A stretch of 41,039 nt of DNA from Pseudomonadota bacterium (GTDB lineage Bacteria; Pseudomonadota; Gammaproteobacteria; Burkholderiales; Burkholderiaceae_C). The notes under the pieces are model-generated. The model did no database searches, had not been told where the DNA came from, and saw nothing but the letters and a program-made list of their open reading frames with translations. This document shows, one piece after another, positions 1 through 41,039 of the stretch. Position numbers and translations under genes: made by a program. Position 1 is the first letter of the stretch, and every line of letters begins with the position of its first letter. The DNA lies in assembly GCA_030538605.1 (NCBI GenBank), contig JAUNTQ010000014.1:1-41039 (forward strand). The letters are read 5' to 3'.

Positions 1-1
1 A

Positions 2-52
2 CGGGGGAAGGAGCGGGCAGCCAAAACGCCTGTCGGCTTATTTATGGGATTG
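2..52. repeat. 51-bp dispersed repeat, copy 1
   Basis: These bases match 34375-34425 in the same orientation with three differences in 51 (48 of 51 identical). The second copy is the edge of a larger inverted-repeat element, so this copy is probably the same element cut by the window start. It runs into the upstream region of the first gene and contains an in-frame ATG at 44, which is therefore a poor choice of start codon. Confidence 0.8.
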
Positions 53-64
53 GCTATAACTGGA

Positions 65-1312
65 ATGAATAATGGGCGCGCCGCCATGAAAAAGACTGTT
101 TTGCCCCCCCCTTGCATGCCGCCCATGGCGGAGCTGGCGCTGCGCGCGTTTGACGATGCGCTGGCGGTGCTGGCGCCGGGCGAGCCGGGGGCCAAGGTGC
201 GCTGGTGCAGCGAGTCGTTTGCGCAGCTGTTGCAGGGCACGCCCGCGGATTGGCAAGGGCAGCCGCTGGCGGTGCTGATGGCGCGCCTGCCGGGCCTGGA
301 CGAAGGGCTGGATGCGCTGGCTGATGCAGCGCCGGCATGGAGCGGCCCGGTGAACCTGCACGGTGCCGATGCCAAGCCGCGCTGGGCGCTGGCCAGCCTG
401 CGCGCCACGGCGGGGGCCGATGGCCAGGGCGGCGCGGGCGAGCCTGCATGGGCGCTGCGCCTGCAGGCCGAGGCCGAGCAGGAGCGCGCCACGCGCCGCC
501 ACCTGGAAGACCGCGAGCGCCTGCTGTTCACCTCGCGCAGCGTGGCCGTGGGCGAGATGGCGACCACGCTGGCGCATGAGCTGAACCAGCCGCTGGGCGC
601 GGTGACCAACGTGCTGCGCGGGCTGAAGACGCGGCTGGCCGGCGCCGTGGCCAACCCCAGCCCGAGCGCGCTGCAGGCGCTGGAGCAGGGCGTGCAGCTG
701 GCGCTGGACCAGGTGCAATACGCCTCGCGCATCATCGGACGCATGCGCGACTACACCCAGTCGCGCCAGCCCCGGCGCGAGCGGGTTGACCTGCATGCGC
801 TGCTGCACAACAGCCTGACCCTGCTCGACTGGGACCTGCGCCGCCACGGCGTGCAGCTCAACCTGGGCGAGAGCCTGCGCGCGCTGCCCGCGCCAGCGGG
901 CCAGCGGGCCACGCACGTGGTGGGCGACGGCGTGATGCTGCAACAGGTGCTGGTCAACCTGCTGCGCAACGCCATCGACGCCATGGCCGGCACGCCCGCG
1001 GGCCAGCGCGTGCTGGACATCGGCGCGCGCACCGACGAAGGCGGGCAGATCGAAATCGCCATCGCCGACACCGGCAGTGGCATCGGCCAGGACGCGGCGC
1101 AGCAGCTCTTCACCCCCTTCTTCTCCACCAAGCCCACCGGCATGGGCATTGGCCTGAACATCTGCCGCAGCCTGATCGAGCTGCACCAGGGGCGCCTGTG
1201 GTTCAGCCCCAACCCCGAGCGCGGCTGCACCTTCTATCTCGCCCTGCCGCTGGCAGACGCGCAGGCCGACGGCCTGCCGCGCTTTCTCGTCAGCGAGGAA
1301 ACCCCCGCATGA
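65..1312 (+). CDS. Soluble PAS-like sensor histidine kinase
   Basis: Cytoplasmic two-component kinase that should autophosphorylate on histidine and pass the phosphate to the regulator encoded next. The N-terminal ~140 residues look like a degenerate PAS sensor. A linker leads to an H-box of the GEMATTLAHELNQPLGAV type (phospho-His near residue 171). The ATPase domain has an N-box (NLLRNAIDAM, Asn near 302), G1 (DTGSGIG) and G2 (GMGIGLN). No membrane segment is visible, so the signal is probably intracellular. The H-box resembles FixL/TtrS/DctS-type kinases. Start is uncertain: ATG at 44 lies in a dispersed repeat, and 65 and 86 are alternatives, none with a strong ribosome site. Its stop overlaps the next start (ATGA at 1309-1312), which implies translational coupling. 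The signal sensed is unknown. Confidence 0.85.
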   Translation: MNNGRAAMKKTVLPPPCMPPMAELALRAFDDALAVLAPGEPGAKVRWCSESFAQLLQGTPADWQGQPLAVLMARLPGLDEGLDALADAAPAWSGPVNLHGADAKPRWALASLRATAGADGQGGAGEPAWALRLQAEAEQERATRRHLEDRERLLFTSRSVAVGEMATTLAHELNQPLGAVTNVLRGLKTRLAGAVANPSPSALQALEQGVQLALDQVQYASRIIGRMRDYTQSRQPRRERVDLHALLHNSLTLLDWDLRRHGVQLNLGESLRALPAPAGQRATHVVGDGVMLQQVLVNLLRNAIDAMAGTPAGQRVLDIGARTDEGGQIEIAIADTGSGIGQDAAQQLFTPFFSTKPTGMGIGLNICRSLIELHQGRLWFSPNPERGCTFYLALPLADAQADGLPRFLVSEETPA

Positions 1313-1998
1313 ACACCCCCGCCCCGCCCGCCGCCGTGCGCACCCTCTACCTGCTGGACGACAACGACGACTTCCGCGCCACCGCCAAATGGTGGCTGAG
1401 CGGCGCGGGCTATGAGGTCATCGACTTCGGCGACCCGGGCGCCGCCATCGACGTGCTCATCGGCCTGGACGCCAGCACCATCACCCGCGCCTGCCTGCTG
1501 CTGGACGTGCGCATGCCCGGCATGACCGGCCTGCAAGTGCACGACACCCTCATCGCCCACGGCATCACCGGCGCCACCGCGCGCCCGGCGCTGCCCATCG
1601 TCTACATGACCGGCCACGGCGACGTGCCCCTGGCCGTGCAGGCCATGGAAAAAGGCGCCATCACCTTCCTCGAAAAGCCGTTCGAGGAAAGCGCGCTCGA
1701 ATCCGCGCTCGAGCGCGCCTTCCAGCCCCGCGCCGGCCTGCCCGAAGAGCCGCCCGACCTCGACGCCGACGCCCCCCCCCTGTGCCCCGAATACGCCAAG
1801 CGCCTGGCCACCCTCAGCCCGCGCGAGGCGCAGGTCATGCAAGGCGTGGTGCAAGGCAAGATCAGCAAAGTCATCGCCCGCGAACTCGACGTCAGCACCA
1901 AGACCATCGAGCTGCACCGCAGCCGCGTGATGCTGAAAATGCAGGCCGACTCCGTCGTCCACCTCACCCGCATGGCCCTGGCGCGGCGAGCGCTGTAA
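1309..1998 (+). CDS. FixJ/NarL-type response regulator
   Basis: DNA-binding partner of the kinase just upstream. The receiver domain has an acidic pocket (LLDDNDD, about residues 13-19), the phospho-acceptor Asp in LLLDVRMPGM (about D66), the switch Thr in YMTGHGD and the conserved Lys in FLEKPF (about K123). An acidic/proline linker leads to a LuxR-type helix-turn-helix (about 169-225; LSPREAQVMQG and KTIELHRSRVMLKM). At 229 residues the length is normal for FixJ/TtrR regulators. The start at 1309 is chosen over the upstream in-frame ATG at 1198 because it gives the classical ATGA overlap and a receiver domain of normal length. Targets are not evident; a long palindromic repeat follows the stop and probably terminates the operon. 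Confidence 0.9.
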   Translation: MNTPAPPAAVRTLYLLDDNDDFRATAKWWLSGAGYEVIDFGDPGAAIDVLIGLDASTITRACLLLDVRMPGMTGLQVHDTLIAHGITGATARPALPIVYMTGHGDVPLAVQAMEKGAITFLEKPFEESALESALERAFQPRAGLPEEPPDLDADAPPLCPEYAKRLATLSPREAQVMQGVVQGKISKVIARELDVSTKTIELHRSRVMLKMQADSVVHLTRMALARRAL

Positions 1999-2008
1999 GA
2001 ACAAAAAG

Positions 2009-2100
2009 ATAGCTGCTTGCGTATGGTTTAAAACGTTTTCAGTATTGTTTTATGATGAAAACGTTTTAAACTGTACGCAAACAGCTATTATTTTTTTTGT
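2009..2100. repeat. Long palindromic repeat, copy R1 (terminator-like)
   Basis: Arms 2011-2041 and 2056-2086 are complementary over ~31 bp with three mismatches, and enclose a 14-nt AT-rich loop. The outer arms carry the family signature AGCTGCTTGCGTA. The palindrome is preceded by an A-run and followed by eight or more Ts (2091-2098), so on the plus strand it should act as a strong intrinsic terminator for the two-component operon. Related copies lie near 13051, 14505, 23601 and 34166. Confidence 0.85.
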
Positions 2101-2373
2101 ATCTTCGCATGTGCTCAGACGAATGAGTGCCCGCTCCAGACAGCCACCACGCGGGCACCGACATAGGTAGTCTTACTAGCAATAGGTGGAGTTACTAGCT
2201 GGTAACGATATGAATGTTCAAGCCCGCCACAACGCGGTTCAATCACACCCATCAAGCGATTCGGACACACAGCACGGTTGCTTGGTCGCCAGGGCAGCAA
2301 GAGCCGCCCCGGCGCAAGGTCTGAATTCATCAATCCCGGCCCTCGGGGCCAAACGTGAACCAAGGAGTGAATC
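2101..2373 (+). promoter_or_regulatory. Upstream region of the glycine-rich gene with paired TTACTAGC octamers
   Basis: This 273-bp stretch has no convincing gene. It holds two direct copies of TTACTAGC (2173-2180 and 2192-2199) spaced 19 bp start to start, i.e. nearly two helical turns, which would suit a regulator contacting one DNA face. A good ribosome site (AAGGAG, 2361-2366) precedes the ATG at 2374. No confident -35/-10 pair was found. The operator role is inference from spacing only. Confidence 0.35.
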
Positions 2374-3219
2374 ATGGGTGCAGCAGTAGGTGTAGTGGCC
2401 AGCGCAGTGCTGGGTGGTGGCGGTGGCGGTCTGCTGGGCGGCATGCTCGGCGGCGGCGGTCTGCTGGGTGGCATTGGTCAGCTGGTGAGCGGCTTTCTGG
2501 GTGGTGCCGGCGGCGCTGGCGGTATCGGCCAAGTGTTGCAGGGCTTTTCCCCCGCCAACATCATCAACGCCACGGCCAACCTGTTCAACTCGGTGAATGG
2601 CAACAGCGTGAAAGACGCCGCTTGCACACTGCACAAAGAGCACGGCATGCCCAAGTTTGTGCAGGACATCGTCAACCAGGCCGTTGACAAGATCCTGAAG
2701 CAGAACCACAAGGAAACCGATCCTGCTGCTCAGAAGGCGCTTGACGACGCGACCAAGGGCGATGCCGACAAGACCATTCAGGAAATGGCCCAGAAGATCG
2801 TCGACATCGTGACCAAGCGCCTGAACGAAGGCGTGAAGGGCGCTGGCGGCGAAGGTGGCGAAGGCGAAGCTGCTGCTGGCAGCGGCCGCAAGAAAACAGC
2901 GGGCAGCTGGCTGATGTTGATTGCCCAGGCCATGGGTGAGGTGTTGGGCGAAAAGGCCGCCAAGATGGTTGAGCTGTCGCAGGAAGTCAGTGCGGCGGCC
3001 AAGGAGCAGAAGGCGGCCGCCCAGGAAATGAAGGACGCCAAGACGGAAGATCAGAAGAAGGACGCCGGAGCTTCTGACAAGAAAGCCGCAGCCCGCATGA
3101 CCGAAGCCCAAACCGAGCTGCAAGGTGTGAGCCAGGAATACAAGCTGCTGACCGAGACCATCTCCACGGTGATCAAGGGCATTGGCGAATCCCTGTCGAC
3201 CATGGGTCGCAAGCAATAA
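2374..3219 (+). CDS. Glycine-rich, coiled-coil protein of unknown function
   Basis: I do not recognise this 281-residue protein. Residues 1-55 are almost wholly Gly, Leu, Ala and Val (blocks of four or five glycines between LLGG repeats). There is no classical positively charged signal peptide, so it is either membrane-inserting or exported by a route other than Sec. A central helical part follows, with one Cys near residue 88. A Gly/Glu-rich linker (about 150-168) precedes a hydrophobic helix (SWLMLIAQAMGEVLG). A long Lys/Ala/Glu-rich coiled coil (about 195-280) ends in an amphipathic TETISTVIKGIGESLSTM. The layout (glycine-rich hydrophobic head, amphipathic coiled-coil tail) loosely recalls harpins and secretion-apparatus or pore proteins, but that is analogy only. 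It has a good Shine-Dalgarno and its own terminator, so it is a separate transcription unit just upstream of six exported paralogs. Confidence 0.75.
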   Translation: MGAAVGVVASAVLGGGGGGLLGGMLGGGGLLGGIGQLVSGFLGGAGGAGGIGQVLQGFSPANIINATANLFNSVNGNSVKDAACTLHKEHGMPKFVQDIVNQAVDKILKQNHKETDPAAQKALDDATKGDADKTIQEMAQKIVDIVTKRLNEGVKGAGGEGGEGEAAAGSGRKKTAGSWLMLIAQAMGEVLGEKAAKMVELSQEVSAAAKEQKAAAQEMKDAKTEDQKKDAGASDKKAAARMTEAQTELQGVSQEYKLLTETISTVIKGIGESLSTMGRKQ

Positions 3220-3244
3220 GCGTAAGCAAGTTGCAACAAGAAAG

Positions 3245-3271
3245 ACGGGCCGTTCATCGGCCCGTTTTTTT
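3245..3271 (+). terminator. Intrinsic terminator after the glycine-rich gene
   Basis: Perfect 8-bp stem (ACGGGCCG / CGGCCCGT) with a TTCAT loop followed by seven Ts. It starts 26 bp after the stop codon, isolating the glycine-rich gene from the downstream paralog array. Confidence 0.92.
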
Positions 3272-3330
3272 GCTGGTCGCTGCCATAGCATGACGCCAGC
3301 TTTTGATTCCCTGCCATCTGAGTAATTGCC

Positions 3331-4062
3331 ATGCCCCGATCTTTCGCACACCGAGCCTGTTGCGCCCTGGCGGTGCTCGCACTGAGCCCCCTGTCTGCTG
3401 GCCCTGCGTTGGCTTACGGGATAAGCAGTGACGCGGGCATGAGCTTGTCGATAGGCGCAGGCAACTATCTGCTTGGTCAGCAAACGCTGAAAAGCGCCAC
3501 GCGCAGTGCGGCGCAAGCCACGTCAGCCAAGCGCGCCGCGCCAGCGCGGGTCGCAACGAATGCCAATACCCGGTTCGCTCCATCGGGCAGCAGCGCAGGA
3601 CTGAATACGCTGGTGGCGGTGTACCCGGGCGCCGAACGCGGGCAGGCGCGGCAGGGTTACGGGCAATTGCGCGACGCGTATCCGCAAGTGGCCCGGCAAC
3701 TGGGTCTGCCGCTGAACGACGTGGCCAGCGCGCTGGCGTCGTTTCTGGTGGGCAGCTACATGGCCTACCACAACACCCCATTTGCCGATGCGCATGTCAA
3801 GCCGCTGGCCGATCAGATGCGCGGCGCGCTGGCCAGCGAGGGGGGCTGTGGCCGCATGAGCGATGCCGAGAAGGAGTCCATCTACGACCAGATGGTGATG
3901 CTGGGCATGATGATGGCAACCACGCAAGTGCAGTTGCAGCAGCAGCCCGATGCGCGCGTCGAGGCGCAGTTGCGCGAGGTGGGGCGGCAGTTTCTGGAAG
4001 GCATGTTGCAAGTCAAGGCCGATCGTGTGCGCCTGACGGCTGCAGGCTTGCGCATCGAGTAG
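3331..4062 (+). CDS. Exported array paralog 1 (unknown function, DUF6683-like)
   Basis: First of six tandem paralogs. It has a Sec signal peptide (Arg/His-containing start, hydrophobic core, cleavage near ALA-YGISS). A low-complexity Ala/Ser/Arg linker leads to a helical domain from about residue 88. The shared family core is G-L-x-x-L-V..YP, then LG-P-x-x-D-V-A, then Y-x-AYHN-x-P near residue 143 followed by DA..KPL..Q, then R-M-S-x-A-E-K and a C-terminal V-R-L..A-G-L-R. From memory this resembles proteins annotated DUF6683; I cannot confirm that here. Within the array it groups with paralogs 5 and 6 (RMSxAEK motif). Predicted to be periplasmic or secreted. The ribosome site is weak. No catalytic residues are recognisable. 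Confidence 0.8.
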   Translation: MPRSFAHRACCALAVLALSPLSAGPALAYGISSDAGMSLSIGAGNYLLGQQTLKSATRSAAQATSAKRAAPARVATNANTRFAPSGSSAGLNTLVAVYPGAERGQARQGYGQLRDAYPQVARQLGLPLNDVASALASFLVGSYMAYHNTPFADAHVKPLADQMRGALASEGGCGRMSDAEKESIYDQMVMLGMMMATTQVQLQQQPDARVEAQLREVGRQFLEGMLQVKADRVRLTAAGLRIE

Positions 4063-4131
4063 GGCGGTGGCGATGTGCGCTTGTCGGTCTATGCCGGGTA
4101 AACGAAGCACTGCCGTGTCTGCGCGTTTACC

Positions 4132-4887
4132 GTGAGCAGAAGAGACACACCCGCCGTGCAAGGTTGGCCTTTCCTGGCCGCGTGCTGTTTCGCCCTGATC
4201 CCGACGGGCGTCGGCGCCTGGGGCATCAGTGAGCCCACGCTGTACGACCTGGGGCAGCTGCAGATGACGCATCGCAGCCTGAGCCGTTTGAATGAATCGG
4301 TGTTTGGCGACGCGGCGGCTACGCCCGCAGGCGGCACGCGGGTGGCTCGCTCGCCGCTCGATCTGGGCCAGGCAGGGCTGTCGGTGGCGGGCAATGGCAC
4401 CTTGTCCAGCAACAAGGGAATTGAAAAGATCGTGGCAAGGCTGTTTCCTCGCGAGGAGTTTGTGCCCAGGCGCATTGCCTTGCAGCAGTTGGTGGAGGCG
4501 TTTCAGCGCAATGCACAACAGGTGTATGGCGTGCCGCCCAATCATCTGGCCACGGCGATGGCCGTGGCTGTGGCCGGCGGCTGGTCGGCCTGGCACGGCG
4601 AGCCGTTTCGGGACGAATGGGTCAAGCCGCTGGTGGCGCAGTTCGATGCGGCGCTGCGCGACGACCCGGCGATTGCCGCGATGTCGATCGGCAGCAAGGT
4701 GTACACGCACCAGTTGCTTGTCGGCATGGGGCTGCTGCTGCTGGCGGAACAGGCGGCGCAGGGGGCGCAGTACGACGCCGGGCGCAGGTCGCGATTGCGC
4801 AAGCTTGGTGGCGACTACTTTCAGTCGCTTTTGCAGGTGTCGCCGCAGCAAGTGCAGCTGTCGGCGCAGGGGCTGCGCATGCCATGA
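4132..4887 (+). CDS. Exported array paralog 2 (unknown function)
   Basis: Second paralog, 251 residues from a GTG start. The N-terminus has basic residues and then a hydrophobic stretch (GWPFLAACCFALIPTG) with predicted cleavage near GVGA-WGIS. The conserved core is present: G-I-E-K-I-V, then YGVPPNHLATAMA, then W-S-A-W-H-G-E-P-F followed by D-E-W-V-K-P-L, ending V-Q-L-S-A-Q-G-L-R-M-P. It is closest to paralogs 3 and 4 (x-x-YGVP-x-N-x-LATA pattern), consistent with local tandem duplication. It lies 69 bp after paralog 1, and its stop overlaps an ATG at 4884 (ATGA), so paralog 3 is probably translationally coupled. Function unknown. Confidence 0.75.
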   Translation: MSRRDTPAVQGWPFLAACCFALIPTGVGAWGISEPTLYDLGQLQMTHRSLSRLNESVFGDAAATPAGGTRVARSPLDLGQAGLSVAGNGTLSSNKGIEKIVARLFPREEFVPRRIALQQLVEAFQRNAQQVYGVPPNHLATAMAVAVAGGWSAWHGEPFRDEWVKPLVAQFDAALRDDPAIAAMSIGSKVYTHQLLVGMGLLLLAEQAAQGAQYDAGRRSRLRKLGGDYFQSLLQVSPQQVQLSAQGLRMP

Positions 4888-4898
4888 AAGAAGGGGTG

Positions 4899-5651
4899 AT
4901 GAAGATGCGTAGATGGTCGGGAACGTGGCTGCTGCTGCTGGCGTGCGTGCTGTTGCCGCTGCCGGCGCGGGCCTTGGGCCCCGATGCGGTGAACACGGGC
5001 TTCATCATTGACTTCAATGAACAGTGGCTGCGCGAGGATGCGGTCAACCGGACGCTCAGCCAGGCGCGCAAGGACATGCAGCCGCGCGAGCGGCATCAGG
5101 CGGGCGGTGGCAGCGATGTCAAGACCGACATTCTGTGGACCGGCTCGCTCAGGCTGCACGAGGGCAGGCTTTTCTTGAACGATGAGGGTGTTCACAAGCT
5201 GGCGAACATGTTTCCGTCGCAGCAGTACGTGCAAGCCTACGACGCATTCACGCAAATCATTGCGTCGTTCAACGAGAACGTGGAGCGGCTGTACAAGGTG
5301 CCGCCGGAGAACGTGGCCACGGGCGTGGCCGCGTTGCTGGCGGGGGGCTACGCGGCTTATCACAACAAGCCATTTCCCGATGCCTGGGTACGCCCCGTGG
5401 TGCGGCAGGTGGATGCGCTGTTGCGCCAGAAGCCGGAGCTGTTCGAAGGCAAGACTGTTTACAAACGCGAGTCCTATCAGGTGTCGGTAGGCATTGGCAT
5501 GCTGCTGCTCATGACGCAGACCGAACTGGCCAAGCAAAAGGGTGCGGATGCAAGCGCATTGAAGGCGGCGGGCGCGCAGGTGCTGGCGTCCACACTGGGC
5601 GCGCCGCCTGAGCGCATCGTGTTTTCGGCGTCCGGGTTTCGGGTGCGTTGA
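4899..5651 (+). CDS. Exported array paralog 3 (unknown function)
   Basis: Third paralog, 250 residues from the ATG at 4899; ATGs at 4884 and 4905 are alternatives. The signal peptide (MKMRRWSGTW, then an LLLLACVLLPLP core, ARA cleavage) is almost identical, in DNA as well as protein, to that of paralog 4, although the mature proteins differ widely. The mature domain keeps G-V-H-K-L-A, then YKVPPENVATGVAALLAGG, then Y-A-A-Y-H-N-K-P-F followed by D-A-W-V-R-P-V, and the C-terminal S-A-S-G-F-R-V-R. The start at 4899 is favoured because the same GTGATGAAGATGCG context precedes paralog 4. Likely periplasmic or secreted and cotranscribed with its neighbours. No enzyme motif is seen. Confidence 0.75.
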   Translation: MKMRRWSGTWLLLLACVLLPLPARALGPDAVNTGFIIDFNEQWLREDAVNRTLSQARKDMQPRERHQAGGGSDVKTDILWTGSLRLHEGRLFLNDEGVHKLANMFPSQQYVQAYDAFTQIIASFNENVERLYKVPPENVATGVAALLAGGYAAYHNKPFPDAWVRPVVRQVDALLRQKPELFEGKTVYKRESYQVSVGIGMLLLMTQTELAKQKGADASALKAAGAQVLASTLGAPPERIVFSASGFRVR

Positions 5652-5685
5652 AGGCGCTGGACGTTGGTGGTGACATCAAGGAGTG

Positions 5686-6456
5686 ATGAAGATGCGTAGA
5701 TGGTTGGGAACATGGCTGCTGATGGCGTGCGTGCTGCTGCCGCTGCCTGCACGGGCGCTGGGCGATGCGGCCTGGGGCTACAGCTACGACTTCACGAACA
5801 CCTCGATTCAGAGCGATCTGGTGTGGCGTGCCACGCGGCAGGCGACGGCGTACGACCCTTATGCGACGGGAAAGTCCGGCGGGGGCAAGCGCCAGGCCGA
5901 GGAGAGCAAGCGCTCGGTGCTGGACTTGGGCACGTACCCCGAGCGCGAGAACGTCACGGGCCACCGCCGCCTGTGGGAACCGGAGCCACTGGAGCGACTG
6001 GCGCGCCAGCTGTATCCGCAAGCGCAGTACGCAGCGCGGCGCGGCATGTTCATTGACCTGGTGCTGGCGTTCAACGACAACGTGCAGCAGAAGTACGGCG
6101 TGCCCAAGAACAACCTGGCCACGGCCACCGCGTTGGCGCTGGTGAGTTCTCACGCGGTGTATTCAGGCAAGCCGGTGCCGGATGCCTTCATCAAGCCGTT
6201 GGTCGAGCAGCTGCAGCGCACCATGGAGGGTGATCCAAAGCTCAAGGACATGAAGATCGGGGAGAAGAACGACGTGTATCTGTCACTGGTGGGCGTGGGC
6301 ATGTGGTTTTACGGCATGCAGGCCGATGTGCAGCAGAACCCCGACGCCGCGCGCGAGGCGCGGCTGCGCGAGACGGCGGGCAGTTACTTTCAGCGCCTGG
6401 CGGGCGCGGCACCCGAGCGGGTGTCGTTTGGCCGCAAGGGGTTGGTGGTGCGGTAG
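5686..6456 (+). CDS. Exported array paralog 4 (unknown function)
   Basis: Fourth paralog, 256 residues. It follows paralog 3 by 34 bp, with a clear AAGGAG ribosome site. The signal peptide is nearly the same as that of paralog 3 (one Leu-rich codon shorter). The mature part is the most divergent of its subgroup at the Y-x-AYHN position, which reads H-A-V-Y-S-G-K-P-V, but it retains L-E-R-L-A-R-Q-L-Y-P, YGVPKNNLATATALAL, the P-D-A-F-I-K-P-L segment and the hydrophobic V-G-V-G-M-W-F helix. It ends F-G-R-K-G-L-V-V-R. Loss of the aromatic-His pair suggests relaxed constraint or a changed role. Otherwise unrecognised. Confidence 0.75.
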   Translation: MKMRRWLGTWLLMACVLLPLPARALGDAAWGYSYDFTNTSIQSDLVWRATRQATAYDPYATGKSGGGKRQAEESKRSVLDLGTYPERENVTGHRRLWEPEPLERLARQLYPQAQYAARRGMFIDLVLAFNDNVQQKYGVPKNNLATATALALVSSHAVYSGKPVPDAFIKPLVEQLQRTMEGDPKLKDMKIGEKNDVYLSLVGVGMWFYGMQADVQQNPDAAREARLRETAGSYFQRLAGAAPERVSFGRKGLVVR

Positions 6457-6496
6457 ATCAGCGCTTGTTTAACGTGGTGCCTGAAAGGAGTTTTCG

Positions 6497-7258
6497 ATGA
6501 GGCAATGGACATGGGCGCGCTGCGCCGCCGTGCTGTGGGTGGGCGCTGGCGGAATGGCTGCCGTGCAGGCGCAAACGTTTCCGATGTACAGCTCGGTGGC
6601 CTGGAGCATGAGCAACTCGGCGGGCAACGCCATCTTGAGCCAGAACACCTTGCGCGAGGCGGCCAAGGCCGAGGGGCGGCCGATGGCAGAGGGCGCGCCG
6701 CTGTTTGACCGATCGCGCGGTGCGGGCAAGGCGCCTGCGGGGCGCGCACCGCGCGCGGTTTCCACCGCCATTGCCAAACCGGGGGGCACGCGCGGCATCG
6801 AATCGCTGGTGGCGGGTTACCCCGCTGCGCAGAAGGCCGAGATGCGCAAGGTGTTCACGCAGTTGATTGCGGCTTTCGAGCCGGTGGCGGGCCAGCTGGG
6901 CGCGCCCGCTTATGACATGGGCAGCGCGGCAGCAGCGCTGATTTCAGGCAGCTATGCCGCGTACCACAACCAGACTTTGTCGGAGGCGCACTTCCGGCCG
7001 CTGGCGCGGCAGATGCAAAGAGCGTTTGAAAGCGATGCGGGTTTCAGCCGCATGTCGACGGCGGAAAAGCAGAACCTGTACCAGATCATGGTGGGCGCGG
7101 GCATGCTGTTCACGGTGGTGCAGCTGGAAAACGCCAAGCAGCCCAACCCGGAGGTGACGGCCCAGCTGAGGGCGGCGGGGGGCGATTTTCTCGGGCAGTT
7201 CACGCACTCCAACCCGGCGCTGGTGCGGCTGGGAGACGACGGCTTGCGCATGCCTTGA
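6497..7258 (+). CDS. Exported array paralog 5 (unknown function)
   Basis: Fifth paralog, 253 residues, 40 bp after paralog 4. A strong ribosome site (AAAGGAG) sits in a leader nearly copied in front of paralog 6. The Sec signal ends near AVQA-QTFPM. The mature protein has a 60-residue Ala/Arg-rich linker, then the core: G-I-E-S-L-V-A-G-Y-P, then Q-L-G-A-P-A-Y-D-M, then S-Y-A-A-Y-H-N-Q-T followed by A-H-F-R-P-L, then R-M-S-T-A-E-K, then V-R-L-G-D-D-G-L-R-M-P. It is most like paralog 1 (about the same length, same RMSxAEK motif), although three genes of the other subgroup lie between them. Function unknown; predicted soluble and exported. Confidence 0.78.
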   Translation: MRQWTWARCAAVLWVGAGGMAAVQAQTFPMYSSVAWSMSNSAGNAILSQNTLREAAKAEGRPMAEGAPLFDRSRGAGKAPAGRAPRAVSTAIAKPGGTRGIESLVAGYPAAQKAEMRKVFTQLIAAFEPVAGQLGAPAYDMGSAAAALISGSYAAYHNQTLSEAHFRPLARQMQRAFESDAGFSRMSTAEKQNLYQIMVGAGMLFTVVQLENAKQPNPEVTAQLRAAGGDFLGQFTHSNPALVRLGDDGLRMP

Positions 7259-7325
7259 CCACAGGAGGGATGGTGATGCGATAGGTCAATGGTTTTGAGA
7301 ATCCATGCTTGAAAGGAGTTTTTCG

Positions 7326-8183
7326 ATGACAGGAAATCAGACAAGGCCGCTGCGCGCACGCGCCGGCTGGCAGGGGTGGCGCCACATGGTGGCGGCTGCC
7401 GTGGCGGGCGCGGGGCTGCTGGCGTGGCCCGCGCTGTCGTGGGGGTTTGCGGGCATTTTTGATGCGAGCACGCAGAAGGCGCTGCAAGGCATCGGCGGCT
7501 CGCTGATGGACGCCAAGCCTCCTGCGCCGGCGCTGCCGAGTGTGAGTGGCATGGCTCCGCGCGGGCGCGGCGGTGAGGCAGCGGGTGAGAAGCCCGTGGC
7601 CAAGGCCGATGCGGGCGCGGGCGCGCGGGGGGATGCGCAGGCGGACGCGGGCGCTTTCAAGTATTCGCAGCGGGTGAGCGCGCAGGTGCGCGACGATGTC
7701 ATTCAGGAGCTGGTGAATCTGGGCAAGCGCAATGGCGGCCTGGACGCGGCCGGTGAAAAGCAGCTGCGCGAGGCGCTGGGCAAGGTGGACATTGCCAAGA
7801 GCATCGGGGGTGCCTTGCAGGCCAAGGGCTACCCGCAGCACAGCCTGGCCACGGCCACGGCGTTCTGGCTGGTGGTGAACTACGAGATCGTGCACGGCGT
7901 GCAGGCCACCGACACGCAGAACGCCGCCGTGCTGCGCCAGATGCAGCAGCGCATGGCCGCCACGAGCGATGTGGCGCGCATGAGCGATGCGCAAAAGCAG
8001 CGCGCGGCCGAGGGCATGATGTGGTTCGCCACCTTGCAGCATCAGCACAATGAGCAGGCGCGCCAGGGTGCGCCGGGCTATGCGCTTCAGACCGTGCAGG
8101 CCGATGCGCGCGAGGCGCTCAAGACCTTCGGCATCGACGCCGATCAGCTGAAGCTGACCGACCAGGGCCTGGTGCCGCGCTGA
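7326..8183 (+). CDS. Exported array paralog 6, divergent (unknown function)
   Basis: Last and longest paralog (285 residues). The start at 7326 is chosen because the AAAGGAG site lies 9-15 bp upstream, in the same leader as paralog 5; the in-frame ATG at 7305 has none. The N-terminal export signal is longer and Arg-rich (hydrophobic segment from about residue 22, cleavage near SWG-FAG). The Y-AYHN motif is replaced by N-Y-E-I-V-H-G-V, but HSLATATAFWLV, A-R-M-S-D-A-Q-K and the terminal K-L-T-D-Q-G-L-V-P-R keep it in the family. A Gly/Ala/Asp-rich linker spans about residues 60-120. It ends 39 bp before the stop of a convergent gene, with no obvious terminator. Confidence 0.72.
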   Translation: MTGNQTRPLRARAGWQGWRHMVAAAVAGAGLLAWPALSWGFAGIFDASTQKALQGIGGSLMDAKPPAPALPSVSGMAPRGRGGEAAGEKPVAKADAGAGARGDAQADAGAFKYSQRVSAQVRDDVIQELVNLGKRNGGLDAAGEKQLREALGKVDIAKSIGGALQAKGYPQHSLATATAFWLVVNYEIVHGVQATDTQNAAVLRQMQQRMAATSDVARMSDAQKQRAAEGMMWFATLQHQHNEQARQGAPGYALQTVQADAREALKTFGIDADQLKLTDQGLVPR

Positions 8184-8222
8184 CGCCGCATCGCCGGGTG
8201 TGCTGCGGCGCTGTTGCGCGCT

Positions 8223-8924
8223 TCAGGGTGCGTCATCAGCCGCTGTCAGCACCTGCCGCTGGCGCACACGCCGGGGCAGCGTGTGCCACTCGGCCCAGTG
8301 GCTGCGGGTGAGCGAAAAGCGCGCGGCCTGCTGGCCGTTGTAGGGCCCCAGGCCCATGGGGCGAAAGCCCAGCACGCGCAGGCAGTGTGCGGCCGAGCGG
8401 TTTTCCGGCGCGCAGTAACCCCGCACTTCGCCGTGCCCCAGCGTGGCGAAGGCGCGCGTCAGCAGCCATTCGCCCCCGTCCAGCGCCAGTGCGCCGCCCC
8501 AGGCATCGGGCGTGAGGCGCGCGCCGATTTCCAGCGTGTCGGGCGCATCGGCCAGGTGCACCAGGCTGAACCAGCCGCAAAAACGCCAGTCGGGCGCGCG
8601 CACGGCGGCCAGCAGCGCGTCGCCAATCTCGCCGGCGGCGTGTGCGGCCAGCGCCTCGGCCACGCTGTCGGCATCGGGCGGCTGGGCGCGCTCGGCGCAC
8701 CAGATGCCGGTGCCTTCGTGGCGGCGGTAGAAGGCGTGCATGCCGGCCACGAAGCGGTGTGCCGCCTCGGGCGTGTGCAGGGGGTGGTCGTCCACCAGCT
8801 GGGCGCGAATGCGCGGATCCTGGTGCATGCGGGCGATGTCGTCCACGTCATGCCAGGCCCACTCGCGCAGGCGCAGCCGGGGCCCGGCGGGCCAGGGGGG
8901 CGCAATGTCTTGGGTGTTGTTCAC
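8223..8924 (-). CDS. GNAT-family N-acetyltransferase (RimJ/RimL-like)
   Basis: Predicted acetyl-CoA-dependent N-acetyltransferase of 233 residues. The N-terminal PRLRLREWAWHDVDDIARMHQDP matches the RimJ/RimL-type opening strand-helix. The C-terminal ENRSAAHCLRVLGF is the classic N-x-x-S-x-x-x-L-x-x-x-G-F segment of that group, close to the acetyl-CoA site. The middle (LEIGARLTPDAWGGALALDGGEWLL) fits the usual I-G-x-x-L..W-G-x-G-x-A-x-E pattern, with variations in the pyrophosphate-binding loop. The substrate cannot be told. Convergent with the paralog array and divergent from the next gene. Confidence 0.8.
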   Translation of the reverse strand: MNNTQDIAPPWPAGPRLRLREWAWHDVDDIARMHQDPRIRAQLVDDHPLHTPEAAHRFVAGMHAFYRRHEGTGIWCAERAQPPDADSVAEALAAHAAGEIGDALLAAVRAPDWRFCGWFSLVHLADAPDTLEIGARLTPDAWGGALALDGGEWLLTRAFATLGHGEVRGYCAPENRSAAHCLRVLGFRPMGLGPYNGQQAARFSLTRSHWAEWHTLPRRVRQRQVLTAADDAP

Positions 8925-9049
8925 GGCTCCACTGTAGGCGCGCGCGCGGCGCAGGGCCAGCTGGGATGCTTACCTATGCGGCTGCGGGCGAGGGCCAAGG
9001 CGTTGAGCTGCCGTATCATGCGCCGACGTTTTTTGCGTGCCTGCCCGCC

Positions 9050-9766
9050 ATGCCACAGGAACCCTCCACCGACCCCGACGACCGTCCCTTTGCGCCGCCC
9101 GAGCTGGATCGCGGCGCAGGCGCGCTGCGCTGGGTGGTGCTGGGCGTGGCCACGGTGTTGCTCATCGTGGGGGCCTGGCGCGCCTATGGGTGGCTGGTGA
9201 CCGACGTGGAGCGCCGCCGCGCTGTGGCCGTTGGCGCTGAGGCCGAAGGGGCCTCGCCCGTGTCGCCCGCAGCCCCTGCCGTGCCTGCGCCTTCACCCGC
9301 TGCGCCGGGCCGCACCATCGGCCCGGCGCAGCCCAGCGCCCCGCGCGTGGCCGAGCCAGCCGCGCCCGCCGTCTCCGGTGTGGCCGGTGTGAGCAAATGC
9401 GTGGTGAACGGGCAGGTGACCTACACCAACGCCCCGTGTCCTGAAGACGCTGAGGAGCCACCAGAGGAGGCGCGGGCGGCGGGCGGGACGGGTGCCACCG
9501 GTCTGCCTGCGCCCGCCTTGCACCCGGCAGCGCTCGGCGTGGGCAACGACCCCAGCGCGCGCCAGTCGGCCTGCGGCTATCTGTTGGCCGAGGTCATGCG
9601 GCTGGATTTCGAGTTTCAGCAGCCGCTGCCTCCGCCCGTGCTCGACCACATCTCCTCGCAGCTGGCGGACTTGCGCGCACGGCACGAGCAGGGGCGCTGC
9701 CCCCCGTTGCCCAAGCCGCGTGCGGGGGCAAGCCCCACGAAGGTGGTGGACGAGAAGGCGGGCTGA
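9050..9766 (+). CDS. Membrane-anchored DUF4124-like protein
   Basis: 238-residue protein from the ATG at 9050, with a single membrane segment at about residues 27-44 (LRWVVLGVATVLLIVGAW) and the rest predicted periplasmic. An Ala/Pro-rich spacer precedes SKCVVNGQVTYTNAPCPED, which fits the DUF4124 pattern (a short beta segment with two Cys and a YTN/YSD element). A C-terminal part with two further Cys follows (C-G-Y-L-L-A-E and R-C-P-P). The upstream in-frame reading extends to 8642 but overlaps the acetyltransferase on the other strand and has no domain, so it was rejected. Role unknown. A bidirectional terminator follows. Confidence 0.75.
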   Translation: MPQEPSTDPDDRPFAPPELDRGAGALRWVVLGVATVLLIVGAWRAYGWLVTDVERRRAVAVGAEAEGASPVSPAAPAVPAPSPAAPGRTIGPAQPSAPRVAEPAAPAVSGVAGVSKCVVNGQVTYTNAPCPEDAEEPPEEARAAGGTGATGLPAPALHPAALGVGNDPSARQSACGYLLAEVMRLDFEFQQPLPPPVLDHISSQLADLRARHEQGRCPPLPKPRAGASPTKVVDEKAG

Positions 9767-9796
9767 GCTGCCGGCGTGCCGCCCTTGCGGGGCGAT

Positions 9797-9833
9797 AAAA
9801 AAACCCGGTGCCGAGGGGCGACCGGGTTTTTTT
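9797..9833. terminator. Bidirectional intrinsic terminator
   Basis: The stem ACCCGGT / ACCGGGT is flanked by a seven-A run on the left and a seven-T run on the right. It sits between two convergent genes and should stop transcription from both sides. Confidence 0.93.
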
Positions 9834-9893
9834 ACGGCTGGCATGTGCGCCCAAGCGGCATGTGCCACCTGGGCGATCTGCGCCGCAGCGGTG

Positions 9894-10247
9894 TCAGCGC
9901 GGGGTGGCCGGTGGCGTGCCCGTGCCGGGTGCGGTCTGTTCAGCTGGCGTGCCGGTGGTGGCCGGCGGCACGGGTGGCATGCGGGGGGTGGCGCTGGGGT
10001 TGGCGCCTGGGGCAGGCATGCCCGATGCGTTGGCTGCGCCGCTGCCGGCACCGGGCTTGGCGGGCGCGGACAGGGTGCCAGCCGCATCCCGGACAGGCGG
10101 TGTGTTGCTGCCGCCAAACACCGCTGCTGGCGCAGAGGCCTTGTCGTCGGGCTTGGTGGTTTCGGCCGTGGCGGTGACGTTCCACGACAAGGCCGTGGTC
10201 ATCAGCAGCGCGGCAGGGATGGTGCGCAGAATGCGTTGGGACTTCAT
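9894..10247 (-). CDS. Small proline/alanine-rich exported protein
   Basis: 117-residue protein of unknown function. The start at 10247 gives a good Sec signal peptide (MKSQRILRTIPAALLMTTAL, cleavage near ATA-ETT) and a GGAAAGG-like ribosome site; the longer in-frame reading to 10415 adds an implausible Cys/His-rich leader. The mature part is low complexity, rich in Pro, Ala, Gly and Thr with no Cys and no domain, typical of a disordered periplasmic or cell-wall-associated polypeptide. It is transcribed divergently from infA. Confidence 0.6.
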   Translation of the reverse strand: MKSQRILRTIPAALLMTTALSWNVTATAETTKPDDKASAPAAVFGGSNTPPVRDAAGTLSAPAKPGAGSGAANASGMPAPGANPSATPRMPPVPPATTGTPAEQTAPGTGTPPATPR

Positions 10248-10686
10248 GGGTGTGTTGCCTTTCCATGTGTTGAACACGGTGCCAGTTTGCACGCACTGGC
10301 CGGTTACATGATGGCCGGAAATGTTGGTGTTGTAACGATGTGAATGCGCACTAACATTACGGTTTTTCACGCGCCGTGCCCGGCATGCGGGCGCGGGGGG
10401 TGCGCTGCAGGGCATACCCGGTTAAAATCATGGGCTGTCTTGACAACCGGCAGCGTGGCCTTTTCAGGGGCTGGCGTTGTGTGCCGTGTCCATCCTTGCC
10501 CACCGGCGGTGGCGCGCGGGGCCTGTGTTTTTCATGCCCTTTGCGTGTGCACCGCCATCGTCACCATCGGGCCGGGGCCTTGGGCCTTCATTGATTCGGC
10601 GGCTGGTTGCCACCCGGGGGAACGGGTGTTTTCTCGGGGTTTGTGGTGGCCTGGCGCCATTCGCACCAACGCAAAGGAGAAAGAAC
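10248..10686. promoter_or_regulatory. Divergent promoter region and long infA leader with competing hairpins
   Basis: 439 bp without a gene. A TAAAAT hexamer at 10423-10428 is a reasonable -10 for infA and would give a leader of about 250 nt. In that leader CACCCG (10611-10616) can pair with CGGGTG (10623-10628), followed by TTTT. Alternatively GCCACC (10609-10614) can pair with GGTGGC (10645-10650). The two foldings exclude each other because they share CACC. This looks like an attenuator-type switch, but the stems are only 6 bp. Confidence 0.35.
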
Positions 10687-10929
10687 ATGGCCAAGGAAGA
10701 ATTGATTGAAATGCAGGGCGTCGTCAACGAGGTGCTGCCCGACACGCGCTTTCGCGTGACGCTGGACAACGGCCATGAGCTGATCGCTTATTCGGCCGGC
10801 AAGATGAAGAAGAACCACATCCGCATTCTGGCGGGCGACCGCGTGTCGCTGGAGCTGTCGCCCTATGACCTGACCAAGGGCCGCATCAACTTCCGCCACC
10901 TGAAGGATCGCCCTCAGCGCACCGCTTGA
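10687..10929 (+). CDS. infA: Translation initiation factor IF-1
   Basis: IF-1 binds the ribosomal A site with IF-2 and IF-3 during initiation. The 80-residue sequence is a single S1/OB-fold: [20 protein letters not shown], then [46 protein letters not shown]. It is about eight residues longer than the 72-residue enteric form because of a C-terminal extension ([10 protein letters not shown]), as in one of the two infA paralogs often found in beta-proteobacteria. It stands alone rather than in the ribosomal-protein spc operon, which fits the second paralog. An excellent AAAGGAG site lies 7 bp upstream. It ends at a strong terminator. Confidence 0.95.
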
Positions 10930-10965
10930 GCATTGGCTGGGCAGCTGTTTGGCCCGGCTTTGGAC

Positions 10966-10999
10966 AAAGCCCGCACCGCATTGGTGCGGGCTTTTTTTT
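10966..10999. terminator. Intrinsic terminator after infA
   Basis: An 11-bp perfect stem (AAGCCCGCACC / GGTGCGGGCTT) with a GCATT loop is followed by eight Ts. It lies between the convergent infA and the DAHP synthase stop at 11008, and probably serves infA mainly. Confidence 0.93.
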
Positions 11000-11007
11000 A
11001 GGCCGCG

Positions 11008-12096
11008 TCAGCGCCGGGCGCGGCGCGCTTTCACGGCGTTGGCCAGCGCTTGCAGCACGGGCTGGGTTTGCTCGAAGCTGATGCAGGCGTCGGTGACGGA
11101 GACGCCGGGGGTGAGCGGCTGGCCGGGCACGATGTCCTGGCGGCCTTCTTGCAAGTGGCTTTCGATCATCACGCCCATGATGCGCGCGTCGCCCGCCGCC
11201 ACCTGGGCGGCCACGTCGTCGGCCACGGCGATCTGACGCGCGTGCTGCTTGGCGGAGTTGGCGTGCGAGCAGTCGATCATCACCGCTTCGCGCAGGCTGG
11301 CCTGGGCCAGTAGCGCGCAGGCGGCATCGACGTCGGGCTTGGCGTAGTTGGGCGCTTTGCCGCCGCGCAGGATGACGTGGCAGTCGCCGTTGCCGCGGGT
11401 TTCGAACACGGCGGCCTGGCCCATCTTGGTCAGGCCCAGAAAGGCGTGGGGCGATTGCGCGGCGACGATGGCGTCGGAGGCCACTTTCACGCCGCCGTCG
11501 GTGCCGTTCTTGAAGCCCACGGGGCAGGAGAGGCCGCTGGCGAGCTGGCGGTGGCTTTGGCTTTCGGTGGTGCGCGCGCCGATGGCGCCCCAGCTGACGA
11601 GGTCGCTGATGAACTGCGGGCTGAGCAGGTCGAGGAATTCGCAGCCCACGGGCAGGCCGACGTCCAGCACGTCGAGCAGCAGGCGGCGCGCCATTTGCAG
11701 CCCTTCGTTGATGGCGTAGCTGCCGTCCATGTGGGGGTCGTTGATGTAGCCCTTCCAGCCCACGGTGGTGCGGGGCTTTTCGAAGTACACGCGCATCACG
11801 GTGAGCAGCTCGCCGGCGTGGCGCTGGCTTTCGGCTTTCAGGCGGCGGGCGTAGTCGAGCGCCTGGTCGTGGTCGTGAATGGAGCAGGGGCCGACGACGA
11901 CGACGAGCCGGTCGTCCGTGCCTTGCAGCACGCGCGAGATGGCGGCGCGGCTGTCTTCGACGAGCGCCTGCGCGGTGGCCGGCGCGGGCAGCCACTCTTG
12001 CAGCAGGGCGGGGGTGAGCAGCGGGCGCACGGCGCGGATGCGCGTGTCGTCGATGCGGGTGGTGTCGAGGGTGGCGGAGGGGGTGGTGGAGGCCAT
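11008..12096 (-). CDS. aroG: 3-deoxy-D-arabino-heptulosonate 7-phosphate (DAHP) synthase, class I
   Basis: First enzyme of the shikimate pathway: condenses phosphoenolpyruvate and erythrose 4-phosphate to DAHP. The 362-residue protein follows the AroF/G/H family closely. It has VVGPCSIHD with the metal-ligand Cys (about C71), MRVYFEKPRTTVGWKG with the PEP-binding Lys, NDPHMDGS, EFLDLLSPQ, SWGAIGARTTES, ASGLSCPVGFKNGTDG, the metal His in MIDCSHANSAKQ, GVMIESHL and the late metal Asp in SVTDACI. Which aromatic amino acid inhibits it cannot be read reliably. The start at 12096 is preferred; ATG at 12120 is possible. A GC-rich hairpin (12125-12147) lies just upstream. Confidence 0.95.
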   Translation of the reverse strand: MASTTPSATLDTTRIDDTRIRAVRPLLTPALLQEWLPAPATAQALVEDSRAAISRVLQGTDDRLVVVVGPCSIHDHDQALDYARRLKAESQRHAGELLTVMRVYFEKPRTTVGWKGYINDPHMDGSYAINEGLQMARRLLLDVLDVGLPVGCEFLDLLSPQFISDLVSWGAIGARTTESQSHRQLASGLSCPVGFKNGTDGGVKVASDAIVAAQSPHAFLGLTKMGQAAVFETRGNGDCHVILRGGKAPNYAKPDVDAACALLAQASLREAVMIDCSHANSAKQHARQIAVADDVAAQVAAGDARIMGVMIESHLQEGRQDIVPGQPLTPGVSVTDACISFEQTQPVLQALANAVKARRARR

Positions 12097-12124
12097 GCCG
12101 GGATTATGGCCGTGCCGCATGGGC

Positions 12125-12147
12125 GGGCGCGCCGTTTTGGCGCGCCC
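12125..12147. other. GC-rich hairpin between aroG and the DUF1566-like gene
   Basis: Perfect 9-bp arms GGGCGCGCC / GGCGCGCCC around GTTTT. It lies 22 bp beyond the stop of the upstream minus-strand gene and in front of aroG. No T-run follows on the minus strand, so it may be a transcript-end stabiliser or a weak terminator rather than a full one. Confidence 0.55.
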
Positions 12148-12169
12148 AAGCTATCAAGCGTGTAGCGGC

Positions 12170-12907
12170 TCAGGGAATGCACCAGCGCGTGGGTGGTGGG
12201 GGCAGCAGCAGGGCGACGGGCAGGGTGGCTGCGGCCGCTGGCGGGGGGCCGCGGGTGACGATGGTGGCGCTGCCGGGCGCTGCGTCGGGCAGAAAGCTGC
12301 CGGGCTGCACGGCGTGGCTGGTGAGGGTGGCCATGGTTTCGTCGGGCGTGGCCGCACGCATCAGGCGCACGGCAGCGCGCGTGCGGCGTTCGGCGGGCTG
12401 GGGCGTGCCGAGCATGAAGTTCACGGTCCAGGCGCTGTCGGGTGCGTCCACGTAGGGGGTTTCGGTCCAGAAGGCGCGCGCGGGGGTGCGGGGGAACTGC
12501 GTCTGGTTGATGGCGGGGCGGGCGCAGCCGGAGGCCACCAGCAGGCGCAGCTCGTGCAGGCGCGGCAGGCGCCAGCTGGTCTGGCCGGCGTTCTGGGTGC
12601 CGGGGGCGCTGGCGTTGACGGCGTTCATGCGCGCCTGCGCGCCGCGCGCGTCCAGCTCCAGCGCCTGGCCGGTGCAGCTTTTGCCGTTCCACAGCTGGCC
12701 TTCGGCGCAGCGCTTCCACACGGTGTGGGTGGGCACGTGGCGCACGTAGCCGTTGCCGGCGTCGACGAAGGGGCCTTGCGGCAGGTGGGCGTAGCCGCCG
12801 GGGCCGCAGTCGGCGTGGGCAGCGAGGGCCAGCAGCGCCAGACCGGCGGCCAGCAGCAGGCGGTGTGGCTTGTGGGCACGGGTGTGCGGGTGTGTCTGCG
12901 TTGTCAT
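12170..12907 (-). CDS. Exported DUF1566 (Lcl C-terminal)-like protein
   Basis: 245-residue exported protein. The start at 12907 follows an ideal GGAGG site; the longer reading to 13000 is rejected. The signal peptide has an unusually His/Thr-rich front before the core LLLAAGLALLALAAHA. The mature part has the DUF1566 pattern: VWKRCAEGQLWNGKSCTG, the short W-R-L-P-R-L-H-E-L block, then P-A-R-A-F-W-T-E-T-P-Y, W-T-V-N-F and a closing V-R-L-M-R. This domain is common in outer-surface lipoproteins and lectin-like proteins, usually without known activity. Four Cys (two near C-A-E-G/S-C-T-G) may form disulfides. The C-terminus is Pro/Ala-rich. Confidence 0.7.
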   Translation of the reverse strand: MTTQTHPHTRAHKPHRLLLAAGLALLALAAHADCGPGGYAHLPQGPFVDAGNGYVRHVPTHTVWKRCAEGQLWNGKSCTGQALELDARGAQARMNAVNASAPGTQNAGQTSWRLPRLHELRLLVASGCARPAINQTQFPRTPARAFWTETPYVDAPDSAWTVNFMLGTPQPAERRTRAAVRLMRAATPDETMATLTSHAVQPGSFLPDAAPGSATIVTRGPPPAAAATLPVALLLPPPPTRWCIP

Positions 12908-13050
12908 CTCATCCTCCTTCCCTGGGGGCGCGGCAACAAGGCGCCCGGATGATGGTGTGCGGATGGGCTCAATGTAAGACGACGTGACAGCGCTGCACAA
13001 TCCCCTTTTTTAGGTATTTGGAGATGACAAGAGGTAAACGATAGGTTTTA

Positions 13051-13140
13051 AAAAGTGAGCTGCTTGCGTATGTTTTATGGTGATTTAAGATATAAAAATA
13101 TCTTAAATTAATTAATAACCTTCGCAAGCAGCTCACTTTT
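13051..13140. repeat. Long palindromic repeat, copy R2
   Basis: Outer arms AAAAGTGAGCTGCTTGCG / CGCAAGCAGCTCACTTTT are perfectly complementary (18 bp). Near the centre a second perfect stem, ATTTAAGATAT / ATATCTTAAAT, surrounds a 3-nt A loop. The segment between them is degenerate compared with R1 and R4. It lies beyond the stop of the sensor kinase encoded at 13211-14479 and ahead of the DUF1566-like gene. The A-run/T-run ends could terminate in both directions. Confidence 0.85.
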
Positions 13141-13158
13141 TCAATGAATGGCGGGATC

Positions 13159-13182
13159 GCATGGGGCTGCGCAGCCCCATGC
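13159..13182. other. 24-bp perfect palindrome downstream of the sensor kinase
   Basis: The arms GCATGGGGCTGC and GCAGCCCCATGC form a perfect, loopless palindrome 28 bp after the kinase stop codon on the minus strand. It is not followed by Ts. It could be part of the transcript end together with R2, or a binding site for a dimeric protein. Confidence 0.6.
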
Positions 13183-13210
13183 GCCGCATGGAGAAGGCCT
13201 CGATGCTGGC

Positions 13211-14479
13211 TCAAGGGGCCATCTGGATGGTCAAGGTGAAGCGGGCGCCGCCGCCTGCACGGTTGGCGCAGGTGGCGCTGCCGTGGTGGCGCTGGGCGAT
13301 GGAGCGCACCAGCGCCAGGCCCAGGCCGACGCCGCCGTCGCGTTCGCTGGCGCCGGGCAGGCGGTAGAAGGGCTCGAAGATGCGCTCTTGCTGGCCGGGG
13401 GGCACGCCGGGGCCGTGGTCGTCGATGTGCAGCACGGCGTGGTCGCCTTCGACGCGCAGCTCGGCGTGCACGCCGGCGCCGCCGCCGTGGCGCACGGCGT
13501 TTTCCAGCAGGTTGCGCACGGCGCGGCGCAGCAGCTTGGCCACGCCGGGCACGGTGATGTCGGTGGGCGTGCCTGCGGCCAGCTCGACGTCGGCACCGAC
13601 GCGGGCGCTTTCTTCGGCCACCAGGCCGAGCAGGTCGACCGGCTCGACGGTGCCCATGTCGGCTTCGCGCGCGTCCAGGCGGCTGGCCAGCAGGATTTCT
13701 TCCACCAGTTGGTCGAGTTCGGTGATGCTGCGTTCGATTTCGCGCCGCGTGGCGGTGGGCGCGGGCGAGTCGATGAGGGCCAGCGCCATGCGGATGCGCG
13801 CCAGGGGCGAGCGCAGCTCGTGCGAGGCGTTGGCGAGCAGCGATTTTTGCGATTGCAGCAGGGCGGCTTGCGAGTCCATGAGCTGCTGCACGCGCTCGGC
13901 AGCGGCGTTGAAGCGGCGCGAGAGGTCGGCCACTTCGTCCTTGCCGCTTTCGGGCACGCGGGCAGAGAGGTCGCCATCGCCCCAGCGCTGCACGCCGCGT
14001 TGCAGCGCTTCCAGCCGCTGGGTGAGGCGCCGCGCCACGGGCAGCACGCCGATCATCACCATCACCCCGACCAGCGCCAGCATCCACGCAAAGCCGTAGG
14101 GCGGGCGCAGCCAGTTGACGGGGGCGTCGGCGCGGCGCCCGGGCGGGCCGCCGCGCCGCTCGCCGGGCGGGCGCGGGGGCATTTGCAGGGTGAGCACCTG
14201 CCCGTCGCGCAACGTGACGATGAACTCGAACCCGCCGCCATGCCCGCCGCCCGGCCCCGGCATGCGGCGCGGCTGTGCCGTGCCGATGAGCTGGCCGCCG
14301 GCGTCGCGCACCAGCACTTCGCGCGGCGTTGGGGGCTGTTGCTCGCGTTCGCGCTCACGCTGCGCGTCGGCCAGCAGCCACGCCCATCCGGCCAGCAGGC
14401 CCACCACCACCACGGCACCCGCCAGCGCCAGCCAGATGCGCACGTAAAGCCGGCGGGCAATGGGGTTGAGCAGCTTCAT
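13211..14479 (-). CDS. Membrane sensor histidine kinase (CpxA/RstB-like)
   Basis: Inner-membrane kinase of 422 residues. TM1 is at about residues 15-36 (IWLALAGAVVVVGLLAGWAWLL). A short periplasmic domain (~90 residues) rich in Gly, Pro and Arg follows, then TM2 (FAWMLALVGVMVMIGVLPV). Next come a HAMP linker (RRLTQRLEALQRGV..GDGDLSARVP), an H-box (LLANASHELRSPLARIRMAL), an N-box (RNLLENAVRHGG), G1 (DDHGPGVPPG), an F-box (IFEPFYRLP) and G2 (GVGLGLALV). All elements needed for activity are present. It is the partner of the OmpR-type regulator 227 bp upstream; a palindromic repeat lies between the two genes. The compact periplasmic domain suggests sensing of envelope stress or a small ligand, but this is inference. 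Confidence 0.88.
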   Translation of the reverse strand: MKLLNPIARRLYVRIWLALAGAVVVVGLLAGWAWLLADAQREREREQQPPTPREVLVRDAGGQLIGTAQPRRMPGPGGGHGGGFEFIVTLRDGQVLTLQMPPRPPGERRGGPPGRRADAPVNWLRPPYGFAWMLALVGVMVMIGVLPVARRLTQRLEALQRGVQRWGDGDLSARVPESGKDEVADLSRRFNAAAERVQQLMDSQAALLQSQKSLLANASHELRSPLARIRMALALIDSPAPTATRREIERSITELDQLVEEILLASRLDAREADMGTVEPVDLLGLVAEESARVGADVELAAGTPTDITVPGVAKLLRRAVRNLLENAVRHGGGAGVHAELRVEGDHAVLHIDDHGPGVPPGQQERIFEPFYRLPGASERDGGVGLGLALVRSIAQRHHGSATCANRAGGGARFTLTIQMAP

Positions 14480-14504
14480 GGCAGGTGTCTTTGGGGATAA
14501 AAAA

Positions 14505-14584
14505 GGAGCTTCTTGCGCATGTCATTAAACAATTTCAATATCAATTGAATCTGAAAGTGAATGGATATGTGCGCAAACAGCTCC
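14505..14584. repeat. Long palindromic repeat, copy R3 (between regulator and kinase genes)
   Basis: Outer arms GGAGCTTCTTGCGCAT and a GTGCGCAAACAGCTCC-type partner; the centre is AT-rich and no longer self-complementary. It is the only one of the five copies that sits inside a presumed operon, 25 bp upstream of the kinase start codon, where it could attenuate kinase expression relative to the regulator. Confidence 0.75.
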
Positions 14585-14706
14585 TGTTATTGTGAAACTC
14601 AGTGCTGCGTCGCAAACCCTTCAAAAGGTCGCGGAGCGGATCAGGCTGCCCGAGCCGGTGCTCCTCCGGCGACCAGCGGCGGCGTCCCCAGGGGGCCGTC
14701 AACCCA

Positions 14707-15411
14707 TCAGTCTTGTTGCTTGGCAAATACGTAGCCCACGCCGCGCACGGTGAGGATGCGGCGGGGGTTTTTCACGTCGGCTTCGATGGCGGCGCGGATG
14801 CGGCCCATGTGCACGTCGATGGAGCGGTCGAACGCCTCCAGTTCGCGCCCGCGCACGGCTTCCATGATCTGCTCGCGCGTGAGCACGCGGCCCGCGCGCT
14901 CGGCCAGGGTGACGAGCAGGTCGAACTGGTAGCTGGTCAGCTCGGCCGGCTGGCCGCCTACGGAGACGGTGCGCGCGTCGCGGTCGATCTCCAGCGTGCC
15001 GAAGCGCATGAGCTGGCTGGCCGGCGCGGCGCCCGGCGCGCGGCGGCGCAGCACGGCGCGGATGCGCGCCAGCAGCTCGCGCGGCTCGAAGGGCTTGGGC
15101 AGGTAGTCGTCGGCGCCCAGCTCCAGGCCGACGATGCGGTCCATCGGGTCGCCCTTGGCGGTGAGCATGAGCACCGGCACGCGCGCGGCGTCGCCGGGCA
15201 GCGCACGGAGGCGACGGCACACTTCCAGGCCGTCGATGTCGGGCAGCATCAGGTCAAGCACGACCAGATCGGGCGGCCGGCCCTGCAGCGCCGCCAGGCC
15301 CGACGCGCCATCGGGCTGGTGCGCCACCTCGAAACCCGACTGCACGAGGTATTCGCCCACCATCGCCGCCAGGCGGGCATCGTCTTCAATCATCAGCAGG
15401 CGTGAAGTCAT
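14707..15411 (-). CDS. OmpR-family response regulator (CpxR/RstA-like)
   Basis: Two-domain regulator of 234 residues. The receiver has an acidic pair (MIEDDARL), phospho-Asp in LVVLDLMLPDIDGLEV, Thr in VLMLTAKGDPMDR and Lys in YLPKPFEPRELLARIRAVLRR. The run LGLELGADDYLPKPF-x-x-R-E-L (here VGLELGADDYLPKPF) is that of CpxR. The C-terminal winged helix (LTSYQFDLLVTLAERAGRVLTREQI, then FDRSIDVHMGRIR and VRGVGYVF) binds DNA. A GTAAA-N5-GTAAA element 74-88 bp upstream matches the CpxR box, supporting a Cpx-like identity and autoregulation. The cognate kinase is encoded downstream, after repeat R3. Confidence 0.9.
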   Translation of the reverse strand: MTSRLLMIEDDARLAAMVGEYLVQSGFEVAHQPDGASGLAALQGRPPDLVVLDLMLPDIDGLEVCRRLRALPGDAARVPVLMLTAKGDPMDRIVGLELGADDYLPKPFEPRELLARIRAVLRRRAPGAAPASQLMRFGTLEIDRDARTVSVGGQPAELTSYQFDLLVTLAERAGRVLTREQIMEAVRGRELEAFDRSIDVHMGRIRAAIEADVKNPRRILTVRGVGYVFAKQQD

Positions 15412-15484
15412 CGGGCCGGCTCGCTCACAGGGTCAAACATGCCAGCATACTGCCGCCGCCACGCGCCGCCGCGCTGAAGCGGCG

Positions 15485-15499
15485 GTAAAGATGCGTAAA
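15485..15499 (-). promoter_or_regulatory. CpxR-type box upstream of the regulator gene
   Basis: GTAAA-GATGC-GTAAA on the plus strand exactly matches the GTAAA-N5-GTAAA pattern recognised by CpxR in enterobacteria. It lies in the 271-bp gap upstream of a CpxR-like regulator gene, 74 bp from its start codon, suggesting autoregulation. Whether this regulator keeps the same DNA specificity is inferred from its similarity to CpxR. Confidence 0.55.
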
Positions 15500-15682
15500 G
15501 GCCGCGCAGGCGTTCAGTCTTTCAGGGGCTTGCGGTGCTGGCGACGCCCGCTGCCGGCGAAACGATGTCTGCGCCTTCGGCGCATGCCTTGCGGTCAGGC
15601 GCTGGCAGGGCGTGTCACGGAAGGCGCAGCCAAGGGCATGGAGCGGCCAGGGGAGAAGCCGCGAAGCGGCTCAGAAACTGCT

Positions 15683-17980
15683 TCATTTCTGCCGCCGCAG
15701 CCGCAGCGCCCCGGCGCCCGCCAGCAGCAGGGCCATCAGGCCCAGGCCGGGCAGGCCGGCCACGGGCACGGCGGCCACCTGGCCCACGCCGCCGCCGCTG
15801 CCGCCGGTGGAGCGCAGAAACCAGGTGCCGCCGTCCTCGTGCAGCGCGTAGGTGAAGCCGCCCGCAGCGGTGTCGCCCGCCAGCGTGGGGGTGGCGCCTG
15901 CGGGCAGCGTGGCGACGGGAATGCCGTTGCCGGTGGTCAGCGCGCCGACGCCGCCCTGGTTGTGCAGCACGAGGGTCACGGCGGCATCGGCGCCTTGCAC
16001 CACGATCCGGTCGGCGGCGGGCGTGGCGCCGTCGTCCAGCACCACGTTCAGCTGCACCTCGCCGCCGCCGGTCAGATCGCCCGTGATGGTGAGGGTGTTG
16101 CCGGGCGCGTTGCCGGGGGCGCGCACGTCCAGCGTGCCGGTGTTGGCGACATTGCCTGTCACGGTGCCGCCCAGCGGGGCGTTGACGGTGCCGCTGTTGC
16201 CCAGCGTGCCGGTGATGGTCAGCGCCTGGGTGGCGGTCAGGGTGCCGGCGTTGGTCAGCGTGCCCACGGCCAGGGGCGAGGCGTCGGTCAGGGTCAGGGT
16301 GGTGGTGGCGTCGAGCGCGATCTGCTCCCAGTTTTGCAACGCGCTGCCGGGCTTGGCGGCGGTGACGCCGTTGAGCGTGAGCACGTCGATCCAGCCGTCG
16401 CCGTCGCTGGTGTCGTCGCCGCCGTCGAGCACGCCGACGCTCGCCAGGTCGGTGCCGTTGAAGGTGAGCCGGTCGCTGCCGTCGCCCAGGCGCACGTCGC
16501 CCGCAATGTCCACGCCGGCGGCCACGGTGGTGGTGGAATCGCCCTCGTTGTTGAAGATGGCGTTGCCGCTGGCCGAGCGCGCCACGGTGCTGCTGAGGGC
16601 GATGGTGCTCATTTGGCCTGCCAGCGTTGCGGTGTGCACGGCATTGCCCGAGGCCACCTGCACGCTGCCGCCGGACACGGTGACGGCGGCGGCGCCACCG
16701 CCCGTGTTCAGCGCCTGCACGCCGTGGCCGCCCTGCGTGGCGTTGACCTGGCCGGCGTTGAGTTCTGCCGAGGCGGTGCCGGCGGGGCTGCCTGCCGCCG
16801 GGGTGGAGTCGTTTTGCGCCGAAACGCCGGCGCCACTGGTGCCGTTGACGTTGACGGTGCCGCCTGTCATGCGGGCCGTGGCCGGGCCAAGCCGCTCATG
16901 CCGCGCGTCCACGCCCAGTGCGCCCACTCCGCTGACGGTGATGGTGCCGTTGCGCAGTTCGGCCAAGGCCAGCTCGCTGCTCGCCACGGCGGCGCTGCCC
17001 CGCACGAAAGCGGCCACGCCGGAGCCGTCAGCGCCGCTGGTGGTGATGGTGGCGGCGGCGCCATCGACGATGGCGGTGGCCGTGCCCTGCCCGTCGTTGC
17101 GCGCCAGCAGGCCGCGCGCGCTGCCGTTGGTGGTGCGAATCGTGCCGCCGGTCATTTCGGCCAGCAGGGCTGTTTGGTTGTCGGCCTGGGCCGCGAGGGC
17201 ATGCACGGCGTGGCCGCCAAAGCCGTTGGTGGTGATGCTGCCGCCGGTGATGCGCGCGACGGTGTTCAGCGCCCCCGGGCTGTAGGACTGGGCATGAATG
17301 CCGTAGGCATTGAGCCCGCCCGTGGTGACGCTGCCGCCTTGCATGTTCACCTGCGCGAGGCTGGTGGATGTGGGGTTGTTGCCCGGGCCGATCTGCGCCC
17401 TGAGGCCGAAGGCCGTTTCGCCTGCCGTGGTGACGGTGCCCGCCGTCATGGTGGCCGTGGCGGTGCCGGTGCCCAGGGTGGCGGCGCTGACGCCGTGTGC
17501 CGAGTTGCCCTGCGTGGTGATGGTGCCGCGGGCGGCGTTCATCTCGGCCGCCACGTTGCCGCTGGCGCCGGTGCCGCCGTAATTGGCCAGCATGCCGTTG
17601 GCGCTGTTGTTGCCTGGCGCGTTCACCACCGTCGAAATGGTGCCGAAATCGGTGCCCCGCAGCAGCAGGTTGTGGCTGGAGTTGTTGTTCAGGTTGATGA
17701 CGAAGGCGTGCAGGGCCGCGTTGGACGTGATGTTGCGCCCCGGGTAGTTCAGGATCAGCATCAGGCCCTGGGTGATGGCGCCGCCGTTGTTGTAGACGAT
17801 CCGGTTGGTGGTGTTGTAGGTGCTGGCGTTGCAGGTGATGACGGGGTCGTTCACCCCGGCTGGCACGACCCCGCACTCATTGACCGCCCAGGCCGGCTGC
17901 GCCAGCCCCAGGCAGGCCAGCGCCGCCAGCGTGAGCGGTGCCGGGCGAAGAGGGCGAAAGGTATGCTGGTGGTGGCTCAT
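15683..17980 (-). CDS. Autotransporter-passenger-like surface protein with CTERM-type tail
   Basis: 765-residue exported protein. The signal peptide has core PLTLAALACLGLAQ and cleavage near AWA-VNEC. About ten degenerate repeats of the form GG-T/S-I/V-TT-x-G-x-x-A-x-G-x-x-A follow (about 170-430), typical of a right-handed beta-helix. From about residue 600 comes a segment like the passenger/autochaperone end of pertactin-class autotransporters: NTLTITGDLTGGGEVQLN, DRIVVQGADA, then G-G-T-W-F-L-R-S. There is no C-terminal beta-barrel. The protein instead ends with a Gly linker, VPVAGLPGLGLMALLLAG and RLRRQK: motif, membrane helix and basic tail, as in IPTL/PEP-CTERM sorting signals. Likely a cell-surface adhesin or matrix protein. 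The sorting enzyme is not in this window. Confidence 0.72.
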   Translation of the reverse strand: MSHHQHTFRPLRPAPLTLAALACLGLAQPAWAVNECGVVPAGVNDPVITCNASTYNTTNRIVYNNGGAITQGLMLILNYPGRNITSNAALHAFVINLNNNSSHNLLLRGTDFGTISTVVNAPGNNSANGMLANYGGTGASGNVAAEMNAARGTITTQGNSAHGVSAATLGTGTATATMTAGTVTTAGETAFGLRAQIGPGNNPTSTSLAQVNMQGGSVTTGGLNAYGIHAQSYSPGALNTVARITGGSITTNGFGGHAVHALAAQADNQTALLAEMTGGTIRTTNGSARGLLARNDGQGTATAIVDGAAATITTSGADGSGVAAFVRGSAAVASSELALAELRNGTITVSGVGALGVDARHERLGPATARMTGGTVNVNGTSGAGVSAQNDSTPAAGSPAGTASAELNAGQVNATQGGHGVQALNTGGGAAAVTVSGGSVQVASGNAVHTATLAGQMSTIALSSTVARSASGNAIFNNEGDSTTTVAAGVDIAGDVRLGDGSDRLTFNGTDLASVGVLDGGDDTSDGDGWIDVLTLNGVTAAKPGSALQNWEQIALDATTTLTLTDASPLAVGTLTNAGTLTATQALTITGTLGNSGTVNAPLGGTVTGNVANTGTLDVRAPGNAPGNTLTITGDLTGGGEVQLNVVLDDGATPAADRIVVQGADAAVTLVLHNQGGVGALTTGNGIPVATLPAGATPTLAGDTAAGGFTYALHEDGGTWFLRSTGGSGGGVGQVAAVPVAGLPGLGLMALLLAGAGALRLRRQK

Positions 17981-18105
17981 CGGTGTTCTCCCTGCGTTGC
18001 AGCCCGCCAGCGGGCTTCATCCAGACATGTCCGTGGCAGGCGGCGCGGGTGCGCAAGCTGCCACGGGCGGCGAAAACTTATACCAAGGTACGCAAGATAA
18101 AACCG

Positions 18106-18119
18106 CCCCTGATCAGGGG
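18106..18119 (-). terminator. Possible ampG terminator
   Basis: Palindrome CCCCTGATCAGGGG begins three bases beyond the ampG stop codon and is followed on the minus strand by CGGTTTTAT. The stem is short (5 bp with a GATC loop; more if the tip pairs), so it is weak. The ~120 bp to its left hold the upstream region of the surface-protein gene, including a TATAAG hexamer at 18078-18083 on the minus strand that could be its -10. Confidence 0.4.
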
Positions 18120-18121
18120 GG

Positions 18122-19483
18122 TCAGCCCGCATTTTTACGCATTGGCGCTTCATTTGGGTTGGTTAAGGCATGCACTTTTGCCGCCACCGCCACCAGCACC
18201 ACCACCGGCAGCCCCAGCAGCGCCGTGCTGGTGAAGAAGCTGGCGTAGCCGAAGGCGTTGACGTATTCGCCCGAGAAGCCGGCCACGAACTTCGGCAGCA
18301 TCAGCATCAGCGAGGAAAACAGCGCGTACTGCGTGGCCGAATAGCTGATGTTGGTCAGGCTGCTCAGGTAGCCGACGAAGGCGGCCGACGCGATGCCGCC
18401 GGCCAGGTTGTCGGCCGAGACCACGGCGATGAGCGCGGGCACGCTGTGGCCGTAGCCGGCCAGCCAGGCGAACAGCAAGTTGGTGAGCGCCGACAGCACC
18501 GCGCCCAGCACCAGGATGCGCATCACGCCAAAGCGCATCGCCATGGCGCCGCCGATGAAGGCACCCAGCAGGGTCATGATGACGCCGTAGACCTTGGTCA
18601 CCGCCGCCACCTCGTCCTTGGTGTAGCCCATGTCCACGTAGAACGGGTTGGCCATGATGCCCATCACCACGTCGCTGATGCGGTAGACCGCAATCAGCGC
18701 CAGGATCAGCGCCGCCTGCCACTGGTAGCGCCTGAAGAAGTCGGCAAACGGCTCCACCAGCGCCGAGCGCAGCCATTCGGCCGCGTTGCGCGCGCGTGGC
18801 AGGGCGCGCGGCGCCGGCTCGGGCGACAGCAGCACCGTCAGCACGCCCAGCGCCATGCTGGCGGCCATCACCAGATACGCCGCCTGCCAGGCGTGGTGGT
18901 CATACCCCGCCGTGCCGCCTTGCGCGCGCGCGGCCAGCCACAGCACGCCCGCGCCCGCCCAGATCATCGCCAGCCGATAGCCCGTCTGGTAGCTGGCCGC
19001 CAGCGCGGGCTGCTGCTCGGTGGGGGCGGATTCGATGCGGTAGGCGTCCAGCGCAATGTCTTGCGTGGCCGAGGCAAAGGCCACTGCCAGCGCGCACCAC
19101 ACCACCGCCGTGAGCGACTGGCGCGGGTCGGCCAGCGCCATGCCGACCAGCCCCGCTGCCACGCCCAGCTGCGCCAGCAAAAGCCAGCTGCGCCGACGCC
19201 CGAGCCAGCGCGTCAGCCCCGGCAGCGGCACCCGGTCCACCAGCGGCGCCCACGCCCACTTGAAGCCGTAGGCCAGGCCCACCCAGCTCAGGTAACCGAT
19301 GGTGCTGCGGTCGATGCCCGCCTCGCGCAGGCGAAACGAGAGCGTGCCCAGCACCAGCAGCAGCGGCAGCCCGGCAGCAAAGCCCAGCGCCAGCATGCGC
19401 AAGCTGGTGGGGGCGAGGTAGACCTGGAGCGTTTGCAGCCAGCCGGCGCGCGCGGCGGGCTGAGGGGGGGCGGGAGCGTTCAT
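18122..19483 (-). CDS. ampG: AmpG-type muropeptide permease (MFS)
   Basis: Inner-membrane major facilitator of 453 residues with about 12 helices, importing GlcNAc-anhydroMurNAc peptides for cell-wall recycling. AmpG-like features are the opening RMLALGFAAGLPLLLVLGTL, the loop LSWVGLAYGFKWAWAPLVDR, the LGRRRSWLL signature between helices 2 and 3, FASATQDIALDAYRIE in the fourth helix region, and the second-half FYVDMGYTKDEVAAVTKVYG with ADNLAGGIASAAFVGYLSSL and YSATQYALFSS. It lies 51 bp after the cyclase-ATPase gene and could be cotranscribed with it. No AmpR or beta-lactamase gene is in the window, so a resistance role is not implied. Confidence 0.92.
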   Translation of the reverse strand: MNAPAPPQPAARAGWLQTLQVYLAPTSLRMLALGFAAGLPLLLVLGTLSFRLREAGIDRSTIGYLSWVGLAYGFKWAWAPLVDRVPLPGLTRWLGRRRSWLLLAQLGVAAGLVGMALADPRQSLTAVVWCALAVAFASATQDIALDAYRIESAPTEQQPALAASYQTGYRLAMIWAGAGVLWLAARAQGGTAGYDHHAWQAAYLVMAASMALGVLTVLLSPEPAPRALPRARNAAEWLRSALVEPFADFFRRYQWQAALILALIAVYRISDVVMGIMANPFYVDMGYTKDEVAAVTKVYGVIMTLLGAFIGGAMAMRFGVMRILVLGAVLSALTNLLFAWLAGYGHSVPALIAVVSADNLAGGIASAAFVGYLSSLTNISYSATQYALFSSLMLMLPKFVAGFSGEYVNAFGYASFFTSTALLGLPVVVLVAVAAKVHALTNPNEAPMRKNAG

Positions 19484-19534
19484 CGCGGGGTATTTTCCCC
19501 GCGTCTGGCCTCCTCCTCGCTCAACGCCGAACGC

Positions 19535-21709
19535 TCAGCGCTCAGCTTCTGTCGGCTGGGCCTGGCGGCGGTGGTGGGCCAGCAGCGCGGCGTGGTCGAC
19601 AGCGGATGCGGGCGGGCGCTGCGCCATGACGTGGGCCACGCAGGCGTGCAGGCGCTGGCGGGTGGCGCTGAGCTGGCCGGCGTAGGCCGCTTCCTGCACC
19701 AGCGGGTGGGCAAAGACCAGCCCGGGTGGGTAGCCTGCCACGGGGTGCTGACGCGTGAGCAGGCCGGCGGCCCGCAGGCTGCGCAGGCCGGCGGCCAGCG
19801 CACCGGGGGGCAGGCGCAGCACGCGGGCGAGCACGGCCACGTCCACCTGTTTGCCGATCACGGCGGCGGTGCGCAGCACGCGCTGCGCTTCGGGCGGCAG
19901 CGCGTCGATGCGGGCGCTGATGAGCGCGTCGATGCCGTCGGGCAGCTCGCCCTGCCAGCGGGCGGTGTCGGTGCCGCTGACCCGCAGGTGGCACAGGTGG
20001 CGGGCCAGTTCCTCGGCGAAGAAGGGGTTGCCCTGGCTGCGTTCGGCCACGCGCTGCACCCATTCAGGGGCGGCGCTGTCGCCGGCAGGGCCTGTCGGGT
20101 CTGCCAGGCCCGCCAGGCGCTCGGCCACCAGTGCCTGCAGGGCGGGCGCGGGTAGAGCGCCCAGCGTCAGGGTGCGGGCATGCGCCAGCGTGCCCCAGGG
20201 CGGGGTGAAGCCGAGGCGGTGCGCGGCCAGCAGCAGGGTGCGGGTGCCGGGCAGGGCGTGCGCCACGGCGCTGAGCACGGGCCAGCTGGCGGCATCGAGC
20301 CAGTGCAGGTCTTCCACCACGATGAGGGTGGGCACGTCGCCCGCCGCGCGCAGGAGGGCGGCCACGGTGTCGGGCAGGCGGGTGCCGGTGGCGACGGGCG
20401 GTGGAGCGGCGTCGCCGCCGTCGTCGCCGTCATCGTCCTGGGCGCGCAGGCCGAGCAGGGCCAGCAGCCAGGCGGCGTCGACCGGGTCGGTGCGGCCGGC
20501 GCCAGCGAGGGCGGCGCGCACCTGCTGGCGCAGTTGCGCGGCGGTGGGCGGGTCCAGGCCGGTGGCGGGCGCCGTCTCTGGTGCCATGCCCGGCCCCAGG
20601 CACAGCGCGCGCAGCAGCTCGCGCGCGGGGCGTTGGGGCTGGGTGTGGCTCAAGGGGTGGGTCTGCACCCACAGCAGGCGCAGGCCCTGGGCCTGGCACT
20701 GGCGGGCGAACTCGGTGCACAGGCGGGTTTTGCCCATGCCGGGTTCGCCGCTGACGGTGAGGATCTGGCCCTGCCCGGCATGCGCGTGCGCCAGCGCCTG
20801 GGTGAGTTCGGCGAGCTCGCGCGCGCGACCCACGAAGGTGTCGGCCGGGGTGGGCAGGCGGGGCGTGCGCGCGTCCAGCAGCAGCCGAAACAGCGGCACG
20901 GGCGGCACGATGCCCTTCAGGTGCCAGGTGCCCGCCGGGCGCGCGGCCAGCAGGCCGGGGCGCAGCAGGCGGCGGGTTTCGGCGGTGAGCAGCACCTGCC
21001 CCGGCTCGGCCTGCGCGGCCACGCGGCTGGCCAGGTGGATGGCCACGCCGTGTGCGCCGCCGCCGCGGCGGTCGCCCGCCTCGGTGGGGTCGGAGGCGAC
21101 CTTGCCCGTGTGCAGCCCGATGCGCAGCGCCAGCCGCGGGCCGCTCTGCTCGCCGGGCGCGCGCGCGGCCAGCGGACCGAAGGCCTGTTGCATGCGCAAG
21201 GCGGCCAGGCAGGCTTGCTCGGCGTGCTGCTCCAGCGCGCGGGGCACGCCGAACAAGGCCATCACCCCGTCGCCCAGCGTGCGCAGCACGGTGCCGCCGT
21301 GCTGCTCGACCAGACGCACCATGCGCGCGATGGCCGGCTGCAGCTGCTGCATGGCCTGCTCGGGGCTGAGCTGGGCCACGCGCTGGGTGGAGTCGGCAAT
21401 GTCGGCAAACAGGATGGTGGCCGGCTTGATGGCGCCCCAGGCCGCGCCGGGCGGGGGCGCGGCCAGCGGGGCGCGGGTGTCGGGCGCGCGGCGGGGCAGC
21501 GCCTGGCCGCACTGCGCGCAAAAGCGCGCGCCCGCCGCGCAGGCGGTCTGGCAGCGTGGGCAGGGCGCGTGGGCGGGGGTGTCGGCGCTGGCCGGGGGGG
21601 CAGGCGCGCGGGCGGGTGCGGCCACCGTGAGGGCCATGCCGCAGCTGCCGCACACGGGCTGGCGCGGTTGGACGGGCGAGTGGCAGCGTGGGCATTGCAC
21701 GGCTGGCAT
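19535..21709 (-). CDS. Zinc-ribbon / class III cyclase-like / AAA ATPase fusion
   Basis: 724 residues from the ATG at 21709; the reading to 22168 overlaps the Crp gene and is rejected. Order: two zinc ribbons (C6, C9, C20, C23; C50, C53, C64, C67), a class III cyclase domain (about 95-280) and an AAA-16-type ATPase (Walker A GEPGMGKTRL at about 321-330; Walker B LIVVEDLHWLD), then a helical region. It lacks the long TPR tail of similar ~1000-residue proteins. The metal Asps are present (FADIADST D103; LGDG D147). The substrate-selecting Lys position reads Arg (VLRTLGDG), the Asp position reads Val, and the transition-state Asn reads His (GVAIHLASR; the Arg is kept). Cyclase activity is therefore doubtful; it may act as a nucleotide-sensing ATPase regulator. 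A Crp-family gene lies 98 bp upstream in the same direction. Confidence 0.82.
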   Translation of the reverse strand: MPAVQCPRCHSPVQPRQPVCGSCGMALTVAAPARAPAPPASADTPAHAPCPRCQTACAAGARFCAQCGQALPRRAPDTRAPLAAPPPGAAWGAIKPATILFADIADSTQRVAQLSPEQAMQQLQPAIARMVRLVEQHGGTVLRTLGDGVMALFGVPRALEQHAEQACLAALRMQQAFGPLAARAPGEQSGPRLALRIGLHTGKVASDPTEAGDRRGGGAHGVAIHLASRVAAQAEPGQVLLTAETRRLLRPGLLAARPAGTWHLKGIVPPVPLFRLLLDARTPRLPTPADTFVGRARELAELTQALAHAHAGQGQILTVSGEPGMGKTRLCTEFARQCQAQGLRLLWVQTHPLSHTQPQRPARELLRALCLGPGMAPETAPATGLDPPTAAQLRQQVRAALAGAGRTDPVDAAWLLALLGLRAQDDDGDDGGDAAPPPVATGTRLPDTVAALLRAAGDVPTLIVVEDLHWLDAASWPVLSAVAHALPGTRTLLLAAHRLGFTPPWGTLAHARTLTLGALPAPALQALVAERLAGLADPTGPAGDSAAPEWVQRVAERSQGNPFFAEELARHLCHLRVSGTDTARWQGELPDGIDALISARIDALPPEAQRVLRTAAVIGKQVDVAVLARVLRLPPGALAAGLRSLRAAGLLTRQHPVAGYPPGLVFAHPLVQEAAYAGQLSATRQRLHACVAHVMAQRPPASAVDHAALLAHHRRQAQPTEAER

Positions 21710-21807
21710 GTTACGGCGCGTTACCGTCGGGGCGAGGTGTGGGGCCGGTGTGCAAAGGCGGCGCAAGTGTGCGCTTGTGCCGCCTTCGGTGGGCGGCGTG
21801 GCGTGGT

Positions 21808-22467
21808 CTACCAGCGCGGCGGCAGGGGCTTGAGCAGCACCAGGTGGCGTTCGCGCGTGGTGAGGTAGCCGCCGGTTTGCAGGTCTTTCAGCAGGCGGCT
21901 GACCATCTCGCGCGAGCAGGCCAGGTGCTGGGCGATCTGCTGGTGGGTGAGCCGCTCGGTGAGGGTGCGTGCGCCTGCTGCGTCGGGCGGGCCGGCAAGC
22001 TGTTCGAGCAGGCGGGCCAGGCGGCCGTAGACGTCGATCAGCGCCATGCTGCGGGCGTTGTCGGTGGCAAGGCGTGCGCGGCGGATGAGGCGGGCCATCA
22101 GCTCCAGCGCGAAGGCGGGCGCTTCGGCGATGTAGGCGAGCAGCGCCTCGCGCGTGACGAGGGCGCACACGGTGGGCTCGGTGGCTTCCACGCTGGCCGA
22201 GCGGGGGCCGCCGTCGAGCGACATTTCGCCCAGATATTCACCCGGGCCGTACAGGCCGAGCGTGAGTTCCTTGCCGCTGGCGTCGGAGACGAAGGCGCGC
22301 AGGCGGCCCGAGCGCACGATGTAAAGCGTGTCGCCGCGCTCGCCTTCCTGAATGATGAGTGTGCCGCGCCGGTAATGCCGCTCGGCACCGCGCGCGGCCA
22401 GCGCCGCCGCGTGGGGCGAGGGGGCGTCGAGCGTGGGCAAGGCGGCGGCGGGCATGCCGCGCATCAT
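21808..22467 (-). CDS. Crp/Fnr-family transcription regulator
   Basis: 219-residue cyclic-nucleotide-type regulator. The cNMP domain (about 30-125) has GEYLGEMSLDGGPRSASV, matching the phosphate-binding cassette with the ribose-contacting Glu (E81) and phosphate-contacting Arg (R89). The Crp-type helix-turn-helix has LTHQQIAQHLACSREMVSRLL. The Arg-Glu-x-x-x-Arg of the recognition helix (R186, E187, R191) is the same as in E. coli CRP, predicting TGTGA half-sites. No Cys cluster for an FeS centre is present, which argues against Fnr. Start could be 22467, 22464 or 22455. Its neighbour encodes a cyclase-like ATPase, suggesting a local signalling module. Confidence 0.88.
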   Translation of the reverse strand: MMRGMPAAALPTLDAPSPHAAALAARGAERHYRRGTLIIQEGERGDTLYIVRSGRLRAFVSDASGKELTLGLYGPGEYLGEMSLDGGPRSASVEATEPTVCALVTREALLAYIAEAPAFALELMARLIRRARLATDNARSMALIDVYGRLARLLEQLAGPPDAAGARTLTERLTHQQIAQHLACSREMVSRLLKDLQTGGYLTTRERHLVLLKPLPPRW

Positions 22468-22513
22468 AGGGCTGGCCTCGTGCAGGCAAGCCTCTTTCCA
22501 GGGCCACCCGCAG

Positions 22514-22538
22514 GGCGGAACCCCGAAGGGATTCCGCC
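22514..22538. repeat. 25-bp hairpin repeat, copy 1
   Basis: GGCGGAA at one end and TTCCGCC at the other pair around a CCCC-GAA-GGGA centre, giving a near-perfect hairpin. The same unit occurs in opposite orientation at 22661-22685 and 24436-24460; with short flanks the similarity reaches ~35 bp. Copies 1 and 2 face each other across 122 bp in the gap between the Crp gene and the LuxR gene. Confidence 0.8.
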
Positions 22539-22660
22539 AGCGTCAGCGGGGGCAGCCGACGCTTGCGCCTGCCATCGGCCCAGGCGGGTGTGGCTGCACG
22601 GTCGCGGGAGCAGCCAACGCCGCGTTTGTGCTGGCGTGTTGGTGTCGTGGGTGCGTCGCT

Positions 22661-22685
22661 GGCGGAATCCCTTCGGGGTTCCGCC
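22661..22685. repeat. 25-bp hairpin repeat, copy 2
   Basis: Inverted copy of the element at 22514-22538, identical over the 25-bp core when reverse-complemented. It lies 35 bp past the stop of the LuxR-family gene on the minus strand and could act as its transcript-end hairpin. Confidence 0.8.
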
Positions 22686-22720
22686 CTACGGGTTCAGCCT
22701 CGCAAAAATGCGTGCGTACT

Positions 22721-23467
22721 TCAAGCGCTGGCCAGGGCAAAGGGCCAGTGCCCCGGGTGGGCGCGGCCGCGCGCGGGTGCGCGGGGCATGCGGCCGTCGG
22801 CGCGCAGGGCGGGCACCATGGGCGGCAGCGAGAGCACGCGCTGCACCAGCTGGCGGATGCCGCCTGCGCCGGTTTTGTCGCGCAGCGAGCGCACCTGCGT
22901 GCGCACCGTGGATTCGGCCACGCCGTGGCGCGTGGCGATGTCCTGCACGGCGCAGCCTTCGCACAGCGCGCGCAGCACGGCCTGCTCGGTGGGCGTCAGG
23001 CTGTGTTCGCGGGCGAACATGTCCAGCGTCAGGTTGCCGCTGGCGTGCTGGCGCGCCATGACCAGCAGCACCAGGCCGTCGTCGCTGCCTTCCAGCGCGT
23101 GCGACAGCGGTACCACGGCCACGGGCAGGCTGTGGCTGTCGTGGCTGAAGGTGAGCAGGCGGCGCTTGCCCTGCGCGCCGTCGCCCAGCGCGGCGTGCAG
23201 CTGGCGGGTGAGCGCGTTGTGGGCACCGGACAGGCGGCCGTCGCCGTCGGCCCACAGCAGGCGGGCGCTGCCCAGCTCGTGGCGGGCCAGGTGGTTGGCG
23301 TGGTGAATGCGCCCGTCAACCCCGGCCACGATCAGCCCGTAGTCGATCTCGTCCAGCAGCCGCAGCAGAAAGCCGGGCGAGAGCAGGCCCTCGGCGTGGG
23401 CACCGCCCTCCATGCCAAAGGGCAGGACGGGGTTTTTCGTGAACGGGGTGGCAGCGGCGGTGTGCAT
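22721..23467 (-). CDS. PAS-like LuxR-family transcription regulator
   Basis: 248-residue regulator. The N-terminal part (about 28-150) contains LLDEIDYGLIVAGVDGRIHHANHLAR, a PAS-type opening, so it probably senses a small ligand or redox state. It is not a receiver domain: no phospho-Asp/Lys set is seen. The C-terminal helix-turn-helix (about 158-220) has LTPTEQAVLRALCEG, then STVRTQVRSLRDKTGAGGIRQLVQ, of the NarL/LuxR class. An Arg/Pro/Ala-rich tail of about 25 residues follows. The start at 23467 has a very good AGGAGG site. A dyad GTGTAA-N9-TTACAC lies 38 bp upstream and may be an autoregulatory site. Confidence 0.82.
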   Translation of the reverse strand: MHTAAATPFTKNPVLPFGMEGGAHAEGLLSPGFLLRLLDEIDYGLIVAGVDGRIHHANHLARHELGSARLLWADGDGRLSGAHNALTRQLHAALGDGAQGKRRLLTFSHDSHSLPVAVVPLSHALEGSDDGLVLLVMARQHASGNLTLDMFAREHSLTPTEQAVLRALCEGCAVQDIATRHGVAESTVRTQVRSLRDKTGAGGIRQLVQRVLSLPPMVPALRADGRMPRAPARGRAHPGHWPFALASA

Positions 23468-23504
23468 GGCGTCCTCCTGGGAGCGGCGAAACGTGTGTGA
23501 CTGC

Positions 23505-23525
23505 GTGTAAGTCTATGCATTACAC
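23505..23525 (-). promoter_or_regulatory. Dyad upstream of the LuxR-family gene
   Basis: GTGTAA (23505-23510) and TTACAC (23520-23525) form a perfect 6-bp inverted repeat with a 9-bp spacer, 38-58 bp upstream of the start codon, a common place for an operator overlapping a promoter. The protein that binds is unknown; autoregulation by the adjacent regulator is inference. Confidence 0.45.
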
Positions 23526-23600
23526 CTGTATCAAACAGTGACGAAGTGCCGTGCAGCTTGTGATGTATTCACCTTTTCTGGTACGCCTTGAACAAAAATA

Positions 23601-23688
23601 AAGTGAGCTGCTTGCGTATGTTTTAAAACGATTTCATATGAATTTGATATTGAAATCGTTTTAAAACATACGCAAGCAGCTTCTTTTT
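23601..23688. repeat. Long palindromic repeat, copy R4 (perfect)
   Basis: Arms 23606-23636 and 23651-23681 are complementary over all 31 bp, enclosing a 14-nt loop; a T-run follows at 23682-23689. It is the best-preserved member of the family. It lies immediately after the stop of the metallo-beta-lactamase-fold gene on the minus strand and upstream of the LuxR-family gene, with A-rich and T-rich flanks suited to termination in both directions. Confidence 0.92.
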
Positions 23689-23692
23689 TTAT

Positions 23693-24346
23693 CTATTCCG
23701 CCTGTTCACGCACGAAAGGATTGTGGCGGCGCTCGTGGCCGAAGCTGCTTTCCGGCCCGTGGCCGGGGATGAAGACGGTGTCGTCGCCCAGGGGCCACAG
23801 GCGCTCGCGGATGCTGGCCAGCAGCTGGGCGTGGTTGCCGCCGGGAAAGTCGGTGCGGCCAATGCTGCCTGCAAACAGCACGTCGCCGACGAAGGCGCGG
23901 CGGGCTTCGGGCGAGTGGAACACCACGTGGCCGGGCGTGTGGCCGGGGGTGTGGCGCACGGTGAGCGTGCATTGGCCGATCTGCACGGTGTCGCCGTCGT
24001 GCAGCCAGCGCGTGGGGGCGAAGGCTTCGGCGGGGGCAAAGCCGAACATGCGCGCCTGCTCGGCGAGGGCGTCGATCCAGAACTTGTCGCCCTCGTGCGG
24101 GCCGACGATGGGCAGCTGCCGCGTGCGCGCCAGCTCGCCTGCGCCGCCGGCGTGGTCGATGTGGGCGTGGGTGAGCCATATCTGCTCCAGCGTGACGCCC
24201 TGCGCGTGCGCCGCAGCCTCGATGCGCGGCAGCTCGCCGCCGGGGTCGATCACCGCCGCTTTCATCGTGGCCGGGCACCAGACGAGGGTGCAGTTTTGCT
24301 GGAAGGGGGTGACGGGCAGGGTTTGGTAGGCGAGCATGGGGGGCAT
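23693..24346 (-). CDS. Metallo-beta-lactamase-fold hydrolase (glyoxalase II-like)
   Basis: 217-residue cytoplasmic hydrolase. The motif THAHIDHAGG gives H60, H62, D64 and H65. Further metal ligands are the His in RHTPGHTPGHVVF, the bridging Asp in FVGDVLFAGSIGRTDFPGG and the His in FIPGHGPES. This ordering and the short length fit the GloB-like/YcbL group (thioester or lactone hydrolases) rather than beta-lactamases. It starts at 24346 (or the ATG at 24337), with a weak ribosome site. The upstream in-frame extension to 24988 overlaps ppc in another frame and is rejected. It lies downstream of ppc on the same strand, 128 bp away, with a hairpin repeat between. Confidence 0.88.
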   Translation of the reverse strand: MPPMLAYQTLPVTPFQQNCTLVWCPATMKAAVIDPGGELPRIEAAAHAQGVTLEQIWLTHAHIDHAGGAGELARTRQLPIVGPHEGDKFWIDALAEQARMFGFAPAEAFAPTRWLHDGDTVQIGQCTLTVRHTPGHTPGHVVFHSPEARRAFVGDVLFAGSIGRTDFPGGNHAQLLASIRERLWPLGDDTVFIPGHGPESSFGHERRHNPFVREQAE

Positions 24347-24435
24347 TGTCACCAGAAGAGCTTGGGCGTTGAGGGCCGTAGGTTGGAACCGCGCAGCGAT
24401 TCCGACGAGCTGCGCGCGATGTGGGCGCTGCGGTT

Positions 24436-24460
24436 GGCGGAATCCCTTCGGGGTTCCGCC
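24436..24460. repeat. 25-bp hairpin repeat, copy 3
   Basis: Same core and orientation as 22661-22685. It lies 14 bp past the ppc stop codon (24475) on the minus strand, where it may form the ppc transcript end. Confidence 0.8.
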
Positions 24461-24474
24461 CTGCGGGGCGCTCC

Positions 24475-27303
24475 TCACCCCGTGTTGCGCAGCGCAGTGG
24501 CGATGCCGTTGATGGCGATGTGGATGCCGCGCTGCACGCGCTCGCTTTTCTGGCCCGCGCGCTGGCGGCGGATGAGTTCGACTTGCAGGTGGTGCAGCGG
24601 GTCGATGTAGGGAAAGCGGTGGCGGATGGAGCGGGCCATGGCGGGGTTGCCAGCCAGGCGCTCGGTGTGGCCGGTGATGAGGGCAAGCGCATCGGCGGTG
24701 CGCTGCCATTCGCTTTCGATGGCGCTGAACACGGTGCGCCGCAGCCGTGCATCGGGTACCAGCCGGGCGTAAACGCGTGCCAGGCCCAGGTCGCTTTTGG
24801 CCAGCACCATGTCGATGTTGGACAGCAGGGTGTTGAAGAAGGGCCATTCGCAGTACATTTTTTGTAGCAGTTCGCGCTTGTCTGTCAAGCTCTGCCCGTC
24901 GTCTGCCTGCAAGAAAGCGTGTACCGCGCCGCCCAGCCCGTACCAGCCCGGTAGCGTGACGCGGCACTGCGCCCAGCTGAAAGTCCACGGAATGGCGCGC
25001 AGGTCTTCGATGCGCGTGCTGGCCTTGCGCGAGGCGGGGCGCGAGCCGATGTTGAGCTGCGCGATTTCGCCCAGCGGCGTGGCGGCGGCAAAGTAGTCGG
25101 CAAAGCCGGGGGTGTCCATCACCAGCGCGCGGTAGACCTGCTGGCTGGTCTCGGCCAGCTGCGCGGCGGCGTGCAGAAAGGCGTCGGGCACGCTTTGCCG
25201 GGCGGGCTTGAGGGACGATTCGAGCAGCGCGGCCACCAGCGTCTCCAGGTTGCGGCGGCCAATGCCGGGGTTGGCGTATTTGGCACCGATGACCTCGCCC
25301 TGCTCGGTCAGGCGCATCTGCCCGCGCACGGTGCCGGGCGGCTGGGCCAGGATGGCCTGGTAGCTGGGGCCGCCGCCGCGCCCCACGGTGCCGCCGCGTC
25401 CGTGGAACAGACGCAGGCGCAATGGGGCCAGGTTCTTGCGGCGGTCGGCGCGCTCGCGCTGGTCGAACAGGCGCGCCAGCGCCAGCTCCACCTGGTAGAG
25501 CGCCCAGTTGCTCATCAGGATGCCGCCGTCCTTGTTGCTGTCGGAGTAGCCCAGCATGACCTCTTGCGTGCCGCCACCGGCGCGCACGCGCTCGGCCACG
25601 CCGGGCAGGGCGAGGTAGTCGGCCATGATGGTGTCGGCGCGTTGCAAATCGCCAATGGTCTCGAACAAGGGCACCACGAGCAGGCCCGCGCTGTCTTGGA
25701 GCAGCCCCGCTTCTTTTTGCAGCAGCAGCACTTCCAGCAGGTCGCTCACCTCTTCGGTGTGGCTGATGATGGCGTGGCGCACGGCTTGTGCGCCCAGCGC
25801 CTGGCGCAAGCTGCGCGCGGTGTCGAAGACGGCCAGCTCGCGCTCGGCCAGCGCGCTGTAGGCATGGCGGGGCAGGCGCAGCGGGCGCGGGTCGGCCAGC
25901 TCGGCCAGCAGCAGGCGGCGCCGCTCGGCCTCGGGCAGCGCGGCGTAGTCGGGGCAGACGGCGGCGGCCGCCAGCAGCTCGGCCACCACGGCTTCGTGCT
26001 GGTCAGAGCTTTGGCGCAAATCGACGCTGGCCAGGTGAAAGCCGAACACGTCCACCGCGCGGCGCAGCGCGGCCAGCCGCCCGTCCGCCAGCGCGGCGCT
26101 GCCGTTGGCGCGCAGCGACTGGTCGATCACATCCAGGTCGGCGCGCAAGCTGGCCGCATCGGCATAGGGCGTGGCCGCCGCTGCCGTTGCGGCTTCGTCG
26201 CCCATCAGTTGCCTGCGGGTGGCCGCCAGCTGCGCACGCACGCCAGCCAGCGCGCGGCGGTATGGCTCGTCGTTGCGGTGCGGGTCTTGCTCGGGCGAGG
26301 CGTCGGCCAGCGCCGCCAGCGCGGGCGACACCTGCACCAGCAGGGCCGACAGCGGCAGCTCTGCGCCCAGCGCATGCAGCTGTTCGGCGTAATGCGCCAG
26401 CGCCACATCGGCCTGCCGCGTGAGCGCCTGGCGCAGCGTGTGGGCATCGACGTTGGGGTTGCCGTCGCGGTCGCCGCCCATCCAGTGGCCCATGCGCAAG
26501 AACGATGCCGCGCTCGCGCCGCCCAGGTGCTGCTCCAGCCGCTGATACAGGCGCGGTATCTCGGGCAGAAAGGTGCTGTGGTAATAGCCCAGCGCGTTCT
26601 CGATTTCGTCGCGCACGCTCAGGCGCTCGTCGCGCAGCAGGCGGGTTTGCCACAGGCGCAGCACCTGCGTGTGCAGGGCGCTTTCGTTGGCGGCCAGATC
26701 GGCGCTGTGGCTGGCGGCCAGGGCGCGCTGTTCGTCGGCATTCAGCGCATCGGGCGGCGTGGTGTGCTGGCGCAGGCGGTCGCGCTCGGCCAGCAGCTCG
26801 GCCAGCGCGCGCTCGGTTTGCAGCACGCTTTGGCGCTGCACTTCGGTGGGGTGGGCGGTGAGCACGGGCGACAGCTCGGCGTGCGTCAGCCAGTCGGCCA
26901 CCGCCTTGCGCGACACGCCGCGCTGGCGCAGGCGGGCGAAAGCGCCCTCCAGGCTGCCGGGCTGCACGTGGCCCAGGCGCTCATGCCACATGCGGCGGCG
27001 AATGTGCTGGCGGTCTTCGGCCAGGTTGGCCAGGTGGCTGAAATAGGTGAAGGCGCGCACCACGCTCACCATCTGCTCGGCGCTCAGGCCATGCAGCACG
27101 CGGTGCAGGCGCGCCTCGGCGGCGGCATCGCCCTTGTGGCGGTAGGCCACCGACAGGCGGCGGATGCGCTCGATCAGCTCATACGCCGCCTGCCCCTGCT
27201 GCGTGGCAATGGTTTCGCCCAGCAGGCGGCCCAAGAGGCGGATGTCGTCTTGCAGCCAACTCGTGTCGGTGGAGGCGGTTGGGATATCGGTGGTGGCAGT
27301 CAT
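24475..27303 (-). CDS. ppc: Phosphoenolpyruvate carboxylase
   Basis: Anaplerotic enzyme making oxaloacetate from PEP and bicarbonate. 942 residues from the ATG at 27303 (longer than the 883 of E. coli); the reading to 27528 lacks similarity and runs into iclR. Family landmarks are the catalytic His in [40 protein letters not shown], the Gly/Arg loop [31 protein letters not shown], and the C-terminal H-L-Q-V-E-L-I-R-R and [12 protein letters not shown] that form the active and allosteric site. All key residues look intact. It is transcribed after iclR with a 74-bp gap but probably has its own control. Confidence 0.97.
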
Positions 27304-27377
27304 GGGGTGCTCGCCTCGGCGTGTCGGGCACGGTGGCCGGTGCAGGCATTGTGATGCGCATGGTGAGCGCGCAGGCA

Positions 27378-28121
27378 TCACGGATGCCAACGCGATAACA
27401 CCGCAGGTGTGGCTGGCGAACGGCTGCCCGCCAGCGCGTACGACAACTGGTTGGCGGCGCGAATAACGGCTTGGGCGTGCTTTTCGAGCTTTTTCTTCGT
27501 CAGCCGGCTGCTGGGGCCGGAAATGCACATGGAGCCCAGCAAACGCCAGTTCAGACCAAACACCGGTGCCGCCACACTGGAGACATCCGGTTCGCGTTCA
27601 CCCAGTGACAGGTGGTAGCCGCAGCGGCGAATGGCTTCGTAGGGCTCGCCTTGCGCGCCGCTGAAGGCCAGAATGACGCGTCCCGGCGCGCCTAGCTCCA
27701 GCGGCAGCCGCCCGCCGATGCGCACGTGGTGGCGTATCGATTGGGGCCCCTCCACCCGGGCCACGCACGCACGGATCTCGCCTTCGCGGACGTAAAACGA
27801 GGCGCTTTCGCCCGTGGCGTCCACCAGCTCGCGCAACGTGGGATCGACCACGTTGTTCACGTCGAAGCCTGCCTGGTAACGCGCGCCCAGCCAGCCCGCT
27901 GCCGGCCCCAGGCGCCACTGCCCGGCTTCGGTCTGCACCATGTAGTGCGACAGCGCCAAGGTGCGCGCCAGCCGCAGCACCGTCGTCTTGTGCATGCCCG
28001 AGCGGCGGCTCAGCTCGGCCAATGGCAGCGCCGATTCGCCTACCCCGAATGCTTCCATCAAAGAAAGCGCCCGCGTGACGGCGACCACTCCACCGGCGCC
28101 CGGCTCTTCATCGTTTTCCAT
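27378..28121 (-). CDS. IclR-family transcription regulator
   Basis: 247 residues from the ATG at 28121; the reading to 28337 is rejected as low-complexity. The N-terminal winged helix has [41 protein letters not shown]. The C-terminal effector domain has [48 protein letters not shown] and SVAAPVFG. IclR proteins usually control the adjacent catabolic operon and bind its substrate or an intermediate; here the divergent operon at 28354-31879 is the obvious target. The 232-bp gap holds an AT-rich patch (28131-28165) in which operator and promoter probably lie. Effector unknown. Confidence 0.9.
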
Positions 28122-28353
28122 GATGCACCTTGATTCATTTGTTGAAACGATATTGTATTGAACGAAACACGCATCTAGCATGCCTGCCATGGCGCCGCGC
28201 GAGGACGGTGCTTTACCGCCAGGAGACAACACCCATGAGATTCGAGCCGACTTGCTTGCGTGCGCCGATGGCGGGCGCGCCCTCGCATTGCAAACCGCCG
28301 TCGTGCTGACGCATTGACACCGTGCACCTGCATCCATCTACGAAACCCTGAAC
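28122..28353. promoter_or_regulatory. Divergent iclR / catabolic-operon control region
   Basis: The first ~45 bp beside iclR are AT-rich against a GC-rich background. They include TTGATT (28131-28136) and, after a 17-bp spacer, TTGTAT (28154-28159), a possible plus-strand promoter. Two GAAACG/GAACGA elements about 20 bp apart could be operator half-sites, but I do not see a clear palindrome. The right part contains a short ribosome-site-led reading frame (28235-28309). Confidence 0.4.
28235..28309 (+). CDS. Candidate 24-residue leader peptide
   Basis: ATG at 28235 follows an AGGAGA ribosome site at an ideal 7-bp distance, better than the site of the operon's first annotated gene. It encodes 24 residues (MRFEPTCLRAPM, then AGAPSHCKPPSC) with three Cys and a stop 44 nt before the aldolase start. 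It could be a regulatory upstream ORF, the remnant of a lost gene, or chance. I recognise no homologue. Confidence 0.3.
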   Translation: MRFEPTCLRAPMAGAPSHCKPPSC

Positions 28354-29040
28354 ATGAACCCTTTTCCCGACATCATTCGCGACATCCCGCGCGTGCCCGC
28401 CGACGTGGTTGAAAAAGCCTCGTCCTACCAGGCAGCCATCCTGGCCGACGTGGCCGGGCGGCGCGGCACCCTGGGCGCGCGCGTGGCGCCCGTGCACCAC
28501 GGCATGCGCGTGGCCGGCCCGGCCTTCACCGTGGAGGTGCGCCCCGGCGACAACCTGATGGTGCATGCCGCCATCGCGCTGGCCCGGCCCGGCGACGTGC
28601 TCGTCATCGACGGCAAGGGTGAGCAGAGCGCTGCGCTCATGGGCACGCTCATGCTCAGCGCCTGCAAGAAGCGCGGCCTGGCGGGCGTGGTGGTGGACGG
28701 TGCCATCCGCGACCGGCTGGACTTGCTGGCGCTGGACTTTCCCGTGTTCAGCGCGGGCTTCAACCCCGCCGGACCGACCAAGTGCGTGCCCGGCCGCATC
28801 AACCATCCCATCTGCGCCGCAGGGGCCGTGGTCAACCCCGGCGACCTGGTGGTGGGCGACGCCGATGGCGTGGTGGTGATCGAGCGCGAGAAAGCCCCCG
28901 CCATGCTGGCGCTGGCCGACAAGAAGGTGGCCGACGAGGCCGCTCGGCTGGCGGCCATCTCGCGCGGCGACACCGCCGCCAAATGGCTGACCGCTGCCCT
29001 GCGCGCTGCGGGTGTGCTGAAGGAAGGAGAAAACCTGTGA
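28354..29040 (+). CDS. RraA-family aldolase (HMG/CHA aldolase-like)
   Basis: 228 residues. Proteins of this family include 4-hydroxy-4-methyl-2-oxoglutarate / 4-carboxy-4-hydroxy-2-oxoadipate aldolase and the RNase E inhibitor RraA. The segment GLAGVVVDGAIRDRLDLLAL carries the Arg-Asp pair used for substrate and metal binding in the aldolases, and G-D-N-L-M-V-H-A-A and PGDLVVGDADGVVVIERE are typical family blocks. The catabolic context (dehydrogenase, binding protein, lactonase, IclR) favours an aldolase making pyruvate or oxaloacetate over an RNA-related role. The stop overlaps the next start (GTGA). The ribosome site is weak. Confidence 0.82.
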   Translation: MNPFPDIIRDIPRVPADVVEKASSYQAAILADVAGRRGTLGARVAPVHHGMRVAGPAFTVEVRPGDNLMVHAAIALARPGDVLVIDGKGEQSAALMGTLMLSACKKRGLAGVVVDGAIRDRLDLLALDFPVFSAGFNPAGPTKCVPGRINHPICAAGAVVNPGDLVVGDADGVVVIEREKAPAMLALADKKVADEAARLAAISRGDTAAKWLTAALRAAGVLKEGENL

Positions 29041-29963
29041 GCGCCCGCCCCGCCCTTATCGTGACCGGCGCCGACCTGGCGCCGCAGGCACTCGAACTGC
29101 TGCAAGGTTTCGAGGTGATTTACGCGGGCAAGACGCCGGCCGAACCGGCGCTGATTGCCCTGTGCCGCCAGCACGACCCGGCAGCCATCATCGTGCGCTA
29201 CGGCAAGGTGGGCGCGGCGGTGATGGATGCCGCGCCTTCGCTGCGCGTGATCGCCAAGCACGGCAGCGGCACCGACACCATCGACAAAGAGGCCGCCCAG
29301 GCGCGCGGCATTGCGGTGCGCGCCGCCGTGGGCGCCAACGCGGCGGCGGTGGCCGAGCAGGCACTGGCGCTGCTGCTGGCCTGCGCCAAATCGGTGGTGC
29401 CGCTCAACGCGCGCATGCACGCCGGCCACTGGGACAAGGCCACGCACAAGAGCGTCGAGCTGCGCGGGCGCACCATCGGCCTGGTGGGTCTGGGCGCCAT
29501 CGGCCTGCGCGTCGCACGCATGTGCGACGCGATGGAGATGCAGGTGCTGGGCCACGATCCTTTTGCGCTGAACCTGCCGTCCTGCATCCGTGCGGTGGAT
29601 CTGGACACGCTCTGGCGCGAATCCGATGCCATTTCGCTGCACTGCCCGCTCACGCCCGACAACCACGAAATGGTCAACGCCCGCACGCTGGCGGCCTGCA
29701 AGCGCGGCGTGCTGCTGGTCAACACCGCGCGCGGCGGCCTGATCGACGAAGCCGCCCTGCTGGCCGCCTTGCGCTCGGGGCAAGTCGCCGCCGCCGGACT
29801 GGACAGCTTTGCCGTGGAGCCCATGGCCGCCGATCACCCCTTTCACGGCCAGCCCAATCTCATCCTCAGTCCGCACATCGGCGGCGTCACCGGTGACGCC
29901 TACGTCCACATGGGCGTGGGCGCGGCGCGCAATGTGCTGGATGCGCTGACCGCCACCGTTTGA
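29037..29963 (+). CDS. D-isomer 2-hydroxyacid dehydrogenase (PGDH-like)
   Basis: NAD-dependent 2-hydroxyacid dehydrogenase of 308 residues. GTG start at 29037 with AAGGAAGGAG upstream and a 4-bp overlap with the aldolase gene. The Rossmann motif is GLVGLGAIGLRVARM. The catalytic Arg is in NTARGGLIDEAALL, the Glu is in the GLDSFAVEP stretch and the His is in SPHIGGVTG. The N-terminal VIAKHGSGTDTIDKEAA is characteristic of the phosphoglycerate/hydroxypyruvate reductase group. It lacks the ACT regulatory domains of biosynthetic SerA, so a catabolic role on a sugar-acid intermediate is more likely than serine synthesis. Confidence 0.88.
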   Translation: MSARPALIVTGADLAPQALELLQGFEVIYAGKTPAEPALIALCRQHDPAAIIVRYGKVGAAVMDAAPSLRVIAKHGSGTDTIDKEAAQARGIAVRAAVGANAAAVAEQALALLLACAKSVVPLNARMHAGHWDKATHKSVELRGRTIGLVGLGAIGLRVARMCDAMEMQVLGHDPFALNLPSCIRAVDLDTLWRESDAISLHCPLTPDNHEMVNARTLAACKRGVLLVNTARGGLIDEAALLAALRSGQVAAAGLDSFAVEPMAADHPFHGQPNLILSPHIGGVTGDAYVHMGVGAARNVLDALTATV

Positions 29964-29988
29964 CAACCCGCCTGCAAGGAGACACGCC

Positions 29989-30966
29989 ATGACTTCATCC
30001 CTCACCCGCCGCGCCGCCCTGACACTGGCCGTTGCCGGCGCCTGTGCTTGCGCGCCCGCATGGGCCAGCGGCTACCCATCTAAGCCCGTGCGCATCATCG
30101 TGCCCTATGCGCCCGGTGGTGCCGTGGACGTGGCCACGCGCAAAATGGCGCAAAAGCTCACCGAGCAGACGGGTCGCAGCTTCTACGTCGAAAACCGCGC
30201 CGGCGGCACGGGCACCATCGGCACCTTGCAAGCTGCGCGGGCGCCAGGCGACGGCTACACGCTGCTGGCCAACGACACCACCTACTCGCTGCTGCCGCAC
30301 ATCTTCAAGAAGCTGCCTTTCAACCATGACGGCGATCTGGTGCCCGTGGCCGCCTACGTGTTCGCGCCGATGGGCCTGGCCGTGAACGCCTCGTCGCGCT
30401 TCAAGACACTGGCCGATCTGGTGGCCGAGGGCAAGGCCAAGCCCAACACCGTCACCTACGGCTCGGGCGGCCCCGGCACCACGCCGCACTTTGCCGCCGA
30501 GGCGCTGGGCATCGCATCCGGCGCGCGGCTGATGCACGTGCCGTTCAAGGGCGCGGCCGAGGCGTCGCAGGCCGTGCTCTCCGGCACGGTGGACATGCAG
30601 ATCGCCTCGACCACGGGGCTGATGAGCAGCGTGCGTGGCGGCAAGATGCGCATGCTGGCCGTCAGCGGCGACAAGCGCATTGCCGCGCTGCCGGACGTGC
30701 CCACCTTCCGCGAGGCGGGTGTGCCCTGGGACGGCGTGCTCAACTTCACCGGCCTGTGGGCACCACGCGGCACGCCACCCGCCGTACTGGAGCGCCTGCA
30801 AAAGGAAATCGCCACCGCCATGACCAGTGCCGACATGAAGGCGTTTGCCGAAGGCATGGGGGCCGAGTCAAGGCAGATCGGCAGCGAAGCCTTTGCCAGA
30901 CTGCTCAAGGACAGCACCGGCGCCTGGGGCAAAGTGGCGGCCCACACCGCATTCGAGCGCCAGTAA
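29989..30966 (+). CDS. Bug/TctC-family tripartite-tricarboxylate substrate-binding protein
   Basis: 325-residue periplasmic binding protein. The N-terminus (SLTRRAALTLAVAGACACAPAWA) has a twin-Arg-like start. The mature protein begins YPSKPVRIIVPYAPGGAVDV, the family's classic first strand and loop, then KLTEQTGRSFYVENRAGGTGTIG and YGSGGPGTTPHFAAE, a ligand-contacting loop. Bug proteins bind carboxylates such as citrate, glutamate or aromatic acids; most genomes carry many without nearby TctA/TctB, as here. The ligand is probably the operon's substrate, an organic or sugar acid, by inference. Confidence 0.92.
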   Translation: MTSSLTRRAALTLAVAGACACAPAWASGYPSKPVRIIVPYAPGGAVDVATRKMAQKLTEQTGRSFYVENRAGGTGTIGTLQAARAPGDGYTLLANDTTYSLLPHIFKKLPFNHDGDLVPVAAYVFAPMGLAVNASSRFKTLADLVAEGKAKPNTVTYGSGGPGTTPHFAAEALGIASGARLMHVPFKGAAEASQAVLSGTVDMQIASTTGLMSSVRGGKMRMLAVSGDKRIAALPDVPTFREAGVPWDGVLNFTGLWAPRGTPPAVLERLQKEIATAMTSADMKAFAEGMGAESRQIGSEAFARLLKDSTGAWGKVAAHTAFERQ

Positions 30967-30979
30967 GAAGGAGTGCGCC

Positions 30980-31879
30980 ATGTTCCTGCTGAACCCGCCC
31001 GAGGTGCGCGCGCTGAAGCTGTTCACATCCATGCCCGCTGAGCTGCGGCGCACGGGTGTGCGCAGCCACTGGGCCGATGTCAATCAGGGCGGACGCCTGG
31101 CCGACTCCTTCCTGGAAGGCCCGGTGTTCGACCCGCAAGGCAACCTGTACGTGACCGACATTCCGTTCGGGCGCGTGTTTCGCATCACTCCCGGTGGCGA
31201 TTGGACGCAGGTGGCCGAGTGGGACGGCGAGCCGAACGGCATGAAGTTCCTCTCGCCCGACGAACTGCTGGTGACGGACTACAAGAACGGCCTGATGGCG
31301 CTGGACGTGCGCGACGGGCAGGTGCGCCCCTGCCTCGAGCGCCGCAACAGCGAACGCTTCAAGGGCGTGAACGACCTCACGTTCGACGCCGGGCGCAACC
31401 TGTACTTCACCGACCAGGGGCAGACGGGCCTGCACGATCCCACCGGACGCGTCTATCGCCTGTCACCCGCGGGGCGGCTGGATCTGCTGCTGCACAACGT
31501 GCCCAGCCCCAACGGCATCGTGCTGTCGAACGACGGGCGCTTTCTGTTCGTCGCCGCCACACGCGGCAACTGTGTCTGGCGCATGCCGCTGCTGCCGGAC
31601 GGCAGCGTGTCCAAGGCGGGCCAGTTCTTCACTTCCCACGGTCCCAGCGGGCCGGACGGACTGGCGATGGATGCGCAGGGGCGTCTGCTGGTGGCCAACC
31701 CCGGGCTGGGGCGCATCTGGGTGCTGAACCACCTGGCCGAGCCGGAGCTGATCCTGCAAGGCCCGCGCGGCGCATCCATCACCAACCTTGCCATTGCCAG
31801 CGATGGGCACACGGTCTATGCCACCGACTCCACGCATGGCCACGTCCTCAGCGCATCCATCGGCGCATCAGCCGGCTGA
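30980..31879 (+). CDS. SMP-30/gluconolactonase-family protein
   Basis: 299-residue six-bladed beta-propeller, predicted to hydrolyse a sugar-acid or related lactone. Recognisable are F-L-E-G-P-V-F-D-P-Q-G-N-L-Y-V-T-D with the metal Glu, WDGEPNGMKF, FKGVNDLTFDAGRNLYFTDQG with the catalytic Asn/Asp, VPSPNGIVLSNDGRFLFVA and GPDGLAMDAQGRLLVA, each matching a propeller blade of this family. It starts at 30980 with GAAGGAG upstream, 13 bp after the Bug gene. No signal peptide is evident, so it is cytoplasmic. It completes a lactonase, dehydrogenase and aldolase set. Confidence 0.88.
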   Translation: MFLLNPPEVRALKLFTSMPAELRRTGVRSHWADVNQGGRLADSFLEGPVFDPQGNLYVTDIPFGRVFRITPGGDWTQVAEWDGEPNGMKFLSPDELLVTDYKNGLMALDVRDGQVRPCLERRNSERFKGVNDLTFDAGRNLYFTDQGQTGLHDPTGRVYRLSPAGRLDLLLHNVPSPNGIVLSNDGRFLFVAATRGNCVWRMPLLPDGSVSKAGQFFTSHGPSGPDGLAMDAQGRLLVANPGLGRIWVLNHLAEPELILQGPRGASITNLAIASDGHTVYATDSTHGHVLSASIGASAG

Positions 31880-31884
31880 ACCGC

Positions 31885-32679
31885 CTACACCTGCAGCGCG
31901 TAATCCACCGTGATCGGCGCGTGGTCGCTGAACTTCTGGTCCTTGTAGATCGACGTGGCGCGCGCTTGCTGCGCGATGGCGGGAGTCGCCAGGTGGTAGT
32001 CGAGCCGCCAGCCCACGTTCTTGGCATAGGCCTGGCCGCGGTTGCTCCACCAGGTGTAGGCCTCGCCGGTGGTGTCGGGGTGCAGGCGGCGGTACACGTC
32101 GACCAGGGCCAGCTCGTCGATCACGCGGGTCATCCAGGCGCGCTCTTCGGGCAGAAAGCCCGAGTTCTTCAGGTTGCCTTTCCAGTTCTTGAGGTCGATT
32201 TCCTTGTGGGCGATGTTCACGTCGCCGCACAGCACGAAGTCGCGTTCGGCTTTCTTGGCGTGCAGGTAGGGGTAGAACTCGGCCAGGAAGCGGTATTTGG
32301 CTTCTTGTCGCTCGGGGCCGGACGAGCCTGAGGGAAAGTAGCAGCTGATGACCGAGAACTTGCGCGCGGGCGTGTCGAAGCGCGCTTCCAGATAGCGGCC
32401 TTCGGCGTCGAACTCTGGCGAGCCGTAGCCTGCGATGACCTCGCTGGGCTCGTGGCGGGTGTAGATGCCCACGCCCGAATAGCCCTTCTTGGCGCTGGCC
32501 AGGTGAAAGTGGCCGCGCAGGCCGGCCAGGGTGTCGAGCTTGCCTTCGATGTCGGGCAGCTGGGCCTTCATCTCCTGCACGCAAATACAATCCGGCGCGT
32601 GTTGTTCCAGCCAGGCTTGCACGCCCTTGGTGGCGGCTGAGCGGATGCCGTTGAGGTTCAGGCTGGTGAGTTTGAACAC
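31885..32679 (-). CDS. xth: Exodeoxyribonuclease III
   Basis: Mg-dependent AP endonuclease and 3'-5' exonuclease of base-excision repair; 264 residues. GTG start at 32679 with AAGGAAG upstream; the longer reading overlaps pyrE and is rejected. Active-site motifs are [19 protein letters not shown] (metal Glu), [22 protein letters not shown] (Asp/Asn), WRLDYHLAT (Asp) and the final [10 protein letters not shown] (catalytic His). It is divergent from pyrE with only 15 bp between start codons, so promoters must overlap the partner's coding sequence. Confidence 0.95.
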
Positions 32680-32694
32680 GGGAGAAACTTCCTT

Positions 32695-33426
32695 ATGACG
32701 ACGGCAGGCCGGGCAGTGAACAGGGGCGAGGCAGAGGGCGCGGGGCAGGATGCGCTGGCGCAGGCCTTCGTGCAGTTCGCCATCGAAAGCGGCGTGCTGC
32801 GCTTTGGCGAGTTCACGACCAAGGCGGGGCGGCTGAGCCCGTATTTTTTCAACGCCGGGCTGTTCGATGACGGCGCCAAGCTCGCGCGGCTGGCGCAATT
32901 CTATGCACAGGCCATCGTGGCATCGGGCATCGCGTTCGACGTGATTTTCGGCCCCGCCTACAAGGGCATTCCGCTGGGCGCGGTGGTGGCGCTGGAGCTG
33001 GCACGGCTGGGCGTGAACAAGCCCTTTGCCTACAACCGCAAGGAGGCCAAGGACCACGGCGAAGGCGGCGTGCTGGTGGGCGCGCCGCTCAAGGGCCGCG
33101 TGCTCATCGTCGATGACGTGATCTCCGCCGGCACGGCGGTGCGCGAGTCCATCGCCCTCATCCGCGCCGCAGGCGCCACCCCGCATGCCGTGGCCATTGC
33201 GCTCGACCGGCAGGAAAAAGCCACCGAGAACGGGCACGATGTTTCGTGGTCGGCCGTGCAATATGTCCGCCAAACGCTGGGCTTGCAGGTGTGTGCCATC
33301 GCCAGTCTGGCGCAGTTATTGCAGCACCTGGGTCAAAGTGACCATTTTTTGCCATACTTTGAAGCCGTGTCGGTCTACCGCGCCCGCTACGGCGCAGAGC
33401 CTGACCTGCTGACTCCCCCGAGATGA
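32695..33426 (+). CDS. pyrE: Orotate phosphoribosyltransferase
   Basis: Converts orotate and PRPP to orotidine 5'-phosphate in pyrimidine synthesis. 243 residues, longer than the 213 of E. coli through an N-terminal extension (first ~20 residues Gly/Ala-rich). Family motifs are [15 protein letters not shown], the [11 protein letters not shown] phosphate-binding block, [15 protein letters not shown] (flexible catalytic loop Lys/His) and the PRPP signature [13 protein letters not shown]. The stop overlaps the start of the next gene (ATGA), so the two are likely co-translated. A later start within the first 20 codons is possible. Confidence 0.95.
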
Positions 33427-34139
33427 TTTTTTCACCACCCGGCACCTTGGTGCACCACGCCCTGACCCGCCTGCTGCCCGTGCTGCTGACCGCCGCGCTG
33501 GCCAGCGGCGCGGCGGGCGCTGCGTGGGCGCAGGGCGCCGGGCAGAAACCATCGGTCAGCGGCATCTACACCTGCGTGGACGCGCAGGGCCGGCGCCTGA
33601 CGTCGGACCGTCCCATCATGGCCTGCCTCGACCGCGAGCAGCGCCAGTTGAACAGCAGCGGCACCACGCTGCGCGTGATCCCGCCCACCATGACCGTCAC
33701 CGAGCGCGAGGCACGCGAGGCGCGCGCGCGCGAAGCCGAGGTGGAGCGCCAGCGCGCGCTCAACACCCAGCGCCGCGACCAGGCGCTCATCACCCGCTAC
33801 CCCGACCAGGCCGCGCACGAAGCCGGTCGGCGCAGTGCGCTGGCGCAGTCGCAAACAGTGGTGGACGCGGCCGAGCGCCGCATTGCCGAGCTGGGCGAAG
33901 AGCGCCAGAAGCTCGACGACGAGATGGAGTTCTACCGCAAGGACCCCTCGCGCGCGCCCGCCACGGTGCGCCGCGGCATCGAGCACAACGCCCAGGCCGT
34001 GCAAGAGCAGCGCCGCGTGATCGCCGGCCAGCAGGGCGAGCGCGACCGCATCAACGCCCAGTTCGACGAAGAAGCCGCGCGCCTTGCGCCGCTGTGGAAG
34101 GCCCGCGTCGAAGCGGCTGCTGCTGCGGGCCGGCCTTGA
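33423..34139 (+). CDS. Exported DUF4124/coiled-coil protein
   Basis: 238 residues. Export signal ([20 protein letters not shown], cleavage near AWA-QGA), then a DUF4124-like segment [27 protein letters not shown] with its two Cys, then an Arg/Glu-rich coiled coil from about residue 95 to the end. Such proteins commonly follow pyrE in Comamonadaceae, but their role is unknown; the coiled coil suggests a periplasmic structural or scaffolding job. The start at 33423 overlaps the pyrE stop. The unit ends at palindromic repeat R5. Confidence 0.8.
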
Positions 34140-34165
34140 AGGGCTGGTTGTTGATTCAATAAAAG

Positions 34166-34243
34166 TAGCTTCTTGCGTACGATTTAAAACGTTTTCAGAT
34201 GGTTTTGTATCTGAAAACGCCTAAAAACGTACGCAAGCAGCTA
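34166..34243. repeat. Long palindromic repeat, copy R5
   Basis: Arms 34166-34200 and 34209-34243 pair over ~35 bp with a few mismatches around an 8-nt loop. It carries the same signature as the others (AGCT-T/G-CTTGCGTA). It stands 26 bp after the exported coiled-coil gene, where it should terminate the pyrE unit. Confidence 0.88.
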
Positions 34244-34283
34244 TCTTTCTGTAACTTAACCCAAGAACAATCAGACGTTTCTT

Positions 34284-34387
34284 ACTCCCTCCCCCGCTGG
34301 GGGAGGGTTGGGGTGGGGGCCAACCACGGTGGATTCATCCAAGGTGGTCAGCCCCCATCCCAGCCTTCCCCCAGCGGGGGAAGGAGT
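34284..34387. repeat. Inverted-repeat element with 36-37-bp G/C-skewed arms
   Basis: Left arm 34284-34319 (ACTCCCTCCCCCGCTGGGGG onward) and right arm 34351-34387 are complementary with few differences around a ~31-bp centre. It lies between convergent units and runs into the 51-bp repeat shared with the window start. Such elements are dispersed intergenic repeats in Burkholderiales; I see no transposase. Confidence 0.75.
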
Positions 34388-34425
34388 GGGCAGCCGAAAC
34401 GCCTGTCGGCTTGTTTATGGGATTG
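34375..34425. repeat. 51-bp dispersed repeat, copy 2
   Basis: 48 of 51 bases match 2-52 in the same orientation. It overlaps the right arm of the inverted-repeat element and ends 9 bp before the gatB stop codon. Confidence 0.8.
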
Positions 34426-34433
34426 ACCAGAAG

Positions 34434-35903
34434 TCAACTCTCCAGCCGCGCACGCAGCAGCGTGTTCACCTGCGCCGGGTTGGCCTTGCCCTTGCTGGCC
34501 TTCATCACCTGGCCGACCAGGGCGTTGAAGGCCTTGTCCTTGCCGGCCTTGAACTGCGCCACGTTGTCGGGGTTGGCGGCAATCACCTCGTCGATGATTT
34601 TTTCCAGCGCGCCGGCGTCGTTCATCTGGCGCAAACCCATTTGATCGACCAAGGAGGCAATTCCATCTGGCGCGACAAACTGCAACCCATCGTCCCAAAC
34701 ACGTGCAAACAGTGGTTTTGCACCGCTAGAGGAAATCGTGCCTTCTGCGATCATTTTGAGAATGATGCCCAGATCAACTGCACGAACGCGAGAAGCAACA
34801 TCCTGCATCGTCAGACCATCGCTATTCATGCGACGAGATATTTCACCCATCACCCAGTTGCTGGCCAGCTTGGGCTGGCCGCTGGCGGTGGCCACCTGCT
34901 CGAAATACGCGGCCATCGCGGGCGATTGCGTCAGCGTCGTCGCGTCGTATTCGGGCAGGCCGTAGTCGGCCACGAAGCGCTCGGCCATCTTGCGCGGCAG
35001 CTCGGGCATGTGCGCGCGCGCGTCCTCGATCCATTGCGCGGCAATGCACAGCGGCGGCAGGTCGGGGTCGGGAAAGTAGCGGTAGTCGGCCGAGTCTTCC
35101 TTGCTGCGCATGGCGCGCGTCTCGCCGGTGTCGGGGTCGAACAGCACGGTGGCCTGTTGAATGGCGTGGCCGTCTTCGATCTGCTCGATCTGCCAGCGGA
35201 TCTCGAAATCGATCGCCTGCTGCATGAACTTGAAGCTGTTCAGGTTCTTGATCTCGCGCCGCGTGCCCAGCTTGTCGCCGGGCTTGCGCACGCTGACGTT
35301 GGCGTCGCAGCGGAAGCTGCCTTCCTGCATGTTGCCGTCGCAGATGCCGATCCAGGTGACGATCTCGTGCAGCTCCTTCGCATACGCCACCGCCTCGGCG
35401 GACGAGCGCATGTCGGGCTCGGTCACGATCTCCAAGAGCGGCGTGCCCGCGCGGTTCAGGTCGATGCCGCTCTGGCCGTGAAAGTCTTCGTGCAGCGACT
35501 TGCCCGCGTCTTCTTCGAGGTGCGCGCGCACCAGGCGCACGACCTTCTTCTCGTCACCCAGGAAGAACGCCACCTCGCCGCCCTGCACCACCGGGATCTC
35601 GAACTGGCTGATCTGGTAACCCTTGGGCAGGTCGGGGTAGAAGTAGTTCTTGCGGGCAAAAATGCTGCGCGGCGCAATGTGGGAGCCCAGCGCCAGCCCC
35701 AGCTTGATGGCGCACTGCACCGCCTCGCGGTTCATCACCGGCAGCGTGCCGGGCAGGGCCATGTCCACCGCGCTGGCCTGCGTGTTGGGAGCCGCGCCAA
35801 AGGCGGTGCTGGCGCGGCTGAAGATCTTGCTTTTCGTTTGCAGCTGGGCGTGCGTCTCGAAGCCGATGACGACTTCGTAGCCTTGAATCAGTTTGGCGGA
35901 CAT
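34434..35903 (-). CDS. gatB: Asp-tRNA(Asn)/Glu-tRNA(Gln) amidotransferase subunit B
   Basis: 489 residues from the ATG at 35903. GatB binds the misacylated tRNA and phosphorylates its side chain while GatA supplies ammonia. Conserved stretches are [90 protein letters not shown] and [21 protein letters not shown]. The C-terminal tail (YqeY-like tRNA-binding domain) is complete. Codons about 350-422 (DNA 34640-34858) are near 50% G+C against 62-72% on each side, pointing to a recombination tract; the reading frame remains intact. It follows gatA after 2 bp. Confidence 0.97.
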
Positions 35904-35905
35904 GG

Positions 35906-38947
<3,042 letters not shown>

Positions 38948-39505
38948 CGCTCCCCCTGAGTCGCCTGCGGCGCCTTCCCCCTGAGGGGGACAACGCTGGT
39001 GCTCGGGGAGACCCCGAGCACGGCGTTTTGGAATGGCCTGCTCCGCGGCCTTCTGAAGGGCTTGCTCCCTCTTCCGCTGGCGGGCTTGTGTATGCACACA
39101 TCTTGGTAGGCTGGGTAGAGCGAAAGCGAAACCCAGCAACCGGCTCGCGAGAACGCTGGGTTTCGCCTTCGGCTCTACCCAGCCTACGAGACTTGCTTCG
39201 CAGCCTGAAGAATGGGTGGCGTTGGGTAAGTTTTGCTACAAAAAAAGCGCAGCGCGGCGAAGAATTCAGCGGATAATGCTCATTTTTTGGTAGTGAATTG
39301 ATTCCGCTGTCAGGGCAATCGCATTTGAATGTCATTGAAAATCAATGACTTGGAAAGTCTCGAACCCTTGCCAACAGGCCCCTGCGACCAATCCTGCCTT
39401 CAAACCTGCCTTTTTCGCGTCCTTCGCGAATCCTTGGCGTCCTTGGCATGAGGCAGTTCGGCTGTTCTTAATGCGATTGCCCTGATCCCGCTGCGCTGAA
39501 CCGCC
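38948..39505. repeat. Repeat-rich spacer between mreB and mreC
   Basis: 558 bp without a gene. From the left: a CCCCCTGAG-type family repeat directly after the mreB stop, and a perfect 10-bp hairpin GTGCTCGGGG / CCCCGAGCAC with an AGA loop (38999-39021). Then an inverted repeat with ~32-bp arms (39106-39137 and 39155-39187, one base inserted), an A-run, an AT-richer stretch (39230-39350) that could hold an mreC promoter, and a short tandem of TCCTT-containing units (39415-39450). Confidence 0.75.
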
Positions 39506-40561
39506 ATGCCGCTTGAAACCCTTGACCGCTCGCCGCCGCCCTTTTTCAAGCAAGGGCCGTCGGCGTTGTCGCGGCTGGTGTTTTTCAGTGCGCTGGCGCT
39601 GTTCCTGATGGTGGCCGATGCGCGCTTTCACATCGTGCAGCCGCTGCGCGCGGCGATTGCCACGGTGCTTTATCCGGCGCAGTGGGTGGCCTTGCAGCCG
39701 GTGCAGATGGTGCAGACGGGCCTGGCTTACCTCACCGACTTGAAAACGGCGCACGCCACCGAAGAGGCCGCGCGGCTGAAGCTGGCCGCGCAGTCGCAGC
39801 GCGCCGGCCAGGTGGAGCAGCTCATGCTGGAAAACGCCCGCCTGCGCGAGCTGCTGGCGCTGCGCGAGCGGGTGCAGGTGCCTGCCACGGCGGCGCAGGT
39901 GCTGTATGACGCGACCGACCCCTACAGCCGCCGCGTGGTGATCGACAAGGGGCGCTTGCAGGGCGTGCAGCCCGGCTCGCCGGTGATGGACGGGCAGGGC
40001 GTGCTGGGGCAGATCACGCGGGTGTACCCCTTCGTGTCCGAGATCACGCTGGTGATCGACCGCGACCAGGTCATCCCCGTCATGAACACGCGCACCGGCA
40101 CGCGCAGCGTGGCCTATGGCGACCCCTCGCCGCGCGGCGGCATGATGGAGCTGCGCTACATGTCGGCCACCGAGGACGTGCGCGAGGGCGACTTGCTGGC
40201 TACCAGCGGTGTCGATGGCGTGTATCCGCCCGGGCTGCCGGTGGCGCGCGTGGTGTCGGTGGATCGGCGCAGCGACACCTCGTTCACCCGCATCCTGTGC
40301 GAGCCGCTGGCGCGGCTGGGCGGTGTGGTGCATGTGATGGTGCTTACCCCCGTGACGCCGCAGACCCCGGACGACGAGGCGCGCACCGTGCTGCCGCTCG
40401 CACCGGCTTCTACACCCACTTCTGCATCTGCTTCTGTGCCCGCTTCTGTGCCAGCGTCTGCCCATGCACCTGCCCCCGCGTCGGCCGCGGCAGCCGCGTC
40501 AGCGCCTGCGCGCACGGCGATGGCAGGGCGCGCCGCACCGCCTGAGAGGAGCCGCCCATGA
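39506..40561 (+). CDS. mreC: Rod-shape-determining protein MreC
   Basis: 351 residues. Short cytoplasmic N-terminus, one membrane helix (about 22-37, LSRLVFFSALALFLMVAD), then a periplasmic coiled coil (about 78-120, TEEAARLKLAAQSQRAGQVE onward) and the double beta-barrel core (RRVVIDKGRLQGVQPGSPVM, GVLGQITRVYPFVSEITLV, GDLLATSGVDGVYPPGLPVA). It scaffolds PBP2 and RodA in the elongasome. A ~60-residue Ala/Pro/Ser tail is longer and lower in complexity than usual. The stop overlaps the mreD start (ATGA). Confidence 0.96.
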   Translation: MPLETLDRSPPPFFKQGPSALSRLVFFSALALFLMVADARFHIVQPLRAAIATVLYPAQWVALQPVQMVQTGLAYLTDLKTAHATEEAARLKLAAQSQRAGQVEQLMLENARLRELLALRERVQVPATAAQVLYDATDPYSRRVVIDKGRLQGVQPGSPVMDGQGVLGQITRVYPFVSEITLVIDRDQVIPVMNTRTGTRSVAYGDPSPRGGMMELRYMSATEDVREGDLLATSGVDGVYPPGLPVARVVSVDRRSDTSFTRILCEPLARLGGVVHVMVLTPVTPQTPDDEARTVLPLAPASTPTSASASVPASVPASAHAPAPASAAAAASAPARTAMAGRAAPPERSRP

Positions 40562-41039
40562 TCATGCCGCGTGGCCAGCCACTGCTGCTGCCTGCCAGCC
40601 CCGTCTTCATCTGGGGCAGCCTGGCCGTGGCGCTGATGCTCAACCTGCTGCCGGTGGGCCGCCTGCTGTGGATGCCCGACTTTCTGGCCGTGGTGCTGGT
40701 GTTCTGGAGCATTCACCAGCCGCGCCGCGTGGGGCTTGGCGCGGCCTTCGTCTTCGGCCTGATGCTGGATGTACACCAGGCATCGCTCTTGGGCCAGCAC
40801 GCGCTGGCCTACACGGTGTTGATTTACTGGGCCATCATGGTGCACCGGCGCATTCTGTGGTTTGCGGTGCCGGGGCAGGCCGTGCAGTTGGTGCCGCTGT
40901 TTGCCGCCGCGCACGCCATCACCATCGTGCTGCGCCTGATTGGCGGTGCCATGTTCCCCGGCTGGCCGGTGCTGCTGGCCCCGCTGCTGGAGGCGGCGCT
41001 GTGGCCCATCGTCAGCGTGCTGCTGCTGGCGCCGCAGCG
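40558..41039 (+). CDS. mreD: Rod-shape-determining protein MreD (3' end outside window)
   Basis: The first 160 codons are present and the frame is open to the window edge. Small multi-pass inner-membrane protein linking MreC to the elongasome. The sequence shows a hydrophobic first helix (FIWGSLAVALMLNLLPVG), PDFLAVVLVFWSIHQPRRVGLG, then AFVFGLMLDVHQASLLGQHALAY, which is the MreD signature (G-L-x-x-D-x-x-x-x-x-x-L-G-x-x-A). ATGA overlap with mreC. The ATG at 40564 is a possible alternative start. Confidence 0.93.
   Translation, partial: MIMPRGQPLLLPASPVFIWGSLAVALMLNLLPVGRLLWMPDFLAVVLVFWSIHQPRRVGLGAAFVFGLMLDVHQASLLGQHALAYTVLIYWAIMVHRRILWFAVPGQAVQLVPLFAAAHAITIVLRLIGGAMFPGWPVLLAPLLEAALWPIVSVLLLAPQ

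Follow-up and report, generated by a model that had tools for sequence, protein, structure and literature searches.

Six tandem DUF6683 paralogs as a possible variable, exported accessory set of a Burkholderiales T3SS

Why a bacterium should keep six divergent paralogs of one exported protein side by side, and what these proteins might serve, is the question raised by a 41,039-nucleotide stretch of DNA from a member of the Burkholderiales (the whole stretch is called the window here). We propose, at a probability of roughly 0.55, that the array is the variable end cassette of a T3SS locus and provides that T3SS with a diversifying, Sec-exported set of accessory proteins.

The array described in an earlier note is indeed present, with all six open reading frames found as consecutive plus-strand genes at 3331-8183 (Table 1). 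The encoded proteins, P1 to P6, have 243, 251, 250, 256, 253 and 285 residues (P6 from 7326, its likely start because a ribosome-binding site is seen there in the sequence). Membership in DUF6683, which the note had suggested, was borne out, as 6/6 paralogs pass the PF20388 model at 62-145 bits against a curated Pfam cut-off of 23.6 bits. P5 covers positions 9-252 of the 253-position profile, P6 47-251 and P1 54-252; P2-P4 match it only from about position 98-119 onward. The six also behave as one family in phmmer, where P1 recovers the other five (the weakest, P6, at E 9e-6) and no further ORF of the window at E <=1. The reverse searches are weaker: P6 is not recovered by P2 or P3 at E 1, and among the paralogs P6 itself recovers only P1, P4 and P5 (P5 at E 0.09). 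Pairwise identity among the six is 24-38%. Two motifs that had been read as best kept throughout proved less general in the alignment, since AYHN occurs unchanged in P1, P3 and P5 alone (its counterpart is AWHG in P2, VYSG in P4 and IVHG in P6) and DA..KPL is missing from P6.

Table 1. Features of the array and its surroundings in the window (tree support values in brackets).
Feature	Position	Strand	Observations
Sensor histidine kinase	116..1312 (ORF 44-1312)	+	Pfam HisKA and HATPase_c; start picked by own gene caller
Two-component response regulator, LuxR-type DNA-binding domain	1309..1998	+	Pfam Response_reg and GerE
Long palindromic repeat, two 42-nt arms	2000..2097		between regulator and glycine-rich gene (repeat search)
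P0007, glycine-rich hydrophobic N-terminus	2374..3219	+	C-terminal half homologous to T3SS needle-position gene (alignment A3)
DUF6683 paralog P1	3331..4062	+	predicted export signal; PF20388 145 bits; closest relative in G141 (97/97)
DUF6683 paralog P2, GTG start	4132..4887	+	predicted export signal; PF20388 65 bits; clade with two G689 copies (100/99)
DUF6683 paralog P3	4899..5651	+	predicted export signal; PF20388 62 bits; clade with G146, G230, G686 and G694 copies (100/100)
DUF6683 paralog P4	5686..6456	+	predicted export signal; PF20388 79 bits; joined with G689 copy (100/97); leader common to P3
DUF6683 paralog P5	6497..7258	+	predicted export signal; PF20388 92 bits; clade with G700 and G686 copies (100/99)
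DUF6683 paralog P6	7326..8183 (ORF from 7305)	+	predicted export signal; PF20388 139 bits; clade with G689 and G086/G263 copies (100/99)
GNAT acetyltransferase, closes cassette	8223..8924	-	Pfam Acetyltransf_3

Export signals, also claimed before for all six proteins, are predicted by a simple hydropathy scan, which finds in each a hydrophobic segment near the N-terminus and, behind it, an A-x-A type site. These Sec-like features, present in 6/6, set the proteins apart from T3SS-injected effectors, which would be expected to have an N-terminal type III signal and no Sec signal peptide. The strict lipobox-cysteine pattern of a T3SS pilotin was matched by P2 alone, at an odd place, and a loose L-x-A-C can be seen by eye in P3 and P4. 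The leaders of P3 and P4 are nearly identical (89% over the first 28 residues, as against 33% over the last 150), suggesting recombination of export signals between copies; this common leader would be the clearest sign of recent exchange in the array. The array proteins are predicted to be mainly helical, and no catalytic motif was seen in them. Foldseek and VIA searches with the P1 model returned only weak, mixed helical matches and no known fold, and profile searches of PDB sequences reached E 0.34 (alignment A4) and 0.087 (alignment A3) at best.

Trees were calculated under LG+G4 from the C-terminal 175-185 residues (the internal G275 copy is in none of them). The nearest relatives of the six paralogs are found in other species, which bears out the proposal that the array grew by more than one duplication event and speaks against a recent expansion, a reading that was rejected. 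Judged from the tree, the paralogs are old lineages that have been kept or lost between species, and copy number at the array locus varies from 1 to 6. The two subgroups drawn by eye in the earlier note held in part: P2, P3 and P4 form one clade, but the grouping of P1, P5 and P6 is wrong because P6 sits apart in a separate, well-supported clade. P1 and P5 fall in one larger clade that also contains copies from other genera.

In gene maps of relatives, the histidine kinase gene (cluster c2) keeps its place in the gene order next to the T3SS/DUF6683 locus, and relatives of the GNAT gene (cluster c4) lie at the same locus, with genes from 9 of the 20 loci mapped. The maps come from our own gene caller, which was poor on G559, and infA, aroG, gatCAB and mre were named in them by eye. 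The palindromic repeat belongs to a dispersed family with at least 75 matches, on both strands, in the genome of the window, and the window flanks resemble ordinary chromosomal genes. P0007 has no Pfam match over cut-off, and no name for its family was found in the model libraries tried. In the linked T3SS the needle position lies between sctD and sctI, and it is the gene there that is homologous to the C-terminal half of P0007; the A3 model also matches a second short gene in this position. The weak matches of P0007 to DndD (17.8 bits), PbeC (15.5 bits) and a phage baseplate protein (13.8 bits) were read as chance coiled-coil similarity. Its predicted structure (pLDDT 60, two-row alignment) matched generic long-helix proteins, F-BAR proteins among them, and was not used.

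The distribution of DUF6683 ties it to one T3SS clade. We analysed 299 family genomes, 29 genomes of the window genus and a 398-genome phylum sample; per-genome copy numbers in these large searches are lower bounds. SctV of the linked clade (at least 992 bits; next best 599) occurs in 22/299 family genomes, and the P0007 family is present in exactly the same 22. DUF6683 was found in 36/299, comprising 22/22 genomes with the T3SS clade versus 14/277 others (Fisher p 3e-24) or, counted by genus, 12/12 with it versus 11/129 without (p 2e-11). Within the window genus, the clade (SctV at least 970 bits; next best 472) and the P0007/needle family occur in the same 10 of 29 genomes, and DUF6683 is present in 9/10 of these versus 1/19 others (p 1e-5; all such values are limited by the fact that genomes in one genus are not independent). 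The 25 genus genomes outside the family sample gave 5/6 with the T3SS versus 1/19 without. The T3SS clade was not picked blind, wide as the score gap is, because the SctV and P0007 models came from loci found through DUF6683. In the phylum sample DUF6683 occurs in 6 genomes, 5 of them over cut-off, and the P0007/needle family in 2/398, the window genome and G559; 4/6 DUF6683 genomes are without the P0007 family. The G559 matches are confined to the needle-like region; one of them has SctN- and SctU-like fragments nearby, and the DUF6683 copies of this genome lie on other contigs.

Gene position points the same way. In 16/22 T3SS genomes the exported DUF6683 form lies on the same strand 110-4118 bases (<5 kb) downstream of a P0007-like gene; DUF6683 of either form lies within 15 kb of it in 20/22 and far off in two (G133 and G139). 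The T3SS clusters of G143, G227, G273 and G275 hold the internal form only. In the window genus, 9 genomes have a long P0007-like gene, and DUF6683 is within 1.6 kb of it in 8 of them, the ninth being G691, which has the T3SS and no DUF6683 match in a genome 62% complete; in G706, the sole DUF6683 copy and the T3SS are on different contigs. The internal form of DUF6683 is a sister of the exported one, lacking the export signal, located inside the T3SS operon and forming one clade of 9 rows from 9 genomes (99/99); a tenth copy, in G275, was judged by position and similarity. Both positions, beside P0007 and inside the operon, are filled in G078, G096, G168, G183, G197 and G246. In the genome of the window the array is on contig C98, and another contig, C95, has homologs of the needle-position gene, of SLT and of SctV, C, D and U. 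Among the linked loci, L045 carries an SLT transglycosylase and genes that exceed the NCBIfam cut-offs for SctV, C, D, J and U, while its SctN and SctL matches fall short of theirs; L046 carries a FliO-like gene, and SctI- and SctK-like matches are weak. No published T3SS type was assigned because plasmid-borne SctV relatives (472 records) are all <60% identical.

Family membership, signal-like N-termini, T3SS co-occurrence, P0007 adjacency, the signal-less operon sister and the old lineages were observed, and it is from these that we infer both the service of DUF6683 to the T3SS and the location of its proteins. The six genes would encode Sec-exported, mainly helical proteins whose most probable place of action is the periplasm or the cell surface, where they would bind, as accessories, to the T3SS or to P0007, its needle-related partner, and the copies may diversify to fit different partners or surfaces. 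A bolder version, which we offer tentatively and regard as rather doubtful, makes DUF6683 a dedicated component family of a Burkholderiales T3SS in which a single fold serves on either side of the inner membrane: a cytosolic, signal-less form from the core operon, and a Sec-exported, exchangeable and species-specific repertoire that would adapt the P0007 structure or its contact surface.

Alternatively, DUF6683 proteins may be released from the cell or cover its surface and there act on a host or competitor themselves, sharing regulation with the T3SS and leaving the machine untouched. We consider this unlikely. In its favour are the export signals and the change in copy number between species (1 to 6 at the locus). 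Orthologs also outpace the apparatus in divergence, P3 being 47% identical to its G230 counterpart and SctV 85%, but P0007 is about as divergent (49%), and for the GNAT neighbour the identity is 70%. In the G078/G183 pair the exported DUF6683 has a dN/dS of 0.55, the highest of nine locus genes, and its N-terminal part (signal and linker) reaches 1.03, as outward action might predict, whereas the core stands at 0.27. In the G146/G230 pair, DUF6683 (0.18, at a high dS of 1.72) falls inside the range of four neighbours (0.15-0.24). Core values in the two pairs tested are 0.14 and 0.27, indicating purifying selection. Diversifying selection on DUF6683 is therefore not claimed, because the region split lowers the core to 0.27 and the second pair is ordinary. 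The signal-less sister inside the apparatus operon likewise stands against outward action and suggests work on the machine.

It is still less probable that DUF6683 is a general periplasmic family with no T3SS role, associated with the T3SS merely by linkage in a common genomic neighbourhood. The 14 T3SS-negative carriers in the family sample (one, G028, only below cut-off) speak for it. Among them, G086 and G263 have at least 6 and at least 7 dispersed copies, to which P6 is close, and the surroundings of the mapped ones (L052, L053, L080 and L081) are mixed and include no T3SS genes; G685 retains one copy at the array locus with no T3SS match. However, linkage alone sits poorly with the presence of DUF6683 in 22/22 and 9/10 T3SS genomes, with two separate positions in one T3SS locus, both filled in six genomes, and with the joint absence of DUF6683 and T3SS from 18/29 genus genomes.

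A toxin/immunity or phase-variable antigen array, to which the tandem divergent copies and the near-identical P3/P4 leader might point, is very improbable, as none of the six matched a PADLOC (defence) or PHROGs (phage) model at E 0.1, no catalytic motif was seen, the core showed no positive selection in two pairs, and no relative was found of a P1-type query in IMG/VR viral contigs or of P1 in PLSDB plasmids, which also speaks against mobile-element cargo. The earlier note offered toxin/immunity sets, antigenic or ligand diversification and multi-subunit surface structures as possibilities, none of them shown; the T3SS link is one it had not noticed.

If the exported set indeed works on the injectisome from outside, it would add an accessory layer, varying in number between sister species, to a machine thought to be well catalogued. 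DUF6683, a family without known role, gains a specific, testable partner, and since the P0007 family is likewise nameless, the locus offers two uncharacterised families for joint study. Among open-licence PubMed Central papers we found nothing in print linking DUF6683/PF20388 to a T3SS.

Known systems provide several points of comparison. FliO has been described in virulence-type T3SS, with Burkholderiales named (PMC12403147), and we see the same phenomenon here, where PF04347 (45.5 bits) adjoins sctU in L046; the relevant passages of that paper mention neither DUF6683 nor the P0007 family. DUF1521 (NopE-like) proteins are reported to be T3SS-secreted (PMC6506597), and their genes adjoin these loci (L050 by Pfam; similar cluster c16 genes in the gene maps), but DUF1521 is a separate family and the array proteins carry Sec-like signals. 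Nor are the array proteins known T3SS parts, and DUF6683 is absent from the NCBIfam and Pfam T3SS models that matched. In Pfam, PF20388, whose curated cut-off all six exceed, is a family of unknown function; here it is tied to one T3SS clade and divides into an exported form and one internal to the operon.

Six consecutive plus-strand genes (3331-8183) each encode a protein with an N-terminal hydrophobic segment and an A-x-A type site, which bears out the earlier note's description of six tandem paralogs with export signals. All six (P1-P6) exceed the Pfam cut-off for DUF6683 (PF20388), so the membership named there holds, and P1 as sole query retrieved the other five, a test that had been set beforehand. 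Pairwise identity is 24-38%, and P6 is an outlier that neither P2 nor P3 retrieved as query. With the start of P6 taken at 7326, the intergenic gaps are only 11-69 nt, so a single predicted transcript for the array is plausible; by eye, a hairpin and then a T run lie 3' of the upstream gene P0007, between it and the array. The array is thus real and DUF6683 an already known Pfam family, and it is the context that is new.

Features of the array and its surroundings in the window
Feature	Position	Placement
Histidine kinase	ends 1312	upstream of array
LuxR-type response regulator	1309-1998	upstream of array
Palindromic repeat, ~90 bases	2000-2097	upstream of array
P0007	2374-3219	upstream of array
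P1	3331-4062 (+)	array
P2	4132-4887 (+)	array
P3	4899-5651 (+)	array
P4	5686-6456 (+)	array
P5	6497-7258 (+)	array
P6	7326-8183 (+)	array
GNAT acetyltransferase	8223-8924 (-)	downstream of array

The palindromic repeat has a second copy in the window (23591-23690) and is dispersed in the genome, with at least 75 matches counted on both strands, on both of which a palindrome scores, and 40 of 365 candidates scored. Beyond the GNAT gene lie seemingly ordinary chromosomal genes, including gatCAB- and mre-like ones recognised by eye. A short seventh DUF6683 match (G000:C121:15496-15768, locus L008; 25.5 bits, open frame of 126 aa) adjoins a kinase/regulator pair and a gene that by eye resembles a DegP-type protease.

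Genes were mapped in 18 regions spanning DUF6683 hits of related genomes, and then in 20 more; six of these loci (L045-L049, L056) have SctU, a FliO-like gene, a P0007-like gene and DUF6683, in that order. In L045, SctV, C, D, J and U of a type III secretion system (T3SS) scored above the NCBIfam cut-offs and SctN and SctL below theirs; an SLT transglycosylase exceeded its Pfam cut-off. YscI- and YscK-like genes in linked loci gave weak Pfam matches. The genome of the window itself carries, on a contig of 8,396 bases (C95), homologs of SctI (partial), the needle-position gene, SctD, SctC, SctV, SLT and SctU. In two genomes of the same genus (G230, G015), the T3SS shares one chromosome with a kinase-regulator-P0007-DUF6683-GNAT block, SctV and P0007 lying 20-25 kb apart. 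The N-terminus of P0007 is hydrophobic and rich in glycine; the C-terminal half of the protein is shared, by alignment A3, with a gene of about 100 residues between sctD and sctI in related loci, the interval that is the needle position. We call this gene 'needle' because of its position and size, the one copy scanned having matched nothing in Pfam at E 0.1 or in NCBIfam at E 0.01. P0007 is a possible filament or translocator protein.

Among 299 genomes of the family, this T3SS clade was found in 22 (SctV at least 992 bits; next best 599), exactly those with the P0007 family. DUF6683 occurred in 36 genomes (35 above cut-off), namely 22/22 with the T3SS vs 14/277 without (p = 3e-24), or 12/12 genera vs 11/129 others; the clade was not picked blind, since the SctV and P0007 search alignments derive from loci found via DUF6683. 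A second test covered 29 genomes of the window's genus. Here the T3SS clade and the P0007/needle family were found in the same 10 genomes, P0007 again being restricted to this clade, and DUF6683 in 9 of these 10 and 1 of the 19 others (5/6 vs 1/19, p = 6e-4, minus four genomes already in the family sample). The exceptions are G691 (62% complete), with the T3SS and no DUF6683, and G685 (89% complete), with one DUF6683 copy and no T3SS hit. The G685 copy has the GNAT, infA-like and aroG-like genes of the window for neighbours; DUF6683 and GNAT (L143:6335-7502), retained at the corresponding chromosomal site, are perhaps a remnant after T3SS loss. Against the link, four of the six DUF6683-bearing genomes of a phylum sample lack the P0007 family, and G086 and G263, both about 3.1 Mb in size and lacking this T3SS clade, have at least six and at least seven DUF6683 matches, respectively, dispersed over several contigs.

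Position points the same way as co-occurrence. In 16 of the 22 T3SS genomes a same-strand DUF6683 gene follows the P0007-like gene by no more than 5 kb; in four (G143, G227, G273, G275) the sole form is one embedded in the T3SS operon, at most 15 kb away, and in two (G133, G139) DUF6683 lies elsewhere. Within the genus, a long P0007-like gene is present in 9 genomes, and in 8 of these DUF6683 lies at most 1.6 kb downstream of it; the ninth is G691, where the P0007 match is in two pieces in one frame. The internal form follows an SctO-like gene and one further gene, precedes gene clusters c15/c20, has no signal-like stretch and is one clade (9 rows, 99/99). The locus thus accommodates this family at two positions, with an exported form at one and a non-exported form at the other, and both are filled in G078, G096, G168, G183, G197 and G246. 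The internal form was not seen in the window's genus, where G015, G146 and G230 each gave a single DUF6683 match.

We regard this as a T3SS locus that carries an exported, uncharacterised family with a probable accessory role. The array would be a Sec-exported set of proteins that bind partners in the periplasm or on the cell surface. That it serves the machine is supported by co-occurrence, by location and by the operon-internal sister form that has no signal. We infer that its proteins may bind the apparatus or P0007, different copies fitting different partners. Of two rival readings, the main one has the proteins acting outward, under control shared with the T3SS. In the other, sustained by the presence of DUF6683 in T3SS-free genomes, the family is a general periplasmic one whose link to the T3SS is merely that of genomic neighbours.

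A model of P1 from a seven-row alignment (mean pLDDT 77; ten-residue means 82-94 from residue 81 on) has a poorly defined signal and linker, predicted helices at 89-95, 100-124, 131-147, 153-170, 178-204 and 208-226, and then a short beta hairpin. It had no convincing PDB chain match, which is no proof of a new fold.

Other members of the genus also have tandem arrays: the window and G689 carry six copies each, G686 has five and G694 two, with single copies in G015, G146, G230 and the T3SS locus of G700. The nearest relatives of the window's paralogs lie in other species (P1, G141; P2 and P4, G689; P3, G146/G230/G686/G694; P5, G700/G686; P6, G689 and G086/G263), so the paralog lineages predate the species and have been kept or lost between them. 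The ribosome-binding sites and signal peptides of P3 and P4 are nearly the same (4891-4979, 5678-5763; 86% DNA, 89% protein over 27 aligned residues), whereas identity falls to 33% over the final 150 residues; an exchange of the export signal is thus likely. Between the window's genome and G230, identity is 85% for SctV, 81% for the needle-position protein, 49% for P0007 and 47% for the P3 ortholog. Both tested pairs show purifying selection on the core.

As to known systems, DUF1521 genes beside T3SS loci (L050:1961-2803, the copy checked against Pfam, and the cluster c16 loci) are likely secreted substrates; DUF1521 proteins are reported to be relatives of T3SS-secreted NopE (PMC6506597). 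Neither DUF6683 nor PF20388 is mentioned in the open-licence literature searched. A FliO-like gene adjoining sctU of the non-flagellar T3SS (L046:3512-3832; PF04347, 45.5 bits) exceeds the Pfam cut-off, and FliO in non-flagellar T3SS of Burkholderiales has already been reported (PMC12403147).
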